A stretch of DNA of 64,000 nt from Flavihumibacter fluminis (GTDB lineage Bacteria > Bacteroidota > Bacteroidia > Chitinophagales > Chitinophagaceae). Each line of letters starts with the position of its first letter. Position 1 is the stretch's first letter. The position numbers and the translations under genes were made by a program. The stretch spans positions 992,001 to 1,056,000 of the forward strand of contig NZ_JAKEVY010000001.1 in the NCBI RefSeq assembly GCF_021491375.1, read 5' to 3'. Positions 1 to 64,000 of this stretch are shown piece by piece. The notes under the pieces were generated by a model. It searched no databases, was not told the origin of the DNA, and saw only the letters and a list, made by a program, of their open reading frames with translations.

Positions 1-2105
1 ACTTCAGCATCAATTCCATAAATTGCCAGCTGAGCAGCTGCTTCCTGCACAATTCGCAGTGTGGACCCGTAAGAAACCAGCGTGATATCAGTCCCTTTTC
101 TTACAATCTCAGGTATTCCTAACGGCACTGTATATCCTAAAAGATCCTGAGGCAATTTCTCTTTCAAGCGGTAGCCATTCAAACATTCCACCACTATGGC
201 AGGATCATTAGACTGCAAAAGGGTATTATACATTCCAACTGCCTGCACCATATTCCGGGGAACACAAACATGCATACCTCTCAGGGAGTTAAGAATCATG
301 CCCATAGGAGATCCACTGTGCCAGATTCCTTCCAGGCGGTGTCCGCGGGTTCTGACAATAAGCGGACAGCTTTGCTTCCCAAAAGTGCGGTAATGGGTGG
401 TGGCCACATCATCACTCAAAGGTTGCAAACCATACAGCAGATAATCCAGATATTGAATCTCTGCAATCGGCCGCAGGCCTCTGAACGCTGCACCTATACC
501 CTGCCCCATAATAGTTAACTCACGGATACCAGTATCCGAAATACGGTCAGCACCATACTTGGCTTGTAATCCCGCAAACCCCTGGTTAACATCTCCGATG
601 TAACCAACATCTTCACCAAAGGCAATAACTTTCGGATTACTGGCAAAGAGCTGATCAAAATATTTATTCAGTATCTCATAACCGTTTACAATCGGAGCAT
701 CTGCCGCGAATGTCAGGGTTGAACCCTTTATATTCAGTGCAGACTTTGGCCCCTCATTGTATAGGTGAGAATTATATAATGCTTTATTTTCTTTTTTCAG
801 ATCCTGGTAATAATCCTTTAACCAGAAAGCATGATCCGTTTTACCGGCAAGCTGAATCAGCTTGTGAAGACTGCTCATAACATCCCGGCGCATCGGTTCC
901 TTTTCGGCTTTTAATTTTCTTATTTCAGCTTCAAGTACTCCAGCTTTTTCGGGTAACTGCAGCATAAGGGCCGATGCCAGTTCAAGTACCCGGCTAACCT
1001 GGTCCTTGATTGGTTGCTGGTAAGTAGCCCAGGCCCTGTTCTTACAATCGCGCACAAACTCTTTTGCCTTCAGTTCAATATCTGATAATTCCTCTTCGCT
1101 GCTTAACGCATTTTCAAGAATCCATTCCTTGAATTTTTTAATACAATCAAAACTACGCTCCCATTCCAGGCGCTCCGGGCTCTTATAACGTTCATGACTA
1201 CCCGAAGTAGAATGTCCTTGTGGTTGGGTAATTTCTTCAATGTGAAAAATAGCCGGAATATGCGTATCCCTTATCTTTTGAATAGCAGGTTCCAGTAACT
1301 CTACCATACTTGCATAGTCCCAGCCCTTCAGTTTGTAAATATCAAGCCCATTGGTGCCTTCCCGTTGCTGGAATCCTTTCAGCACTTCAGAAATGGAACC
1401 TTTGGTGGTTTGTAATTTTTTTGGAACAGAAATTCCATATCCATCATCCCAAACAAAAATCGCCAGGGGAATCTGCAATACTCCCGCGGCATTTACTGCT
1501 TCCCAGAAATGGCCTTCTGACGTTGATGCATCGCCAATTGTACAAAAACAAACCTCATTGCCATTATTCGATAACTCAGGAAATGCTTTCAGTTCATCCA
1601 CTTTCCTGAAGAGTTTGGAGGCAAAAGCAAGACCAACTGCCCTCGGCATCTGTGATGCCGTAGGGGCCATATCACTTGATATATTCTTCTGACGGGCAAG
1701 TGGTAACCAATTACCATCCGCATCCGTATTGGGTGTAGCAAAATGAGAATTCATTTGCCGGCCGGCACTGAAAGGATCCTGGTTTACATCCGGGTTAGCA
1801 TACAATTGGGCAAAAAACTGTTCAATAGAAGCCTGTTTGCTGGCAAATACAAAGGTCTGGTCGCGGTAATAACCAGCCCGGTAATCACCTGGCCGGAAAA
1901 ATTTCGCTGCTGCGATCTGTGCTACTTCCTTACCGTCTCCGAAAATTCCAAATTTGGCTTTACCGGTTAATACCTCTTTTCGGCCCATCAGACTGGCCTC
2001 GCGACTCTCGCAGGCCAAACGGTAATCACTGAGTACTTCTTCGCGGAAGCGGTCAAAACTTAATTTCTCCGCCGCTACCAGATCGTTTTCAAGCAGATTT
2101 TCCAT
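1..2105 (-). CDS. 2-oxoacid dehydrogenase E1 component, fused alpha and beta subunits (3' end outside window)
   Basis: Thiamine-diphosphate-dependent E1 of a 2-oxoacid (probably branched-chain or acetoin/pyruvate type) dehydrogenase complex, which decarboxylates the oxoacid and passes the acyl group to the lipoyl E2. I translated it from the reverse strand: the ATG at 2105 opens a frame that stays open to base 1 (about 700 residues). The first half is the alpha part, with the cofactor motif beginning GDASTSEG; after about 420 residues the beta part begins (IAFGEDVGYIGDVNQGFAGL). Separate alpha and beta chains are commoner in other bacteria; the single chain is typical of this lineage. The C-terminus lies beyond the window. 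A paralogue of the same fused design is at 30168-32234. The substrate cannot be read from the sequence. Confidence 0.9.
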   Translation of the reverse strand, partial: MENLLENDLVAAEKLSFDRFREEVLSDYRLACESREASLMGRKEVLTGKAKFGIFGDGKEVAQIAAAKFFRPGDYRAGYYRDQTFVFASKQASIEQFFAQLYANPDVNQDPFSAGRQMNSHFATPNTDADGNWLPLARQKNISSDMAPTASQMPRAVGLAFASKLFRKVDELKAFPELSNNGNEVCFCTIGDASTSEGHFWEAVNAAGVLQIPLAIFVWDDGYGISVPKKLQTTKGSISEVLKGFQQREGTNGLDIYKLKGWDYASMVELLEPAIQKIRDTHIPAIFHIEEITQPQGHSTSGSHERYKSPERLEWERSFDCIKKFKEWILENALSSEEELSDIELKAKEFVRDCKNRAWATYQQPIKDQVSRVLELASALMLQLPEKAGVLEAEIRKLKAEKEPMRRDVMSSLHKLIQLAGKTDHAFWLKDYYQDLKKENKALYNSHLYNEGPKSALNIKGSTLTFAADAPIVNGYEILNKYFDQLFASNPKVIAFGEDVGYIGDVNQGFAGLQAKYGADRISDTGIRELTIMGQGIGAAFRGLRPIAEIQYLDYLLYGLQPLSDDVATTHYRTFGKQSCPLIVRTRGHRLEGIWHSGSPMGMILNSLRGMHVCVPRNMVQAVGMYNTLLQSNDPAIVVECLNGYRLKEKLPQDLLGYTVPLGIPEIVRKGTDITLVSYGSTLRIVQEAAAQLAIYGIDAE

Positions 2106-2109
2106 CCGG

Positions 2110-2117
2110 CAAATCTA
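2110..2117 (-). promoter_or_regulatory. -7 promoter element of the E1 gene
   Basis: On the minus strand this reads TAGATTTG, a perfect match to the Bacteroidota -7 consensus TAnnTTTG, and is followed by four bases and then the ATG at 2105. The predicted transcript start falls on or next to the ATG, so the mRNA would be leaderless. No convincing -33 TTTG is seen. Confidence 0.55.
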
Positions 2118-2160
2118 AAGGAATTCAACAATGCGAACAACCGTTAGTTTTCCACGCTTT

Positions 2161-2223
2161 ACTCCACCAGATGGGAGGCACCCGACCCGTTCCACCCGAC
2201 CGGTGGCTCCTGTCGGGCGGAGT
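2161..2223. repeat. REP-like imperfect inverted repeat, 63 bp
   Basis: The stretch starts ACTCCACC and ends GGCGGAGT, so the outer 8 bp pair with one mismatch, and the GC-rich inner arms (GGGAGGCACCCGAC against its partner GGTGGCTCCTGTCGGG) also pair imperfectly. It is much more GC-rich than the flanks and lies between two divergent genes. It resembles intergenic REP/BIME-type repeats; no second copy is present in this window. Confidence 0.5.
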
Positions 2224-2246
2224 AAATGGATTTCGATCACAATAGC

Positions 2247-2254
2247 TATATTTG
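2247..2254 (+). promoter_or_regulatory. -7 promoter element of the DUF1573 pair
   Basis: TATATTTG fits TAnnTTTG exactly and lies 18 nt before the ATG at 2273. It overlaps a possible upstream TTG start at 2252, which argues that translation begins at the ATG. Confidence 0.45.
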
Positions 2255-2272
2255 TTTGACGTTTTAACTCCG

Positions 2273-2713
2273 ATGATGATTAAGCAGTTGATTATAGCAG
2301 CAGGACTACTGGCAGGATGCCTTTCAGCAGATGCACAGGTGTTGGCCAATGCGGCAAAAGAACCCATGCAAATCACTGAATACCATGATTTTGGCACCAT
2401 TCGAAGGGGCCGTCCGGTTACGCATACATTTCAATTTGTAAACAATGGAAAAGAGCCCATCAGGCTGGAAAATGTTGCTGCTTCCTGCGGATGTACCACT
2501 CCGGAATGGTCACCCGAGCCTGTAGCCCCCGGGAAAACCGGATCCGTGAAAGTGGGCTACAATGCCGCTGTGGAAGGTGAATTTGAAAAATCAATCACCC
2601 TTGTGTACAACGGTGGCAAAACAAAAACCATCTACGTAAAAGGAAAGGTAGAACCACCGGTTCCCGCAGTTCCAATAAACAGTTCTGTTCAGTTATTAAA
2701 ACAATCGAATTAA
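2273..2713 (+). CDS. DUF1573 domain protein, exported
   Basis: Exported protein of unknown function carrying one DUF1573 domain, a short Ig-like fold common in Bacteroidota. The N-terminus is a signal sequence; LLAGC at about residues 17-21 could be a lipobox, or cleavage could follow ADAQ. The conserved core is visible: YHDFGTIRRG, then SCGCTTPEW, the hallmark Cys-Gly-Cys turn of the family. The ATG at 2273 (a second is at 2276) is preferred over the upstream TTG at 2252, which lies within a -7 box. A close paralogue follows 19 nt downstream, so the two are probably co-transcribed and arose by tandem duplication. Confidence 0.85.
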   Translation: MMIKQLIIAAGLLAGCLSADAQVLANAAKEPMQITEYHDFGTIRRGRPVTHTFQFVNNGKEPIRLENVAASCGCTTPEWSPEPVAPGKTGSVKVGYNAAVEGEFEKSITLVYNGGKTKTIYVKGKVEPPVPAVPINSSVQLLKQSN

Positions 2714-2732
2714 ATTCAATAAATCAATAAGT

Positions 2733-3164
2733 ATGAAAAAGTTAGCGCTTACCCTGTTTGCTGTTGTGATTGGTACTTTTTTGTTTGCGCAATCCAAAAA
2801 AGCAGAGGAACTGGTAAAATTCTCCGTTGTTAAGCACAATTTTGGTAAAATCAAACAAGGTACTCCTGTCACCTACGATTTCGAATTCACGAATGTAAGT
2901 GGCAAACCCATTGTAATTGAAAGTGCTACGGCAAGCTGTGGTTGCACTACACCTACATGGCCTCAACAACCTGTAGCCCAGGGAAAAGGCAATAAGATCA
3001 AAGCAGGTTTCAACGCGGCAGCGCCCGGACCGTTTGATAAGACCGTATTTGTAAAAGTTGCCGGAGTGGATCAGCCTGTTGAACTGCGTATTACTGGAGA
3101 AGTTTTGTCTGCAGATGAGTATGCCAAATACGAGTCTTCAAAAGACAAAAAAAGTAGCAAGTAA
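2733..3164 (+). CDS. DUF1573 domain protein, exported (second copy)
   Basis: Second member of a tandem DUF1573 pair, 143 residues. A clear signal peptide (MKKLALTLFAVVIGTFLFAQ) precedes the domain, which contains KHNFGKIKQGTPVTYDFEF and the ASCGCTTPTW turn at about residues 69-78. It aligns along its length with the preceding gene. The C-terminus is Lys/Ser-rich and lacks any anchor, so a periplasmic location is likely. A strong terminator follows directly, closing the two-gene unit. The function of the family is not established. Confidence 0.88.
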   Translation: MKKLALTLFAVVIGTFLFAQSKKAEELVKFSVVKHNFGKIKQGTPVTYDFEFTNVSGKPIVIESATASCGCTTPTWPQQPVAQGKGNKIKAGFNAAAPGPFDKTVFVKVAGVDQPVELRITGEVLSADEYAKYESSKDKKSSK

Positions 3165-3187
3165 ATTACCCTTTCAAATAATGCGAA

Positions 3188-3220
3188 GAGGCTGTCTTAA
3201 AAAAGACAGCCTCTTTTTTT
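3188..3220 (+). terminator. Intrinsic terminator after the DUF1573 pair
   Basis: Perfect 11-bp stem (GAGGCTGTCTT / AAGACAGCCTC) with an AAAA loop, followed by a run of seven T. Confidence 0.92.
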
Positions 3221-3242
3221 ATTGCAATATTTCGTTTCCCAA

Positions 3243-3974
3243 TCAAAAATTCAGGAAGAAATTCATCTTATAAAAATCTCCGTCAAAGTTGGCTCTTGCA
3301 GATTCTCCGGCAAGATTTCCACCTGCTGAAAATCGCAAGCCGGCAATCCCTTTAGTGAACTGAATATAGGGGCCTAGCCAGGTATAGTATTGAGAAGTGG
3401 TTGTAGCCTGATTTTTTCCACCCTGACGGAACAGGTTCTCAAAATGCGCACCTACAGAAAAATGGGAACTTAGTTTTCCACCAAAATTCAGCCAATAATG
3501 GACGTAATTGGCAGTTAATGGCCCCTCCTTCCTCAATGCTGCATAATAACCTGCATAGAACTGACCTTCCAGCTTACTATTGTTTAGATTGACAGTTAAA
3601 TTGGGTACAATTCCATCCCCAAAGGCATATTTCCCGGCAGTAAAAGAAGAAAGCAGGTTTCCCATAGTCACCCCTATCTGAGGATTGATGGTAACCGACT
3701 CCCCGGCCTGGAAACTATATCCCAATCCAAATTCTGTCCAGTTTCCCCATGCGATGGCGGTACCTGCTCCCCATTGTATGCCATAAAAAGTCAGGGCAGA
3801 TTTGTCTCCGGTTTTAATGGCTCCCGAAAGCATAGGGTTAAAACCAAAAAATGCATCATGGTTCAAGGAGAGTCCAATCGATACTTTATTCTCTTTTGTA
3901 TCTTCAGTTTGGGCATTAACAGTGCTAATAGATAAACAGGCAAATAAGGAAAGAATGGAAAATACTTTTCGCAT
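3243..3974 (-). CDS. Outer-membrane beta-barrel protein, function unknown
   Basis: 243-residue exported protein with a standard signal peptide ending ...STVNAQ at about residue 22. The mature part is a series of short amphipathic strands rich in Gly, Tyr and Phe (for example WTEFGLGYSFQAG and GQFYAGYYAAL) and ends in Phe (FFLNF), the usual terminal residue of outer-membrane barrels. I read it as a small barrel of about 8-10 strands. I do not recognise a characterised homologue. It converges on the DUF1573 pair and shares the intergenic terminator region; upstream lies a gene-free AT-rich stretch. Confidence 0.75.
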   Translation of the reverse strand: MRKVFSILSLFACLSISTVNAQTEDTKENKVSIGLSLNHDAFFGFNPMLSGAIKTGDKSALTFYGIQWGAGTAIAWGNWTEFGLGYSFQAGESVTINPQIGVTMGNLLSSFTAGKYAFGDGIVPNLTVNLNNSKLEGQFYAGYYAALRKEGPLTANYVHYWLNFGGKLSSHFSVGAHFENLFRQGGKNQATTTSQYYTWLGPYIQFTKGIAGLRFSAGGNLAGESARANFDGDFYKMNFFLNF

Positions 3975-4538
3975 AACAGTTTGTTGTTTGGTTTTTGTTT
4001 GGTTTCTGCTGCTGTGCTGCAGCAGCTTGCTTTTTGTGATGTTTTACAGTATAGCAGAAGGCATGGGCAGATTTACCTGATAAAACCCTTCGTCATCAAT
4101 TCCATTATCCAATCGCCCGGTTCGGTTGCCAGCCACCTATGCGATATGATTTGGATAAAACCTCTGATGATATGATCAAATCAAGGATGAATAGATAGTG
4201 ATCAACATATTAATTATTTACACATTTTTATTTTTAAATCATATTTTTTGACTTTTCATATCTATTAGGTCACTAAAATATTTATTTGGTTATTTTTTTA
4301 TATTATAAATGAATTAGAGTTTTCAAATTCTAATTAATATTAAAGACTGATAATGAATTAAATTCTGGATTACGACACTAGATTTATTAGGAAACTGAAT
4401 AAATAAAATACATATTCTATTTATTCATATTTATTTTTTCGATTTCCAGAAATCTTCTAGATCCTCTTTTTCCCATACAGAATCATACTCTCAGTCCGTA
4501 TCGGTTTTCAACGATCACTGCACTTAACAGGGGCTTAA
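3975..4538. other. Gene-free stretch with an AT-rich core
   Basis: No coding region is supportable here. Roughly 4180-4440 is strikingly AT-rich compared with both flanks and has stops in all frames. At 4396-4427 an AT-only hairpin is present (TGAATAAATA pairing with its complement, followed downstream by a T-rich run), possibly a weak terminator. The stretch separates the divergent barrel gene and the PPK2 gene and probably holds the PPK2 promoter, but I cannot point to a clear TAnnTTTG element. Confidence 0.6.
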
Positions 4539-5498
4539 ATGAGCGGGAAGCCATCTTTTTACTATATTCCAGCAACAACTGGGAATATGAACCACTTAGC
4601 ATTTCAGTCCTACCTCGACTCGCTTCGAGTACAACCGCAGCAAAAAGTTTCTCTCAAAAAAGACTTTCTAACGGACTATGATCGTAAATCCATGAGCAAG
4701 GAAGAAGGAGAGCAATTGTTAGCAGAAGGGATTCAAAACCTCTCCCTGATGCAGGATAAATTGTACGCGCATAACCGTCACAGTATACTGATCGTTCTTC
4801 AGGCAATGGATGCAGCAGGAAAAGACGGGGCTATCAAACATGTAATGAGCGGATTAAATCCTCAGGGTGTGAAAGTAACCAGCTTTAAGACCCCAAGCAA
4901 AGAGGAACTGGATCACGATTACATATGGCGTCACTACAAAGCCCTACCCGGCAGAGGAGAAATTGGAATTTTCAACCGGTCGCATTATGAAAATGTACTC
5001 GTAACCCGGGTACATCCGGAATATATTCTGAGCGAAAACCTGCCTGGTATTGATAAACCAGAAGATATCACTCCATCCTTTTGGGAGAAACGTTTTAAAC
5101 AAATCAACCGGTTTGAAAGAAACCTCGCACAAAACGGCACCCTGATTTTGAAATTCTTCCTGCATGTTTCCAAAAAAGAACAGAAAAAAAGATTCCTTGA
5201 ACGCATTGATGACCCCAGTAAAAACTGGAAATTCTCCAGCGCTGATGTGGAAGAAAGACAATTTTGGAACCAATATATGGAAGCATATGAAGACATGCTT
5301 TCAGCAACCTCAAAAGAATTTGCCCCCTGGTTCGTACTACCAGCCGATGACAAGTGGTTCACCCGGCTTTGCCTGGCAGCCATTATCAGCAGGGAATTTG
5401 ACAAACTGGATCCAACCTATCCAATTGTCAGTGATGCCGAAAAGGCTCAACTGCAAATGATGCGTGAAAAACTGATGCAGGAAAGCAATGGCGACTAA
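4539..5498 (+). CDS. PPK2 family polyphosphate kinase
   Basis: Cytosolic polyphosphate:nucleotide phosphotransferase of the PPK2 family, which uses polyphosphate to phosphorylate nucleoside mono- or diphosphates. The Walker A-type loop DAAGKDG is at residues 91-97, the Walker B region with the family motif NRSHYENVL at about 146-154, and the basic lid helix around KNWKFSS at 228-234. Length (319) fits a single-domain PPK2. An alternative start is the ATG at 4587 (MNHLAFQSY), since the first 16 residues are poorly conserved in type. Whether AMP, ADP or both are accepted cannot be judged. It stands alone, with the aminotransferase gene downstream under its own promoter. Confidence 0.88.
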   Translation: MSGKPSFYYIPATTGNMNHLAFQSYLDSLRVQPQQKVSLKKDFLTDYDRKSMSKEEGEQLLAEGIQNLSLMQDKLYAHNRHSILIVLQAMDAAGKDGAIKHVMSGLNPQGVKVTSFKTPSKEELDHDYIWRHYKALPGRGEIGIFNRSHYENVLVTRVHPEYILSENLPGIDKPEDITPSFWEKRFKQINRFERNLAQNGTLILKFFLHVSKKEQKKRFLERIDDPSKNWKFSSADVEERQFWNQYMEAYEDMLSATSKEFAPWFVLPADDKWFTRLCLAAIISREFDKLDPTYPIVSDAEKAQLQMMREKLMQESNGD

Positions 5499-5516
5499 AA
5501 ATCAAGTCCGGGCTGC

Positions 5517-5524
5517 TATCTTTG
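5517..5524 (+). promoter_or_regulatory. -7 promoter element abutting the aminotransferase start
   Basis: TATCTTTG matches TAnnTTTG and is followed by CGCC and then the ATG at 5529. Predicts a leaderless or near-leaderless transcript. Confidence 0.6.
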
Positions 5525-5528
5525 CGCC

Positions 5529-6725
5529 ATGCTACAGATCAGTAAAAGAGGCCTGGCTATGCCCCCGTCTCCCATCCGGAAACTGGTGCCCTATGCCGAA
5601 GCAGCCAAGAAAAAAGGAATCAAAGTTTTCCATCTGAATATCGGCCAGCCCGATATAGAAACTCCTTCCATCATGTTTGACGCGGTTAAAAACGCGCACA
5701 TGAAAGTGCTGGAATACAGTCATAGCGCCGGTAATGAATCCTATCGTCGCAAGTTGGCAGAATACTACGCCAAAGTTGGCGTAAAGGTAAACCACAACCA
5801 GATCATCGTAACCACGGGAGGATCTGAAGCCATTCAGTTTGGTTTTATGGCTTGCCTGGATGCTGGCGATGAAGTCATCATTCCCGAACCTTTTTATGCC
5901 AACTACAATGGTTTCGCTGTTGCAGCTGGAGTTACAGTAAAGCCTATCACATCCAGTATTGACAACGGATTTGCACTTCCTCCAATCGAAGCATTCGAAA
6001 AAGCGATCACCTCCCGTACACGTGCTATTGTGATCTGCAATCCAAATAATCCAACTGGATATCTTTACAGCAAAGAAGAACTGGAAGTATTAAAAACCAT
6101 CATTCAAAAACACAACCTGTTTCTCTTTTCGGATGAGGCATACCGTGAGTTCTGTTATACGGGGACCCATTTCAGTGCCATGCAACTGGAAGGCGTAGAT
6201 GAACATGTAATCCTGATGGATACGGTTTCTAAACGTTACAGTGCCTGCGGAGCCAGAATTGGCGCCCTTGTAACCCGCAATCAGGCTGTATTGGATACCG
6301 CTATGAAATTCGCCCAGGCCCGCTTAAGTCCACCCGGTTTCGGTCAGATTGCATCCGAGGCTGCCATCGACCTGCCCGATACTTATTTTGATGGCCCTAA
6401 GGCTGAATACCTGAAACGCCGGGATGCCCTAGTCAGCCGGCTGAATGCCATGGAGGGCGTTTTTTGCCCCAATCCCGGAGGGGCCTTTTATGCAATCGCG
6501 CGACTGCCCATTGATGATGCAGATCGTTTTTGCCAATGGTTACTTGAAAGCTTTTCCTATAATAACCAAACAGTAATGCTGGCACCGGCTACCGGTTTCT
6601 ATAGCACACCCGGACTTGGAAAAAACGAAGTTCGTTTAGCCTACGTATTAAATACTGATGACATCCACGCCGCTATGGACTGCCTCGAAGAAGCACTTCG
6701 GCAGTATCCAGGCCGCACTAAATAA
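5529..6725 (+). CDS. Pyridoxal-phosphate aminotransferase, class I/II (aspartate aminotransferase-like)
   Basis: Fold-type I aminotransferase that moves an amino group between an amino acid and a 2-oxoacid through a PLP Schiff base. Seen in the sequence: the NPNNPTG loop at residues 171-177, the PLP pyridine-binding Asp in SDEAY at 202, and the Schiff-base Lys 235 within DTVSKRYSACGARIG. The length of 398 is standard. Annotated relatives are usually called aspartate aminotransferases, but the substrate is uncertain from sequence. The start is fixed by a -7 box only 4 nt upstream. A bidirectional terminator follows, separating it from the convergent GIY-YIG gene. Confidence 0.92.
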   Translation: MLQISKRGLAMPPSPIRKLVPYAEAAKKKGIKVFHLNIGQPDIETPSIMFDAVKNAHMKVLEYSHSAGNESYRRKLAEYYAKVGVKVNHNQIIVTTGGSEAIQFGFMACLDAGDEVIIPEPFYANYNGFAVAAGVTVKPITSSIDNGFALPPIEAFEKAITSRTRAIVICNPNNPTGYLYSKEELEVLKTIIQKHNLFLFSDEAYREFCYTGTHFSAMQLEGVDEHVILMDTVSKRYSACGARIGALVTRNQAVLDTAMKFAQARLSPPGFGQIASEAAIDLPDTYFDGPKAEYLKRRDALVSRLNAMEGVFCPNPGGAFYAIARLPIDDADRFCQWLLESFSYNNQTVMLAPATGFYSTPGLGKNEVRLAYVLNTDDIHAAMDCLEEALRQYPGRTK

Positions 6726-6747
6726 AATTGGACCCTGAAAAAATATA

Positions 6748-6774
6748 AAAGCCCCGGAAAACGGGGCTTTTTTT
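6748..6774. terminator. Bidirectional intrinsic terminator
   Basis: AAAGCCCCG / CGGGGCTTT stem of 9 bp with a 5-nt loop; a T run follows on the plus strand, and the minus strand reads into TTTTATATTTTTT. It serves the aminotransferase and the convergent GIY-YIG gene, whose stop codon overlaps its edge. Confidence 0.9.
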
Positions 6775-7015
6775 AATGCTTTAAAGATTGAATAAAAGAT
6801 CTTCCAACTCCGGACTTTAGCCATTTTTCTCGTGCAATGGCTTCCGATTGCTGAGAAAACGTTTCCAGGTAAATCAACTTCCATGGACGATATCTTGAAG
6901 TCCATCCTTTTCCCAATTCGTTATGCGATAAAAGTCGACCATCCAAATCGGAAGTGTATCCGGTATAATGCTTTTTATGCAGCACTGAAAACAAAACATA
7001 AACACAGTATTCCAT
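6773..7015 (-). CDS. Minimal GIY-YIG nuclease domain protein
   Basis: 80-residue protein consisting only of a GIY-YIG endonuclease domain (UPF0213/YhbQ-like group). The first strand is YVL (GIY position), the second is YTGYT (YIG position), then the Arg in DGRLLSHN, and a metal-ligand Glu is expected in the ETFSQQSEAIAREKWLK helix. The frame is open further upstream to 7189, but that extension translates the tRNA-derived repeats, so I place the start at the ATG at 7015. The gene lies downstream of and in the same orientation as the tRNA-Met and its truncated copies. Small GIY-YIG proteins may be mobile or repair nucleases; the exact role is unknown. Confidence 0.85.
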   Translation of the reverse strand: MEYCVYVLFSVLHKKHYTGYTSDLDGRLLSHNELGKGWTSRYRPWKLIYLETFSQQSEAIAREKWLKSGVGRSFIQSLKH

Positions 7016-7037
7016 ACACTCACTTTTATTCCTGCTA

Positions 7038-7076
7038 TGAACCGCCGTCCGCCTTCGGCGGATAAGAATCTGATGC
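7038..7076 (-). pseudogene. tRNA-Met fragment (middle part only)
   Basis: Reads GCATCAGATTCTTA, then the palindrome TCCGCCGAAGGCGGA, then CGGCGGTTCA. It lacks the 5' half and the acceptor 3' strand and breaks off 22 nt before the GIY-YIG start codon. Confidence 0.8.
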
Positions 7077-7083
7077 CCCCAAA

Positions 7084-7106
7084 CAAAAAAAGCCCACGAA
7101 GGGCTT
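7084..7106 (-). terminator. Duplicated terminator within the repeat
   Basis: Minus strand AAGCCC-TTCGT-GGGCTT followed by a T run; copy of the tRNA terminator at 7176-7198. Confidence 0.8.
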
Positions 7107-7113
7107 AAAAGTG

Positions 7114-7168
7114 TAGCGAGGAGCGGACTTGAACCGCCGTCCGCCTTCGGCGGATAAGAATCCGATGC
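7114..7168 (-). pseudogene. tRNA-Met 3' fragment carrying the palindrome
   Basis: From the anticodon arm to the discriminator base it matches the intact tRNA, except that ACCCGAAGGT is replaced by TCCGCCGAAGGCGGA and the anticodon triplet reads CTT. The 5' half of the tRNA is missing and is replaced by terminator-flank sequence. Confidence 0.85.
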
Positions 7169-7175
7169 CCCCAAA

Positions 7176-7198
7176 CAAAAAAAGCCCACGAAGAGCTT
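7176..7198 (-). terminator. tRNA-Met terminator
   Basis: Minus strand AAGCTC-TTCGT-GGGCTT (one G-T pair) followed by seven T, 7 nt after the tRNA 3' end. Confidence 0.85.
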
Positions 7199-7205
7199 AA
7201 AAGTG

Positions 7206-7279
7206 TAGCGAGGAGCGGACTTGAACCGCCGACCTTCGGGTTATGAATCCGATGCTCTAACCAGCTGAGCTACCTCGCC
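7206..7279 (-). tRNA. tRNA-Met (CAT)
   Basis: On the minus strand a full cloverleaf can be drawn: acceptor GGCGAGG/CCTCGCT (one G-U at the end), D-stem GCTC/GAGC, anticodon arm TCGGA-TTCATAA-CCCGA with one A-C mismatch next to the loop, and T-arm GGCGG-TTCAAGT-CCGCT. The discriminator is A and CCA is not encoded. The anticodon CAT could in principle be a lysidine-modified tRNA-Ile, but the body looks like elongator tRNA-Met. It is the only intact tRNA in the window and is embedded among truncated copies of itself. Confidence 0.92.
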
Positions 7280-7472
7280 ATGTTGTCGAAACCTCTTCAC
7301 TTTGACCATTGCCCTCTATTCGACCAATATTTTTAAGAACTACTTTCTTGAACCGCCGTCCGCCTCTGGCGGATATGAATCCGATGCTCTAACCAGCTGA
7401 GCTACCTCGCCTTGTTGTCGAAACCTCTTCACTTTGACCATTGCCCTCTATTCGACCAATATTTTTAAGAAC
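7242..7472 (-). repeat. 99-bp direct repeat: tRNA 5' half plus upstream region
   Basis: Copies 7242-7340 and 7374-7472 are identical except for one base (7280/7412). Each contains the tRNA 5' half (to the anticodon) and about 60 bp of the region upstream of the gene. The 33 bp between the copies hold the palindrome and a fragment of the T-arm. Confidence 0.93.
7348..7411 (-). pseudogene. tRNA-Met 5' fragment carrying the palindrome
   Basis: Matches the intact tRNA from its first base through the CAT anticodon, then has TCCGCCAGAGGCGGA (7359-7373) in place of the native ACCCGAAGGT, continues CGGCGGTTCAAG and stops. The acceptor 3' strand is missing, so it cannot fold as a tRNA. Confidence 0.87.
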
Positions 7473-7566
7473 CACCTCTCCATGATGGAGATGCTCTCAA
7501 ACGGAGCGCAAAAATAGAGGATTATCACAAAAGATCAAAAAATAGCTGTGCCTTAGTAGGCTTTTT

Positions 7567-8031
7567 TTACTTCACCCTTACCAACTTTTCAATATTAAGG
7601 TGTTCAATCCCAAGGGCTTCTATTTTTTCAACGCCAGTGGTTATCAACGTATCCCCGGAAATTTTATAGAAAAGCTCAAACTCTCCCCCCTCCCATTCCC
7701 GAACAGAAAAATAATCCAGCAGTTCGGCATAGGTACTGTCGCCAATTTTTACCCTCCCGCCCCCTGCAGCATAACTGGCAGTACTATCTTTCCCCTTATT
7801 CAGATCATGCCGTAGAAAAGCAAAATGTGTCGGACTGATAATCTTGATCATTTCCTGTCCGATGGTATAATCGGTTACCACCGTATCTGTTCCCTTGATT
7901 GTAGTACCGGTAAGTAATTTCCAGGTACCCACAATTGGAGGAGCTGTTTGTGATTTCGCATCTTGTTTTGGAGTAACAGGTCCACAGGAAACAACCATCA
8001 ATAACATCCCGAATACATATCCGTACTTCAT
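7567..8031 (-). CDS. Lipocalin-like lipoprotein, function unknown
   Basis: 154-residue protein with a lipoprotein signal (LLMVVSC, Cys 16), so anchored in a membrane facing the periplasm. After a short linker comes VGTWKLLTGTT at about residue 34, the entry strand typical of lipocalin-like barrels, followed by alternating strands to the end. No catalytic signature is visible. It begins 11 nt after the stop of the upstream glycosidase-like gene on the same strand, so the two form an operon. The function is not known; a small-molecule-binding or structural role is possible. Confidence 0.75.
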   Translation of the reverse strand: MKYGYVFGMLLMVVSCGPVTPKQDAKSQTAPPIVGTWKLLTGTTIKGTDTVVTDYTIGQEMIKIISPTHFAFLRHDLNKGKDSTASYAAGGGRVKIGDSTYAELLDYFSVREWEGGEFELFYKISGDTLITTGVEKIEALGIEHLNIEKLVRVK

Positions 8032-8042
8032 ATCAGAAAAAT

Positions 8043-9119
8043 TTAATTCTTATAAACCTCCTTCAGCACCTTCAATTTCGCAGTATCACCCGCTATTGAT
8101 TCTGCAGAAAATGGCATTACACCTGTGGAAGGAGGCAATAAACCAAATTCCAGAACCTGCTTAAACTCCTTCGGGGTTACCTGTCCAGTTCCATTGTACC
8201 CCTGCACAATCGGCCATATTTTAGGTGCCCCAGCCCCTTTCAACCACGACTGCCCCGATAACCAATTCATATATTCACCCACCCAGGAAACCGGCCGGCC
8301 TTTTAATTGATGGAATAACATAGGAGATAACACATCCGCCTTGCCGGAAAGTGCAGCCAGATCAATTCCCAAATTTTTATACAATGCAGAATCATGATCT
8401 GCAGGCATCCATCCGCAATGATAAATACCGGTCAGCAGCGAGCCATCAACTGATTTAACCTGTTTACCCAGCAAATCTGCCCACTCCACCAACACCCCTG
8501 TTCTCCATTTTCTCCAGGCAACTTCCTGATTCCTTAATATCCAGTCAGCCTGATCTGCAATCGGCCCCTCAGGCAATTTTAGTCCGGCATAGTTTTCAAA
8601 TAACCCCATACATCGTTCACAAAAACAGGTTTCAGGCAGAATTGGATTCGGCGTTTCAAATTGTGCATGCCAATGAAAATAATCCAGCCAGATGCCATCA
8701 ATTGAATAGGAAGACAGAATAGTTGCCAGTGCCTGCTGCCGATCCGCCCTGAATCCAGGATCAGTAGGACAAATTCCCATAAACCAATCAGCCGGCTCTG
8801 CCCGATTCCCCTTTTCAGTTATCGGCCATGCTTCCGGATGCTTTGATAAGTATTCCTTGCCATTCAATACCGGGAACTCTACATAGATCTTTACACCCTC
8901 TTTTTTCGCACGTTCTATAAATTCCTGATTCAAAGATCCACTTCGAATAAATACGGCATTAATACCCAATGAAGAAAAATCATACCCTGCTTTCCATAAC
9001 GCTGCAGGATTCCCATATACGCCCTTAACAGGAGAGTTTAGTCCTCCAACTTTCTTAGAGCTAATACAACCCAGAAGCTGGATTAATAACAAACCGTATA
9101 AAATAATTTTTATTCGCAT
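8043..9119 (-). CDS. Glycosidase-like TIM-barrel lipoprotein
   Basis: 358-residue lipoprotein (LIQLLGC, Cys 18). The body looks like a (beta/alpha)8 glycoside hydrolase-like domain: INAVFIRSG (strand 1-2 region), VKIYVEF, then DGIWLDYFHWH with Asp 146 and His 149/151 at a strand end, a CFCERC motif at 165-170, and later LLTGIYHCGW and KADVLSPMLFHQL. These fit putative hydrolases of the GHL type whose substrates are unknown. The Asp at 146 is the best candidate for a catalytic or metal-binding residue. It is the first gene of a two-gene unit with the lipocalin-like lipoprotein and is transcribed away from the TonB cluster. Confidence 0.75.
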   Translation of the reverse strand: MRIKIILYGLLLIQLLGCISSKKVGGLNSPVKGVYGNPAALWKAGYDFSSLGINAVFIRSGSLNQEFIERAKKEGVKIYVEFPVLNGKEYLSKHPEAWPITEKGNRAEPADWFMGICPTDPGFRADRQQALATILSSYSIDGIWLDYFHWHAQFETPNPILPETCFCERCMGLFENYAGLKLPEGPIADQADWILRNQEVAWRKWRTGVLVEWADLLGKQVKSVDGSLLTGIYHCGWMPADHDSALYKNLGIDLAALSGKADVLSPMLFHQLKGRPVSWVGEYMNWLSGQSWLKGAGAPKIWPIVQGYNGTGQVTPKEFKQVLEFGLLPPSTGVMPFSAESIAGDTAKLKVLKEVYKN

Positions 9120-9163
9120 CTATATCCGGAAGGCGCTTCAAGTTACAACCGATTTTTCAGGAT

Positions 9164-9177
9164 ATGACTTAAATCAT
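9164..9177 (+). promoter_or_regulatory. Crp/Fnr-type box upstream of the cysteine-rich TonB cluster
   Basis: ATGAC-TTAA-ATCAT. Its centre (9170.5) is 36.5 bp from the last base of the -7 element at 9200-9207, which corresponds to about -41.5 from the predicted start, the classical class II activator position. The same arrangement occurs at three other promoters in this window. Confidence 0.65.
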
Positions 9178-9178
9178 G

Positions 9179-9207
9179 TTTGAAATTCCAAGGCCTTATT
9201 AGTTTTA
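9179..9207 (+). promoter_or_regulatory. Promoter of the cysteine-rich TonB cluster
   Basis: -33-like TTTG at 9179-9182, 17-nt spacer, -7-like TAGTTTTA at 9200-9207 (7 of 8 to TAnnTTTG). The imperfect -7 suits an activator-dependent promoter. Confidence 0.5.
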
Positions 9208-9216
9208 CAACAGTAA

Positions 9217-9627
9217 ATGTTTTTCCGCTTTATCATATCATCACTTCTACTGGCCTCACTACTATTACAGTGTTTTCAGGTACCCATGATGGTTGTAAAC
9301 TATTACACCAACAAGCAGGAATTCCTGGCCAACTGTGAAAACAAATACAGGCCCGAACTAGCCTGCGAAGGGAAATGTATCCTGATGAAAAAAATCAAAG
9401 CGGCTGAACAAAAAGAGGAACAGGAGAAAAAAGAAAGCAAAAGTTCAGGCTCTGCAGATATCGTTTCTTCACGTTGCTTTTTTACCAATGAACTGAGTTT
9501 GACTATGAAAATCTCAGTACAAGATTATTCTTTACATATGGTATCCAACACCATCGATCGATCCTATCCGCTGTTTCATCCCCCTTGCTGGGCATTTCCT
9601 GAAAATGCTTTTCACGTATACGGCTAA
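9217..9627 (+). CDS. Small exported cysteine-motif protein
   Basis: 136-residue protein with an N-terminal hydrophobic helix (residues 4-18), then a conserved-looking Cys cluster: Cys 40, Cys 50 and Cys 54 in NCENKYRPELACEGKC, a Met/Lys stretch, a charged Glu/Lys helix (about 64-75), and further Cys at 87 and 124. I do not recognise a named family. Position as first gene before a TonB receptor with its own Cys cluster, and the C-x9-C-x3-C pattern, suggest binding of a metal ion or a metal cofactor outside the cytoplasm. The promoter carries a Crp/Fnr-type box. Confidence 0.7.
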   Translation: MFFRFIISSLLLASLLLQCFQVPMMVVNYYTNKQEFLANCENKYRPELACEGKCILMKKIKAAEQKEEQEKKESKSSGSADIVSSRCFFTNELSLTMKISVQDYSLHMVSNTIDRSYPLFHPPCWAFPENAFHVYG

Positions 9628-9726
9628 AATCTTCAAATCAACACCCAATTTCCACAGCTCGTAACCATCCGGCTTGACTTCCCTTTTGTCTGTATGTTAC
9701 TTGCAACCCGATAAATTTATTTTAAC

Positions 9727-12069
9727 ATGTCAGTTTTATCCAGGCTGTTATCAGTGGTAATCCTACTGGTTACCCAGCCTTGCTTTGCCCAAAAAAAAGT
9801 CAGTGCCACCCTCATTGACTCCATCAATAATGAACCCATTAATGGCGCAACTATTCAATGCACGAACAGTACGTGTAACTGTAGTTGTGTCAGCACGAAT
9901 TCCGGTCGTTTTGAAATGAACTGCCGTGATTGCCGCTTCCTAAAAATCACACATACCGGTTACCAGTCTTTTATCGTCCCCATTGAACAACTCCTTAAAG
10001 CTCCCGGAACTTTACGCTTGCAACCCTTTGCCGGCAGCCTGAATGAAATCATCGTTACCGCGAGCAGAGGTGAAAAAATCAAGCGAACCGAAGCTCCAAT
10101 TGCTATTGGTTTGATCTCAACAGCTTCCATCCACGAAACCAAAGCGCAAAGCGCCGATCAGTTATTAAATAAAGTCAGTGGTGTAAACATGGTAAATCTT
10201 GGTAATGAACAACACCAGATGAGTATTCGTCAACCCATGACCACCAAAAGTTTATTCCTTTACCTGGAAGATGGTATCCCTGTACGCACAACCGGTTTAT
10301 TCAATCACAATGCGTTACTGGAAATGAATCTTGCGGCCACCAAAAAAATTGAAGTGATAAAAGGACCCTCCTCTTCCCTGTATGGCAGTGAGGCCATCGG
10401 GGGTGTTGTCAACTTCATCAGCCTTGCACCTACACCAGTACCTGCACTGAAAATTTCCCTACAGGGAAATAACATAGGTTACAAAAGAGCGGATCTCCAG
10501 TCCAGTTTTCAATTTGGGAAATGGGGCTTCGCCTTAAGCGGTTATTATGCTGGTAAACGAAACAGCTTTATGGAATATACCGACTTTCATAAAGGAACAG
10601 TTACGGCCCGTGTTGATTATACTTTTTCTGAAAAAACACAACTGCAGAATAGTTATACTATTACTGATTATTATAGCGATATGCGCAGCGGAGTTGACAG
10701 CATCTCATTTGCAACCCATCGGTTCTTCAATCCACAGACGTTCACTTATCGTAAAGTGAAGGCACAGCGTTTTAGAAGCACACTACATCATAGCTGGAAT
10801 GACAACTCAAATTCAAGCTTATCCGTTATTCTTAGAAAAAATTCAATCGGACAAAATCCTGCTTATAGAATCAAAGAGGATTACCGAAAAGTAAATGGTG
10901 TATGGAAAGGTGATAAAACGCTGGCACACGGAGAAATCAACGAAAGCAGTTTTAAAAGCCTGGCCATCATCAGCCAGCACAAACACCAGTTCCAATGGAA
11001 AAATGCGGAGCTGATCGGCGGACTTTCAGCAGATCTGAGTCCATCCGGCTATTCTGCTTCCTATATTAAAATCCATAAAGACACTGTTGCAGGGAAATTT
11101 GACAGCTATCAATCAACCGACAGCACGCTTACCAACTACAAAACAACTATAAACAACTATGCAGCGTTTCTTCAGTTCGCATTCGAACCTGTAAAAGGAC
11201 TGCGACTGGTAGGCTCACTTCGATATGATCTTTTTCAATACAAATTCATCAACAATCTAACTCCCTCTGCTTTTAGTGGAGCTGCAGACACCAGCACCAA
11301 TTTTAAAAAGCTAAGTCCCAAAATCGGATTCACCTACAACCCAACCAAAAGAATCGGATTTTTTGCGAACTACAGCGAAGGATTTGTGCCTCCGCAGGTT
11401 ACTGAATTGTTTACAGGAGTGAAAGTTCCTTATCTCCAGCCCTCCTTATTCAAAAACTATGAAATCGGCGGATGGATGGAATGGTTGCCCGGCAAACTCT
11501 CAGCAGATTTCAGTGTCTATCAGCTGAACGGCTCAAATGAAATTGTGAATGTCAGACTCGATGATGGCAGCTTTGCCAATCAGAACAGTGGCCGAACCAG
11601 TCATAAAGGAATAGAAGTGGGTGTCAATGCCACTCCTTTGAAAAATCTTCAGCTTAGAACAAGTGCATCCTACAGTAAACACCTATTCGAAGAATATGTA
11701 GAAAAAGGAGTAAGCTACAATGGTCGCGAAATGAACAATGCTCCCCGTTGGCTTTTAAACGCGGAAGCCTGGTATCGCCCTGCTTTCCTGAAAGGATTTC
11801 GTATCGGCACCGAACTACAACTGGTCGGCCCCTATTTTGTTGATCCGCAAAACACTGCCCGTTACCAGGGATATACCGTTTGGCACCTGAGAGCAGCCTA
11901 TCGGTATAAAGCAGTTGAAACCTGGGTTCATCTCCTGAATGCAGGTAACAGATATTATTCGAATATCACTTCAAAAAGCAGTTTCGGATATAGTTACCAG
12001 TTAGCAGATCCGCGGTCCGTAAATATTGGAATGAGTATTGATTTAGGTTCGCTTTTAAAAAATAACTGA
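9727..12069 (+). CDS. TonB-dependent receptor with cysteine-rich N-terminal domain
   Basis: Outer-membrane TonB-dependent transporter, 780 residues. Signal peptide ending CFAQ at 22, then a carboxypeptidase-regulatory-like domain (about 25-105) that carries an unusual set of six Cys: 45, 50, 52, 54, 66 and 69. The plug follows (LNEIIVTASRGEKIKRTEAPIA onward, with VIKGPSSSLYGSEAIGGVVNF at its end), then the barrel; the C-terminus is a strand followed by GSLLKNN. This is a nutrient-uptake type rather than SusC type receptor, since it has no SusD partner. The Cys pattern C-x4-C-x-C-x-C-x11-C-x2-C suggests soft-metal binding. The TGA overlaps the ATG of the next gene, so translation is coupled. 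Confidence 0.85.
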   Translation: MSVLSRLLSVVILLVTQPCFAQKKVSATLIDSINNEPINGATIQCTNSTCNCSCVSTNSGRFEMNCRDCRFLKITHTGYQSFIVPIEQLLKAPGTLRLQPFAGSLNEIIVTASRGEKIKRTEAPIAIGLISTASIHETKAQSADQLLNKVSGVNMVNLGNEQHQMSIRQPMTTKSLFLYLEDGIPVRTTGLFNHNALLEMNLAATKKIEVIKGPSSSLYGSEAIGGVVNFISLAPTPVPALKISLQGNNIGYKRADLQSSFQFGKWGFALSGYYAGKRNSFMEYTDFHKGTVTARVDYTFSEKTQLQNSYTITDYYSDMRSGVDSISFATHRFFNPQTFTYRKVKAQRFRSTLHHSWNDNSNSSLSVILRKNSIGQNPAYRIKEDYRKVNGVWKGDKTLAHGEINESSFKSLAIISQHKHQFQWKNAELIGGLSADLSPSGYSASYIKIHKDTVAGKFDSYQSTDSTLTNYKTTINNYAAFLQFAFEPVKGLRLVGSLRYDLFQYKFINNLTPSAFSGAADTSTNFKKLSPKIGFTYNPTKRIGFFANYSEGFVPPQVTELFTGVKVPYLQPSLFKNYEIGGWMEWLPGKLSADFSVYQLNGSNEIVNVRLDDGSFANQNSGRTSHKGIEVGVNATPLKNLQLRTSASYSKHLFEEYVEKGVSYNGREMNNAPRWLLNAEAWYRPAFLKGFRIGTELQLVGPYFVDPQNTARYQGYTVWHLRAAYRYKAVETWVHLLNAGNRYYSNITSKSSFGYSYQLADPRSVNIGMSIDLGSLLKNN

Positions 12070-13379
12070 TGAAACAACTAACACTCTATATCTGTGCATG
12101 GCTCTGCAGTTGGTCTTTAAAAACTGCTGCACACACGCAAACTGATAGCCTGCAATCCGTTACTCAAATAATAGCTGATCATGCATCACTGATACCCGGA
12201 CTAACAAAAGATCATCTGAAAAGACCCGTACTCAGTTGGGTGGAACAGTTAACAGAGAATCGGTTCCGAATGCGATATGCCATCTCAACCAATAATGGAA
12301 AAAGTTTTGAAGCACCTGTAATTGTCACACCCTCCATTACATTATCTCCTCATGCTGAAAATGCACCTAAACTGGTATTTAAACCCTCTGGAGAAATTAT
12401 TGCTATATGGGGCGTTACCTCAACCAGCCTGCAGCAGGGCATTGAAAAAAAAGAGGGGAGCGACGAACACATCCATCATAACGGCACAAATACAATTAAA
12501 TCAACACCAAAAAGTAAATACGCAGGCCAGATCTATTACAGTCAGTCATTTGATGAAGGTAAAAACTGGACAACAGCCAGACCACTGGTAAATGATCCGG
12601 AAGGAAATGATCAGCGTTATTTTGACGTAGCGCTCAATCAGGATGGAGAGGCTATTATAATCTGGCTGGATAACCGGAAAACAACTAACCAGGAGGGTTC
12701 AGCATTATTTATGGCAACCACTTACCAGCAGGAAGGTTTTCAGCAACAACACAAAATCAACGAAACAACCTGCCAATGCTGCCGCACCAAATTGCTGATT
12801 GATCAACAAAACCGGATTCATGTAGTCTACCGCGCTATACTTCAGGACTCAATTCGGGATATGGTGCACCAGGTATCCTCAGACGGAGGTAAAACATTCA
12901 GCACACCAAAACGTATCCATGATGATAACTGGATCGTAAAAACCTGCCCGCATACAGGCCCAACCATGACCGTCAATCAGTCCGGTCTTCATTTTGCCTG
13001 GTATTCCGCATCACCGAAGAAAGCAACTTATTTTACGAGTAGCACAGATAACGGAACCAGTTTTACAGGCTTCACCACCCTAAGTGAAACTGCAAGGCAT
13101 CCACAAATGCATACACTGGCCAATCAGTTGATCGGAGTTGTATGGGATGAGGTTCTCCGAATGGGTGAAACACCAACAACGGGCATAGGCATGGAATGGA
13201 AAAACAGAGAGGGCAAAACGATTGGCAAATTAACCCTGACCATTCCTGAAGAGATGGCAGCCTACCCCGTGATCCTGCCGCTGGAAGATGCATTTCTGCT
13301 TGCTTACCAGGTCAAAACCCCTGCAGGTCAACGGATTGGATGGAAAATTGCATCGCCCCCCACCTCAACAACTCCTTAA
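12069..13379 (+). CDS. Asp-box (sialidase-like) beta-propeller protein with CxCC motif
   Basis: 436-residue exported protein (signal peptide to about residue 22). At least four Asp-box-like turns are present: STNNGKSF, SFDEGKNW, SSDGGKTF and STDNGTSF, the pattern of BNR/sialidase-type propellers. The arginine triad of true sialidases is not evident, so hydrolysis of sialic acid is doubtful. Unusual features are the CQCC motif (Cys 235, 237, 238), CPH at 293-295, and a His-rich loop EHIHH near 133-137. It overlaps the stop of the TonB receptor gene (TGATG) and is likely its partner, perhaps a periplasmic or surface binding protein. Confidence 0.75.
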   Translation: MKQLTLYICAWLCSWSLKTAAHTQTDSLQSVTQIIADHASLIPGLTKDHLKRPVLSWVEQLTENRFRMRYAISTNNGKSFEAPVIVTPSITLSPHAENAPKLVFKPSGEIIAIWGVTSTSLQQGIEKKEGSDEHIHHNGTNTIKSTPKSKYAGQIYYSQSFDEGKNWTTARPLVNDPEGNDQRYFDVALNQDGEAIIIWLDNRKTTNQEGSALFMATTYQQEGFQQQHKINETTCQCCRTKLLIDQQNRIHVVYRAILQDSIRDMVHQVSSDGGKTFSTPKRIHDDNWIVKTCPHTGPTMTVNQSGLHFAWYSASPKKATYFTSSTDNGTSFTGFTTLSETARHPQMHTLANQLIGVVWDEVLRMGETPTTGIGMEWKNREGKTIGKLTLTIPEEMAAYPVILPLEDAFLLAYQVKTPAGQRIGWKIASPPTSTTP

Positions 13380-13390
13380 AATAGATTTCG

Positions 13391-13398
13391 TACCTTTA
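13391..13398 (+). promoter_or_regulatory. -7 promoter element abutting the methyltransferase start
   Basis: TACCTTTA (7 of 8 to TAnnTTTG), four bases, then the ATG at 13403. Predicts a leaderless mRNA. Confidence 0.5.
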
Positions 13399-13402
13399 TT
13401 CC

Positions 13403-13975
13403 ATGTGGTTTAAGGACGATCCGGCTTTCCATACCTTATATCCGGTTGAACTCAGCCAGATGGCTAGAAGGCACTGGACCCCCTTGCTGGTAGCCAGAAA
13501 AGCAGCACGCTTCCTGGTGACCCAACCCGGGGACCGAATACTTGACATTGGAAGCGGAGCAGGTAAATTCTGCCTCGCAGCTGCCAGAGAATGTCCACAG
13601 GGGAAATTCACGGGAATCGAGCAACGTCGCAACCTGGTAGATTATGCCAACCAGGCTCTTGAAATAACCGGACTAACGAATGTTGAGTTTTTGCATGGAA
13701 ACATTACCGACTTGAATTTCAAGGACTTCGATCACTTTTATTTTTACAACTCCTTTTACGAGTATATTGTTGATAGTGAAAAAATTGATGATCAAATTTC
13801 TTTTTCAAGCGACTTATTCAATTACTACAGTCATTATCTTTATAAACAATTGTGCAAAGCCCCTGAAGGTACCCGTCTGGTTACTTACCACAGCCTGGAA
13901 ACGGAAATCCCTCCCTCTTTCCAACTGGTAGCCACAGAAATAAATGATCAATTAAAATTTTGGGTTAAACTGTAA
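13403..13975 (+). CDS. Class I SAM-dependent methyltransferase
   Basis: 190-residue cytosolic methyltransferase. The SAM-binding glycine-rich motif I is LDIGSGAGKF (about residues 47-56), motif II has the acidic end FTGIEQR (about 69-75), and motif III is FLHGNITDL. The N-terminal segment with FHTLYP and HWTPLLVARKAA is family-specific and probably forms part of the substrate site. The substrate cannot be assigned. The next small gene begins 17 nt later on the same strand and is probably co-transcribed. Confidence 0.82.
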   Translation: MWFKDDPAFHTLYPVELSQMARRHWTPLLVARKAARFLVTQPGDRILDIGSGAGKFCLAAARECPQGKFTGIEQRRNLVDYANQALEITGLTNVEFLHGNITDLNFKDFDHFYFYNSFYEYIVDSEKIDDQISFSSDLFNYYSHYLYKQLCKAPEGTRLVTYHSLETEIPPSFQLVATEINDQLKFWVKL

Positions 13976-13992
13976 AACCATTTGGTACTGTT

Positions 13993-14286
13993 ATGGCTAA
14001 AAACTTGGATGACTACAGGTGTAAACTGGTTAGTAAAATTTTGCAGGCTCCAACAACAGATCATGTCACCCGCTATTTCAATGCGGCGATCAGGAGTTTG
14101 AAAGAACATAAAGTAAACGGATACGTTACGAAACGGTTCCTGGATAAAATTGAGCTGGAACTCGATGCTATACAACCGGATCAATTAAACACACAACAAC
14201 TTTATAACCGGGAAAAAGCTTATCAGCTTACCGCTATCTGTAAATACCAGCTCTTCCCGGCTGCAACAATTCCGGCTATTGCATAA
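13993..14286 (+). CDS. Small hypothetical protein
   Basis: 97 residues, mostly helical and charged (for example VTKRFLDKIELELDAIQPDQL), with no signal peptide, membrane segment or known motif. Coding is supported by its position 17 nt after the methyltransferase and by a protein-like composition. The 3' end overlaps the convergent cupin gene by 11 bp. I do not recognise a family. Confidence 0.6.
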   Translation: MAKNLDDYRCKLVSKILQAPTTDHVTRYFNAAIRSLKEHKVNGYVTKRFLDKIELELDAIQPDQLNTQQLYNREKAYQLTAICKYQLFPAATIPAIA

Positions 14287-14824
14287 TACGTTCTGCAGCA
14301 AAATCAGTTCTGCGGGAAATTTTGCCAAAATGTTTTTTGGGGAATAGTAAGGCATGCAGAAAGTGAACCAGGAATAAGGGAACAGACTTTAATCTGATCT
14401 CCTGCTCATACTTATATGCCAACCCGATTTTATGTTTTAAACTAAGATCCTTTTTCCCCCTTTCAAATTGCTTATTGGCCATGGCGAAACTTTCCCTCAA
14501 AAAAACGGCAGTATTCAGTGCGGGGTATACCATCCAATCTAATTCTGTACAACCATCCAGCGCATTCCACATCGCATGTTCCTGAAAGGGTTCAATATGA
14601 AATGAATGACCTGCTTTAATCCGGTCCAGTTTACCCTGGTGATACAACATCAATTCTCCACTGATAACAGAAAACTTTTCCTCCTGGGCAATATGATAAT
14701 GCAAAGGTGGAGCCATTCCTTTACCTCTGTACGACATGCGCATTACCAATTGTTCCTCCCCTATGCCTTCCATAAGAAACACGATTCGTTGTCCCGTTAA
14801 TTTGTTTTCTATACAAGTACTCAT
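14276..14824 (-). CDS. Cupin domain protein
   Basis: 182-residue protein with a cupin barrel in its N-terminal half. The first cupin motif appears as PPLHYHIAQEEKFSVISGEL (residues 39-58), with the His, His and Glu expected to bind a metal ion; the second motif has HSFHIEPFQEHAMWN (about 73-87). The C-terminal part (about 125-182) is helical with a hydrophobic segment LVHFLHALLFPKKHF and may associate with the membrane. Substrate and function are unknown. It runs against the small hypothetical gene, overlapping it by 11 bp. Confidence 0.8.
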   Translation of the reverse strand: MSTCIENKLTGQRIVFLMEGIGEEQLVMRMSYRGKGMAPPLHYHIAQEEKFSVISGELMLYHQGKLDRIKAGHSFHIEPFQEHAMWNALDGCTELDWMVYPALNTAVFLRESFAMANKQFERGKKDLSLKHKIGLAYKYEQEIRLKSVPLFLVHFLHALLFPKKHFGKISRRTDFAAERIMQ

Positions 14825-14903
14825 CCCTGAAATTTTCAGGCAAGATCAATCAACAGAAAAGCTGTACAAATTACCAGTTGTATTAATTGAGAAAATCGTG
14901 TTA

Positions 14904-15578
14904 TCAGTTGCTTTGCAGCGGCTCCACTTTTCCATCTACCAGTCTTTCATACCCCCCCATTACAGTAAGAGCGCCGTTGGCTACCCGTTCCCTGATCACC
15001 GGCGAGGATTGAATAATTTCCCGCACACCATGCTGAATATTGGCTTTTACAAAATGATCAAACACCTGATCACCCTTAATCTTCAAGGCCTTTATTTCGC
15101 TCTCTGCAGCAATGCTGTCTATAATTGTTTTCAGGTAGCCGGATGCATGCTCCCCTTTCACATAAGCACCGATCGCTCCACATCCTTCATGACCAACTAC
15201 CATAACCAGTGGCACATTCAAATGTTCTACTGCATATTCTATACTGCCCAGTTCAATTTCTCCCATGATATTACCTGCTGTACGAATTACGAAAATATCA
15301 CCAAGCCCCTGATCAAAAACCAGTTCAGGTGAAACCCGGCTATCAGAACAGGTTACAACCACCGCATACGGGTGCTGTCCTTTCGTCAACTCCTTTCTTC
15401 TCAACCTGGATTCATCCGGATGAATAGGCTCATACTGCGTGTATCGCTTGTTGCCCTCAAGTAACCGATCAACTGCAGCAGCAGCAGTTGGAGCGGAGGT
15501 AATTTCCTTACCAGCATCCGTTTGCAACGTACAAAAAATCAGCCAGCCGGTTAAAGCCAATAAGAACATCTTTTTCAT
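14904..15578 (-). CDS. Beta-class carbonic anhydrase, exported
   Basis: Interconverts CO2 and bicarbonate with a zinc ion. The zinc ligands and catalytic dyad are in place: Cys 77, Asp 79 and Arg 81 in TCSDSR, His 130 and Cys 133 in VGHEGC. The N-terminus (MKKMFLLALTGWLIFCTLQTDA) is a signal peptide, so the enzyme is periplasmic rather than cytosolic. Length 224 is normal. The -7 box TAGTTTTG lies 4 nt before the ATG. It is divergent from the polymerase cassette; the palindrome at 15640-15662 lies between them. Confidence 0.93.
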   Translation of the reverse strand: MKKMFLLALTGWLIFCTLQTDAGKEITSAPTAAAAVDRLLEGNKRYTQYEPIHPDESRLRRKELTKGQHPYAVVVTCSDSRVSPELVFDQGLGDIFVIRTAGNIMGEIELGSIEYAVEHLNVPLVMVVGHEGCGAIGAYVKGEHASGYLKTIIDSIAAESEIKALKIKGDQVFDHFVKANIQHGVREIIQSSPVIRERVANGALTVMGGYERLVDGKVEPLQSN

Positions 15579-15582
15579 GACA

Positions 15583-15590
15583 CAAAACTA
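15583..15590 (-). promoter_or_regulatory. -7 promoter element abutting the carbonic anhydrase start
   Basis: Minus strand TAGTTTTG, a perfect TAnnTTTG match, then TGTC and the ATG at 15578. Confidence 0.55.
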
Positions 15591-15639
15591 TTCAGTTTGC
15601 TACAGCCATTTTGTAACCTCCGTCACAAAAGCAGTTTTG

Positions 15640-15662
15640 AAATACTAATTTTTTTAGTATTT
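15640..15662. promoter_or_regulatory. Perfect palindrome, candidate operator of the polymerase cassette
   Basis: AAATACTAA and TTAGTATTT form a perfect 9-bp inverted repeat with a 5-nt spacer. Its right arm overlaps a -7-like element (TATTTTTA, 15658-15665), 32 nt before the DnaE start, an ideal place for a repressor. A damage-responsive (LexA-like) role is inferred from the genes it precedes. Confidence 0.6.
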
Positions 15663-15694
15663 TTACGGCCCGGCTTTCACGAAAGAAACTTACC

Positions 15695-18600
15695 ATGTAC
15701 CTCAACTGCAAAACCTATTTCAGCCTTCGATACGGCACATTTTCAACCCAGGAATTGGTAGATCTTGCCGAAAAAAACGGGATTGAATCACTTGCGCTCA
15801 CCAATATCAACAATGTTTCAGATGCCTGGGATTTTTACAGTTTGTGCCTGAAAAAAAACATCAAACCCATACTGGGCGTAGAGATCCGGAACAAGGAACG
15901 ATTTTGTTATGTTCTGCTGGCACTTAATACAAATGGCTTTGAGCAGATCAACCAATTTCTTTCCTTTCATCTTCAGGAAGAACGGGCATTTCCGGAGCAA
16001 CCAGGTGTGGAAACGTTTTTTTCCAAGCCTGAAAATGTTGCCATCATCTATTCCATAGCTTTCTTTTTTCCTGAAAAATTAGCGAATAACGAATGGATTG
16101 GTATTCGTATGGATCAAATTACTAAAATTTTTAGCTTTCCTATAGACCGTTATCGCCATAAACTAATTGTCCTACAGCCGGTTAGTTTTTTAAACAAACG
16201 TTTTTTCAATGCCCACCGTTTGTTAAGAGCGATTGATAACAATGTACTTTTATCCAGACTTACTCATGAACAGCAGGCTGGAGAAATAGAGATCTTCCAG
16301 TCGCCGGAAAAAATACTGAAAGCATTTGCTCAATATCCGTTCATTATTACCAATACCTATCGGTTGATGGAAGCCTGTTCGATAGAGATGGAGCTACACA
16401 CAGATAAAAACAAAAAAACTTTTAGCTCCACTCCTGAAGACGATCGGATGCTGTTGGAAAAATTAGCGATGGATGGCTGTGTACTGCGTTATGGCAGACG
16501 AAATAAAACCGCAATTGATCGGGTTAAAAAAGAATTAGCCATCATCAATCAGTTAGGATTTAACTCTTATTTCCTCATCACCTGGGACATCATCCGCTAT
16601 GCACAAAACCGAGGTTATTTTTATGTAGGAAGAGGAAGCGGCGCCAACTCGATTGTTGCTTTCTGCTTACAGATCACCGATGTGAACCCTATTGAACTCG
16701 ATCTTTATTTCGAACGATTCCTAAACCCACATCGTACCAGTCCGCCTGATTTTGACATTGACTTTTCCTGGCTTGATCGCGATGATGTGATAGACTATGT
16801 CTTCAAACGATACGGCAAAAAACAGGTAGCCCTGCTTGGCATGGTAACCACTTTTCAATACAATGCACTGATTCGTGAATTAGGAAAAGTGTTCGGATTA
16901 CCAAAAGGGGAAATTGATCAGTTGGCAACCAAAGGCTATTATTCACGCTCTTCCGATTTTGATCCGACTAAAGCAGAAGATAAGATTCAGCAGCTCATCC
17001 TGCAATATGGCCAGTTGCTTAAAAATTTTCCCAACCACCTTAGCATACATCCTGGCGGCATGTTGATCAGTGAAGCATCGATTTATCAATACACAGGAGT
17101 TTTCATGCCTCCCAAGGGATTTCCAACAGCACAAATTGACATGTTTGTAGCGGAAAACATCGGACTGTACAAACTGGATATTCTTAGTCAACGGGGGTTG
17201 GGGCATATCAAGGAAGCCATCCGCATCGTGCGTGAAAACAAAAACATCAGCATTAATATTCACGAGATTGAAAAATTCAAAAAAGATCCGGGAGTTCGAA
17301 ACCAGATCCGTTCGGTTCAAACGATTGGTTGTTTTTATATTGAGAGTCCGGCTATGCGCCAGTTACTCAAAAAGCTGGAATGTGATGATTACCTCACACT
17401 GGTAGCTGCAAGTTCCATTATACGCCCTGGAGTAGCCAGCAGCGGTATGATGAAAGCTTATATCGAACGTTACCACAAACCCGACTCCTTTGAATACATT
17501 CATCCTATCATGAAGGAATTACTCGAGGAAACCTATGGGGTCATGGTGTACCAGGAAGATGTGATAAAGGTAGCGCATCATTTTGCCGGTATTGATATGG
17601 GAGAAGCAGATATCCTGCGAAGGGCCATGAGCGGAAAATACAGAGGTAATGATGAGATGATTCGCATCAAAGAAAACTTCTTTTCCAATTGTAAAGAACG
17701 AGGTTATGATCCGGCGGTCGTTGCCGAGGTATGGCGACAAATAGAAAGTTTTGGAGGATACAGTTTTTCCAAAGCTCATTCCGCGTCTTTTGCCGTGGAG
17801 AGTTACCAGAGTCTTTATCTGAAAACCTATTACCCGCAGGAGTTCATGGTTGCGGTGATCAATAATTTTGGAGGTTTTTACAGTCGCGAGTTATATTTCT
17901 ACGAACTCTCCAAAACCGGAGCTACCATTCATGCACCCTGTATCAACAATAGCGACTGGTACACCTGCATAAAAGGACAGGATGTCTATACCGGATTTGT
18001 TCATATAAAATCACTTGAACAGAAAGCAGCAGAATACTTGATTGAAGAAAGAAAAAGGGGTGGATCCTATAAAAGCCTGGCAGACCTGGTGGAACGTAGC
18101 GGCATCGGGAAAGAATCATTAAACTGCCTGATCCGTTTGAATGCCTTTCGTTTCACAGGAAAAAGTAAAAAAGAATTGCTTTGGGAAGCCAATCTCTGGC
18201 AGGAGCCGGGTAAATCAAAGGAAAAACAATTGCATCCGGCGCTGTTTGAAGAAGCACCTCTTAGTTTCCAGCTACCGGAACTACCTGCTTATCCGCTGGA
18301 AGATTTGTACGATGAAATGGAACTGCTCGACTTCCCTCTTTCCAACCCATTTCCATTGGCAGACACCGACCTGGATCAATACATTCCAGCGGCTTTACTG
18401 GAGCAGTATAAAGGTGAAAAAATTACTATGCTGGGTTATCTAATCACTTACAAGCCGGTGCGAACAATCAAAGGGGATCTCATGTGTTTCGGAACCTTCA
18501 TAGATGCAGCACTCAACTGGCTTGATACCATTCATTTTCCGGATTGCCTTCAACGTTATCCCTTACAGGGAAATGGATTCTATGCACTCACAGGAACCGT

Positions 18601-18715
18601 AGTGGAAGATTTCGGCGTACTCAACCTCGAAGTCTCTTACCTAAAAAAAATCGGGCTCAAACCCCGCAACTCCAGGCAGGCAGCATATCCCCATCTCCTT
18701 CCCCCCACAGGCTAA
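15695..18715 (+). CDS. DnaE-type DNA polymerase III alpha subunit, error-prone/mutasome-like
   Basis: C-family DNA polymerase of 1006 residues, shorter than a replicative alpha subunit (about 1150 or more). The palm has the catalytic PPDFDIDF motif (two Asp ligands) and the upstream GRGSGANS motif. The N-terminal PHP domain keeps its outline, but the metal site is eroded: the usual LHxHSxYS appears as LNCKTYFS and the TDH motif as LTNINN, so PHP exonuclease activity is unlikely. A C-terminal OB-like segment (ITMLGYLITYKP) is present. DNA polymerase IV is encoded 66 nt downstream, suggesting a translesion cassette. The main replicative DnaE is expected elsewhere in the genome. Confidence 0.88.
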   Translation: MYLNCKTYFSLRYGTFSTQELVDLAEKNGIESLALTNINNVSDAWDFYSLCLKKNIKPILGVEIRNKERFCYVLLALNTNGFEQINQFLSFHLQEERAFPEQPGVETFFSKPENVAIIYSIAFFFPEKLANNEWIGIRMDQITKIFSFPIDRYRHKLIVLQPVSFLNKRFFNAHRLLRAIDNNVLLSRLTHEQQAGEIEIFQSPEKILKAFAQYPFIITNTYRLMEACSIEMELHTDKNKKTFSSTPEDDRMLLEKLAMDGCVLRYGRRNKTAIDRVKKELAIINQLGFNSYFLITWDIIRYAQNRGYFYVGRGSGANSIVAFCLQITDVNPIELDLYFERFLNPHRTSPPDFDIDFSWLDRDDVIDYVFKRYGKKQVALLGMVTTFQYNALIRELGKVFGLPKGEIDQLATKGYYSRSSDFDPTKAEDKIQQLILQYGQLLKNFPNHLSIHPGGMLISEASIYQYTGVFMPPKGFPTAQIDMFVAENIGLYKLDILSQRGLGHIKEAIRIVRENKNISINIHEIEKFKKDPGVRNQIRSVQTIGCFYIESPAMRQLLKKLECDDYLTLVAASSIIRPGVASSGMMKAYIERYHKPDSFEYIHPIMKELLEETYGVMVYQEDVIKVAHHFAGIDMGEADILRRAMSGKYRGNDEMIRIKENFFSNCKERGYDPAVVAEVWRQIESFGGYSFSKAHSASFAVESYQSLYLKTYYPQEFMVAVINNFGGFYSRELYFYELSKTGATIHAPCINNSDWYTCIKGQDVYTGFVHIKSLEQKAAEYLIEERKRGGSYKSLADLVERSGIGKESLNCLIRLNAFRFTGKSKKELLWEANLWQEPGKSKEKQLHPALFEEAPLSFQLPELPAYPLEDLYDEMELLDFPLSNPFPLADTDLDQYIPAALLEQYKGEKITMLGYLITYKPVRTIKGDLMCFGTFIDAALNWLDTIHFPDCLQRYPLQGNGFYALTGTVVEDFGVLNLEVSYLKKIGLKPRNSRQAAYPHLLPPTG

Positions 18716-18720
18716 TATTT

Positions 18721-18779
18721 TTTCACGTCTCACATCTCACGTCTCACGTTTCACTTCTCACTTCTAACTTCTTACTTCC
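18721..18779 (+). repeat. Degenerate short tandem repeat before the Pol IV start
   Basis: Repeated TCTCACGT/TCTCACAT-like units decaying to CTTCTAACTTCTTACTTCC, ending just before the ATG at 18782. It shares a 19-base string with the minus-strand tract upstream of pth (33631-33714). Confidence 0.8.
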
Positions 18780-18781
18780 AC

Positions 18782-19933
18782 ATGTTCCTTGCCCGCCATA
18801 TCGCCCACCTTGATCTCGATGCTTTTTTCGTATCGGTGGAATGCCTGCGGAATTCTGACTTTCGGGGAAAGCCTCTGATTGTGGGAGGATCCGGTGACCG
18901 TGGGGTGGTTGCTGCCTGCAGTTACGAAGCGCGCAGTTTTGGCATTCACAGCGCGATGCCAATGAAACTGGCCCGGCGCTTATGTCCGCAGGCTATTATT
19001 ATAAGTGGCGATATGGAACAATACAGTTATTATTCAAAACTCGTCACCAGCATCATTGCCGAAAAAGTACCCGTTTTTGAAAAATCATCCATTGATGAGT
19101 TTTATATTGATCTGAGCGGAATGGATAAATACTTTGGCTGCAGCCTGTTCACAGCGGAATTAAAAAAAACAATTTTTAACGAAAGTGGCTTGCCCATCTC
19201 CTATGCACTGGCCAGCAACAAACTGATTAGTAAAGTAGGCACCAATGAAGTAAAACCCAATGGACAATTGGAAATACCCTTTGGTAATGAGAAATCCTTT
19301 CTCGCACCGCTCGCCGTACAAAAGATGCCGGGAGTTGGAAAAGAAACGGCTCAGCTTTTGAATCGAATGGGAGTTGAAACAATCAAAACCCTGAGTGAAA
19401 TACCTGTGCGCCTGATGCATAACCTGATGGGAAAAAGCGGACTGGATCTTTGGAAAAAGGCACAGGGAATGGATAATTCTCCGGTTGTACCATACCGTGA
19501 ACAGAAATCAATTTCAAGTGAAGAAACTTTTTCAAACGATACGATTGACATGCAGTTTCTCCAGCAGGAACTGGTACGGTTAACCGAAAAAATCGCCTAT
19601 GAACTGCGGCAACAAAATAAATTGACGGGTTGCGTCACTGTCAAAATCCGGTACGCCAATTTTGATACCCATACCAAACAATTATCTATACCTTACAGCA
19701 GTGCGGATCATATTCTCATTTCAACTGCCAAACATTTATTTACCGCATTATATGACCGTCGCTTATTGGTGCGACTCATTGGCGTACGTTTCACGCACCT
19801 CATACCAGGAAATCATCAGATCAATTTGTTTGAAGACAGCCAGGAATCCATCCGCCTTTACCAGGCGATTGACAGCATCAAAAATCGTTTTGGAGTACAA
19901 ATCATCGGGCATGCTGCAGGCCAGCGGAGATAG
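18782..19933 (+). CDS. dinB: DNA polymerase IV (Y family)
   Basis: Translesion polymerase of 383 residues. Catalytic acidic residues are intact: HLDLDAFFVSVE at the N-terminus and KSSIDEFYID at about residue 102-111. The helix-hairpin-helix KMPGVGKETAQLLNRMG (about 181-197) and the little-finger domain follow, and the C-terminus carries a beta-clamp binding motif QINLF. Together with the DnaE-like polymerase immediately upstream it probably forms a damage-tolerance unit. The 3' end overlaps the convergent membrane gene by 32 bp. Confidence 0.93.
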   Translation: MFLARHIAHLDLDAFFVSVECLRNSDFRGKPLIVGGSGDRGVVAACSYEARSFGIHSAMPMKLARRLCPQAIIISGDMEQYSYYSKLVTSIIAEKVPVFEKSSIDEFYIDLSGMDKYFGCSLFTAELKKTIFNESGLPISYALASNKLISKVGTNEVKPNGQLEIPFGNEKSFLAPLAVQKMPGVGKETAQLLNRMGVETIKTLSEIPVRLMHNLMGKSGLDLWKKAQGMDNSPVVPYREQKSISSEETFSNDTIDMQFLQQELVRLTEKIAYELRQQNKLTGCVTVKIRYANFDTHTKQLSIPYSSADHILISTAKHLFTALYDRRLLVRLIGVRFTHLIPGNHQINLFEDSQESIRLYQAIDSIKNRFGVQIIGHAAGQRR

Positions 19934-21137
19934 GAAAACCTGCAATTGCCAATTTGCGGCTTTCCCAATTCATCCCTGCAATACCCAGGAACAAACAGAT
20001 TGCTGAAAACAGTAACATTTCATTGGTATGTGGAATCGCCCAGTAAAACATGGCAGTAATTCCCTGGGCCATTAACGTAAGTTCTGTCAGTAAAATTCCT
20101 GCAATGAATAACCGGCACCAGTTACTCAATTGTCCTCCACGCATCGGCAGCAGGTTTTTCTCCATCATCCAGCCCAGCAGGAATAAACTCACAAAACCCA
20201 GTAAAACCAGGTGCAGATAACCGATCACTACGGGCCTGTAAGCAAATGCATAGCTACTTAACCCAGGTATTATCGATAAACTTTGAAGGAGGATCTTGAT
20301 GCAAAAGGCCACAAGTGATAAAAACCAAATCTGCTGTAAACCTCTGTATTTTAGGGTATCCCGTACTCCGGGATAGAGCTTACGTAATACAAGGATTATC
20401 AAAACCGGTTGAAGCAGGGCAGCAATCCAGGCAGCAGTCAACATCCACAAGGGCAATCTCATCCAAAGTGCGGATAAGAAATAGGCAGGGATCGATACCC
20501 ATGCCAGGCCGATCAACAGCTTAACCAGGCGATTCTGTACATCCGGTGAAAGCCGGGAAACCACGAGCGCCAATACCCCGAAGAGAAACCAACCATTGTA
20601 CTGAAAATGCAGGTAAAAATAAACAGCACCAAAATAGAGTTCCGCTTTATTAATGTGATTGCCCATCAACCAGGCCAGGTAAAAAGTTCCCAGGGAAGAC
20701 AATACAAGGAAAAGTACCGACCAACGGATCAACCGAAATACCAATTGCCCTGATTTGGCAAACAATTCCTCCTTCCAGACTTTGTAAGCAAACCACCAGC
20801 CTGCAAGAACGGATGCGGTGGAAAAAAAGATGGATATCGGTCCATATCCCTGAAAAGGAAAACTCAATAACATTCCGTAGGCGGTAGCGGTATAAATTCC
20901 AAGCAGGGTATTATAGGTTTTTGCTTTCTGCTCCGGTAAGAGGCCAATGATCGCACCCATCAAAAAGAGACTGATCCATCCTGCAAAAGCAAAATGAGAA
21001 TGTGCGTGTAATAAATGTTTGTGGTGAATCCAGGGTATGGGTAACAATATTTTCAATCGTAGTAGAAGCCCCGCTACTGCTACCAGCAGCAGATTAAATA
21101 AAGCCAGCCGGATCCACTTGTTTGCCGTTGCATTCAT
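19902..21137 (-). CDS. Polytopic membrane protein with His motifs, nos-cluster associated
   Basis: About 411 residues with roughly 12 membrane helices. His residues sit in repeated helix motifs: LLHAHSHFAFAGW near the N-terminus, FYLHFQYNGWFLF in the middle and IGYLHLVLLGF later, which recalls the haem-ligand pattern of the NnrS/NorB/CcoN class of membrane proteins. The frame extends to a TTG at 21191, but the ATG at 21137 is the likely start. It follows the Crp/Fnr gene on the same strand and lies next to the nitrous oxide reductase genes, so a role in respiration on nitrogen oxides is inferred. Named function unknown. Confidence 0.7.
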   Translation of the reverse strand: MNATANKWIRLALFNLLLVAVAGLLLRLKILLPIPWIHHKHLLHAHSHFAFAGWISLFLMGAIIGLLPEQKAKTYNTLLGIYTATAYGMLLSFPFQGYGPISIFFSTASVLAGWWFAYKVWKEELFAKSGQLVFRLIRWSVLFLVLSSLGTFYLAWLMGNHINKAELYFGAVYFYLHFQYNGWFLFGVLALVVSRLSPDVQNRLVKLLIGLAWVSIPAYFLSALWMRLPLWMLTAAWIAALLQPVLIILVLRKLYPGVRDTLKYRGLQQIWFLSLVAFCIKILLQSLSIIPGLSSYAFAYRPVVIGYLHLVLLGFVSLFLLGWMMEKNLLPMRGGQLSNWCRLFIAGILLTELTLMAQGITAMFYWAIPHTNEMLLFSAICLFLGIAGMNWESRKLAIAGFPISAGLQHAR

Positions 21138-21201
21138 ACCGGTTTTTGCTGCAAAAAAACACCCTGAAAACAATAAAAAAGATGATCGCAATCAGGTTCT
21201 T

Positions 21202-21816
21202 TTAATAAAAAACTTTTCCCCGCTGGATGGTAAGCCTTCCTCTTTCATGCAGGGTTCGAATGGTACGAATTACTGTTTCAACCCTTAACCCAGTCATATC
21301 TGCCAATTGCTGACGGGTTAGATGCAACTTGCAGGGTTTCTGTTCAATACCCCGCAACCGCTTGTAATAATTCAGCATGGTAGAGATTCGTTGCTCCGGA
21401 TTATTATAAGCCAGTTCCCGTAATGTCAGGAATTTAAACCGAAGCCTTGATACCAACAGTCTGGTAAAATTAAAATGGATTTCGTAATTACTCCGGAGCA
21501 TCTGGTGAAAATTGGTTTTGTGCAAACGAAGTAAAACACAATCATCATCCGCAATGGCTGAAGCCGCATAGGGCTGATCGTCAAAAAGAGGAAATTCTCC
21601 GAAGGATTCACCAGGCTCAATCATCACCTGGATAAATTCGCGGCCATCTTCATTGATGTTTACCCAACGTACCCTGCCCTCTACTAATTGATAATAAAAA
21701 CAGGCAGTACCTCCTTCCATGAAGATCAGATCGCCTTTATTTACTTTCTTGTAGGTGGCACCATAACTCAGCAGTGTTTCCTCGGAAATGAAAGCTGTTG
21801 ACATGTTGTTTGGCAT
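21202..21816 (-). CDS. Crp/Fnr family transcription regulator
   Basis: About 205 residues: cyclic-nucleotide-type sensor barrel (KGDLIFMEGG, then EPGESFGEFPLFDD) followed by a winged helix with recognition helix GLRVETVIRTIRTL. That helix keeps the Glu and Arg of the Fnr E-x-x-S-R motif (here ETVIR), which fits recognition of TGAC/TGAT half sites. There is no N-terminal Cys cluster, so it is not an iron-sulfur Fnr; haem or NO sensing is possible. Its own promoter has a degenerate box at the standard distance. The frame extends to a TTG at 21828, but this overlaps the -7 element, so translation starts at 21816 or 21804. Likely local regulator of the nos genes. Confidence 0.88.
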   Translation of the reverse strand: MPNNMSTAFISEETLLSYGATYKKVNKGDLIFMEGGTACFYYQLVEGRVRWVNINEDGREFIQVMIEPGESFGEFPLFDDQPYAASAIADDDCVLLRLHKTNFHQMLRSNYEIHFNFTRLLVSRLRFKFLTLRELAYNNPEQRISTMLNYYKRLRGIEQKPCKLHLTRQQLADMTGLRVETVIRTIRTLHERGRLTIQRGKVFY

Positions 21817-21825
21817 TTCGTTCAA

Positions 21826-21833
21826 CAAATCTA
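21826..21833 (-). promoter_or_regulatory. -7 promoter element of the Crp/Fnr gene
   Basis: Minus strand TAGATTTG, a perfect TAnnTTTG match, 9 nt before the ATG at 21816. Confidence 0.6.
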
Positions 21834-21855
21834 TTCACGGGGGTCCAGCAGAATC

Positions 21856-21869
21856 ATGATAAATGTACT
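21856..21869 (-). promoter_or_regulatory. Degenerate Crp/Fnr-type box, probable autoregulation
   Basis: ATGAT-AAAT-GTACT: one perfect half site, the other 3 of 5. Its centre (21862.5) is exactly 36.5 bp from the inner end of the -7 element, as at the stronger boxes. Confidence 0.45.
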
Positions 21870-21957
21870 GAATCCGGTTGAGTTTGTCAGGGTTATCTGT
21901 GACTGCAATCACTTATTCATATGATCTTCATCAGTTTAGGGAAATTCCTGGCGAAAT

Positions 21958-21971
21958 ATGACCCCAATCAT
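21958..21971 (+). promoter_or_regulatory. Crp/Fnr-type box of the cytochrome c-nosZ operon
   Basis: ATGAC-CCCA-ATCAT inside a longer near-palindrome AATATGAC...ATCATATT. The centre (21964.5) is 36.5 bp from the end of the -7-like element at 21994-22001. Best box in the window. Confidence 0.72.
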
Positions 21972-21993
21972 ATTTACCCGGATCACACTCTGC

Positions 21994-22001
21994 TAACATT
22001 G
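21994..22001 (+). promoter_or_regulatory. -7 promoter element of the cytochrome c-nosZ operon
   Basis: TAACATTG, 7 of 8 to TAnnTTTG, predicting a start near 22006 and a 30-nt leader. Confidence 0.5.
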
Positions 22002-22035
22002 CATCATAATCTTTTGTACAATAAAATTACTCACC

Positions 22036-22512
22036 ATGAAAAAGCTCCTCCTCCTCGCCGGCATCGCAGCAATGATTTATGCCTGTGGCGGTGGTACCCA
22101 GCAAGACAACACAGCTTCTGATGAAGCAGCCTCCTCTGCCAGCAGCTCTTCCACACCCACCCCCGCAGATAACCCGGATGGTGTTGGTAAATTCAAAGAT
22201 ATTCAGATACCGGAAAAACTGGATGCGGCCCTTGCAGATAAGGGTCAATCTGTGTATGATGTTAAATGTTCTTCCTGCCATAAACTAAGTGATGAACGCC
22301 TGGTTGGTCCGGGTTGGAAAGATGTTACCAAGCGTAATACCGCTGCCTGGATTATGAATTTCGTTACCAATGTGGACGAAATGCTGAATACCGATCCAAA
22401 AGCACAGGCACAACTTGAAATATGTCTGGTTAGAATGCCCAATCAAAACCTAAGCGATGAAGATGCCCGTAATGTGTATGAATTCATGCGCAAAAATGAC
22501 GGGGTCCAATAA
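22036..22512 (+). CDS. Lipoprotein cytochrome c, electron donor to NosZ
   Basis: 158-residue monohaem c-type cytochrome. The lipobox MIYAC gives lipid anchor Cys 17; a Ser/Thr/Pro/Ala-rich linker (about 18-48) extends the domain into the periplasm. The haem is bound at CSSCH (78-82), and Met 134 in VRMPNQ is the likely axial ligand. It is the first gene of the operon, 24 nt before nosZ, and probably passes electrons to the reductase. Clade II nos clusters commonly carry such cytochromes. The promoter carries the strongest Crp/Fnr-type box of the window. Confidence 0.92.
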   Translation: MKKLLLLAGIAAMIYACGGGTQQDNTASDEAASSASSSSTPTPADNPDGVGKFKDIQIPEKLDAALADKGQSVYDVKCSSCHKLSDERLVGPGWKDVTKRNTAAWIMNFVTNVDEMLNTDPKAQAQLEICLVRMPNQNLSDEDARNVYEFMRKNDGVQ

Positions 22513-22536
22513 TACATCAACCCTAAAATAACAAAC

Positions 22537-24540
22537 ATGAATGCGTTTCTCAAATTGAGCCTTGGAACGGCGGCACTACTCGCCGTCGGTTTCCAGGCCT
22601 GCAAACCTAAAAACACCAGTTCCGCTGTTAGTGGCGATGCTGCTGTAAAAGCCTATGTTCCACCGGGTAAATACGACGAGTTTTACAACTTTGTTTCCGG
22701 AGGCTTTAGCGGACAATTAAGCGTTTACGGTCTTCCCAGCGGTCGTCTTTTCCGTGTAATTCCCGTTTTTTCCGTTGACCCTGAAAAAGGCTGGGGTTAT
22801 TCCGAAGAAACCAAGCCCATGCTGATGACTTCCCATGGTTTTATTCCCTGGGACGATCTGCACCACACTGAGTTATCACAGACGAATGGTGAAATCGATG
22901 GTCGCTGGGTTTTTGGGAATGCCAACAATACCCCCCGCGTGGCCCGCGTAGATTTAAAAACCTTCCGTACTGCGGAAATCATTGAGCTACCTAACAGCGC
23001 CGGTAACCACTCCTCCCCCTTCATTACAGAAAATACCGAATACGTTGTAGCGGGTACCCGTTTCAGCGTTCCGGTTGACTATGCAAACGGAGATGTTCCC
23101 ATCAGCACCTACAAAGAGAATTTCAAAGGTACCATCAGCTTTATCAGTGTTGGTAAGGAAGATGGTAAAATGGACATAGCATTTCAACTCCTGCTGCCGG
23201 GTGTAAACTTCGACCTTAGCCATGCCGGTAAAGGTCCGAGCCACGGCTGGTTCTTTTTCTCCTGCTACAACAGTGAACAGGCGAATACACTGCTGGAAGT
23301 AAACGCTTCCCAGAAAGACAAGGACTTTATCCTCGCCGTAAACTGGAAAAAAGCCGAAGAATACCTGAAAGCAGGAAAAGGTAAAAAAGAAAAAGTACGT
23401 TACGCACGTAATACCTGGGATGAATCCACTCATACCGGTAAACATGAAATACTTGAAGAAGTTACTGTACTGGATGGTGTAGCGCTTAAGGATATCTGTT
23501 ACCTGATTCCCTGTCCGAAATCACCACACGGATGTGATGTGGATCCAACTGGTGAATACATTGTAGGTTCTGGTAAATTGGCTGCCCTGATCCCTGTATT
23601 CTCTTACACTAAAATGCAGAAAGCAATTGCAGCCAAAGCATTTGAAGGCGAATACGAAGGCATACCGGTGATCAAGTACGAAGAAGCCCTGCACGGTGAA
23701 GTTCAGAAGCCAGGTCTTGGACCTTTGCACACTGAATTCGACGGCAAAGGAAATGCCTATACTTCTTTCTTTGTATCATCAGAAATCGTTAAGTGGAACA
23801 TCAAAGATCTGAAAGTATTGGATCGTGCTCCTACTTTCTATTCCATCGGTCACCTGAGCATTCCTGGTGGCGATAGCAAAAAACCCAGTCCGAAATATGT
23901 GGTCGGTTATAACAAAATCACCAAAGACCGTTATCTTCCTACCGGACCTGAACTAGCTCAGAGTGCACAGATTTATGATATCAGCGGCGATAAAATGCAA
24001 CTGATCAATGACTTCCCCACTATTGGTGAACCGCATTATGCACAATCCGCTCCTGCTGAACTGATCAGCAAAAATTCAGTGAAAATCTTCAAGATTGAAG
24101 AAAACAATCACCCTTATGTAGCCAAAGGCGAGAAAGAAAGTAAAGTCGTTCGGGAAGGCAATAAAGTACATGTGTACATTACTGCCATTCGTTCTCACTT
24201 CTCCCCGGATAATATTGAAGGAGTGAAAGTTGGAGATGAAGTATACTTCCACGTAACCAACCTGGAGCAGGACTGGGACGTACCGCACGGCTTTGCAGTA
24301 AAAGGCGCCAATAACGGTGAATTGCTGGTTATGCCGGGTGAAACACAAACCCTCAAATGGGTGCCTGAAAAAACCGGAATATTCCCGATTTATTGTACTG
24401 ACTTCTGTAGTGCACTGCACCAGGAAATGTCTGGTTATGTTCGGGTAAGTCCGAAAGGATCCACCGTTCCACTGACATTTAGCCTTGGAAAAAACAGTTC
24501 CGATGCGAAGTCAAAAGAGAACAATAGCAATGGCCACTAA
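22537..24540 (+). CDS. nosZ: Nitrous oxide reductase (clade II type)
   Basis: Periplasmic copper enzyme that reduces N2O to N2, the last step of denitrification. All copper ligands are visible: the CuZ histidines at 109, 110 (DDLHH), 236 (GPSHGW), 331 (SPHGCD), 398 (PLHTEF), 439 (IGHLS) and 500 (GEPHYAQ); for CuA, His 584 (VPHGF), Cys 620 and 624, His 628 and Met 631 in CTDFCSALHQEM. The propeller domain is N-terminal and the cupredoxin domain C-terminal. The signal is short and Sec-type, ending FQAC (possibly a lipoprotein), with no twin-arginine, which marks clade II. The 667-residue length is normal. A hairpin separates it from the maturation genes. Confidence 0.97.
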   Translation: MNAFLKLSLGTAALLAVGFQACKPKNTSSAVSGDAAVKAYVPPGKYDEFYNFVSGGFSGQLSVYGLPSGRLFRVIPVFSVDPEKGWGYSEETKPMLMTSHGFIPWDDLHHTELSQTNGEIDGRWVFGNANNTPRVARVDLKTFRTAEIIELPNSAGNHSSPFITENTEYVVAGTRFSVPVDYANGDVPISTYKENFKGTISFISVGKEDGKMDIAFQLLLPGVNFDLSHAGKGPSHGWFFFSCYNSEQANTLLEVNASQKDKDFILAVNWKKAEEYLKAGKGKKEKVRYARNTWDESTHTGKHEILEEVTVLDGVALKDICYLIPCPKSPHGCDVDPTGEYIVGSGKLAALIPVFSYTKMQKAIAAKAFEGEYEGIPVIKYEEALHGEVQKPGLGPLHTEFDGKGNAYTSFFVSSEIVKWNIKDLKVLDRAPTFYSIGHLSIPGGDSKKPSPKYVVGYNKITKDRYLPTGPELAQSAQIYDISGDKMQLINDFPTIGEPHYAQSAPAELISKNSVKIFKIEENNHPYVAKGEKESKVVREGNKVHVYITAIRSHFSPDNIEGVKVGDEVYFHVTNLEQDWDVPHGFAVKGANNGELLVMPGETQTLKWVPEKTGIFPIYCTDFCSALHQEMSGYVRVSPKGSTVPLTFSLGKNSSDAKSKENNSNGH

Positions 24541-24546
24541 TAAATC

Positions 24547-24577
24547 GAGAAGGCAGGTACTGCCTGCCTTCTCTTTA
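24547..24577 (+). terminator. Hairpin between nosZ and its maturation genes (attenuator or partial terminator)
   Basis: Perfect 11-bp stem GAGAAGGCAGG / CCTGCCTTCTC with a 5-nt loop, followed by only three T. Too weak in its T tract for full termination; it probably lowers read-through or stabilises the nosZ mRNA 3' end. Confidence 0.75.
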
Positions 24578-24588
24578 AAACACCGATC

Positions 24589-25605
24589 ATGAACACAAGG
24601 TTATCTCCAATTACCCGAATCATCAGCCTGGTGTCTGCAATTGCGTTGGCACTGGTATTTTTTCTTCCGATCTGGAGGATTGACCTGGTTGCACCGCAAT
24701 ATCCGGAAGGTCTTTTTCTGCAGATTCATGCAGGTAAAATTGGAGGCGATATAGATGTGATCAATGGACTCAATCACTATATCGGAATGAAACATATTGA
24801 AGAAAAAGACTTTGTTGAATTCCAGGTACTGCCCTATATTATCCTAACCCTGGCCGCATTTGGAATACTAACAGCAATCATTAACCGTAAATGGTTTTAT
24901 TTCACCTGGTTTGGATTTCTCTTATTGTTTGGTATTGTAGCCATGCTCGATTTTTATCACTGGCTTTATAATTACGGACACAATCTGGATCCGGCTGCCG
25001 CTATTAAGGTACCCGGACAATCCTATCAGCCCCCCCTGCTCGGCTACAAGCAGTTACTCAATTTCGGGGCCTACTCTATGCCCGATATTGGGGGATGGAT
25101 CTTTGTGGTGGTGGGCGTATTACTGCTGATCGGAGGATGGCTCGAACTAAAAGCTATCAGAAAAAAACGCAGTATCGGACCTGCATTTCTATTGCTGCTG
25201 ACCGGCAGCCTTTTCTTCACTGGTTGTGCCAGTGGACCTCAGCCAATTCCCTATGGCAAGCAGGAATGCAATTATTGCAAAATGACATTGATGAATCAGC
25301 AATTTGGAACCGAATTGCTTTCCGATAAAGGCAAACCCTATTATTTCGATGATATTACCTGCCTTGTTGAATATATCCGTGAAGGTTCTCCCGGCACTAC
25401 CGGAACTTACCAGGCATACATGAGTGATTATGATAGCCCGGGGAACTTGCTGGAACTGGAGAAGGCTTTTCTTTATCAGTCAAATGAAATTCGGGGACCG
25501 ATGGGTGGCAACATTGCGGCATTCGCTACAGAAGCAGCAAGACAACAATTCAGCACCTCCAAACCTGGAAAAAATACATCCTGGAAAGAACAAGTTCAGC
25601 CATGA
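24589..25605 (+). CDS. nosL: Membrane protein fused to NosL copper chaperone domain
   Basis: 338 residues in two parts. The N-terminal part has about four membrane helices (near 12-30, 82-98, 104-122 and 169-188) with a periplasmic loop after the first. A fifth hydrophobic stretch (197-212) ending in FFTGC looks like an embedded lipobox, after which a NosL domain begins, with the copper-binding motif CNYCKM at Cys 227, Cys 230 and Met 232 and FDDITCLVEY. NosL delivers Cu(I) for NosZ assembly. In many clusters NosL is a separate lipoprotein; here no stop separates the two parts. The last four bases overlap nosD. Confidence 0.87.
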   Translation: MNTRLSPITRIISLVSAIALALVFFLPIWRIDLVAPQYPEGLFLQIHAGKIGGDIDVINGLNHYIGMKHIEEKDFVEFQVLPYIILTLAAFGILTAIINRKWFYFTWFGFLLLFGIVAMLDFYHWLYNYGHNLDPAAAIKVPGQSYQPPLLGYKQLLNFGAYSMPDIGGWIFVVVGVLLLIGGWLELKAIRKKRSIGPAFLLLLTGSLFFTGCASGPQPIPYGKQECNYCKMTLMNQQFGTELLSDKGKPYYFDDITCLVEYIREGSPGTTGTYQAYMSDYDSPGNLLELEKAFLYQSNEIRGPMGGNIAAFATEAARQQFSTSKPGKNTSWKEQVQP

Positions 25606-26834
25606 TTCGTCTCCTTTATATTATTATCTGTGCACAATTGGTGATACTCCTGCCGGCACAAGCAGCAGAACACCTGGTGAAACCCGGAGAGTCGATTCAG
25701 GCTGCCATCAATAAAGCATCCAAAGGCGATCTGATTAAAGTTATGCCTGGCACGTATCGGGAAAAAGGAATACTTATCAATAAGCAACTCGTCTTGCAGG
25801 GAATTGGCTACCCGGTATTAGATGGAGAGAAGAAATACGAAGTATTAACAATTACTGCAGATCATGTGGTAGTTCAGGGTTTCGAAATTATTCGCTCCGG
25901 TTACAGTAGTATGGATGAACTGGCAGCCGTACGAATCAAGCAGGCCTCCTATGTAGGGCTTCGTAATAACCGGTTAAGGGAGAATTTTTTTGGCATTTAT
26001 TGCCAGCATGCCTCCTTCAGCCTGATCGCCAACAATGATATCACCAGCACCGGTGGCAGTGAACTGGAAGCAGGCAATGGCATCCATGCCTGGAAAAGCG
26101 ACCATCTTGTGATTGATGGAAATTTCATCAGCGGCCATCGGGATGGTATCTATTTTGAGTTTGTAACCGAGTCTACTATTACCAATAACAAAAGTCATCA
26201 GAATATCCGGTATGGATTACATTTTATGTTTTCTCACCAGGATATTTACACCAATAACACATTCAGTGAAAATGGAGCAGGTGTTGCGGTTATGTACAGC
26301 CGGCAGGTAACCATGATTCGAAATCATTTCCTGGATAACTGGGGTAGCGCAGCATATGGAATTTTGCTTAAGGATATTTCAGACAGCTACGCCGCATACA
26401 ATGAATTTTCCCGCAATACGGCTGCCATCTACATGGAAGGATCCAGCCGGCTAACCATTTTCGCTAACCGGTTTTTGCAGAATGGATATGCCATTCGCAT
26501 CCAGGCGTCCTGTGATAATAATGTTATCCGTAAAAACAATTTCATTGCCAACAGCTTTGATATTGCTACCAACGGAAGTCTGGTACTAAACAGTTTTAAT
26601 GAAAATTACTGGGATAAATACGAAGGGTATGATTTAAACCGGGATGGTATGGGAGATGTCCCTTACCGTCCCCTCAGCCTTTTTGCCCTGATCGTGGAAC
26701 GTAACAACAGTGCCATGATGTTATTTCGCAGCCCAATGGTGGGTTTACTGGAAAAAGCGGAAAAAATCATGCCCGGCATCACTCCGGAAAAACTGAAAGA
26801 CGATCAACCCAGTATGAAACCCTTCCCGCTATGA
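25602..26834 (+). CDS. nosD: NosD, periplasmic beta-helix protein for NosZ maturation
   Basis: 410-residue exported protein (signal peptide ending AQAA at about 22). It has the right-handed parallel beta-helix of the NosD/carbohydrate-binding CASH family, seen as repeated ~23-residue turns with Asn ladders (LRNNRLREN, IANNDITST, ITNNKSHQN, YTNNTFSEN, FRKN). It starts with GESIQAAINKASKGDLIKV, the family opening. NosD acts with NosF and NosY to supply sulfur or otherwise mature the CuZ centre. Overlaps of 4 bp on both sides indicate translational coupling in nosL-D-F-Y. Confidence 0.94.
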   Translation: MIRLLYIIICAQLVILLPAQAAEHLVKPGESIQAAINKASKGDLIKVMPGTYREKGILINKQLVLQGIGYPVLDGEKKYEVLTITADHVVVQGFEIIRSGYSSMDELAAVRIKQASYVGLRNNRLRENFFGIYCQHASFSLIANNDITSTGGSELEAGNGIHAWKSDHLVIDGNFISGHRDGIYFEFVTESTITNNKSHQNIRYGLHFMFSHQDIYTNNTFSENGAGVAVMYSRQVTMIRNHFLDNWGSAAYGILLKDISDSYAAYNEFSRNTAAIYMEGSSRLTIFANRFLQNGYAIRIQASCDNNVIRKNNFIANSFDIATNGSLVLNSFNENYWDKYEGYDLNRDGMGDVPYRPLSLFALIVERNNSAMMLFRSPMVGLLEKAEKIMPGITPEKLKDDQPSMKPFPL

Positions 26835-27550
26835 TTATCGCAACTAATGTACAGAAAAAGTTCGGGCGACTGGTAGCTCTTGACAGCATCAGCCTGAGTT
26901 GTAATAAAGGACAAACCATCGCTCTGATCGGACCAAACGGTTCGGGCAAAACCACCTTCATCAAATGCCTGTTAGGCATGGTTATTCCCGATAGTGGTTT
27001 TATAACCGTTAACCACGAAAACATACATCGTACCTGGGAATACCGGCAACATATAGGATATATGCCCCAGATCAGCCGTTTCCCGGATAATATGACCATT
27101 GAACAGGTCATTGACATGGTGAGGGACATTCGGTATAAACCCGGACAGGAACTGGATGAAGAATTAATCGAGGCATTTGATCTGACTCGTATGTATGGCA
27201 AACGCATGAGAACACTATCAGGTGGAACACGTCAGAAGGTTAGTGCCTGCCTTGCTTTTTTATTCAAGCCGGATATCCTGATACTGGATGAGCCAACTGC
27301 CGGACTTGATCCAGTTGCAAGCGAAATCCTGAAAGCCAAAATCTTAAAAGAAAAAGCAAAGGGAAAACTGACCCTTATCACCTCTCATGTGTTAAGTGAC
27401 CTGGACGACCTGGTATCCGAGCTTATTTATCTGCAGGAAGGACAACTCCGATTTCATGAATCGGTTGCTGAATTGCAGAAAAAAACCGGGGAAGCCAAAC
27501 TGAATAAGGTGATGGCACAAATCATGTTACAGAAAACGGCACAACGATGA
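26831..27550 (+). CDS. nosF: NosF, ABC transporter ATPase
   Basis: 239-residue cytosolic ATPase of the NosFY transporter. Walker A GPNGSGKT at 34-41, Q-loop YMPQ at 77-80, signature LSGG at 129-132, Walker B ILILDEP at 149-155 and the switch His in TSHVLSD. It powers the NosY membrane subunit for NosZ copper-sulfide centre assembly. Overlaps nosD and nosY by 4 bp each. Confidence 0.95.
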   Translation: MIIATNVQKKFGRLVALDSISLSCNKGQTIALIGPNGSGKTTFIKCLLGMVIPDSGFITVNHENIHRTWEYRQHIGYMPQISRFPDNMTIEQVIDMVRDIRYKPGQELDEELIEAFDLTRMYGKRMRTLSGGTRQKVSACLAFLFKPDILILDEPTAGLDPVASEILKAKILKEKAKGKLTLITSHVLSDLDDLVSELIYLQEGQLRFHESVAELQKKTGEAKLNKVMAQIMLQKTAQR

Positions 27551-28314
27551 AAAAGATTATTAAATACAGCCTGCTTGATATATTACGGAACCGTGTAATC
27601 CTGGCCTATACAGTCTTGCTGGCTGTTGTCAGCATCAGTTTATTCATGATGGAAGACAACCCAGCAAAGGCGGTCATGAGCCTTATGAATATCAGTTTGC
27701 TGATTGTGCCGCTTGTAAGCAGCATTTTCTGTACCATCTATTTGTACAACAGTGCTGAATTCATTGAATTACTGGTTGCTCAGCCAATCCGTCGATCGCG
27801 CTTGCTTTGGGGTGTTTACCTTGGTATGATTACAGCATTACTGATCGCCCTGATCATGGGAATCGGATTACCGCTTCTGATACTACAACCCACAGTTTCC
27901 GGACTCAGCTTGTTTTTGACAAGTGCAGCCCTGACAATTGTATTTTCCTCGCTGGCCACACTTTCGGCTGTACTTACCCGTGATAAAGCAAAAGGCATCG
28001 GCGTATCCCTCCTGTTATGGTTTTATTTCACATTCATTTACGATGGAATAGTATTGCTGGTTTTATTCCAGATGGCTGACTATCCACTGGAAACAACCAT
28101 GATTGGTATGAGTATGCTGAACCCAATTGACCTGGGTAGAATCGGAATGTTACTTCAGCTCGACATTTCTGCCATGATGGGTTTAACAGGTGCCTTATTC
28201 CATGACTTCTTTGGAAATGGATTCGGAGCCGTATTGGTAATTCTGGTAATGCTCGGCTGGATGACCATCCCTATCCTATTTGCGATTCGTAGGTTTAAAA
28301 ATAAGGACCTTTAA
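27547..28314 (+). CDS. nosY: NosY, ABC transporter membrane subunit
   Basis: 255 residues with about six membrane helices, ending in the basic tail FAIRRFKNKDL. It begins MKKIIKYSLLDILRNRVILAYT, the coupling helix and first span typical of ABC-2 type permeases such as NosY. It forms the transporter with NosF. The haemoglobin gene follows 14 nt later and is probably in the same transcript. Confidence 0.93.
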   Translation: MKKIIKYSLLDILRNRVILAYTVLLAVVSISLFMMEDNPAKAVMSLMNISLLIVPLVSSIFCTIYLYNSAEFIELLVAQPIRRSRLLWGVYLGMITALLIALIMGIGLPLLILQPTVSGLSLFLTSAALTIVFSSLATLSAVLTRDKAKGIGVSLLLWFYFTFIYDGIVLLVLFQMADYPLETTMIGMSMLNPIDLGRIGMLLQLDISAMMGLTGALFHDFFGNGFGAVLVILVMLGWMTIPILFAIRRFKNKDL

Positions 28315-28328
28315 ACAACTGCATCCAG

Positions 28329-28724
28329 ATGAAAAAAGATATCGCTAATCGTTCGGATATTGAATTATTGATCAATCGTTTTTATGAACAGGTAAAAACA
28401 AATGATCAGATCGGTCATTTTTTTACTACAGACAGGAAGGTAAATTGGGAACACCATCTGCCAATTATGTATAATTTCTGGGAAAACATTTTGTTTTATA
28501 CCGGGCAGTACAATGGAAATCCGATGGCTGTGCATAAACAATTACACCAGGAATTTCCGTTGAGCAGGGCAGATTTTGCGGAATGGCTACTGCTGTTTAA
28601 AAATACAGCAGATGAGCTGTTTGAGGGAGATAATACGGAATTAATAAAACAACGAGCGCAATCAATTGCGCTCGTTATGGAACTTAAAATTGTTCATGGC
28701 AACAACACCTCATCAATCACATGA
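28329..28724 (+). CDS. Truncated haemoglobin, group III type
   Basis: 131-residue globin of the truncated (2/2) fold. The N-terminus has DIELLINRFYEQVKTNDQIGHFF (helix A/B region), then HLPIMYNFWENILFYTGQYNGNPMAVHKQLH, in which the late His is the likely proximal haem ligand, and FAEWLLLFKNTADELF, the group III pattern. It may bind NO or O2; a protective or redox role beside nosZ is inferred from position as last gene of the nos run. The 3' end overlaps the convergent fasciclin gene by 31 bp, and a hairpin serving that gene lies inside this coding sequence. Confidence 0.85.
   Translation: MKKDIANRSDIELLINRFYEQVKTNDQIGHFFTTDRKVNWEHHLPIMYNFWENILFYTGQYNGNPMAVHKQLHQEFPLSRADFAEWLLLFKNTADELFEGDNTELIKQRAQSIALVMELKIVHGNNTSSIT
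28641..28676 (-). terminator. Terminator of the fasciclin gene, placed inside the haemoglobin gene
   Basis: Perfect 12-bp inverted repeat AACGAGCGCAAT-CA-ATTGCGCTCGTT (28651-28676). On the minus strand it is followed by GTTTTATTAA, so it fits an intrinsic terminator just after the fasciclin stop. It lies within the last 75 bp of the haemoglobin coding sequence. Confidence 0.75.
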
Positions 28725-29239
28725 ATGATTCCGTTACTGGCCGGCACTGAAGCCAGAATGGTAGCTTTACCGTTCACCATCACTTTTCCGTCTTTTACTG
28801 AAATCGTGATATTGCCACCATTTGCCTGCCCCAATACCTGACCATCGTTCATCAGATCGGTTTTAATTACGCCCACATACACATGGTATTGAAGAATATT
28901 TTCCAGGTCAGCTTTGCTGGACGGTTGCATTAATTTATCCAGTGTTCCCGCAGGCAATTTGTCAAATGCTGCATTCGTGGGCGCAAAAACGGTAAAGGGA
29001 CCTGCGTTGGAAAGCACATCTACTAATCCGGCAGCCTGCACAGCTTTCACCAGTGTCGAATGATCTGCACTTCCAATTGCCACTTTTACAACGTCTTTCT
29101 GGGAATCATCGTCCTTAACCGCAGATTGTCCGCTTAGCGGTGTTTCAACGGCAGCGGCAGCATTGTCAGAAGCGGCCTGATCGCCGCAGGAATGCATCAG
29201 GAGGGATGCTCCAATCAGGAGGGGAATCCAATTTCTCAT
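28694..29239 (-). CDS. Fasciclin (FAS1) domain lipoprotein
   Basis: 181 residues: lipobox LLMHSC (Cys 18), an Ala/Ser/Asp-rich linker, and one FAS1 domain from about 50, with H1 motif GPFTVFAPTNAAFDKLP, LENILQYHVYVG and the ending GIIHVIDEVLLP. FAS1 domains are extracellular adhesion or binding modules; the cargo here is unknown. Its promoter has a Crp/Fnr-type box at the same spacing as nosZ, so it is probably co-regulated with nitrous oxide respiration. The convergent overlap with the haemoglobin is 31 bp. Confidence 0.9.
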   Translation of the reverse strand: MRNWIPLLIGASLLMHSCGDQAASDNAAAAVETPLSGQSAVKDDDSQKDVVKVAIGSADHSTLVKAVQAAGLVDVLSNAGPFTVFAPTNAAFDKLPAGTLDKLMQPSSKADLENILQYHVYVGVIKTDLMNDGQVLGQANGGNITISVKDGKVMVNGKATILASVPASNGIIHVIDEVLLP

Positions 29240-29268
29240 ACTGTTATTTTTAGGGTGTATTTAATAAT

Positions 29269-29276
29269 CTAAGCTA
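29269..29276 (-). promoter_or_regulatory. -7 promoter element of the fasciclin gene
   Basis: Minus strand TAGCTTAG, 7 of 8 to TAnnTTTG; the predicted leader is about 25 nt. Confidence 0.4.
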
Positions 29277-29296
29277 TTACACCCAGCTTACATCTA

Positions 29297-29314
29297 TTAT
29301 GATTCTGGTCATAA
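29297..29314 (-). promoter_or_regulatory. Crp/Fnr-type box of the fasciclin gene
   Basis: TTATGAT-TCTG-GTCATAA, a 7-bp-arm near-palindrome with core ATGAT-N4-GTCAT. The centre (29305.5) is 36.5 bp from the inner end of the -7-like element at 29269-29276. Confidence 0.65.
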
Positions 29315-29315
29315 C

Positions 29316-29344
29316 AAAAAAAGCAGGTAGTAGAAACTACCCGC
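29316..29344 (-). terminator. Terminator of the IS1595-like gene
   Basis: Minus strand stem GCGGGTAGT-TTCT-ACTACCTGC (one mismatch) followed by seven T. Confidence 0.82.
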
Positions 29345-29373
29345 GTTCACACACATGAGAAATAAAGAAATTT

Positions 29374-30018
29374 TTATTGCATATGCACTTCGTGCAAAGG
29401 ATGCTTATTTATAAGTTGAAGCAGTTTAGCCTGCATGTTTTCGTTGCGATGATTGTATCTGAATTCACATTCCTTGATATGCAGGTAGAGGGTATTCCGG
29501 TTTACTCCGCGAAATTTCATCAGTCTGTTGCGGGTTAGACCCCAGAAGCCAGAAATTTCATCCCCATTGGTCGTAGCACCGGCTGCCAGCATATCTCTCC
29601 TGTATAACCGCCAGTTGTTGAAATCCGCAACTGCCTGAATACTTTGCATTTCTGAACCAGGCTGTCCATTGTGCTGCTTCTGCCAGTTCAGCAAATGCTC
29701 TTTTGTAATATTCTCCAATCCGGTCGCATATACATGACCGTTATAACGCGTAAATCCAAAATAGGAGGTTTTAGGCAATCCGCTTAAAGACCCTTTCAGA
29801 GAAACGACATTTTCAGGTAAATGGTGTAGAGGAAATGTATCTTCACAAAATTGTGCCAATCGCGTACGGATCAGTTTCAGGTAAGCATTTACTGTAACAC
29901 GGCTCACTCCTGTTATGGCAGCAATCTGGGTAGCAGTTAAGTCTTCGCAGAAATAATGTAAAATCTCCCTGCATTTTCTTTCTGAAAGGTGTGCCCCTTT
30001 CAACATTCTATTTTTCAT
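29374..30018 (-). CDS. IS1595/ISXO2-like transposase relative, apparently inactive
   Basis: 214 residues. The N-terminus resembles the DNA-binding helix-turn-helix of IS1595-type transposases (LTATQIAAITGVSRVTVNAYL, about 28-48), and the C-terminus has the family ending FRGVNRNTLYLHIKECEFRYNHR. The centre departs from the family: the VDESYFG motif with the first catalytic Asp is missing (only SYFGF remains at about 87), the second Asp motif is ADFNNW rather than SDGW, and the Glu region reads DEISGFWG. No terminal inverted repeats or target duplication are visible. It could be a decayed copy or a domesticated DNA-binding protein. It has its own terminator. Confidence 0.72.
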   Translation of the reverse strand: MKNRMLKGAHLSERKCREILHYFCEDLTATQIAAITGVSRVTVNAYLKLIRTRLAQFCEDTFPLHHLPENVVSLKGSLSGLPKTSYFGFTRYNGHVYATGLENITKEHLLNWQKQHNGQPGSEMQSIQAVADFNNWRLYRRDMLAAGATTNGDEISGFWGLTRNRLMKFRGVNRNTLYLHIKECEFRYNHRNENMQAKLLQLINKHPLHEVHMQ

Positions 30019-30167
30019 TGAGATAGGTTTGGTTTGCAGAATTTATACGAAACGATTCGGAGATAAATATCTACAGAACAACCAACACAAAAAACCTAAT
30101 TATACACCAGTGGGAATAATACAGGATGAACAGAATGATCAAGATGTTAGAAAAAAGTGAAGACCCG

Positions 30168-32234
30168 TTAATACGACAGCAACTGACCTATTCGCCCCCG
30201 TAGTTTGTCAGCAGAGGGTAGCATAGCCGCCTCCAATGCCGCATTCATGGGAACAGCGGGTAAATTCAATGCTCCCATAACATCAACCGGAGCATCCAGC
30301 CATTGAAAACAGGCTTTGCTGATGCGGCCAGCCAATGCTTCAGCAAATGAATTATGTTGTTGCTCCTCTGTAAGCACCAGGCATTTTCCATGTTGTTTGA
30401 CGGTATCAAATACCAGTTCCTCATCTAACGGAAACAAACAACGGAGATCAACTACCTCCACTTGTCCCGGGAAATGCATGGCAGCCGCTTTAGCCCAATA
30501 AACCCCCATTCCATAGGTGATTATACAACAGGAATCTCCCTGCATAACAGCTTGTTTAAAAGCAGGCAATGCAATCCTTGCTTTTCCAAGGGGAATGCGG
30601 TAATCAGCCCCGGGTTCCGGCTGTTTGGCAGATTCAGTTCCCGGAACCTTACTCCAGTAAAGACCTTTATGTTCAAGCATCACAACCGGGTTGGGATCCA
30701 GGAAAGCTGCTTTCATCAATCCTTTCATATCAGCTGCATTGGAAGGATAAACCACCTTAATGCCTTTAATGCTCAACAGGGTGGATTCAATACTTCCACT
30801 ATGATAAGGACCGCCTCCCCCATAAGCGCCAACGGGGACCCGGATCAGGGTTTGAACCGGAAATTTTCCGCAGCTCAAATAGGACGATTTTGAGATTTCA
30901 GAAACCAGCTGGTTGAGTCCGGGATAAATATAATCGGCAAACTGAACCTCCACTATCGGTTTCAACCCAACTGCACTCATTCCGGAAGTAGAACCTATTA
31001 TATAAGCTTCCTGGATCGCAGTATTGAACACCCGATGATCCCCAAACTGTTCCGCGAGGGTCGCAGCTTCGCGGAAAACACCACCCAGCCTGCGACCTAC
31101 ATCCTGGCCATACAAAACTGCTTCAGGGAATTCTTCCATGATCTCGCGGATGGCAAAGAGAGCAGCATCCACCATGTTGATCTTTTCTGCTTTTGTCGTT
31201 TCCCGCTGACCGGTTTCTACAGTAACAGTAGTGGGTACAAATACATGTGATTGCACAGTGGCGGGATCCGGATCTGCAGCTTCAACTGCCTGCTGAAAAG
31301 CCAGCCGCACTTCCTGTTCAGCGGCTTTATCGATGTCAGCAAGTTCATCCATTGATACACCTGCGGCCAATAGTCGTTCTCTTAACAGTGGGCCAGGATC
31401 TCTCAGGGCATGCATTTTCAGGTCCTCTTCCGTTCGGTAGAATTCTTTTCGCACACCGCTGGTATGATGCCCAAGCAATGGGACATTTGCCTGGATTAGC
31501 CAGGGAGACCGCTCCCTTCTGATGCTTTCAGTTACCTCCTGAAATAGCTGGTAGCAGGCTTCAAAATCACTGCCATCCACCCGCGCCCTTGACATTCCGG
31601 GAAAGCCCGCAGCATATTCATACGCATCCATTACCCGGGATTCATCGGCTGATACGCTGATCCCCCAACGATTGTCCTGAACCAGGTAAAGTATTGGTAA
31701 TTTTTTGAGTACAGCAAACTGAAAAGCTTCGCTTACTTCTCCTTCCGTTACACTTGCATCGCCCAAGGAACACACAACCAATGGCATTTTTCCGTTGCTG
31801 GTTATATTCAGTTTTTCGGAAAGATGTTTTTCAAGGTATTGTATACCCTGAGCGATACCGGTAGTTGGAATCACCTGCATGCCCGTGGCACTGCTTTGTT
31901 GTATGATGGTAGGTTTGTCATCCCCCCTATAACCGGGATGCGAGTAATAGGCCCTGCCCCCCGTAAACGGATCGGCAGCTTTTGCCAGTAATTGCAACAT
32001 CAACTCATAGGGACTGAACCCCAATCCAAGCAACAGACTTTCATCCCGATAATAGGGACTCACATAATCAGCCGGATCCAGCAGATAGGAAATAGCCAGC
32101 TGCACAGCCTCATGCCCTCTTGATGTACTGTGTACGTATTTACAGATATTCCTATGTTGTTCATAGGTGGCCGCCATATGTTTGGCCTGGCACATGTGCC
32201 GATACGCTTTAACCAACAATTCCTGTCCGTTCAT
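30168..32234 (-). CDS. 2-oxoacid dehydrogenase E1 component, fused alpha and beta subunits
   Basis: Complete 688-residue chain. The alpha half (1 to about 340) has the entry helix HMAATYEQ, YRDESLLLGLG, and the thiamine-diphosphate motif from GDASVTEGE to QDNRWGIS. The beta half (about 350 on) has YGQDVGRRLGGVFREA and the QEAYIIGSTSGMSAVGLKPI block, and ends in the C-terminal transketolase domain. It should decarboxylate a branched-chain or related 2-oxoacid. E2 and E3 genes are not adjacent. The paralogue at 1-2105 has the same design but differs considerably in sequence, so the two enzymes probably use different substrates. Confidence 0.92.
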   Translation of the reverse strand: MNGQELLVKAYRHMCQAKHMAATYEQHRNICKYVHSTSRGHEAVQLAISYLLDPADYVSPYYRDESLLLGLGFSPYELMLQLLAKAADPFTGGRAYYSHPGYRGDDKPTIIQQSSATGMQVIPTTGIAQGIQYLEKHLSEKLNITSNGKMPLVVCSLGDASVTEGEVSEAFQFAVLKKLPILYLVQDNRWGISVSADESRVMDAYEYAAGFPGMSRARVDGSDFEACYQLFQEVTESIRRERSPWLIQANVPLLGHHTSGVRKEFYRTEEDLKMHALRDPGPLLRERLLAAGVSMDELADIDKAAEQEVRLAFQQAVEAADPDPATVQSHVFVPTTVTVETGQRETTKAEKINMVDAALFAIREIMEEFPEAVLYGQDVGRRLGGVFREAATLAEQFGDHRVFNTAIQEAYIIGSTSGMSAVGLKPIVEVQFADYIYPGLNQLVSEISKSSYLSCGKFPVQTLIRVPVGAYGGGGPYHSGSIESTLLSIKGIKVVYPSNAADMKGLMKAAFLDPNPVVMLEHKGLYWSKVPGTESAKQPEPGADYRIPLGKARIALPAFKQAVMQGDSCCIITYGMGVYWAKAAAMHFPGQVEVVDLRCLFPLDEELVFDTVKQHGKCLVLTEEQQHNSFAEALAGRISKACFQWLDAPVDVMGALNLPAVPMNAALEAAMLPSADKLRGRIGQLLSY

Positions 32235-32251
32235 AGTGATGCGATGGTTCG

Positions 32252-32259
32252 CAAATATA
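32252..32259 (-). promoter_or_regulatory. -7 promoter element of the second E1 gene
   Basis: Minus strand TATATTTG, perfect TAnnTTTG, 17 nt before the ATG at 32234. Confidence 0.5.
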
Positions 32260-32291
32260 AACGAACAGTTGTTAGTAATGTTTGGTGTAGC

Positions 32292-32903
32292 TTACTTTAT
32301 TTCGATGTTAAACATCTCTGCGTCTTCCAGGATGCCTTCCAGTTCATCGCCCACAACACATTCGCCTACGCCGGCGGGAGTACCCGTAAATATGAGGTCA
32401 CCAATATTTACAGAGAAATAGTTGGATATATGGGCTACAATACTATCAAAATTGAAGATCATGTTACTGGAATGACCTTCCTGTACCAATTCCTTATTCT
32501 TCAGTAGTTTGAAATGAATATCCTTTTTATTCTTCAGGTCAGCCAGGTTCACCCATTTCCCAATTACGGCTGAATTATCCCACGCTTTAGCTTTCTCCCA
32601 GGGAAGGCCTTTCTCTTTTAATTCATTCTGAATATCCCTGGCAGTAAAATCGATACCTACCGTTACCGCATCATAATATTTGCCGGCATAACGGTCCTGG
32701 ATGTATTTTCCATTTTTGCATATCCGCAAAACAAGTTCACACTCATAATGCAGCTCATTGGTGAATTCAGGATAGTAAAAAGGAGTGTGCGTTTGCAGCA
32801 GTGCACTCTTGGGTTTCATAAAAATCACCGGTTCATCGGGCACTTCGTTGCCCAGTTCTTTGGCGTGCGCCACATAGTTACGGCCTATGCAGAATATTTT
32901 CAT
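32292..32903 (-). CDS. Fumarylacetoacetate hydrolase (FAH) family protein
   Basis: 203-residue single-domain FAH-family enzyme (YcgM/FAHD1-like). It starts MKIFCIGRNYVAHAKELGN and has the metal-binding acidic residues in HYECELVLRI and the loop VGIDFTARDIQNELK, with LIFTGTPAGVGE near the end, all typical. Members act as acylpyruvate hydrolases or oxaloacetate decarboxylases; the reaction here is not certain. The frame extends two codons to a GTG at 32909; the ATG at 32903 is preferred. It starts a run with no obvious operon partner. Confidence 0.9.
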   Translation of the reverse strand: MKIFCIGRNYVAHAKELGNEVPDEPVIFMKPKSALLQTHTPFYYPEFTNELHYECELVLRICKNGKYIQDRYAGKYYDAVTVGIDFTARDIQNELKEKGLPWEKAKAWDNSAVIGKWVNLADLKNKKDIHFKLLKNKELVQEGHSSNMIFNFDSIVAHISNYFSVNIGDLIFTGTPAGVGECVVGDELEGILEDAEMFNIEIK

Positions 32904-33037
32904 ATTCACTACAGGGTTTAATGATTAAATAATCACTGGTTTGGTTGGGACGTTACTCCCCGGAATTTGATAGGGATACCGGAATCACAGGCAGGTTTAC
33001 CTGATGGTGAGCGAAAATAACCATTCATAAGCATAAA

Positions 33038-33616
33038 TCATAACTTGTATTCCACATTATTGAAATGATTCATGGTATTGGCCAGCCCGGCAAGGACAAA
33101 GGATTCAATTATGGGGATGGTTTTATCTATTTTCATACGGATAAGAGGCGCTTCTTCAGAAGTCCATTTACCAAGCACATAATCTACCTGGCGGCCCTTC
33201 GGATAATTATTACCAATACCAAATCGAAGGCGAGGGTAGGCCGTTGTTCCCAGCTGTTCCTGGATACTCTTCAAGCCATTGTGGCCCCCATCGCTGCCGG
33301 CCCCTCTGATCCTGCTTTTTTCCAATGGAAGTGCCAATTCATCCACAATTACGAAGACCTGTTCAGCCGGGATTTTTTCTTTATCCATCCAATATTTAAC
33401 TGCCTTTCCGCTCAGATTCATGTAAGTGGATGGCTTAAGGAGGACCAGGGATTTACCTTTTAGTTTTATTTCAGCAACATCACCCAGACGGTCGGTCCGA
33501 AAGCTTACCCCATGTTTTTCTGCCAGAGCATCCACCACATCAAACCCGATATTATGCCGGGTATGAGCATATTCAGCTCCAATATTACCCAAACCAACGA
33601 TGAGAAACTTGTTCAT
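33038..33616 (-). CDS. pth: Peptidyl-tRNA hydrolase
   Basis: 192-residue enzyme that releases tRNA from peptidyl-tRNA dropped by stalled ribosomes. It starts MNKFLIVGLGNIGAEYAHTRHNIGFDVVD, with the conserved Asn and catalytic His region, then KPSTYMNLSGKAV and GAGSDGGHNGLKSI. The frame is open upstream into a pyrimidine-rich repeat, but the start is fixed at the ATG at 33616 by homology and by the -7 box 4 nt upstream. It follows rplY and prs on the same strand, a common neighbourhood, yet has its own promoter and follows a terminator. Confidence 0.95.
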   Translation of the reverse strand: MNKFLIVGLGNIGAEYAHTRHNIGFDVVDALAEKHGVSFRTDRLGDVAEIKLKGKSLVLLKPSTYMNLSGKAVKYWMDKEKIPAEQVFVIVDELALPLEKSRIRGAGSDGGHNGLKSIQEQLGTTAYPRLRFGIGNNYPKGRQVDYVLGKWTSEEAPLIRMKIDKTIPIIESFVLAGLANTMNHFNNVEYKL

Positions 33617-33620
33617 GGCG

Positions 33621-33628
33621 CGAAGATA
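33621..33628 (-). promoter_or_regulatory. -7 promoter element abutting the pth start
   Basis: Minus strand TATCTTCG (7 of 8 to TAnnTTTG), then CGCC and the ATG at 33616. Confidence 0.5.
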
Positions 33629-33630
33629 GG

Positions 33631-33714
33631 GAACGTGAGACGTCAGACGTGAGATGTGAGACGGGAGACGGGAGACGGGAGACGGGGGATGGGGGACGCG
33701 GGGACGGAGGACGG
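33631..33714 (-). repeat. Degenerate short tandem repeat upstream of pth
   Basis: Plus strand reads as variants of GAGACGG/GTGAGAC repeated about a dozen times. In the coding direction it is a pyrimidine-rich (TCTCACGTC)n-like tract ending at the -7 box. It shares a 19-base string with the tract upstream of dinB. Confidence 0.85.
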
Positions 33715-33722
33715 AAAAAGTC

Positions 33723-33749
33723 AAAAGCACCGGGGATACCGGTGCTTTT
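33723..33749 (-). terminator. Terminator after rplY
   Basis: Perfect 11-bp stem AAAAGCACCGG / CCGGTGCTTTT with a 5-nt loop; the T-rich arm and the TTTTT beyond fit the minus strand. Confidence 0.88.
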
Positions 33750-33773
33750 GTATGAATTGAAATATCGATTCGA

Positions 33774-34358
33774 TTATTTCTTGCCTTTTTCGGCAGCAGC
33801 TTCTTCCTGCTTCAGCTGACGGGTCATTACGATAGAAGCAACCGGAATACGGGGAGACATCAGAATCTCCATATTCTCTGTCTTCACATCCTGGATACGA
33901 ACGTTTTCGTTTAATTCCAGATTGGTAATGTCAAGTTCGATACTTTCTTTCAGGTACTTTGGCAGTGTCTTAACTTTCAGCGCCTTCACCTTAACAACCA
34001 GACGACCACCGGCTTTAACACCAGCAGGAGAACCAGTCAGGTGCAGCGGAAGCTGCGCAATTACTGGCTTATTCTCTACCAGTTCCTGCAAATCCACGTG
34101 CGTAAGTGCATCGCTTACTTTGTCAAATTGCATGTCTTTCAGGATGCATTTGTAGCTTTTGCCATCAATGTTTACCTCTGCAAGGTTGAATTCAGCGGTA
34201 TACACCAGTGGCTTGAAAGCCTTGGCCGGAGCAACGAAATTAATTTCCTGCTCACCTCCGTAAATTACACCTGGCACTTGTCCCTCAGAGCGAAGTTGGC
34301 GGGTGGCCTTTTTCCCGGTTTCGGTCCTGAGTTGTCCTTCGATTGTAATTGTTTTCAT
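33774..34358 (-). CDS. rplY: 50S ribosomal protein L25/CTC family
   Basis: 194-residue ribosomal protein of the long CTC form, which binds 5S rRNA. The N-terminal L25 domain contains TGKKATRQLRSEGQVPGVIYGG; the C-terminal TL5 domain (about 95-180) has PLHLTGSPAGVKAGGRL and LKESIELDITNLELNENV. The C-terminus is Lys/Glu-rich. It begins 31 nt after prs and is probably transcribed with it, the usual order prs-rplY-pth. Confidence 0.96.
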   Translation of the reverse strand: MKTITIEGQLRTETGKKATRQLRSEGQVPGVIYGGEQEINFVAPAKAFKPLVYTAEFNLAEVNIDGKSYKCILKDMQFDKVSDALTHVDLQELVENKPVIAQLPLHLTGSPAGVKAGGRLVVKVKALKVKTLPKYLKESIELDITNLELNENVRIQDVKTENMEILMSPRIPVASIVMTRQLKQEEAAAEKGKK

Positions 34359-34389
34359 TTTGTTTTATTTAATAATAATTAAGCACGAT

Positions 34390-35358
34390 TTAGTCTCTGT
34401 TCAGCTCCGCATCCCGCTGTTCCTTTAATTGCGAATGAATGAACAAGCTGGTAATACTTCTTTGTTCAAATGCATTTCGCAATGCCACTGCAAACAGGTT
34501 AGCAACTGATAAAACTTTAATCTTGTCTACCTGCTGCTTCAATGGTATGGTATCACAAACCACCAGTTCCTCCAACACACTGCCTGCAATATTCTCGTAG
34601 GCTTTTCCACTCAATACAGGATGCGTACACATTGCCCGCACGGTAGTGGCTCCTTTCTCCTTCAGCAACCCGGCACTTTTTGCAAGTGTTCCCCCGGTAT
34701 CACAGATATCATCAATCAGGATCACATTCTTATCTGTCACATCACCAATCACCACCATACTCGCTATTTCATTTGCACGCTTTCGATGCTTATCACAAAT
34801 CACCATTTCAGCATTGAAATAACTGGCAATTTCCCGGATCCTGTTTGCACTACCCACGTCAGGGGCCGCAAAGGTAAGGTTTTCTAGTTTTAATTGCTCT
34901 ATATAAGGGATAAAAATTACCGAACTGTCGAGGTGGTCAACAGGGATATCAAAATAGCCCTGAATTTGGGGTGCATGCAGGTCCATGGTGATTACCCGGT
35001 CGGCACCCGCCGCTGTTAACATATTGGCAATCAACTTACTGCCTATTGCCACCCGGGGTTTATCCTTCCTGTCCTGGCGGGCATATCCGTAGTAGGGAAT
35101 CACGGCAATCACTTTATAGGCAGATGCACGGCGTGCTGCATCGATCATCAGGAGCAACTCCATCAGATTGTCTGAAGGTGCAAACGTGCTCTGCACCAGA
35201 AAAACAACATCCCCCCTAATACTTTCCTGGTAAACCGGTTGAATCTCTCCGTCGCTGAATTTCTGGATATTAATCCTGCCTAATGGAATTCCGTAGCTGT
35301 TGGCGATTTTTTCAGCCAGGTACTGCGAGCCGGTACCGGAGAAGATTTTTGCAGTCAT
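34390..35358 (-). CDS. prs: Ribose-phosphate pyrophosphokinase
   Basis: Makes PRPP from ribose 5-phosphate and ATP for nucleotide, His and Trp synthesis. 322 residues with the GRINIQKFSDGEIQPV start region, the flexible loop YARQDRKDKPR, the catalytic TMDLHAPQIQGYF and the PRPP-binding loop VILIDDICDTGGTL. All family features are intact. First gene of the prs-rplY unit. Confidence 0.97.
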   Translation of the reverse strand: MTAKIFSGTGSQYLAEKIANSYGIPLGRINIQKFSDGEIQPVYQESIRGDVVFLVQSTFAPSDNLMELLLMIDAARRASAYKVIAVIPYYGYARQDRKDKPRVAIGSKLIANMLTAAGADRVITMDLHAPQIQGYFDIPVDHLDSSVIFIPYIEQLKLENLTFAAPDVGSANRIREIASYFNAEMVICDKHRKRANEIASMVVIGDVTDKNVILIDDICDTGGTLAKSAGLLKEKGATTVRAMCTHPVLSGKAYENIAGSVLEELVVCDTIPLKQQVDKIKVLSVANLFAVALRNAFEQRSITSLFIHSQLKEQRDAELNRD

Positions 35359-35376
35359 AGAAGAAAATTCTTGCGG

Positions 35377-35384
35377 CGAAGATA
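35377..35384 (-). promoter_or_regulatory. -7 promoter element of prs
   Basis: Minus strand TATCTTCG, 7 of 8 to TAnnTTTG, 18 nt before the ATG. Confidence 0.4.
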
Positions 35385-35430
35385 AAGAGTTGAAGTTGAC
35401 ACTCCACCCTGAAGTGCAAGAATTTGAACA

Positions 35431-35467
35431 AAAAACGAAAAGGGGACTACCATTGGCATCCCCTCTT
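35431..35467 (-). terminator. Probable terminator of the small membrane protein gene
   Basis: Minus strand AGGGGA...TCCCCT stem with a 12-nt loop, followed by TTTCGTTTTT. Confidence 0.55.
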
Positions 35468-35489
35468 CTACCTGTCTACATTAACTAAT

Positions 35490-35690
35490 TTATCGCGACG
35501 CCACTACCTGCGGAGCCGCCTGGCTGGCAGATACTGTTTTCAGGGTGCCGATCGGTTCGGTACGATTCTGAAACGCGTGAAAAATCGCAGAGCAAATAAA
35601 AATGGAAAAGAATAAGGCTACCACGTAGATTCCTATGCAAAAAAGCATGGATTGGAATCCGCCTAATACGTTGAAAGTACGGGAATTCAT
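35490..35690 (-). CDS. Small single-span membrane protein
   Basis: 66 residues with one strongly hydrophobic helix (about 14-38, LFCIGIYVVALFFSIFICSA) and a short polar tail. No family is recognised. Support for coding is the clear membrane segment, an ATG start and the following terminator. The gene stands alone between prs and radC. Confidence 0.6.
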   Translation of the reverse strand: MNSRTFNVLGGFQSMLFCIGIYVVALFFSIFICSAIFHAFQNRTEPIGTLKTVSASQAAPQVVASR

Positions 35691-35786
35691 AGCTTACTGG
35701 TTTTAGTTTTTCTAGAAAAAAGGATCATTGGATAAAAGGGTTAAAACCCTGTTTCAAGACATAAAAATATTCATTAATCTTACTTC

Positions 35787-36479
35787 ATGCAAGCGCAGAA
35801 CCACTCAATTAAATCATGGGCAAAAGACGATCGGCCACGCGAAAAATTACTTAGTAAAAGTCCGATGCAACTCAGCGATGCGGAATTGATTGCCCTCTTG
35901 CTGAATCATGGTAACAAGGAAAAAACAGCCCTCGATATGGCAAGGGAACTGCTGCAGCTCGGTCAAAACAACCTGTTTGAACTCGGTAAGTTATCCGTAT
36001 TTGAATTGATGAAAGTGAAAGGCATTGGAAAGGCGAAAGCAGTAACAATTGCTGCTGCGATGGAACTTGCTAAACGCCGCCAACTCAGCCAGGCAGTGGA
36101 ACTGAAAGCCATTACCGGGAGCCGGGATGTCGCTGCCTTTTTGCAACAGCAATTCGGCGATTACAGGCATGAGGTATTCATCGTACTGTTCCTAAACAGA
36201 GCCAACAAAATCAAACACAAGGAAATTATTAGCAGCGGTGGCTTAACAGGAACAGTAGCAGATCCCCGGATCATTATGAGGAAAGCCATTGAACAGGATG
36301 CAGTAGCACTTATTCTTTGCCACAATCATCCCTCAGGAAACCTGCACCCCTCTAAAGCCGATGAGGAACTTACCCGTAAAATCAGGGAAGCTGCTTTATT
36401 ACTGGACATCCGCGTACTCGACCACCTGATTGTTAGCCAGGATGGGTATTTCAGCTTTGCAGATGAAGGACTGATATGA
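35787..36479 (+). CDS. radC: RadC-like JAB-domain protein
   Basis: 230 residues. N-terminal helix-hairpin-helix region (FELMKVKGIGKAKAVTIAAAMEL, about 72-94) and a C-terminal MPN/JAB domain with the JAMM metal motif HNHPSGNLHPSKAD. The name is historical: a DNA-repair role is not proven for the family, and the domain suggests a metallopeptidase. The length and opening IKSWAKDDRPREKLL are standard. It ends 2 bp before the stop of the convergent DUF3467 gene. Confidence 0.93.
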   Translation: MQAQNHSIKSWAKDDRPREKLLSKSPMQLSDAELIALLLNHGNKEKTALDMARELLQLGQNNLFELGKLSVFELMKVKGIGKAKAVTIAAAMELAKRRQLSQAVELKAITGSRDVAAFLQQQFGDYRHEVFIVLFLNRANKIKHKEIISSGGLTGTVADPRIIMRKAIEQDAVALILCHNHPSGNLHPSKADEELTRKIREAALLLDIRVLDHLIVSQDGYFSFADEGLI

Positions 36480-36481
36480 TA

Positions 36482-36796
36482 TCAGGCTTGTGCCGCAGGT
36501 CCGCCAAAATTCATTGGAACCTGGATCTCTTCCAGATCTTTAATATCGCCATTCACTTCCTCAAATCGATCTATATTTTCAATCAGGGCTTTCATGAATC
36601 GCTTGGCATGCTGAGGGGTCAGAATAATTCTGGACTTTACTCTGCTTTTAGGTGTACCGGGCATCACATTTACAAAATCAATTACAAACTCTGCATGGGA
36701 ATGTGTGATGATCGCGAGATTCGCATATTCCCCTTCGGCCATCTCTTCGGATATTTCAATATTTAACTGGTTCTGCTGATTGTTCGTATTATCCAT
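36482..36796 (-). CDS. DUF3467 domain protein
   Basis: 104-residue cytosolic protein, MDNTNNQQNQLNIEISEEMA onward, with the family blocks YANLAIITHSHAEFVIDFV and SRIILTPQHAKRFMKAL. The function is unknown; the domain is frequent in Bacteroidota and also occurs in archaea. The frame extends upstream into the preceding gene, but the ATG at 36796 follows a good -7 box. It lies 46 bp after the HhH/barrel gene. Confidence 0.88.
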   Translation of the reverse strand: MDNTNNQQNQLNIEISEEMAEGEYANLAIITHSHAEFVIDFVNVMPGTPKSRVKSRIILTPQHAKRFMKALIENIDRFEEVNGDIKDLEEIQVPMNFGGPAAQA

Positions 36797-36813
36797 GATA
36801 CAGTATTGAAGGT

Positions 36814-36821
36814 CAAAAGTA
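36814..36821 (-). promoter_or_regulatory. -7 promoter element of the DUF3467 gene
   Basis: Minus strand TACTTTTG, perfect TAnnTTTG, 17 nt before the ATG at 36796. Confidence 0.5.
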
Positions 36822-36842
36822 CTATTTGTTGGCAAACTGCCT

Positions 36843-38876
36843 TTACCAATCAAGTATAAGCTGAAATTTCCACTCTGAACGCCGGTTGCCTGGAATTTCA
36901 TCCCATCCTGAACCCATGGAATCCTGGTTGGATACGCGGGTCTGCGACCATCGAATCCACCATTTCAGTCCACCCGAAGATAACCAGTTAATTTTCCATT
37001 TGCCCTGCCATTGCAGGTAATAACGCAATCCCTGATCAAAAAATGCAGGAATAGAATAACTGTAGAGCAGATCCCGTTCATAACTGTAAATACGGGTTTC
37101 ATATCCATCTGTCCGGAACCAGTGTATTCTTGCTGCAAACTGCCAGTTTCTTTGTGGAACCATCCATTTTGTATCTGTATACAGCCCCCAGCCAGATTGC
37201 AAGACCTTCGCTTTTCTGTAAAAGACCATATCCAACCTGGTACTAATCAGCAGATTTTTTGTTGCATTACGCTGCGCATGCAGTCTCAGATTTTCCTGGG
37301 CAACCGGTTCAATCGTATTTGTAAAGGCACCTGATATGTTTTCCGGTTTAGTTTGCATCCTGAAATAACCATAGATCAGCCAGGCACGTCTTTTTTCCCA
37401 TTGAATCAGCAATCTCGCTTCCCTCCCACTACCCGGAGCATCCGCCCGAAACCGCAACCAGGGAAACCGATACCAGTCTGCAAACAATTGTATCTGCCAG
37501 CCTTTCGCCGGCTTGATTTCAAGACTGGTATAGATTCCTTCCTCATTTCGTACAGCAGCCTGTTCTGATAATGCATTCGCAAATACTGCATGATAGGATG
37601 GTTGAAAATTCCGGTATACCAATGTCCAGTCGAGCCGTTTGTCAATACTGACAAGCATCCCCTGGACCATACCGTATCCCTTGCCTCCCCTTGCAATTTC
37701 ACCAAATAGAAAAAACTGCTTTTTACCCCAATTGTAGTCGACGGACTGATGAAAAGATGATTGACCTCTGAATGAATAGTGTGAATAAGGGGCTTCCCTG
37801 GGTTGCCAGGGAAGCGAAAATCGTTGGTACAATTGATTCCATCCAATTCGCAAACTACCCGTTTGATACCTGATTACGGAGCCTGCCACCAATTCCCCGA
37901 GTTGTTTTCTTCCTGCAATTTCTGAACCGCTTCGATGATAACCGGAAGTAGATAAACTACTGAATGCAACTGCCTCCTCATTTTCCCGAATAATGGTGGC
38001 TGATTTTTTTCGGTTAGATATCCAGGTTAGGAACTCCCATTTGCCTTTTGCCAGGTGAATTGCAGCTCCCCTGAAAAAATTGATTTCGCCCGCTGATCGG
38101 TAGGCTTTCAATAATGGTCCCTGGCGAAAGACGCCGGCTCCCGCCGCGCCCTTTCCAAAAGCCATTCCTTGCCATACCACCAGCCCTTGTCCCGCATTCA
38201 CCGAAAAATCACCCAGCGCAATTGCCTTGAGGGCTCTCCTGCCCCTGATAAACAAATGAAAGCCGGTAAAATCAGCCGGATAAAGCAACCGCTTCCCAAA
38301 AGATTCTCCGGCATCCTTTTCCAAACTAAACCCAGCCTGGATCATCCGGTTGAACTGGTATCCATACCGGATAAAAATCCGTTGTGGTGAACCAGCATAA
38401 CTTCGGTTACCCACAGTATCCTTCTGAAACCCTTTCGCTTTTTGTACTATTGAACTGGCCCTGAACAATAACTGATGCGATCCCTCTTTGAATAGCTCTG
38501 CAGTACTCCAATTGCCGGAAGTCCTGGGTGTGAAATCAAGGAAAGTTATCAATTGCTGAATAAGCTGTTTGTTCCAATAAGGAATTGCCTGTAATTCATA
38601 TTTATTTGCAGGAAAACCGAAGAGCCGGACATAATTCAGATAGGCATTAATTTGAAGGGGATTTAAACCAAACAAGCCTAATTGATCTGCTGTGAGACGG
38701 CTTATTGGTATGGGTTTGCGTTTAAGTTCCTCCCACTCCAGCAGCTGATCATCCAGTTCCGGCACCTGTTCCTGTTGTTCCGCGACTTGCTCCCATTGGC
38801 GTTCTGCTGCTTCTTCTTCCTGGGCAAAGGCAATATGACAGAACAACAACAAGATCAGTAAGGGTACCTTATTCAT
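36843..38876 (-). CDS. Exported helix-hairpin-helix plus outer-membrane barrel-like protein
   Basis: 677 residues with a signal peptide ending AFAQ at 19. The next segment is Glu/Gln-rich, followed by a ComEA-like helix-hairpin-helix region (about 55-115: LTADQLGLFGLNPLQINAYLNY and KYELQAIPYW). The rest is a long series of aromatic amphipathic strands (QRIFIRYGYQFN, GLVVWQGMAFGKG, KWEFLTWISNRKK) ending KFQLILDW, which looks like a large outer-membrane barrel. HhH segments fused to barrels are known as conserved hypothetical proteins in this phylum; whether they bind DNA is unknown. It overlaps the upstream barrel gene by 8 bp. Confidence 0.75.
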   Translation of the reverse strand: MNKVPLLILLLFCHIAFAQEEEAAERQWEQVAEQQEQVPELDDQLLEWEELKRKPIPISRLTADQLGLFGLNPLQINAYLNYVRLFGFPANKYELQAIPYWNKQLIQQLITFLDFTPRTSGNWSTAELFKEGSHQLLFRASSIVQKAKGFQKDTVGNRSYAGSPQRIFIRYGYQFNRMIQAGFSLEKDAGESFGKRLLYPADFTGFHLFIRGRRALKAIALGDFSVNAGQGLVVWQGMAFGKGAAGAGVFRQGPLLKAYRSAGEINFFRGAAIHLAKGKWEFLTWISNRKKSATIIRENEEAVAFSSLSTSGYHRSGSEIAGRKQLGELVAGSVIRYQTGSLRIGWNQLYQRFSLPWQPREAPYSHYSFRGQSSFHQSVDYNWGKKQFFLFGEIARGGKGYGMVQGMLVSIDKRLDWTLVYRNFQPSYHAVFANALSEQAAVRNEEGIYTSLEIKPAKGWQIQLFADWYRFPWLRFRADAPGSGREARLLIQWEKRRAWLIYGYFRMQTKPENISGAFTNTIEPVAQENLRLHAQRNATKNLLISTRLDMVFYRKAKVLQSGWGLYTDTKWMVPQRNWQFAARIHWFRTDGYETRIYSYERDLLYSYSIPAFFDQGLRYYLQWQGKWKINWLSSGGLKWWIRWSQTRVSNQDSMGSGWDEIPGNRRSEWKFQLILDW

Positions 38877-39669
38877 GTTTTAGGGAGGTTTTTTTTGTAT
38901 TCCAGACAAGGCCGAACCCTGATTTCCAACCAATCGTTGGATAACGAATGGCCTGAACAATCAACCAGCAGTTACCAAGCCGGTAACTTTGTTCCCATGC
39001 TATAAAATCAGGACGAATCTGCCAGTGCATTCGCAGATAGGCGCGATCCAACAAATTATATTGCAAATTGAACCCGGTATGGAGCAATCGCTGACCATTG
39101 TAGCTTGCAAAGAGTTCAGTGGATACCTGGTTAGACCAGCACTGGCGGGCATTGAACTGAAAATGATCTTTATGCAGGGAGGAACTACTTTTCAGGAAGA
39201 GCAAGGAAATGAGCTGTTGCCTTGCTTCTACTGCAATTGAAATACCGGCCATCCAATGGCGGCTTGCTTTAACAGCCTGAATTTTCTGTTGGCGGTACTG
39301 AAACAGCAATCCAAGCTTCCAGTGAACCATTCCTGCATGGGTAGTTCCCAGTCCACGCCCATATGCGATACCAATTTCCTGCTCCTTAAATTGTTCCCTT
39401 CCAGTGTTTGAAATCCTAAAACCCATACCGGCTTTTTCCTGAAGGGGTAAACAACCGGAAGCATCCATTCTTCGGGTGATAGCGAGATCTGTAACCTGAT
39501 TGGCAAAAACGGACAATGCTGTAGTTGAACTACTATCTGACAACATACCCGGACTTACAAACACTGTAGCGGGTCTAAAAAAAAGAGGGTTCCCCAGTCC
39601 TGCCGTTTCCTGGCAGAAAACCGGCATACTGAGGAACCATCCACACACACAACCTATCACTGCTCTCAT
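38869..39669 (-). CDS. Outer-membrane barrel-like protein, function unknown
   Basis: 266 residues: signal peptide (ending VFCQ at about 20), then strands rich in aromatic and small residues (AGMGFRISNTGREQF, EIGIAYGRGLG, GLLFQYRQQKI, TGFNLQYNLL), read as a 12-14 strand barrel. It lacks a Phe terminus. It overlaps the HhH/barrel gene by 8 bp, so the two are translationally coupled and probably work together. I do not recognise the family. Confidence 0.65.
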   Translation of the reverse strand: MRAVIGCVCGWFLSMPVFCQETAGLGNPLFFRPATVFVSPGMLSDSSSTTALSVFANQVTDLAITRRMDASGCLPLQEKAGMGFRISNTGREQFKEQEIGIAYGRGLGTTHAGMVHWKLGLLFQYRQQKIQAVKASRHWMAGISIAVEARQQLISLLFLKSSSSLHKDHFQFNARQCWSNQVSTELFASYNGQRLLHTGFNLQYNLLDRAYLRMHWQIRPDFIAWEQSYRLGNCWLIVQAIRYPTIGWKSGFGLVWNTKKTSLKHE

Positions 39670-39762
39670 ACTGCAAAATCCAACAATGACAAACAGTAGT
39701 CAAGCGTGAAATGACGGTAAACAACCGTGTGAAATAACCTTTTAAGAAGAAACCTTCCGAAA

Positions 39763-39790
39763 TAAAAAAACCTCCGTTAAACGGAGGTTT
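39763..39790 (-). terminator. Terminator of the SusC/SusD/DUF1735 locus
   Basis: Perfect 10-bp stem AAACCTCCGT / ACGGAGGTTT with a 3-nt loop; the minus strand continues in a run of T. Confidence 0.92.
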
Positions 39791-39812
39791 TAAAAATGAT
39801 CGCCGACCAGGA

Positions 39813-40781
39813 TTAACGATCACCAGTTCTTTTCATCGTCCAGTCAAAATACACACGGATATGCGGAGGCGTGGGTATAGAAGCAGGTTGATACATGAAG
39901 AATTTAACCTTAATGGTTTTTGTAGCCGGATCATAGAAGTTTTCACCAGTTGGATCAAGACCAGCCGATCTCCCGTTCGCTGAAGGCTGACCATAAATAT
40001 TGGTCACCTTTATAATCTTGTTGGTAGCAGGATCAAATTCAAATACTGGTGAGTAAGCTCCGTATCCGGAAACATCAGCTCCACTCATAATGGGAATGAA
40101 ATAGTTAACCCAGTAATCCGGATCATATCCATCAACTGTGTTTGCACCAGAAGTAATCAGGTGATAATTCATGGGGAACAAGCCACCAAGTGCAGCTGCT
40201 TCATCTTTCATGGTTCCTGTTACTTCATAGGCACCATCCCATGCATTCTTAACAAGTACTTTTACAAAAGCTGTTTTGGACTCCGAGATTTTACCATTGC
40301 CATCAATGCTGGTGATGGTCAAAGGGAAAGCATACTGCTTGGAAAAGTCAAGCTTGGTAGCATCGGTTAAGGTAAAATTAATCGGCGCTGCAAACTGACC
40401 CGCTGCCATATTGATGGTAAATCCATCTGCACCAGCAGGAATATCCGTCGTATACAAATTTGACGGAAGCAATTCATACTCCGTATCATTCTCTTCGTTA
40501 TAAGCATCCATATAAGCCTGATCGAAGGATACTTTTACAGTTGTTGGAGTATTCAATGCTGCTTCAGATGGTGCATCTTTACGAATGTCAACCAGCAGTG
40601 CAGTCTGGGGTGCACTCAATGCATCGAACGCAAGTACTTTCTCTCCTGCATTCAACATTTTTACAATAACATCTCCTTTACCCTGGGAACTCGGCCATTC
40701 TTTACCGCGCTCACAGGAACTTAAAAACGCTGCACCAGCGATTAAGCCCAGAGATAACAGTTTATTTATTTTGATATTCAT
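39813..40781 (-). CDS. DUF1735 domain lipoprotein of the Sus-like locus
   Basis: 322-residue surface lipoprotein (FLSSC, Cys 23). The N-terminal part has the DUF1735 fold, with TTVKVSFDQAYMDAYNEENDTEYELLP as its typical strand-loop, and the C-terminal part (about 190-322) is a second beta domain. Such proteins in Sus-like loci are surface glycan- or peptide-binding lipoproteins that help the SusC/SusD pair capture the substrate. Third gene of the operon, 37 bp after susD-like. Confidence 0.85.
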   Translation of the reverse strand: MNIKINKLLSLGLIAGAAFLSSCERGKEWPSSQGKGDVIVKMLNAGEKVLAFDALSAPQTALLVDIRKDAPSEAALNTPTTVKVSFDQAYMDAYNEENDTEYELLPSNLYTTDIPAGADGFTINMAAGQFAAPINFTLTDATKLDFSKQYAFPLTITSIDGNGKISESKTAFVKVLVKNAWDGAYEVTGTMKDEAAALGGLFPMNYHLITSGANTVDGYDPDYWVNYFIPIMSGADVSGYGAYSPVFEFDPATNKIIKVTNIYGQPSANGRSAGLDPTGENFYDPATKTIKVKFFMYQPASIPTPPHIRVYFDWTMKRTGDR

Positions 40782-40818
40782 ATCCGTTTGATTTAATTGA
40801 TTGCGTTAAAAAGCAATT

Positions 40819-42276
40819 TTATTTATCCCACCACATGCGGGAATCCTGTGTATCACCACCTTGCAATCTGCCGGCAGCTTCTGTTACAGCATCATTGTTG
40901 GTGCCATATTCACCAGTACCATAAACAAAACGTCTGGGGATTTGCTTGGTAGTGTTGGTTGCATATTGAGCTGGAGTTAATTCAGGGAAACCGGTCCTTC
41001 TCCATTCTGCCCAAGCTTGCATACCATCAGGATACATAGCCAGCCATTTTTGGGTGCCAATTTTCTTAAGATGATCTGTTGCGCCATAAGCTACACCAGT
41101 TTGAGAAAGGTAGCTGGTCACCGCAGCACCGCTGTATCCCCACTGGGCCATACTGGCTGTTACTGCAGCATTATAGAGGTCCTGTGCATTTTCAGATGTC
41201 CAACCTCTTTCAGCAGCTTCAGCACGTGCAAATAATACGGTAGCCGCATTCATAATGATTACATCTTCTGCATCACTCATGGATTGTCCGTCCAGTACAA
41301 GTCCCCATCCTGGAGCAACTGCAATCGCATTTGGACGGTCCAGACCATAGGGGAAGCCTACATCTGAGGTTCCGTAATCATTGATGCGCGGGTCATCCAA
41401 GCTGGAAAGGGTATTGGTCATTGTACTACTGATCGCATCGTCAATACGAGAACTAACAACATAAGAAACATACCATGGATTCTGATACGCTCCTCCGGGG
41501 AAATCAATCTTTGCATTATCAGCATTGGTTTCGATTGAACCGGCAGGGTGATTCAGGGCTGCAGCAAATTCAGTAGCAGCAAGACCACCTGCATTGGGAT
41601 ACACTTTACTCATTCTGAGTGCCATTTGCATACGAATGGAATTTGCAAAGCGCTTCCATTTTGCCGTGTTACCATTAAAAATGATATCACCTTTCATTCC
41701 CAGGCCATTGTCAAACTGATCAACCGCTTCGCGAAGCTCCTTCAGCAAGTCAGCATAAATTGATTCCTGGGTATCATACTTTGGAAGCGGATTGCCCTGC
41801 AATGCCTCGGAATAGGGAACATCACCCCAACGATCAGTAATTGTCCAGAATGCATACGCTTTCAAAATTCTGGCAGTTGCGATCTGATTGGCATTAGAAC
41901 CGGATACGGAAACAATATTCTTGGTTGCTTCGTCTGTATTCTGGTTGATGATATTTTGCAGATCATACAGGAATCCGGAATAATTTCCTGTGAACTCCAA
42001 TTGAGGTACACCATAAAGTGAGGCCTCCGGGTATTGGGTTTCAGAAAAATATTGTGCATAATAACCCGGACGGGTATACGCTGAAATTGCCAGACCACCT
42101 TCACGTCCGCCCAATTCTGCTACCGCCCTTGTAAACAAAGCGCCGGTTACCGGTACAGGAGTACCATTGGGGTTCGTGTTGGTATCTTCAAAATCTTTTA
42201 TTTTATCACACCCTGTTAGCCAAACAGACGCTGCTGTTGCTGTTGCAAGGAGCATTTTACTATATATTCTTTTCAT
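40819..42276 (-). CDS. SusD/RagB family nutrient-binding lipoprotein
   Basis: 485 residues. Lipobox VWLTGC (Cys 23), then the TPR-rich SusD fold with repeats such as ARILKAYAFWTITDRWGDVPYSEAL and ANSIRMQMALRMSKVYP. It forms the lid of the SusC transporter and binds ligand at the surface. The sequence is of the SusD-like type that starts with a TNPNGTPVPV loop. The substrate is not deducible: there are no carbohydrate-active enzymes nearby. It begins 33 bp after susC-like. Confidence 0.93.
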   Translation of the reverse strand: MKRIYSKMLLATATAASVWLTGCDKIKDFEDTNTNPNGTPVPVTGALFTRAVAELGGREGGLAISAYTRPGYYAQYFSETQYPEASLYGVPQLEFTGNYSGFLYDLQNIINQNTDEATKNIVSVSGSNANQIATARILKAYAFWTITDRWGDVPYSEALQGNPLPKYDTQESIYADLLKELREAVDQFDNGLGMKGDIIFNGNTAKWKRFANSIRMQMALRMSKVYPNAGGLAATEFAAALNHPAGSIETNADNAKIDFPGGAYQNPWYVSYVVSSRIDDAISSTMTNTLSSLDDPRINDYGTSDVGFPYGLDRPNAIAVAPGWGLVLDGQSMSDAEDVIIMNAATVLFARAEAAERGWTSENAQDLYNAAVTASMAQWGYSGAAVTSYLSQTGVAYGATDHLKKIGTQKWLAMYPDGMQAWAEWRRTGFPELTPAQYATNTTKQIPRRFVYGTGEYGTNNDAVTEAAGRLQGGDTQDSRMWWDK

Positions 42277-42309
42277 AATCTTCTGTTTTTGAGTGAAACC
42301 TGGTTTGGA

Positions 42310-45300
42310 TTAGAAATTGAGTTTAAGGTTTACACCAATTGAACGGGTGCCAGGCATCTGTCCATTTTCACCATAGGTATTGCTGATTTCAGAAGGATCG
42401 AAATCTCTGGTTTTAGCGTAGATCAGCCAAGGGTTTCTGGCAACAATGGAGAAGTTAGCACCAGTGAGTACTTTACCCAATCCCATTTTGTCTACATTGA
42501 AACGGTAACCGAGGCTCAACTCACGCAGTTTTACAAAAGTCAGGTCGTAAACACTGTTTTCAGAAATACGGCTTGACTGGAATTGATGGTAATAAGTCTG
42601 AGCATCTACATAGAAGGTAACAGCTTTACCATCTGCATCTACTCCATCAACGCGAACACCACCACCATCTTCAACAGCATCACGAACAGGGTTACCCTTG
42701 TCGTTCAGCGCTGCAGTTTTAGCAGTCAGACCAGAGAAAGAACCCCAGAAATCAGACAGTGAGAAGAACTTACCGCCCTTCTGGAAGTCAATGTTTATGT
42801 TCATGTAGAAGTTCTTGTATCCGATTGTGTTCTGAACACCACCTGTGTAATCAGGCAATACTGAACCAAAGTTTACTTCTGGTTCACGTACAAACAAGCC
42901 ACTGGCATTCAATTGAGGAACACCGTTGATACGCTTGAAACCAGGACCGAATAACTGTCCCCATGGTTTTCCAACTGCGTTCACAACATACGCTGCATAA
43001 CTTCCTGCAAAAGCACCCGATGCGTTGGTGATTCTTTTCAAATCACCTGCCAGCGCTTCTACCTGATTTTCCATCAAACGGGCAAATGTTCCGGTAATTT
43101 CCCAGTTGATATCTTTGGTACGAACCGGTGTTACATTGAGGAGCACCTCAATACCTTTTTTAGAAATCTCACCTGCGTTGGTCAACAGGGAAGTAAATCC
43201 ACCTGCACCATTGGTAGTAATATCCAGCGGAATTTCTTTAACCGTACCATCCCAGTAAGTAAAGCTGAATCCGAAACGGTTTTTAAAGAATTTCATATCC
43301 AGACCCAACTCGCGCTGAGTAGTTACAGAACCGCGGATTTTTGGATCAATCAGACGATTGGGAGTTCCCATCAGGAAGTTTCCATTCCACTGATTCTGAG
43401 AAATTCCATAGTTAAATCCAGTCAGGTAGGGATCAATTGTTTTTGGAATTTCACCCCAGGAAGCTCTCAACTTACCAAAAGAGATAAAGGGAGCTACATC
43501 ACGAAGCAGATCGCTGAACACGAAACTACCTCCCACTGACTTACTCAGGATTCCATTATCAGTTGGTGGTAAGGTAGAATAATAGTCCTGGCGGAAGGTG
43601 AAGTCAACAAACAACATATTTCTCCATCCGATATCACCTCTTACAAACCCGGAACGGTATTTGGAATTTTCCCTGTAGTTACCGTAAGAAATAGGGTTTT
43701 TAGAGTTGGAAAGAGCAAAGAAATCTGGAACGTTCAGACCATTTACAGTACTTGCGGAGATGTCTTTATAGGACGTACGCATGATATCGAAACCAATATT
43801 ACCATTAAAGCTGAAGTCTTTTAATTTTTTAGAATAAGACAACAAACCTTCGAAGTTATCGCGGTTGCTATAAGTTTCAGACGTACCATATCCTGCTTTG
43901 GCACCCGACTGGGTAGCACTGCTTTCAACAATAGAATAGGTCTTATTCTCCGTGAAAGTTGTCAGCTGATTCTTGCGGTAAGTAAACTTAACTTTTAAAT
44001 CATTGGTGATTTTATAAGCAAGCGAGATGTCTCCATACAAACGATCCCTGTTATTGATATTTTTTATGTTATCAAAGTAGGAGTAGAAATTATACCAATA
44101 GTTACCACCATAGAAATTAAGTGGGTTAGAAGCATTGTATGCATCCGGGTTCTTATGGTTCCAGCTTGCCAGGGCACCCTGTGGAGAACGAAGATCTCTC
44201 AACTCTTTCAGGATATCCATATCCAGGTTACGATGGAACCACTGGTTAAAGGATCCGGTTGAGTTGTTGGAATAACCATCATCAAATTGTCCCTCTGTTT
44301 TCTGGTTGAGGTAGGTTATATTGGTTCCCAGTGTCAGTCTGCTGGTGATATCAACAGTACTGAATACGGAGAGGTTATTCCGCTTCATGCTGGAAGTTGG
44401 AATAAGTCCTTGAATATTCAGATTGGTGTAGGAAACCCGAAGTGAATAGTTGTCTCCGGCTTTGGACAAACTAACGTTGTTGTTCACGGAAACACCTGTG
44501 TTATAAAAATCTCTTGAATTGGTAGACTGGGGAGTCAGTTTCGCAGTTTTGTATGAATACTGAGATCCGGGATACCAGGCATACCAGGGAATATATTCCT
44601 GGCCAACCATTCTGGGTCCCCAACTGGCGTCATCAGAATAATCATGGTAGTATTTACCATCCAGCGCTTTCCACTCTTCCGGATGGTTTGCCTGCCATTT
44701 GTATTGCATAAGGTCGCTTACACCACCACCAGCATAACTGTTCTGATAATCCGGCAGAATGTAAATTTTATCCAGGGTTACACCTGTATTTAATTCCACA
44801 CCGATACCCCGCTGGTTTTTCTTGGCTCTTTTGGTAGTAATTACAATGGCACCACCTGCACCCTGTGCACCGAAAATGGCAGCAGAAGCAGGACCTTGCA
44901 ATACACTCAGGTCTTCAATATCATCCGGGTTGATATCACCGGCTGAACCACTGGGCATAATGGTACCGTCAATTACATACAAAACGTTGGATCCACCAAC
45001 CAGTTCTGACTCACCTCTTAAACGAACCTGTGCATAACCGTTTGCACCAAGTTTGGCAGCCGACTGGCTTCTAACCTGTACACCAGCTACTTTTCCTGCC
45101 AGGGCATTGTTTACATCCGGCTGACGGATGGTATTCAGCTTTTCGTCTGAAATGGTTTGAACCGTAGAACTGGTACTACGCTGGGTCCTTTTAATGTTAT
45201 AAGCCCCAGTTACCACTACTTCCTGTAAGCCCTGTTCACCGGAGGATTCCAGTGAAACTGTTACCAGGTTTTGCTGGTTAATAGTAATTGTGTTTGTTTT

Positions 45301-45528
45301 CTGCCCAATCGCGGAAACCTCCAATACGTCTCCGGTTTTTACCCGAATCGTAAATACACCATTAACATCTGCAGAAACTCCAGTGGTACTTCCCTTTACT
45401 TTAACTGTTGCGTAGGGCACAGGATTACCCTTATCATCAACAATCTTCCCCGTAACCGGACGGGTCTGGCCAAATGCCAATGAACAGCAAAGAGACCCGA
45501 CCACCAGGAGTGATAGGATTTTTCTCAT
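42310..45528 (-). CDS. SusC/RagA family TonB-linked outer-membrane transporter
   Basis: 1072-residue TonB-dependent transporter. Signal peptide to FGQ (about 20), carboxypeptidase-like regulatory domain (VTGKIVDDKGNPVPYATVKVKGS, about 24-100), plug with LQEVVVTGAYNIKRTQRSTSSTVQTIS and GGAIVITTKRAKK, and a large barrel ending VNLKLNF. It imports an oligomer captured by the SusD partner encoded next. No adjacent regulator (ECF/anti-sigma or hybrid sensor) and no hydrolase are seen, so this is a minimal locus. Confidence 0.95.
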   Translation of the reverse strand: MRKILSLLVVGSLCCSLAFGQTRPVTGKIVDDKGNPVPYATVKVKGSTTGVSADVNGVFTIRVKTGDVLEVSAIGQKTNTITINQQNLVTVSLESSGEQGLQEVVVTGAYNIKRTQRSTSSTVQTISDEKLNTIRQPDVNNALAGKVAGVQVRSQSAAKLGANGYAQVRLRGESELVGGSNVLYVIDGTIMPSGSAGDINPDDIEDLSVLQGPASAAIFGAQGAGGAIVITTKRAKKNQRGIGVELNTGVTLDKIYILPDYQNSYAGGGVSDLMQYKWQANHPEEWKALDGKYYHDYSDDASWGPRMVGQEYIPWYAWYPGSQYSYKTAKLTPQSTNSRDFYNTGVSVNNNVSLSKAGDNYSLRVSYTNLNIQGLIPTSSMKRNNLSVFSTVDITSRLTLGTNITYLNQKTEGQFDDGYSNNSTGSFNQWFHRNLDMDILKELRDLRSPQGALASWNHKNPDAYNASNPLNFYGGNYWYNFYSYFDNIKNINNRDRLYGDISLAYKITNDLKVKFTYRKNQLTTFTENKTYSIVESSATQSGAKAGYGTSETYSNRDNFEGLLSYSKKLKDFSFNGNIGFDIMRTSYKDISASTVNGLNVPDFFALSNSKNPISYGNYRENSKYRSGFVRGDIGWRNMLFVDFTFRQDYYSTLPPTDNGILSKSVGGSFVFSDLLRDVAPFISFGKLRASWGEIPKTIDPYLTGFNYGISQNQWNGNFLMGTPNRLIDPKIRGSVTTQRELGLDMKFFKNRFGFSFTYWDGTVKEIPLDITTNGAGGFTSLLTNAGEISKKGIEVLLNVTPVRTKDINWEITGTFARLMENQVEALAGDLKRITNASGAFAGSYAAYVVNAVGKPWGQLFGPGFKRINGVPQLNASGLFVREPEVNFGSVLPDYTGGVQNTIGYKNFYMNINIDFQKGGKFFSLSDFWGSFSGLTAKTAALNDKGNPVRDAVEDGGGVRVDGVDADGKAVTFYVDAQTYYHQFQSSRISENSVYDLTFVKLRELSLGYRFNVDKMGLGKVLTGANFSIVARNPWLIYAKTRDFDPSEISNTYGENGQMPGTRSIGVNLKLNF

Positions 45529-45756
45529 GTCGTGTTAGTTTTTGATTTTGCTGCTAATTTAAGAAGCAAACTAATTGTTAAAGTTTTCTTACAAGATAAA
45601 TTAAGGTATATTTTACATTTTTAGCGGTTATAAATACATATTTATTAAATATACATTAGAATAAAGCCCATTTAGCTCTAATATTCTTACTAATCTCTTA
45701 GAATTTAGGGCCAGATTTTAGCCCAAATCTCATTTTTTACTCCCCCGTCGCGCCTT

Positions 45757-45764
45757 TACCTTTG
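45757..45764 (+). promoter_or_regulatory. -7 promoter element abutting the folD start
   Basis: TACCTTTG, perfect TAnnTTTG, then CGCC and the ATG at 45769. The AT-rich divergent region 45529-45756 should also hold the susC-like promoter, which I cannot pin down. Confidence 0.6.
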
Positions 45765-45768
45765 CGCC

Positions 45769-46644
45769 ATGCAAATTTTAGATGGTCAACTGGTGTCCCG
45801 GGCCACCAAGGATGAATTAAAGCTGAAAGTAGCCCAGCTGGTCACAGAAGGTAAAAAAATCCCTCACCTGGCTGCCGTTTTGGTAGGTTCCAACGGAGCC
45901 AGTGAAACCTATGTAGGTGCCAAAGTGAAAGCCTGTGGGGAAATCGGATTTAAATCCACCCTCATCCGGCTGGAGGAAGATATCAGCGAAAACAAGTTAC
46001 TGTCTGTTATTGATGACCTCAACCTGGATCAGGATATAGATGGCATCCTCGTGCAACTGCCCCTTCCAAAGCATATCTCAGATGAAAAAGTGATCAATAC
46101 CATCCTTCCCTCTAAAGATGTGGATGGCTTTCACCCAGCCAATGTGGGTAAAATGGTGCAGGGCCTTGACACATTTATTCCGGCTACCCCCTACGGGATC
46201 ATGCTCATGCTGGAACATTATAAAATAGAAACCAAAGGCAAACATGCCGTGGTAATAGGCAGAAGCAATATTGTAGGACGCCCGATGAGCATCCTGCTCA
46301 GCCAATCGGCCCCTTATGGCAATTGCACTGTTACCATAACTCATTCACATACCAAAAACCTCGCAGAGATCTGCCGGTCAGCGGACATTATAGTGGCAGC
46401 TCTAGGGATCCCGGAATTTGTAAAAGAAGATATGGTGAAAGAGGGCGCTATCATTATTGATGTTGGCATCACCCGGGTACCCGATGCTTCCAAAAAATCA
46501 GGATTTGCACTGAAAGGGGATGTAGATTTCAAAGCCGTTTCTCCCAAGTGCAGCTTTATCACCCCTGTACCCGGTGGTGTTGGTCCGATGACCATAGCCG
46601 CACTGATGAAAAACACATTCAAAGCATGCATAGACAAATTATGA
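45769..46644 (+). CDS. folD: Methylenetetrahydrofolate dehydrogenase/cyclohydrolase
   Basis: Bifunctional one-carbon enzyme, oxidising 5,10-methylene-THF and hydrolysing the methenyl form to 10-formyl-THF. 291 residues with the catalytic Tyr/Lys region [17 protein letters not shown], the [10 protein letters not shown] and [11 protein letters not shown] motifs, and the NADP site [13 protein letters not shown], then [15 protein letters not shown]. All conserved motifs are intact. The TGA stop lies inside an inverted AT repeat that precedes queE. Confidence 0.97.
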
Positions 46645-46710
46645 ATTATGAATTGAGAAGTTAGAATTCATTCTCAGTTCCTAATTCATAATTCCTAATT
46701 CATAATTCAT
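46639..46710. repeat. AATTCATA-type repeat forming a 14-bp inverted repeat between folD and queE
   Basis: ATGAATTATGAATT (46641-46654) pairs perfectly with AATTCATAATTCAT (46697-46710), with two further AATTCAT units between. It covers the folD stop codon and ends 10 nt before queE. It may act as a terminator for folD or as a spacer repeat. Confidence 0.85.
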
Positions 46711-46720
46711 ACTTCCATAC

Positions 46721-47314
46721 ATGCTTCCCATAATGGAATCATTCTATACCCTCCAAGGCGAGGGATTTCACCAGGGCCGCGCAGCCTATTTTGTGCGGCT
46801 GGGGGGATGTGACGTGGGTTGTGTCTGGTGTGATGTAAAAGAAAGCTGGGATGCCTCCAAACACCCACAGCAGGCAATATCCGAAATTGTTCAGGGAGCA
46901 TTGGAACATCCGGGCAGACTGGCCGTAATTACTGGAGGAGAGCCCCTGCTCTACAACCTGGATGAGCTCACCCTGGCATTGCGAAAGGAAGGTTTCGAAA
47001 CCAATATAGAAACATCCGGCTCCAGCCCGTTGAGTGGCTATTGGGACTGGATCTGCCTATCCCCCAAAAAGTTCAAATTTCCACTTCCCGAAGTCATAGA
47101 CGCGGCTCATGAATTAAAGGTGGTGATCTTCAACAAAACAGATTTTGCCTGGGCTGAAAAATATGCAGCGGAGGTTTCCCCCACCTGTAAATTGTACCTG
47201 CAGCCGGAATGGGATAAGCAGGCAGAGATGCTGCCCCTCATTATTGATTACATAAAGGCGCATCCCCAGTGGGAACTCAGCATCCAGAGCCACAAATTCA
47301 TAAATGTGCCATAA
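46721..47314 (+). CDS. queE: 7-carboxy-7-deazaguanine synthase
   Basis: Radical-SAM enzyme of 7-deazaguanine (queuosine) synthesis. 197 residues with the signature C-x3-C-x2-C at Cys 30, 34 and 37 (GGCDVGCVWC), preceded by the QGEGFHQGRAAYFVRL start motif, then VITGGEPLLY. The short three-residue spacing fits QueE. The start could also be ATG 46733 (MESFYTLQGEG). No other queuosine genes are adjacent. Confidence 0.94.
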   Translation: MLPIMESFYTLQGEGFHQGRAAYFVRLGGCDVGCVWCDVKESWDASKHPQQAISEIVQGALEHPGRLAVITGGEPLLYNLDELTLALRKEGFETNIETSGSSPLSGYWDWICLSPKKFKFPLPEVIDAAHELKVVIFNKTDFAWAEKYAAEVSPTCKLYLQPEWDKQAEMLPLIIDYIKAHPQWELSIQSHKFINVP

Positions 47315-47356
47315 ACCATTGGGTTCCTGCATAAAATGGCCTAATTTTCGTTTGCT

Positions 47357-49291
47357 ATGCATATGCAGTTTAAATCCAATCTTCTTTGCCTGTTGGCGGT
47401 CATATTATTTATAAGCTTAAGCCCCCTGCAGGCACAGGTTTATAATCCGGGGAAAGTAAACAACAAGGCACTGAAGCTGTATCAGAAAGCCATGGAACAG
47501 GCCGAAGAAGGTTATTTCCCGGAAGGCATCAAAACTTTACAGGAAGCAGTCAAAATTGATCCCCAGTTTGCAGATGCCTGGCTCTCTATCGCCGGTATGT
47601 ACGGTGAACTCAAAAATTATGAACAGGCGGTGCTCAATTATGAAAAAGCACAAAGCATCGATAGTAGTTATTTCCGCGACTATAACCTTCCCTACTCTAT
47701 TAATCTGGCCGGATTAGGTCGATTTCAGGATGCATTAAAAGCAGTGAATCGCTTCATGACTATTAATGACCTGAATGAATCCAGTCAACGGGCTTCTTCC
47801 TACCGTCGTAAAACATATCTCTTTGCACTGGAGCAGGCAGCAAAACCGGAAATGTCCTCTTATACATTCACCCCGCTGAATATGGGAGACTCAGTCAACA
47901 GCACCGTTTCAGAATATTATCCGGCACTCACCATCGATAACCAGCAACTGGTATTCACCCGGCGCGTGGGTAACCGAAATGAGGATTTTTTTGAAACCCG
48001 TAAATCCGGTGAGGGATGGAGTACAGCCAGAGGATTGACAGGTCAAATCAATTCCAACCTGAATGAAGGCGCACAATCCATCTCACTCGATGGCCAATGG
48101 CTGATCTTTACCGGCTGTAATTTCCCAGACAGCTATGGCAGTTGCGATCTGTATATTTCCTACAATACTCCTGCCGGCTGGACAGAACCCGAAAACCTTG
48201 GTCCCAAAATCAACACCGAATTCTGGGAATCAGCTCCCAGCCTTTCACCCGATCGCCGCGATCTCTATTTTGCCAGTCGCAGACCCGATGGCTTTGGTGG
48301 CAGCGATATCTGGGTAAGTCATCGTTTACCCAATGGCCGCTGGAGCGAACCTGAAAACCTTGGCCCAGAAATAAATACCAGCGGTGATGAAAGCTGTCCA
48401 TTCATCCATGCAGATAACCAAAGCCTCTATTTCACTTCCAACGGTTTGTCCGGTTATGGAGGAGATGACCTATTTGTAGCCAGAAAAGGTCCGAAAGGTA
48501 GTTTCTCTCTTCCGCAGAACCTGGGATACCCCATCAATACCATTGAAAACGAAGGCAGCCTGGTTATCACAGCAGATGGTACTACGGCCTACTATGCAAG
48601 TGACCGGGCCGATAGCAGAGGTGGCCTTGACCTTTACACCTTTACCATACGCGAAGGTGTTCGCCCAACCAAAACAATCTGGATCAGGGGAACTGTTCGC
48701 GACAGTAAAACCAAAAAGGGACTACCATCAGCTGTTGAACTAACGGATATCAGTACCCGACAGGTAATCAGCCTGGTGGAAACAGATGAAACTGGTAATT
48801 ACCTGATCACTCTACCAACCGGAAGAGATTACGCGTTTAACGTGAACCGTAAAGGTTACCTGTTTTATTCAGAGAGTTTTCAACTAAGTCAACGCGCTCC
48901 CGACTCCACCTATGTAATTGATATTGAATTACAGCCCATTACAAAAGATGCCAGTATTATACTTAAGAACATTTTTTACGAAACCGGCAGTAAAGAGTTA
49001 AATACTTCTTCTGAAGTAGAACTGGATAAACTCGTACAGCTGCTGAAAGACAATCCAAGTTTACGCATCCAGATTAATGGTCACACTGATGCAGTAGGTA
49101 AAGCATCCGACAACCTCGCACTTTCCAATGCAAGGGCACAGGCTGTGGTAGATTACCTGGTTAAAAAAGGAATTCAGCCGGCCCGTCTGAGCTTTAAAGG
49201 ATTTGGCGCTACTCAACCAATTGCCGACAACAACACAGAAGAAGGCAGGGCCAAAAACAGAAGAACAGAGGTGAAAGTAACCAGCGAATAA
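47357..49291 (+). CDS. TPR / WD40-like / OmpA domain protein, PorE-like
   Basis: 644 residues, signal peptide ending LQAQ at about 27. Domain order: TPR repeats (about 35-130), PD40/WD40-like propeller (about 170-430, with repeats SAPSLSPDRRDLYFASRRPDG and SCPFIHADNQSLYFTSNG), a carboxypeptidase regulatory-like domain (about 445-525), and a C-terminal OmpA domain (about 545-644, INGHTDAVGKASDN). This is the architecture of PorE, a peptidoglycan-binding part of the type IX secretion system; family members without that role exist, so the assignment is tentative. sprA is encoded in the same window at 60613-64000. Confidence 0.85.
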   Translation: MHMQFKSNLLCLLAVILFISLSPLQAQVYNPGKVNNKALKLYQKAMEQAEEGYFPEGIKTLQEAVKIDPQFADAWLSIAGMYGELKNYEQAVLNYEKAQSIDSSYFRDYNLPYSINLAGLGRFQDALKAVNRFMTINDLNESSQRASSYRRKTYLFALEQAAKPEMSSYTFTPLNMGDSVNSTVSEYYPALTIDNQQLVFTRRVGNRNEDFFETRKSGEGWSTARGLTGQINSNLNEGAQSISLDGQWLIFTGCNFPDSYGSCDLYISYNTPAGWTEPENLGPKINTEFWESAPSLSPDRRDLYFASRRPDGFGGSDIWVSHRLPNGRWSEPENLGPEINTSGDESCPFIHADNQSLYFTSNGLSGYGGDDLFVARKGPKGSFSLPQNLGYPINTIENEGSLVITADGTTAYYASDRADSRGGLDLYTFTIREGVRPTKTIWIRGTVRDSKTKKGLPSAVELTDISTRQVISLVETDETGNYLITLPTGRDYAFNVNRKGYLFYSESFQLSQRAPDSTYVIDIELQPITKDASIILKNIFYETGSKELNTSSEVELDKLVQLLKDNPSLRIQINGHTDAVGKASDNLALSNARAQAVVDYLVKKGIQPARLSFKGFGATQPIADNNTEEGRAKNRRTEVKVTSE

Positions 49292-49349
49292 CCGTTTTTT
49301 CACGCTTCCTAAGCTCCTCTCCCACAACTATATTGGCGGAAAGAAATCT

Positions 49350-50456
49350 ATGGAAGAGGAAAAGTATTGCCAGGTTGCACTGACCAGGGTAGCAGCTGTC
49401 GGATATGTACACGCGAAACTCTTACTGGAACATTTCGGATCTGCCAAAGCCATCTTCAACGCCTCTATCCGGGAGCTACAGGCTATTGAAGGAATTGGTC
49501 CGCAAAGAGCCAGGCAAATCAGGGAATATGCAGGCTTTCCTGAATGTCAAAAACTGGTGCAACAATCCGAAGTAAAAGGGATACGACTGATCGGCTATGG
49601 AGATCCTGCTTATCCGGAATCCCTGAAAGAGTGTTATGATCCTCCCAGTTTACTTTATTATACCGGAACTGCATCTCTCAACCTGCCGCGAAGTGTTGCG
49701 ATTATCGGTACCCGCAACCATACCGAATATGGCAGGCAGCTTACCCAACAACTGGTTAAAGAATTCGCGGCATATAATATCTGCATCATCAGCGGAATGG
49801 CCTACGGAATAGATGGCCTCGCGCACAGAACGGCACTGGAACAGGGATGTACTACCATTGGTGTGCTGGCACATGGGCTGGATCATATCTATCCATCCGC
49901 ACATACCGGAATGGCAAAAGAAATCCTGAAAAGCGGAGGCGCTTTACTTACAGAATTTCCAATTGGCACCAAAGCACAACGTCATCATTTTCCCATTCGC
50001 AATCGCATTGTAGCAGGCATCAGCAAAGCTGTTATTGTCATTGAAACCGGCATACGGGGAGGTAGTGTAATTACTGCAGGTATGGCCAATAGTTACAATA
50101 TTCCGGTGTTTGTACTTCCCGGCAGGTTGTCTGATAAATCCAGTGCCGGATGCAACCGGATGGTACGCGATCAGAAAGCAATCCTGTTTACCAACGTTTC
50201 AGATTTTCTCGAAGAAATGCAATGGAAGGAGAAAGAAAGCGGTTCCAGGCAGGCTGTTCAGCTCGGACTCCTACCTGACCTCGACCCCTCCTCCACACTG
50301 CTGGTTCACCTTTTGGGAAAACATGGCATATTACCTCTTGATCAGTTGTACATTTTAAGCGGACTGGAATCCGGTACCGCAGCAAAAGCCATACTTGACC
50401 TGGAATTAAGTGGTGTTATCAAATTATTACCCGGCAGAAGATATACACTTTCCTGA
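49350..50456 (+). CDS. dprA: DNA-processing protein DprA
   Basis: 368-residue cytosolic protein that loads RecA on incoming single-stranded DNA in natural transformation. N-terminal helix-hairpin-helix (LQAIEGIGPQRARQI), the Rossmann core with IIGTRNHTEYG, IISGMAYGIDGLAH, LAHGLDHIYP and TEFPIGTKAQRHHFPIRNRI, and a C-terminal winged helix. Intact length and motifs. It stands alone before guaB. Confidence 0.94.
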   Translation: MEEEKYCQVALTRVAAVGYVHAKLLLEHFGSAKAIFNASIRELQAIEGIGPQRARQIREYAGFPECQKLVQQSEVKGIRLIGYGDPAYPESLKECYDPPSLLYYTGTASLNLPRSVAIIGTRNHTEYGRQLTQQLVKEFAAYNICIISGMAYGIDGLAHRTALEQGCTTIGVLAHGLDHIYPSAHTGMAKEILKSGGALLTEFPIGTKAQRHHFPIRNRIVAGISKAVIVIETGIRGGSVITAGMANSYNIPVFVLPGRLSDKSSAGCNRMVRDQKAILFTNVSDFLEEMQWKEKESGSRQAVQLGLLPDLDPSSTLLVHLLGKHGILPLDQLYILSGLESGTAAKAILDLELSGVIKLLPGRRYTLS

Positions 50457-50477
50457 ACAAGGGGTGCAGGACAAAAA

Positions 50478-50510
50478 TTTGGGACATACCCTGGCGGCAT
50501 CCTATCTTTG
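50478..50510 (+). promoter_or_regulatory. Promoter of guaB
   Basis: -33 TTTG at 50478-50481, 21-nt spacer, -7 TATCTTTG at 50503-50510. This is the clearest full match to the Bacteroidota promoter in the window. The ATG follows after only 3 nt. Confidence 0.7.
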
Positions 50511-50513
50511 CAC

Positions 50514-52016
50514 ATGGCAACAAGAAAGACCACTCCCCGAAAACTCGATTTATCCCACAAATTTTTTGGTGAAGGCCTGACCTTCGATGATGTGCTCCTG
50601 GTTCCCGCTTTTTCAGAAGTGTTACCGAGAGAAGTTTCCATTCGTTCCAAACTGACACGTTCCATTTCCCTGCAGATCCCCATGCTTTCTGCAGCTATGG
50701 ATACCGTTACAGAAGCGCAGCTGGCGATCGCCCTGGCAAGAGAAGGCGGAATCGGTATGCTTCATAAAAACATGAGTATTGAGCGCCAGGCTGAACAGGT
50801 ACGCAAGGTGAAACGTAGCGAAAGCGGTATGATCCTCGACCCGGTAACTTTATCACCGGATGCTACCATAGGTGACGCACTTCGCCTGATGAAAGAAAAC
50901 AAAATTGGCGGTATTCCGATTGTTGATAAGAATAATAAACTGGTAGGCATACTCACCAATCGTGATCTTCGATTTGAAACTGCCAAGTCGAAAAAAGTGA
51001 GCGAGGTGATGACCAAAGACCGGCTGGTTACTGCACCTGAAGGCACCGACATGAAAAAAGCGGAAAAAATCCTTCAGCAACATAAAATTGAAAAACTGCC
51101 GGTTGTAAGGAAGGATGGCAAACTAGCCGGACTCATCACTTACCGCGACATCCTGCAATTGCATAGTTTTCCACACGCTAATAAAGATTCTTTTGGTCGC
51201 CTGGTAGTTGGCGCAGCAGTAGGTATTACCAAGGACATGCTTGACCGCGTTGCTGCCCTGCAACATGTGGGAGTAGACGTAATCACCCTTGACTCCGCGC
51301 ATGGTCATACTAAGGGAGTAATGGAAGCGGTAAAAAACATCAAAAAGAATTTTAAAGAATTACAGGTAATAGCAGGTAATGTGGGAACAGCCGACGGAGC
51401 AAGAGCACTTGCAGAAGCCGGTGCTGATTGTGTAAAAGTTGGTATTGGTCCGGGTTCCATTTGTACCACCCGAATCGTTGCTGGTGCTGGCGTTCCTCAA
51501 CTTACCGCAATTATGGAAGCCTACAGTGCCCTTCAACCAATGGGTATCCCTCTTATTGCAGATGGAGGTATTAGGTATACCGGTGACATGGTGAAAGCAC
51601 TGGCAGCCGGTGCCAGTTGCGTAATGATGGGTAGCGTGTTTGCCGGAGTAGAGGAAAGTCCGGGTGAAACCATCATTTACGAAGGCCGGAAATTCAAGGA
51701 ATACCGGGGTATGGGCTCCATAGGCGCCATGTCTCAGGGATCAAGCGACCGCTATTTCCAGGATGTGGAAGACGATATTAAAAAACTGGTTCCGGAAGGT
51801 ATCGAAGGACGAGTTGCTTATAAAGGCCACCTGAAAGAAGTAGTTGCCCAGTTTGTTGGTGGTCTGCGTGCAGGTATGGGGTATTGCGGTGCTAAAGATC
51901 TGGAAACCCTTCAAAAAACAGCCCGCTTCACTAAGATCACGAATGCCGGCATGAAGGAAAGCCACGCACACGATGTGGATATCACTAAAGAAGCTCCTAA
52001 CTATAGCAGGAAATAA
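50514..52016 (+). CDS. guaB: IMP dehydrogenase
   Basis: Makes XMP from IMP, the committed step to GMP. 500 residues: [17 protein letters not shown] at the start, two CBS domains (about 95-215), and the catalytic loop [11 protein letters not shown] with its active-site Cys (around 315), then GGIRYTGD. The start is the ATG at 50514; the frame also allows a TTG at 50508, which lies inside the -7 box and is rejected. Single gene with its own promoter. Confidence 0.97.
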
Positions 52017-52032
52017 TTAAAGAGGGATGAAC

Positions 52033-52040
52033 TATTTTCG
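52033..52040 (+). promoter_or_regulatory. -7 promoter element abutting the lnt start
   Basis: TATTTTCG, 7 of 8 to TAnnTTTG, five bases before the ATG at 52046. Confidence 0.45.
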
Positions 52041-52045
52041 TTGGA

Positions 52046-53656
52046 ATGAAGAAGTTTCATCCCTTTCTTTTATCTGTTGCAAGCGGACTTTTGTTAGCAG
52101 CAGCATGGCCACCCATGCCAACAACCCTGCTGATTTTTATAGCCTTTGTTCCGCTTTTCTATCTGCTTGAGCAGGGCCCATCCAGATTCGCATTCGTAGC
52201 CTGGTCCTTTCTTTCTATGCTGATCTGGAACAGCGTTACTACCTGGTGGATCTGGAATTCCACAGATGTAGGAGCAATTGGTGCCATTATTGCCAATTCT
52301 GCTTTCATGAGCCTTCCCTGGCTTGCATTCTACAATGTTCACCAGCGATTGGGTGCCAAACTCAGTTACTGGGCCTTCCTGGCTTGCTGGATGACTTTTG
52401 AATATATCCATCTCAACTGGGAACTAAGCTGGCCCTGGCTAACCCTTGGTAATGTATTTGCCAATACCACCAACTGGATTCAGTGGTACGAATTCACAGG
52501 CACATCCGGTGGTACGCTTTGGGTATTACTTGTAAACATATTGTTCTTCCGAAAACTCATTCAACTTCCTCATGCTTCCCGTCCTCAGTTAAAGCCGGCA
52601 GGAAGCTTACTGCTTATCGCCATTGGGGTACCTGTTGCGATTTCATTTGCTGTAAAAAATTTCACCCTCAGCAAGAAAGAACTTGCGACTACCAATCAAA
52701 AGAACACAGTTGTTGTTCAGCCCAACATTGACCCCTATGCGAAATTTTTTCCTGGCACACAGGAGCAGCAATTAAAACAATTGATCCGGCTAAGCGAAGC
52801 TGCCATTGACAGCCAGACGGCCCTGGTGGTTTGGCCTGAAACAGCCATCAATTCACCTAATGGCCTGGATGAAGCACGTTTAAGACAGAACAGTTCCCTG
52901 GAACCGATTTGGAATTTTTTAAGCAGGCACCCTAAGATCAGGCTCTTGTCTGGCATTGAAGCGTACGGTTTTTTGCCTGAGGATACGGAATCCCCCTATG
53001 CGCGTCCCATTCCCGGTTCCAATCTGAAATACGAAGCCTATAATAGTGCGGCATTGCTTGACAGTTCGGGTATCCTTAGCCGTTATCATAAGTCCAAACT
53101 GGTACCCGGAGTTGAAACCCTCCCCTCCTTTCTTCGCTTTTTGGATAAATGGTTTGAACAGTTTGGAGGTACTACCGGAGGGTATGCCAAACAGGAGGAA
53201 AGAACAGTGCTGGTGGATCAGAACAGCGGGCTGGCAATCGCCCCCGCGATTTGTTATGAATCCATTTATGGTGATTTCATGACAGGTTTTTTTCGCAACA
53301 AAGCCAACCTGATGGTCATTATAACCAATGATGGCTGGTGGGGTAATACAGCGGGACATAAACAGCACCTCGCCTACGCGCGTTTGCGTGCCATCGAAAC
53401 CCGTCGCTGGGTGGTCAGAAGTGCCAATACAGGTATCAGCGCATTCATTGACCCGTACGGCACAATTGTTCAGCAGCAGGGATGGGATACTTCCGCAACC
53501 ATTAAGCAACCAGTTCAGCCACTGGAAAAACAAACTCTGTTTGTTCGATTCGGCGACTGGATCTCCTGGATTATGGTAGTGTTGGCAATTCTACTGGTTT
53601 CCTGGTCGAGTATTGTATTTTTAACCCGGAAGAAAACGTCTAAAACCACTACCTGA
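52046..53656 (+). CDS. lnt: Apolipoprotein N-acyltransferase
   Basis: Inner-membrane enzyme that adds the third acyl chain to lipoproteins. 536 residues: about six N-terminal membrane helices (to about 205), a periplasmic nitrilase-like domain with the catalytic triad Glu 265 (VVWPETAINS), Lys 351 (YHKSKLVPGVE) and Cys 403 (APAICYES), and a last membrane helix near 510-530. The gene is in the many-lipoprotein setting of this window. Its stop overlaps the next ATG (TGATG), so the hydrolase is translated with it. Confidence 0.95.
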   Translation: MKKFHPFLLSVASGLLLAAAWPPMPTTLLIFIAFVPLFYLLEQGPSRFAFVAWSFLSMLIWNSVTTWWIWNSTDVGAIGAIIANSAFMSLPWLAFYNVHQRLGAKLSYWAFLACWMTFEYIHLNWELSWPWLTLGNVFANTTNWIQWYEFTGTSGGTLWVLLVNILFFRKLIQLPHASRPQLKPAGSLLLIAIGVPVAISFAVKNFTLSKKELATTNQKNTVVVQPNIDPYAKFFPGTQEQQLKQLIRLSEAAIDSQTALVVWPETAINSPNGLDEARLRQNSSLEPIWNFLSRHPKIRLLSGIEAYGFLPEDTESPYARPIPGSNLKYEAYNSAALLDSSGILSRYHKSKLVPGVETLPSFLRFLDKWFEQFGGTTGGYAKQEERTVLVDQNSGLAIAPAICYESIYGDFMTGFFRNKANLMVIITNDGWWGNTAGHKQHLAYARLRAIETRRWVVRSANTGISAFIDPYGTIVQQQGWDTSATIKQPVQPLEKQTLFVRFGDWISWIMVVLAILLVSWSSIVFLTRKKTSKTTT

Positions 53657-54420
53657 TGCATTACCAACTTATTGGAAGCGGAAAACCAGTAGTACTGATC
53701 CATGGTTTTGGAGAAGACAGCAGTATTTGGAAACAACAGCTTGAATTCCTGGGTTCAGACTACCAACTCATAATACCGGATTTACCGGGAACAGGTAAAA
53801 CAGAGCTGGAATCCGTACTCACTATGGAATCTATGGCAGCCGGTATCCGGGATATACTGGATAAAGAGAAGATCGGTAGCTGTATCTTACTGGGGCATTC
53901 CATGGGCGGTTATATCAGCCTTGCTTTTGCAGAATTATTCCCGGACCGGATCAATGGTCTCGGTTTACTACATTCCAGTGCATTCGCCGACAGTGAGGCC
54001 AAAAAAGAAACCCGCCGTAAAAGCATAGAGTTTATTAAAAAACAGGGATCCTTTCCTTATCTGGAAGCCTCCACGCCCAATTTGTTTGCAGAAGAAAATC
54101 GGTTATCCATGACCGGTTTAATCAGGGACCTGGTAGATCGGCATGCTTACATGAAACCGGCAACACTTGCAGCCTTTTTAGAAGCAATGATGGCCCGGCC
54201 CGACAGAACGCAGATCCTGAAGAAAGCCAATTTCCCGGTCTTGTTTATTGTTGGAAGAGGAGATCAGGCAGTACCTTTTACAGACTCCATGCAACAGGTA
54301 TATCTCCCTGATTTGTCCTATATTTATATACTTGAAAAGTCCGGGCACATGGGTATGCTGGAAGAAACCGGGAGCTTCAATCAGGCGCTAATTGATTTTA
54401 TTTCCAGCACACCGATGTAG
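53656..54420 (+). CDS. Alpha/beta hydrolase
   Basis: 254-residue cytosolic alpha/beta-hydrolase. Oxyanion region VVLIHGFGEDSSIW (12-25), nucleophile elbow GHSMGG with Ser 82, acid in VGRGDQAVP and the catalytic His in SGHMGMLEE. Similar to esterase/lactonase-type enzymes; the substrate is unknown. It shares one base with the lnt stop and is thus coupled to it. Confidence 0.9.
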   Translation: MHYQLIGSGKPVVLIHGFGEDSSIWKQQLEFLGSDYQLIIPDLPGTGKTELESVLTMESMAAGIRDILDKEKIGSCILLGHSMGGYISLAFAELFPDRINGLGLLHSSAFADSEAKKETRRKSIEFIKKQGSFPYLEASTPNLFAEENRLSMTGLIRDLVDRHAYMKPATLAAFLEAMMARPDRTQILKKANFPVLFIVGRGDQAVPFTDSMQQVYLPDLSYIYILEKSGHMGMLEETGSFNQALIDFISSTPM

Positions 54421-54437
54421 TCAGTCAACCATTTTAG

Positions 54438-57089
54438 ATGAAAACAATCGGTATACTGCTGTTGGTGTTGTTTGGGATAAGCTCTGCTGCATTAGCTGCG
54501 CATATTCGGGGGGGTGAGTTAACATACCGATACCTGGGTGCCGGTACCCAGCCTAACACCTCAAGGTATGAACTGACACTGAAATTATACGTTGATTGTA
54601 GTGCCCGTGGAGAAGGCCAGTTGGACGGCAGTGTATCCTTCAGTATTTTCAGAAAAACAGGTGGCATCAGCCTGCTTCAAAGCGTTACCGCGCCTTTTAC
54701 CAATGAGCAGCGAATTGAATACGATCCCAATTCCAACCCCTGTATTCTCAACCCGCCTACGGACATTTGTTACCGCCTCCGCTATTATACAGTTGTTGTT
54801 ACCTTACCAGACTCAGACGATGGCTACTCTGTTGCATTCCAGCGCTGTTGCCGGATTGACAACATCCGAAACGTTGCAGGAAACAGTGGCGATGTAGGAG
54901 CTACTTATTCCTGTGAAATTCCAGGTACCCGGGTACTGAATGATGCACTAAATAATTCCAGTCCCAGTTTTAACCCCAATGATGCGATCGCCATTTGTGT
55001 AGGAACCAATTTCACCTTCGATTTTTCTGCGGTAGATCAGGACGGAGATTCACTGGCTTATGAATTCTGTAATGCATTTGTTGGGGGCGGAAGAGAACCA
55101 GGTGTGTGCGTATCCTGTACTTCCCCCAATCCAACTTCCACACCACCTCACGCTTCCATCAATTACAGGGGAGGTTTCAATGGAACCAACCCGCTGGGTG
55201 GATCAGTCAGCATCAACCGGAATACCGGCCTCATGACAGGAGTCGCCCCCAATGCAGTAGGGCAATATGTAGTTACTGCCTGTGTTCGGGAATACAGGCG
55301 GGGAGTATTAATCAACACCCATCGAAAAGATATTCATATATCGGTTTCCAACTGCCAGCCTTTGAGAGCTTTTCTGGATCCTGACTATAGTTTTTGCGAC
55401 GATTTTAATGTGACGTTTCAAAACGGACAGGCGAATCCGGCAGGTGCTGTTTATATCTGGAATTTCGGAGACGGTTCCGATAATGATACGGTGTCAACTG
55501 CACTGGGACAAATTCAGCATCAATATGCTGATTCAGGCACCTACACTGTTAAATTAAAAGTTTTATTAGCCGGCGGACAATGCGTGGATTCAACTACCAC
55601 ACTGGCTAAAGTATATCCCGGATTTTTCCCTGGTTTTACTTTCCTCGGGTCCTGCCTGCTTACCCCTTTCCGCTTTGTTGATACAACCAGGAGCCGATAT
55701 GGAACAGTGAGCAAATGGGCCTGGAATTTTGGCGATGAAACAACTGATACCGATGTTGCAACCATACGAAACCCTTCCTATAAGTTCAACTCCCTTGGAA
55801 TAAAGACTGTCACCTTACAGGTGGAAAGTGATAAAGGCTGCAAGGGTACGGCTACGGTCCAGGTAGAAGTCCGGGATCGCCCCAACCTGGTCCTGCCATT
55901 TAAAGACACACTGATCTGCAGTATTGATCAACTGCCACTGATTGCCACGGCACCCGGCACCTTAAATCCTGTTTTCACCTGGACGCCCAACTACAATATT
56001 CGGTTTGCGAATACGCCCAACCCTATTGTGGAACCAAAAGTTACAACCACGTACAAGGTAAATCTGAATGATAATGGCTGTACCGCAGATGACTCAATCC
56101 GTGTTCGGGTTGTTGACCAGGTTACGTTGAGCACAGCTCCTGACACAACCATCTGTCTGACTGACCCAGTTCCCCTTGCTGCATTTGGTGATGGCCTGCG
56201 CTATGAATGGACGCCCGCAGCCGACCTGGATGATCCTGCCAGTCGCACTCCTTTTGCGATTCCAACTGGCACAACTACCTACACTGTGACCGCCCGGATT
56301 GGAGGCTGTACAGCTACTGACCAGATTAACGTGCGTGCAGTACCTTATCCGGGTGCAGATGCCGGAGAGGACCGGTTTATTTGTTACCTCGATTCCACCC
56401 TGTTGACTGGCAATATTCAGGGAGCCTTCTTCAATTGGTCGCCGCAAAGCACCTTGCTGGATGCCAATACACTTACTCCAATTGCCCTGCCACGATTCTC
56501 CACCCGCTACGTACTTACAGTGACAGATACTATTGGTTGTCCCAAACCCGGCAGAGATACTGTATTAGTTGGTGTACGACCACCTGTACCTGCTTTTGCA
56601 GGAAATGATACGGCCATTGTGGTAGGACAACCACTCCAGTTGAACGCAACAGGTGGAGCCATTTATCGCTGGGAACCTTCCACGGGATTAACAGACCCCT
56701 TTATTTCGAACCCGATTGCCAATATCACTCAGAATCAAACCTATACGGTAAGGGTATCAACTCCCGAAGATTGCTTTGCCCTGGACACTATGAATGTTAC
56801 TGTATTTACCACGGCACCTGATATCTTTGTTCCCAATGCATTTACTCCTGGTAAATCTACCAATCCTATTTTCCGACCCATCCCGGTAGGTATTGCCCAA
56901 ATCGACTATTTCAGGGTATTCAATCGCTGGGGACAGATGGTTTATAGCAGCTCGAGTGCTGGAGGTGGCTGGGATGGCAAAGTAGGCGGGCGTGATCAGG
57001 GTACCGACACCTATGTATGGATGGTGCAGGGACGTGATTATACAGGAAAAGTTATTTTCAAAAAAGGAACGGTTGTTTTGATACGGTAA
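54438..57089 (+). CDS. PKD-repeat surface protein with type B (gliding motility-type) sorting domain
   Basis: 883 residues with a signal peptide ending AALAAH at about 20. The N-terminal region (20-320) has a beta-rich unknown domain with paired Cys; PKD domains follow near 325-400 and 405-490 (YIWNFGDGSDNDTVS and WAWNFGDETTDTDVA), then Ig-like repeats with DTTICL and DSTLLTG turns to about 790. The C-terminus (about 795-883) is the type B sorting domain: IFVPNAFTPGKSTNPIF, FRVFNRWGQMVYSS and GTDTYVWMVQ. It should be exported by the type IX system and stay on the surface as an adhesin. Confidence 0.93.
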   Translation: MKTIGILLLVLFGISSAALAAHIRGGELTYRYLGAGTQPNTSRYELTLKLYVDCSARGEGQLDGSVSFSIFRKTGGISLLQSVTAPFTNEQRIEYDPNSNPCILNPPTDICYRLRYYTVVVTLPDSDDGYSVAFQRCCRIDNIRNVAGNSGDVGATYSCEIPGTRVLNDALNNSSPSFNPNDAIAICVGTNFTFDFSAVDQDGDSLAYEFCNAFVGGGREPGVCVSCTSPNPTSTPPHASINYRGGFNGTNPLGGSVSINRNTGLMTGVAPNAVGQYVVTACVREYRRGVLINTHRKDIHISVSNCQPLRAFLDPDYSFCDDFNVTFQNGQANPAGAVYIWNFGDGSDNDTVSTALGQIQHQYADSGTYTVKLKVLLAGGQCVDSTTTLAKVYPGFFPGFTFLGSCLLTPFRFVDTTRSRYGTVSKWAWNFGDETTDTDVATIRNPSYKFNSLGIKTVTLQVESDKGCKGTATVQVEVRDRPNLVLPFKDTLICSIDQLPLIATAPGTLNPVFTWTPNYNIRFANTPNPIVEPKVTTTYKVNLNDNGCTADDSIRVRVVDQVTLSTAPDTTICLTDPVPLAAFGDGLRYEWTPAADLDDPASRTPFAIPTGTTTYTVTARIGGCTATDQINVRAVPYPGADAGEDRFICYLDSTLLTGNIQGAFFNWSPQSTLLDANTLTPIALPRFSTRYVLTVTDTIGCPKPGRDTVLVGVRPPVPAFAGNDTAIVVGQPLQLNATGGAIYRWEPSTGLTDPFISNPIANITQNQTYTVRVSTPEDCFALDTMNVTVFTTAPDIFVPNAFTPGKSTNPIFRPIPVGIAQIDYFRVFNRWGQMVYSSSSAGGGWDGKVGGRDQGTDTYVWMVQGRDYTGKVIFKKGTVVLIR

Positions 57090-57107
57090 CCACAAAGGAC
57101 TTTTTAC

Positions 57108-57866
57108 ATGAAACATATTGCATTGATCACCGGTGCCAGCTCCGGATTTGGCTGGGCAACCGCCAGAAAACTGGCAGAAAAAGGATATGATCTGATCTTA
57201 ACAGGCCGGAGAGGAGATCGGCTGCAGGCATTGGAAACTGAACTGCACAATATGTTCGGCACGAAATGCCGGTTGCTGGTATTTGATATACGCGATAAGA
57301 AAACAGTTTTCCAGCAAATAGAAACCCTGGAAGATAACTGGAAGAAGATCGATTTATTGATCAATAATGCAGGGCTGGCCCTGGGAAGAGACTATTTTGA
57401 AGAAGCCGACATGGACGACTGGGAAACCATGATCGATACCAACCTGAAAGGAGTTATTTATATCACCCGCGCTGTCCTGCCCCATATGATCGTGCACAAA
57501 AAAGGCCATATCATCAATATGGGCTCCATAGCTGGTAAGGAGATTTACGAAAAAGGCAATGTGTACTGTGCTTCCAAACATGCGCTGGATGCCCTGTCCA
57601 GGTCCATGCGGGTAGATTTACTCCGGCATGGCATCAAGGTTACCGCCATTCATCCGGGAGCCGCAGAAACCGAGTTTTCCATTGTGCGCTTTAAAGGGGA
57701 TTCGGAAAAAGCCGAAGCTGTTTACAATGGTTTTAAACCCCTTGATCCTGAAGACATTGCGGAAACTATCTGGTTCTGTGCCAGCCAGCCCGCCCATGTT
57801 TGTATCAACGATCTGGAAATTACCTGTACTGCTCAGGCCAATGCCTATCTCTTCCATAAGGAATAA
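57108..57866 (+). CDS. Short-chain dehydrogenase/reductase
   Basis: 252-residue NAD(P)-dependent oxidoreductase of the classical SDR family. Cofactor motif TGASSGFG (8-15), NNAG at 86-89, catalytic Ser 140, Tyr 153 and Lys 157 (YCASK). Close in type to YdfG-like enzymes that oxidise serine or 3-hydroxy acids; the true substrate is uncertain. It begins 18 nt after the surface-protein gene, perhaps by chance. Confidence 0.92.
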   Translation: MKHIALITGASSGFGWATARKLAEKGYDLILTGRRGDRLQALETELHNMFGTKCRLLVFDIRDKKTVFQQIETLEDNWKKIDLLINNAGLALGRDYFEEADMDDWETMIDTNLKGVIYITRAVLPHMIVHKKGHIINMGSIAGKEIYEKGNVYCASKHALDALSRSMRVDLLRHGIKVTAIHPGAAETEFSIVRFKGDSEKAEAVYNGFKPLDPEDIAETIWFCASQPAHVCINDLEITCTAQANAYLFHKE

Positions 57867-58009
57867 AAAACCATCCGGTGTTACAATAGCAGCCCCATCC
57901 TGACGTTTATTTCTGGAATTCCAAACCCTCTTCAAATCCAGCCTGGTTTTTGTGGTAATTAAATAGTCCACCAACCATGGTAGCGATATGATAAATGAAA
58001 ACTGTTAGG

Positions 58010-58507
58010 ATGAAAAACCTTATTTTTTCTGCCCTCACCTTGGCGGCCATTGCCTTAACCGGCACTACCCAGGCTCAGGACCTGATCCGGCAACAAACCT
58101 GCCAGACCCAGTCGGTCCAGCACCAAATAGACAGTTTAAAACGGTATTATTCTGCACATGGGTTTTCCCTGATGAGGGAAGCCAGCATGCAGATGGAAAG
58201 TCAGTATGAAATGCCCATCATCGTTCCCCTTACCCAGGGAGAATGGTATAGTTTTGTATATGTGGGAAACCCGGAATCCAGGTTGCATGAAGTACGCATG
58301 TACGACTACATGGAGAAAATGGTGATCTACCGGAAAAATCTGAAAAAGGATCCCTCAGCCAACGTCATAAACTTCACCTACGAACCGGTAGCAAGTGAAT
58401 ATCATATCATCAAGCCCGTCCAGATTAACAACAAACAAAAGGACCTTTGCGGATATGTGATGTTATTCAAACGAACCGATAAAAGAACTGCCACCACTGG
58501 CAAATAA
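58010..58507 (+). CDS. Small exported hypothetical protein
   Basis: 165-residue protein with a signal peptide (MKNLIFSALTLAAIALTGTTQAQ) when started at the ATG at 58010; an ATG five codons upstream at 57995 would add MKTVR. The mature part mixes helices and strands (DSLKRYYSAHGFSLMREASMQME, then VPLTQGEWYSFVYVG and VSEYHIIKP-like strands). No family is recognised; a periplasmic location is likely. A strong terminator follows. Confidence 0.75.
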   Translation: MKNLIFSALTLAAIALTGTTQAQDLIRQQTCQTQSVQHQIDSLKRYYSAHGFSLMREASMQMESQYEMPIIVPLTQGEWYSFVYVGNPESRLHEVRMYDYMEKMVIYRKNLKKDPSANVINFTYEPVASEYHIIKPVQINNKQKDLCGYVMLFKRTDKRTATTGK

Positions 58508-58509
58508 AA

Positions 58510-58547
58510 ACTAAAGAGGCCTGGATTAAATCCTGGCCTCTTTAGTT
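58510..58547 (+). terminator. Terminator after the exported hypothetical gene
   Basis: ACTAAAGAGGCC pairs with GGCCTCTTTAGT (12 bp), with a smaller inner stem; both sides are A/T-rich, so it may also stop transcripts from the minus strand. Confidence 0.85.
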
Positions 58548-58637
58548 AAACCAACCGTCCTGCAATATTTTTAGCTTAGCTATACCACAAAACTAACTAC
58601 TAAATATCCCCTGAACAATACCCTAATGTGGTTATTA

Positions 58638-59225
58638 CTAACTGTCCAACATTGAATTCAGTTTGATCCAATCCTGCAGAATAGCCATTTCTTTTTTGAT
58701 TCCTTTACGGATTTGATGAATCATTATAAATGCCCCGGGGGGAACACTTGCACAACATAAAACCGTTAACCACAATGGAGCATGCCGGCTGAATTCAGGC
58801 ATCAGCAAATAGAAACCAACCAGGTAAATAACTACTATTGATATCGTTACCGGTCCATGTACAAACTTCCTGAAGCTACGATAGTTAATGGTTGCTTTTG
58901 TATAAGCTTCTGCAGACAACCAGGTTTTAATACTTCTTGCTTTCCGTATGCTGAATACTTCAATCAGAATCCTGATGAGCAGGGTACCAATCATCAGTCC
59001 TACTCCTGTTTTGCCAGCAATTGTTGAATACGGATACCAGCGCACCAGGAACAAATAGATAAGCAGCACCGTGCAACTCAGTATCACAATAGTAGCATAC
59101 TGTGAAACAAGACTCGCATTTCTTTTGGCTGTTGCCTGTTTTGACCAATCCGTATGCATTGATTCTTTTGCATCTGATTGTTCCTTCTTCCAGGACTGTT
59201 TCAATTCAAATAATTCATCCTGCAT
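58638..59225 (-). CDS. Membrane protein paired with the ECF sigma factor, candidate anti-sigma
   Basis: 195 residues: a cytosolic N-terminal segment of about 45 residues (helical, charged, MQDELFELKQSWKKEQ), then four membrane helices (near 43-62, 73-90, 124-143 and 150-167) and a short charged tail. The N-terminal stretch could contact the sigma factor, as in Bacteroidota anti-sigma-like proteins, but no zinc or ASD motif is seen. It overlaps the sigma gene by 11 bp, which supports a functional pair. Role inferred from position. Confidence 0.7.
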   Translation of the reverse strand: MQDELFELKQSWKKEQSDAKESMHTDWSKQATAKRNASLVSQYATIVILSCTVLLIYLFLVRWYPYSTIAGKTGVGLMIGTLLIRILIEVFSIRKARSIKTWLSAEAYTKATINYRSFRKFVHGPVTISIVVIYLVGFYLLMPEFSRHAPLWLTVLCCASVPPGAFIMIHQIRKGIKKEMAILQDWIKLNSMLDS

Positions 59226-59718
59226 GGCTTAGAATTTTTTTTATTCGTTGTTTAATCCGATGAATTTTAACCCTGAGTGTCGCCTCACTGATACCCATAA
59301 CCGAAGCGATCTGATCGTACTCGAGCTCATCCAGCACCATCATGATTATAAGCCGGTCTACTTCTTCCAACTGTCCGATGGCACGATACAACTCGCTAAC
59401 CTGCTCCTTCCCTTTTGCTGTTGCTTCTGTATCCTGATCCCTTATATTTTCAAGTTGTTCAGGAGCCAGACCAGCTTTCATTCCCGGTTTTCGTAAATAT
59501 TGCAAACAGCTATTTACGGTGATCCGGTAGATCCAGGTTTTGTAGTTGGCTTCACCCCTGAATTTTGATAAGGCATTCCAGACATTGATAAAAACATCAT
59601 GGGCAAGATCTTCAGCAAGTGCCCGATCACCGTTCAAAAAACCAGTACAGACCTGCTTTACCATGGGAGCATAATCCCTGTACAACTGATCAAATAAATC
59701 GCTGAACTGTCTGCTCAT
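59215..59718 (-). CDS. ECF-type RNA polymerase sigma factor
   Basis: 167 residues. Region 2 has DLAHDVFINVWNALSKFRGEANYKTWIYRITVNSC; region 4 has LEYDQIASVMGISEATLRVKIHRIKQRIKKIL, a typical helix-turn-helix. Cytosolic; redirects RNA polymerase to its own promoters. Middle gene of an operon: 4-bp overlap with the hydrolase before it and 11 bp with the membrane protein after it. Confidence 0.94.
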   Translation of the reverse strand: MSRQFSDLFDQLYRDYAPMVKQVCTGFLNGDRALAEDLAHDVFINVWNALSKFRGEANYKTWIYRITVNSCLQYLRKPGMKAGLAPEQLENIRDQDTEATAKGKEQVSELYRAIGQLEEVDRLIIMMVLDELEYDQIASVMGISEATLRVKIHRIKQRIKKILSHAG

Positions 59719-60551
59719 TTGGAAAAATACTGTTGTATGTTACGAGCCATCCATTCAAATTCATCAAACATGATAAAATGCCTGCTTTTATCTGCTATCA
59801 GAATTTCTTTGTTTGATAACGCTTCGTATTGTTTGATATAATTTTTTTCAATTACCTCCCTGTTAGGAAAGCCTGCGGCAAGTATCAGAACCGGCGCTTT
59901 AACAGATGGCAGTACAGGTCTCAGATCCAGTTTCAACAGGTCAGTGTATCCGAATACATATACCTTCCGGTCAGCTTTCAACATCCAGCTGGTAATGCTG
60001 TCTGCTTTTTCCTTCGACTGGGTCATGTTGGCCGACATACCTGCAGCCATTTTTTTAAAAGGTTCCGCCTGCATTTCCAATAACTGTTTATTATACGGAC
60101 TAATATACTGGATCTGCTGCGCTTTCACTCCTGGCATCATCACCTCCCTCATACAGGGAATGGCATCCACCAGTACAACCTTGGTTACCCTATCCGGAAG
60201 AAGCGCCGCCAGATCAGTTGCCAGGTTGCCTCCCATGCTGTGCCCAACTAAATGTACTTTTTTCAGCTTTTGGCTTTTTATGTAATCAACCAATCCATCT
60301 CTCACTGCTGAATACCAGGGTGTGTCGATGGCCGCTGTACCATCAAAGCCGGCATAGGTAACAAAATGAGCACTATAGCCTTTGCCCAGAAAGGCTGCTG
60401 TCTCCTTCCAGATACGGCCCGGACAACCAAATCCCGGCAGATAAATCACCGGTGTTCCTTTTCCTGATTTTTCAACCTGTATGGAGGGTGTTTGACCCAG
60501 CGCTGTGGCAACCTGAAAAACAACTGCAATTGCTATAAGTATCGATTTCAT
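59715..60551 (-). CDS. Alpha/beta hydrolase, exported
   Basis: 278 residues from the ATG at 60551 (an upstream start at 60581 would add ten residues and lacks support). Signal peptide ending ALGQ at 20, so periplasmic. Hydrolase motifs: VIYLPGFGCPGRIW, nucleophile elbow GHSMGG with Ser 105, and the C-terminal acid/His pair (SRHFIMFDEF). Substrate unknown. First gene of the ECF sigma operon, with which it overlaps by 4 bp, so it may act on a signal or be part of the response. Confidence 0.88.
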   Translation of the reverse strand: MKSILIAIAVVFQVATALGQTPSIQVEKSGKGTPVIYLPGFGCPGRIWKETAAFLGKGYSAHFVTYAGFDGTAAIDTPWYSAVRDGLVDYIKSQKLKKVHLVGHSMGGNLATDLAALLPDRVTKVVLVDAIPCMREVMMPGVKAQQIQYISPYNKQLLEMQAEPFKKMAAGMSANMTQSKEKADSITSWMLKADRKVYVFGYTDLLKLDLRPVLPSVKAPVLILAAGFPNREVIEKNYIKQYEALSNKEILIADKSRHFIMFDEFEWMARNIQQYFSK

Positions 60552-60612
60552 GGAATTTATTTTCCACTTTGATACAGGCAATAGCAGATTGTTACACCCC
60601 CCTCAAAAAAAA

Positions 60613-63600
60613 TTATTGCTGAGCCAGGGAAATCCGGATCTGCAATCCGGCCCTTGTGGTGGTAATCGGAGCCGAGGTAGATATTTTAGGAATGGTTCTT
60701 CGCTGGTCAAAAAAGAGTCGCAGGTTCACCCGGTTATTCAGGACATAATCAATAGAAGGTGAAATGGTAATCACTTTCTGACCGGCTGTAGGCAAGGCGG
60801 CTTCCTGGTCGAGGCGACTATTGGCGGTTGCATCATCCCGTAAGCCCAGGTCCAATCGCATATTCAGATCATTTGACAATTCCTTGGAGGCCTGTTTGCT
60901 TCCAGGCAGTTTCACCTTGAAAGGCAGGTTCACGCCTCTCTTTCTCCAGCCTACTCCCAGCGTAAATTCTTCCGAACGCGCTTCACTCAACTGGAAGTCA
61001 ATCAAACTCAGACTCAGCTGCCGGCTCTTTTTGTATTCAAAGCGCAGGGTGAGCTGGTTGGTGAATTGCATATCAATATCCAGGAAGGGAGCAAATGCTT
61101 CTGAAATAGAAATATTCGGAACCAGGAAATAAGGATAAAAGTTACCGGTGGCCGTATCAATAAAACCAGGCGCATTCAATGCCAGCGGATCCGCAAAAAG
61201 CAGGTTGTTATTGAAACTGTTCATGCTGAGGTTACTGTTATACGCATGCGTCAGTGTTACATTGGTAAAGGTTTTCTCCATACCCGGTATCCTGGTTAGT
61301 CCGGTATAGGTTACCCGCCAGTTGGGCTTGGGCATAATATTGCGGAAAGGATTGGATCGCACACTGCTGTTATCCTGTTCAATCAAAGAAACAGATCTCG
61401 GATCCTTATTAGTATAAGCTGCAATAAAGGAAGGAATCAATACATCCTGGGCATACCGACTATACCCCTTATAGAATCCATCGGAAAGAAACTGTTCTGT
61501 AGGATCCAATTGCTGCCAGTAAGGATTCTTGGTTGCATTGCGTTCACTCAAAATGATCCGGTTCTCCTGGAAGCGTTTGAAGGTTTCCGTTACCTCATTC
61601 GGCTGGAATTTACCAAACAGGGTCTGATAGGAAATATAACTCACGTTAAAGGAGCCTGCTACATAAGGACTCAGTCTTGCAAAACTTCCATTGCCCACAG
61701 TGTCTTTGTATAATTCAGAATAATTCTTTCCGAAAGACTTATCCAGGTTCAGGTCAATCATCAGATCCCGTACCGGCATTAATTGTGCGGTTATACTTAA
61801 CCGTTGGTTAAAGTCCTGCCGGTTCAGGTTGTTTAATAAGGGGTTATTGGTGATGAGTCCCCTTCGCGCGAAATCATTGATGAAGGATGTATCCGGCTGC
61901 TTACCAAAAACAAATCCCCAACCCGGAGCAGTGGAACGGGTATTCATGCCCAGGAATTTGGTACTGTCTGTATATCCCGCCAGTGATGTGGATCCTGTTT
62001 CACTGTATTGCACACTTACCCGCTTCACTGAAGTGATGATTCTTCCTACAATTTTTACAACAGTTCCAATCTCCGGCAAGTCATTCGGATCTCTCTTGAT
62101 TTTCAATTTTCCTCTCTTATTTCGAACCGTATCCGGAGCAGGTTTCGCATTTGATTTATCCGGTTTTGGCGCATCCCAGTCGATGGCACGCAACCACCTG
62201 GATTTTGCATACAACCTGGTGAAATCCAGTTCAGCTGCCATGTTTTTCTCCTGTCCATTGGAGATAAAATTCCCCAGGCTCTTGGCAAACTCATCCTGCG
62301 AAGCAGTCAGCCAGTTGTAACGGGCGGTATAACCAACTCTCACTGTGGTCCAGTCGAGCAGCGGAACCTTTGCAGTTGGTAAGGTATAGGTTATATTGGC
62401 CGACTGATCATAGGTGGTATTACGTCCGCCCCTCCAGAACAATTGCCACATCCGACGGCGTTCTCTCTGATCCAGTCTGCCTGAATCTTCGTCTACCCTT
62501 GCCCGGTTGACTGCTGTAAAATCAATATTAAGCGACCGGGTAAGATCCCAGCGTAAATTATAATAACGATCAAAGGTGAAGTACTTGTCGTAGGTTTCGG
62601 GAATGATGCCTTTAGGGCCTCCCACATTACGCGGACGAATGGCTCCAAACTGCCGGTTTACATCTGCCCGGAAGCTTAATAAGGACGGTGCATAGTTCAG
62701 ATTAAACTCTTTCACCAGGTCGTACCATTTGGAAGGTCCCTTGAATTTTTTCTTGAAGGGCTCCCAATATTTTGGAGTGCCTACATAATTGTAACCCAAT
62801 CCCGCACGATGTTTGGCCATCTCTTCTGATTCAATCAGGGGACTGAATCTTTCCACCTTGGTATATGAATAACTCACATCAAAATTCTCCACACTATACA
62901 CTTTCTGTTTCTTACCGGAGGTATTCAGTTTTCGAACATTGGTGAAATTGACAGTTTTAGTTGTGGTTACATCCACCGCCTCTTTGCGAATGGAATCCCT
63001 GTCGGCGCCACTGGCAGCATCCAGCTTGTCTTTCAGTTTTACATCCAGGTCGTAGGGATCATACTCCGGTGTCAATACAGTTTGAGAATAACCAGCATAA
63101 ACTGGAATACTCACACCTGCTTTTTCAGGAAGGAGTTTGCCCAACTCCAGGTTGGTGGCCGCATCAAACTGTGTAAAGTTTTCGCGACTCCTTTCATTCA
63201 CTCGCTGCTCCAGGTTACCAAACCCGATACTGCGTGCAGCAGCTGACAAAGAAACGGTTCCCAGATCCGCCAGTTTGATATCAACCCGGCCGGTAGCAGC
63301 CCAACCGCCACTCTCATCCAGTGATGACAAACGCAATTCGTTGAACCATACCTCGGAACATACAGGCGCTCCGGAGTTGTTCACAATACCAAGGAACATA
63401 CCTCTCACTTCACCCAGGTTCGGGTTACCAAAGATGGCATAGGTTTTTCCATCTTCATCTGTTTCAGAATAATAGAGGTTGGTCTGGGTAGAATTATTCC
63501 TGCTCAGCTTCAGGTTGATCAATCGCTGTATAGATAAGTTCAATTCATTTTGTTGTGGCCAAACGATATCCGCCTGCGAATCTGTATAACGTCCGAATGG

Positions 63601-64000
63601 TGTAACCTTCAGGGGTATGCGAATTTCATAATAGTTGCCAACGAAATCATTTCCTATCCGGATCACTGCAGATAGCGCATTGTCCTGCACGGCAGGAGAA
63701 CCAACCACACTTTCCGCATGCACAAACATTCTCATCTGACCATACTGACGCAAATCCAGGTTCATCGTTTTGAATACCCCGCGGCCATCCCTGCTTGGCA
63801 GATTACAGAGCTTCATACTCATGGCCTGTTCGTTCTGCAGAATGTTGACGTTGTTATTACTTAATTGCTGAACGCGCAGAATGCCAGGAGGTATCAGGTA
63901 GTTCACCGGTTGACGGGAACCATTCTCTTCCACATTCACTGCCAGCACATTGAATTCGGTAGGCGCATTCGCCGGCAATGGCTTATAGGTTCCTGTTGTA
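60613..64000 (-). CDS. sprA: Type IX secretion system translocon SprA/Sov, C-terminal part
   Basis: The gene runs off the right edge; about 1129 C-terminal residues are visible of a protein normally near 2400. SprA forms the giant outer-membrane pore through which type IX cargo leaves the cell. Typical segments are the repeated beta-strand modules SEVWFNELRLSSLDESGGWAATGRVDIKLADLG, GAIRPRNVGGPKG, DQSANITYTLPTAKVPLLDW and the ending RAGLQIRISLAQQ. The start lies upstream of 64000. The surface protein at 54438-57089 with its type B domain is a likely client, and the PorE-like protein a possible partner. Confidence 0.95.
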   Translation of the reverse strand, partial: TTGTYKPLPANAPTEFNVLAVNVEENGSRQPVNYLIPPGILRVQQLSNNNVNILQNEQAMSMKLCNLPSRDGRGVFKTMNLDLRQYGQMRMFVHAESVVGSPAVQDNALSAVIRIGNDFVGNYYEIRIPLKVTPFGRYTDSQADIVWPQQNELNLSIQRLINLKLSRNNSTQTNLYYSETDEDGKTYAIFGNPNLGEVRGMFLGIVNNSGAPVCSEVWFNELRLSSLDESGGWAATGRVDIKLADLGTVSLSAAARSIGFGNLEQRVNERSRENFTQFDAATNLELGKLLPEKAGVSIPVYAGYSQTVLTPEYDPYDLDVKLKDKLDAASGADRDSIRKEAVDVTTTKTVNFTNVRKLNTSGKKQKVYSVENFDVSYSYTKVERFSPLIESEEMAKHRAGLGYNYVGTPKYWEPFKKKFKGPSKWYDLVKEFNLNYAPSLLSFRADVNRQFGAIRPRNVGGPKGIIPETYDKYFTFDRYYNLRWDLTRSLNIDFTAVNRARVDEDSGRLDQRERRRMWQLFWRGGRNTTYDQSANITYTLPTAKVPLLDWTTVRVGYTARYNWLTASQDEFAKSLGNFISNGQEKNMAAELDFTRLYAKSRWLRAIDWDAPKPDKSNAKPAPDTVRNKRGKLKIKRDPNDLPEIGTVVKIVGRIITSVKRVSVQYSETGSTSLAGYTDSTKFLGMNTRSTAPGWGFVFGKQPDTSFINDFARRGLITNNPLLNNLNRQDFNQRLSITAQLMPVRDLMIDLNLDKSFGKNYSELYKDTVGNGSFARLSPYVAGSFNVSYISYQTLFGKFQPNEVTETFKRFQENRIILSERNATKNPYWQQLDPTEQFLSDGFYKGYSRYAQDVLIPSFIAAYTNKDPRSVSLIEQDNSSVRSNPFRNIMPKPNWRVTYTGLTRIPGMEKTFTNVTLTHAYNSNLSMNSFNNNLLFADPLALNAPGFIDTATGNFYPYFLVPNISISEAFAPFLDIDMQFTNQLTLRFEYKKSRQLSLSLIDFQLSEARSEEFTLGVGWRKRGVNLPFKVKLPGSKQASKELSNDLNMRLDLGLRDDATANSRLDQEAALPTAGQKVITISPSIDYVLNNRVNLRLFFDQRRTIPKISTSAPITTTRAGLQIRISLAQQ

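Follow-up and report, generated by a model that had tools for sequence, protein, structure and literature searches.

A tRNA-Met gene among palindrome-marked partial copies, next to a minimal GIY-YIG nuclease gene: a probable miniature mobile element in Bacteroidota

Introduction

How does a tRNA-Met gene come to stand intact among truncated copies of itself that all carry one short palindrome, directly upstream of a gene for an 80-residue nuclease? This arrangement lies in a 64,000-nt stretch of the Flavihumibacter fluminis genome (contig NZ_JAKEVY010000001.1, positions 992,001 to 1,056,000), referred to here as the window. tRNA genes are well-known integration sites, and group I introns in tRNA genes sit at the anticodon loop. 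When a homing element inserts, the carrier loses the recognition site. A sequence-only reading of the window, made without database searches, had proposed a small mobile or homing element aimed at the tRNA gene, with a logic like that of REP/RAYT systems but a different nuclease. On the evidence presented below, we think it probable that the locus is a miniature selfish element, built from a minimal nuclease of the GIY-YIG family and a palindrome specific to its lineage, which invades tRNA genes and leaves one working copy behind.

Results

Layout of the locus

The locus runs on the minus strand, in the order promoter-like block, leader, 5' scrap with palindrome, leader and intact tRNA-Met, followed on the 3' side by terminator, copy A, terminator, copy B, an 80-codon GIY-YIG gene and a terminator-like hairpin. 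The promoter-like stretch upstream, CTCTATTTTTGCGCTCC (7503..7520), is common to the same-genus element-free sites; it is present also in genomes G002, G004, G008, G011 and G014, with close variants in G001, G003, G007 and G009. Next come a first copy of a leader (GTTCTTAAAAATATTGG..., 7412..7472) that was not seen at the element-free sites compared, a truncated tRNA-Met consisting of nucleotides 1-38, the 5' half (7374..7411), palindrome 1 (unstranded, TCCGCCAGAGGCGGA when read on the tRNA strand, 7359..7373), and 12 nt of the tRNA 3' part (CGGCGGTTCAAG) with a junction (7341..7358). A second copy of the leader (7280..7340) precedes the intact tRNA-Met (CAT, 7205..7279), the sole tRNA found in the window by ARAGORN or by Rfam at gathering threshold. 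Behind the intact gene lie a hairpin terminator (7177..7198), truncated copy A (7113..7168; 11 nt of anticodon arm, palindrome 2 at 7140-7154 and the tRNA 3' part) with its terminator (7085..7106), and truncated copy B (7038..7076; 11 nt of anticodon arm, palindrome 3 at 7048-7062 and about 10 nt of the tRNA 3' part), which runs into the nuclease gene (6773..7015). A terminator-like hairpin (6747..6770) stands behind that gene.

The repeats first described at this locus are present, with corrections to their extent. The direct repeat carrying the tRNA 5' half and upstream region (truncated copy plus leader) measures 105 bp rather than 99 bp and is 97% identical to 7239-7343. The two 92-bp tandem units (7038-7129 and 7130-7221) are 98% identical, but copy B has neither a terminator of its own nor more than its short tRNA 3' part; the second unit terminates within the 3' part of the intact tRNA, so the truncated copies proper are 7168-7113 and 7076-7038.

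All three palindromes have the form TCCGCC-N3-GGCGGA (7048-7062, 7140-7154 and 7359-7373, with loops GAA, GAA and AGA on the tRNA strand), and each is embedded in a tRNA copy with tRNA sequence on either side. In the upstream copy the palindrome replaces tRNA nucleotides 39-48 and in one downstream copy nucleotides 36-48. The earlier observation that it takes the place of the native anticodon/variable stretch in every truncated copy was borne out: that stretch, ATAACCCGAAGGTCGGCGG, occurs once, in the intact gene (7279-7205), which keeps its native anticodon/variable region and has no palindrome.

Chance does not account for the palindromes and was rejected. The exact sequence occurs at five places in the 4.71-Mb genome, three of them within these 326 bp, and a reversed control pattern has 0 occurrences in the same genome; when two mismatches are tolerated, the count in the window by itself is no higher than chance would give (3, with 1.49 expected). 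The fourth exact copy lies 9 nt upstream of a tRNA-Ser(GGA) (L009 1762-1776, G000:C37:159761, G000 being the genome of the window) and the fifth elsewhere. A two-base-loop version, TCCGCCGCGGCGGA, was also seen 96 nt from a tRNA-Leu(CAG) of this genome (L224 1501-1514, G000:C11:632530), and the same-genus genomes G001 and G006 have a distant mini GIY-YIG gene near a tRNA-Ser(GGA). A motif of the GTTCTT(T) type, presumably resembling the boxA antitermination site, precedes several tRNA copies or nuclease genes, in the window at 7324-7340 and 7456-7472 and at L085, L103, L105 and other loci.

A group I intron was also rejected as an explanation. Such introns invade bacterial tRNA genes, some with homing endonuclease genes (excerpts of PMC3984707). 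The intact tRNA-Met is uninterrupted here, and at gathering threshold Rfam detects nothing in the window but the tRNA.

Element-bearing and element-free sites in the genus

We used the tRNA-Met gene together with its leader to search fifteen genomes of the same genus, and an element was found at this tRNA in 3 of the 15. G005 and G008 have intact nuclease homologues (86 and 80% identity) with the same tRNA units; in G004 there is a single palindrome copy, and of the nuclease the C-terminal part alone. G014 holds a tRNA fragment with a decayed palindrome, with no nuclease match. A plain tRNA-Met is present in G001, G003, G007, G009 and G011 (in the stretch read) and in the unmasked part of G002, where the downstream sequence is partly masked; G006, G012 and G013 (divergent tRNA, 84-88%) and G010 (weak matches) were left out of the site comparison. 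Within the genus the nuclease gene lies behind the last palindrome, not between two.

The empty sites expected in relatives were thus found, and in G008 a tRNA gene is split at the palindrome point. There, the leftmost tRNA half lies directly behind a promoter junction resembling the one at element-free sites and is followed by the palindrome, so it was the tRNA gene itself that was split. After it come another 5' unit with its leader, the intact tRNA and the 3' units. Compared with the element-free alleles of G011 and of G002 (partly masked), this is an insertion in the cognate tRNA gene. The tRNA locus and the nuclease gene of G008 fall on separate contigs (C19 and C2), and we infer their linkage from the repeats in which both contigs end. 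Terminator variants are near-identical within one genome and different between genomes, which suggests that the repeat units recombine frequently. The intact tRNA itself is identical over 75 bp in the element-bearing genomes G000, G004, G005 and G008 and in G001, G002, G003, G007, G009, G011 and G014.

These comparisons bear on the possibility that the nuclease is a classical free-standing homing endonuclease, which would cut the native anticodon/variable site and spread into it when the break is repaired. Since this narrows the selfish-element explanation, the odds of the two overlap; in its strict form we consider it rather unlikely. It agrees with an insertion inside a tRNA gene of which a native copy is kept (G008 against G002 and G011), and fungal mitochondrial mobile ORFs do likewise with gene tails (excerpts of PMC3630166). 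However, the kept tRNA site is intact and the same in element-bearing and element-free genomes, so that an element cutting the native site would expose its own host and self-protection would go unexplained; in addition, palindromes also lie away from tRNAs. The fungal ORFs, found at the tails of atp6, atp9, cox2 and nad3, combine an endonuclease gene (GIY-YIG in atp9) with a partial target copy, keep the target working and leave the displaced native part behind, according to the same excerpts (PMC3630166). The locus described here differs from them in its bacterial tRNA target, in the palindrome on the displaced parts, and in having a whole tRNA copy rather than a tail.

A minimal nuclease under purifying selection

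The gene downstream of the copies lies in the same orientation, as originally read. Its frame (7015-6773, minus strand) encodes 80 aa and matches the Pfam GIY-YIG family (PF01541) over 7021-6773 with an E-value of 5.4e-16, a match that passes the family's cut-off. It is the one such mini GIY-YIG gene of the genome, the other two PF01541 matches lying in 608- and 470-aa frames. Residues Y6, Y17, G19, R27 and E63, which we take to be the catalytic residues of GIY-YIG, are invariant across 12 aligned mini GIY-YIG proteins. Among the three intact same-genus genes (that of the window and two homologues, compared as three pairs of 240-bp genes), dN is 0.06-0.11 and dS 0.41-0.85, giving a dN/dS of 0.13-0.16 (about 0.15) and indicating purifying selection.

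The closest solved structures are those of the UPF0213 proteins 1zg2 (E 3.5e-13) and 1ywl (8.4e-13), followed by SLX1 (5.4e-7 and weaker), a structure-specific endonuclease according to its deposited name. These GIY-YIG proteins are sequence relatives of the mini nuclease, though SLX1 chains are longer (183-324 aa). A preference of the nuclease for branched or hairpin DNA would fit the pattern of targets described below. A search of open-access PubMed Central found no paper pairing GIY-YIG with YhbQ or UPF0213.

Recurrence beside tRNA genes

The window locus is one case of a widespread pattern of nuclease, tRNA and palindrome. We surveyed other genomes with a profile of the 12 mini GIY-YIG proteins, which had been found by similarity and mostly adjoin tRNAs, so that the survey covers this clade rather than all GIY-YIG genes. 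At 1e-8 the profile found a match in 94 of the 149 genomes searched from the order and in 93 of the 148 from the phylum. The order sample (n=90) combined 30 loci, one per genome, with 60 places taken in approximate E-value order, one per cluster, among the matches listed; places at contig ends, same-genus places already taken and one place in a 1469-aa frame were left out.

In this sample a tRNA lies within 200 nt of the nuclease gene at 73 of the 90 loci, on the same strand in all 73 and on the opposite strand in 0, compared with 1 tRNA in the 262,945 nt that lie more than 1 kb away. Adjacency was likewise found at 22 of 27 loci of the phylum sample and 17 of 36 named genome records, where 8 of the 19 misses are at contig ends. 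The nearest tRNAs in the order sample represent thirteen isotypes (Met, Arg, Val, Asp, Leu, Ala, Pro, Ser, Phe, Asn, Glu, Lys and Ile). At the other 17 order loci no tRNA was found within 200 nt, and at 12 none was called by ARAGORN within 700 nt; when these 12 were inspected by eye, six showed tRNA or palindrome remnants (L071, L076, L077, L097, L129, L159) and six did not. Same-strand neighbouring tRNAs were also found in records titled Chlorobiaceae (L183), Dehalococcoidia (L194), Woesebacteria (L190) and Parcubacteria (L193, L195), these names being record titles, mostly of metagenome bins in which single contigs may be misassigned. An assembly artefact was rejected, as the pattern lies inside large single contigs, for example G034:C1 (3.15 Mb) and G302:C1 (3.67 Mb).

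Partial tRNA copies with hairpins at their edges

At loci with a same-strand tRNA less than 700 nt away (n=78 in the order sample), we scored as a partial copy any match of at least 14 nt to the same tRNA within 900 nt, a threshold chosen because 9-nt matches are frequent by chance. A further partial copy of the tRNA was present at 69 of the 78 loci, compared with 3 of 53 outer parts at loci long enough to test. We then counted perfect hairpins with stems of at least 6 at internal edges of the copies, leaving out the tRNA ends. In the order sample 106 of 199 edges have such a hairpin; at the matching coordinate in the intact tRNA it was present in 20 of 199 cases, and at randomly chosen positions in 30 of 995. 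The corresponding counts were 32 of 57, 1 of 57 and 12 of 285 in the phylum sample and 19 of 42, 3 of 42 and 10 of 210 in the named set. At least one edge hairpin was found at 50 of 78 order, 17 of 24 phylum and 12 of 19 named loci (a looser count of 63 of 78 in the order sample includes terminators at tRNA ends). A random dissociation of repeats and nuclease, which the sequence-only reading named as grounds for giving it up, was not found, with the exceptions of the 28 of 78 order loci that lack an edge hairpin under the strict rule and the palindrome scar without nuclease in G014.

The palindromes occupy varied parts of the tRNA. In examples with both copy edges in register, they replace nucleotides 28-44 (four Ala copies), 29-44 (four Met), 30-42 (two Arg) and 39-50 or 42-50 (seven Asp), or are inserted between nucleotides 22 and 23 in the D loop (two Arg copies), and two or three are gathered in different arms of single copies at L072, L122 and L133. 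At L020 a palindrome replaces the D arm of a tRNA-Phe copy that ARAGORN still calls as a tRNA.

Such copies raise the question of whether nuclease and marked tRNAs serve the host, for instance in tRNA gene dosage control or as a decoy against a tRNA-acting nuclease. The purifying selection on the nuclease, the constant tRNA orientation in 73 of 73 near cases, the frequent replacement of a whole arm (as in the Ala and Met copies) and the L020 copy still called as a tRNA all accord with a domesticated function. We nevertheless judge it improbable, given the patchy presence of the system (94 of 149 genomes, and 3 of 15 at this tRNA within the genus), its association with many isotypes, and the half-copies that lack a 5' or 3' end, the arrays, the broken nuclease gene of G004 and the decayed scar of G014.

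Very little probability attaches to the idea that tRNA genes are simply general hot spots of insertion and duplication, at which copies arise by slippage and the nuclease gene is unrelated cargo. tRNA genes do have that reputation as integration sites, tandem units could grow by slippage, and L153 (G063:C53) has about 530 nt with other coding-like sequence between its tRNA-Glu and the nuclease gene. Against this, the hairpins at copy edges are far above both controls, the spacers between tRNA, copies and nuclease gene are mostly too short for another gene in the stretches read, and the class of the palindrome is co-inherited with the nuclease, as set out next.

Palindrome class follows nuclease lineage

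Of the 83 loci at which a palindrome was called, 69 fall into three main classes (TCCGCC..GGCGGA, TCCCG..CGGGA and CCTGCC..GGCAGG), and the 14 loci with other palindrome sequences were left out of the test of class against tree. The tree was built with FastTree from the domain of about 80 residues and has 144 rows, with a few loci entered twice (L161 and L162 repeat the loci of G005 and G008). On it the palindrome class changes 3 times over 69 rows (least possible 2; shuffled minimum 21, mean 25.9), an enzyme-lineage-specific palindrome family of the kind that marks REP/RAYT systems. tRNA isotype (42 changes over 115 rows, shuffled minimum 74) and host family (73 changes over 144 rows, shuffled minimum 90) also track the nuclease tree, far less closely than palindrome class. 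Within single isotypes the class changes twice among 25 Met rows (shuffled minimum 3) and once among 8 Arg rows, a value that the best shuffle also reaches. As called, the TCCGCC class is limited to tRNA-Met, which makes isotype and lineage inseparable for that class; by eye it also occurs, uncalled, at L075 (Phe) and L195 (Glu). The co-inheritance of class and nuclease could come from physical linkage alone. In the TCCCG class, position 7 of the stem pairs in 37 of 45 cases through four pair types (27% expected), and this extension by differing complementary pairs indicates that the hairpin is kept rather than sequence alone.

The TCCGCC palindrome was also commoner in genomes that bear the nuclease, which supports the sequence-only reading. 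Across the 149 genomes of the order, uncorrected for kinship, the mean count of TCCGCC-N3/4-GGCGGA was 2.51 in nuclease-positive and 0.67 in nuclease-negative genomes (p 0.002), while a reversed-pattern control averaged 0.29 and 0.40. Among nuclease-positive genomes 47 of 94 had any such palindrome and 14 had five or more; among nuclease-negative genomes the numbers were 15 of 55 and 1, and in that one genome the reversed pattern reaches 7 as well. Other palindrome classes may explain the 47 positive genomes without it. All 13 genomes whose best nuclease scored at least 105 bits had the palindrome, against 49 of 136 others (p 7e-9, with nuclease-linked copies included and kinship uncorrected), a limit that differs from palindrome class, since the nuclease of G027 belongs to the CCTGCC class. 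Hand counts of unlinked copies gave 11 of 13 against 49 of 136 (p 0.0009), to which we assign no weight because G040, G049 and the 136 others are unfiltered for linkage.

Copies of the TCCGCC class range from 0 in 87 of the 149 genomes through 5 exact copies in G000 to 38 in G088. In G043, 8 of 11 copies had no tRNA in the 2 kb read, and none of the 10 copies read out of 23 in G045 had a tRNA nearby; such dispersed copies led us to reject the palindromes as marks of tRNAs only. The proposal of a mobile or homing element at the tRNA gene is partly supported: the trio recurs at many tRNA genes, but the intact tRNA keeps its native site, which sits poorly with plain homing there, and the palindromes of some genomes are not confined to tRNAs. 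After twelve loci with tRNA remnants had been set aside, 9 of 35 orphan palindromes sat at the tip of an inverted repeat (at least 6 bp) formed by their flanks, where 0.82 was expected from re-paired flanks and the maximum in 2000 trials was 5; seven of the nine come from G045 and one each from G043 and G103, so this result reflects mainly one genome. Two orphan loci, L263 and L272, look like terminators, and at L227 (G058) the palindrome lies within an ARAGORN-called tRNA-Ser gene, by eye at the variable arm.

Of the readings considered, the slimmest chance goes to common REP-like repeats mobilised by a Y1 (RAYT) transposase encoded elsewhere, with the GIY-YIG gene a passenger near tRNAs. In its favour, some genomes have dispersed palindromes, and 111 of 149 contain a Y1 match. 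Against it, the class of the palindrome tracks the GIY-YIG tree, palindrome counts go with GIY-YIG presence, and G000 and G008 have palindromes but no PF01797 (Y1) match at E 0.001, which leads us to reject it for the genome of the window.

Discussion

The selfish-element explanation can be put as a sequence of steps. The nuclease would open a tRNA gene at one hairpin arm, and repair would place the palindrome there and copy in the nuclease gene with a whole or sufficient tRNA copy; the end products of this conjectured reaction are seen in the genomes. One working tRNA gene would remain and the displaced pieces would become palindrome-marked scars. The repeats would then recombine into arrays of 5' or 3' scraps, with eventual loss of the nuclease, and the tandem units, the broken nuclease gene of G004 and the decayed scar of G014 would be traces of such a stage. 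The survival of one tRNA copy may be due to selection removing cells that lose it, which would also explain why the native site is kept in the intact copy although it is the expected target. The palindrome is probably the recognition target of the nuclease or a residue of its reaction, the hairpin mattering more than any fixed sequence. No movement between dated strains was seen.

A broader, more tentative proposal is that these elements represent a new class of transposable unit, which we consider less likely than not. Here a minimal structure-specific GIY-YIG nuclease would move one hairpin into an arm or loop of another. Its preferred targets would be tRNA genes, whose DNA consists of hairpin arms, with terminators and further inverted repeats as secondary ones, and the nuclease gene would be carried along by repair from an occupied copy. 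Such a class would extend through Bacteroidota and, by record titles, Chlorobi, Chloroflexota and Patescibacteria/CPR.

The likeness to REP/RAYT systems, with a different nuclease, that the sequence-only reading drew finds support in the lineage data and in the lack of a Y1/RAYT match in G000 at E 0.001: in both, the lineage of a small enzyme predicts which short palindrome stands next to its gene, and in some genomes that palindrome is dispersed. RAYT systems also keep palindromicity while the sequence varies (excerpts of PMC2817692). There are clear differences, however. The enzyme is Y1 there and GIY-YIG (PF01541) here; an inverted palindrome pair surrounds the transposase gene there, whereas the window has three palindromes, all upstream of the nuclease gene (at other surveyed loci they lie on one or both sides); palindromes here lie in tRNA copies and some at hairpin tips; and REP copies usually exceed 100 per genome (excerpts of PMC2817692), compared with 0-38 for the one class counted here. 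With the RAYT enzyme absent and site loss not seen in the intact tRNA (the native site being replaced in the truncated copies), we file the locus under neither REP/RAYT nor homing. We found no prior description of such an element in open-access PubMed Central papers among the top matches listed for broad queries, and the term GIY was not found in a 2025 REP survey (PMC12306157). The locus and its counterparts at other tRNA genes suggest a kind of miniature mobile element that is apparently undescribed.

If our reading is correct, a common miniature parasite lives on tRNA genes across a major bacterial phylum, easily overlooked because its parts are short, repetitive and pseudogene-like. It would add to the REP-type pairing of enzyme and palindrome a second enzyme family that is not homologous to the first, would show where some of the GC-rich palindromes scattered through Bacteroidota genomes come from, and would account for many partial tRNA copies at tRNA loci and for assembly breaks such as those in G008. 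It would also supply an 80-residue nuclease with a testable preference for hairpins or palindromes.

Several further arrangements of mini GIY-YIG genes were observed in the survey. At four loci of family f21 (L150, L151, L158 and L160) the gene has no tRNA found beside it and lies near palindrome-like stretches, with pieces like GGTTCGGCTCCGCTCACCATGAC or variants. In seven records (L180, L182, L184, L187, L188, L189 and L196; five titled CPR bacteria and two, L182 and L187, titled 'bacterium') GIY-YIG genes stand between inverted repeats of about 20 bp (ACCCCGTAGTAGAATTT ... AAATTTCACTACGGGGT) that resemble transposon ends; no tRNA was found in six of these, and L187 has one 58 nt upstream. 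L105 (G113:C63) consists of two very similar tandem units with intact tRNAs Val(TAC) and Ile(TAT), as if the anticodon had been switched in one. Finally, L202 (G227:C34:6985-9772) has eight mini GIY-YIG genes in tandem, in a genome with 21 matches, and its first spacer, the only one read, contains a palindrome-marked tRNA 3' piece.
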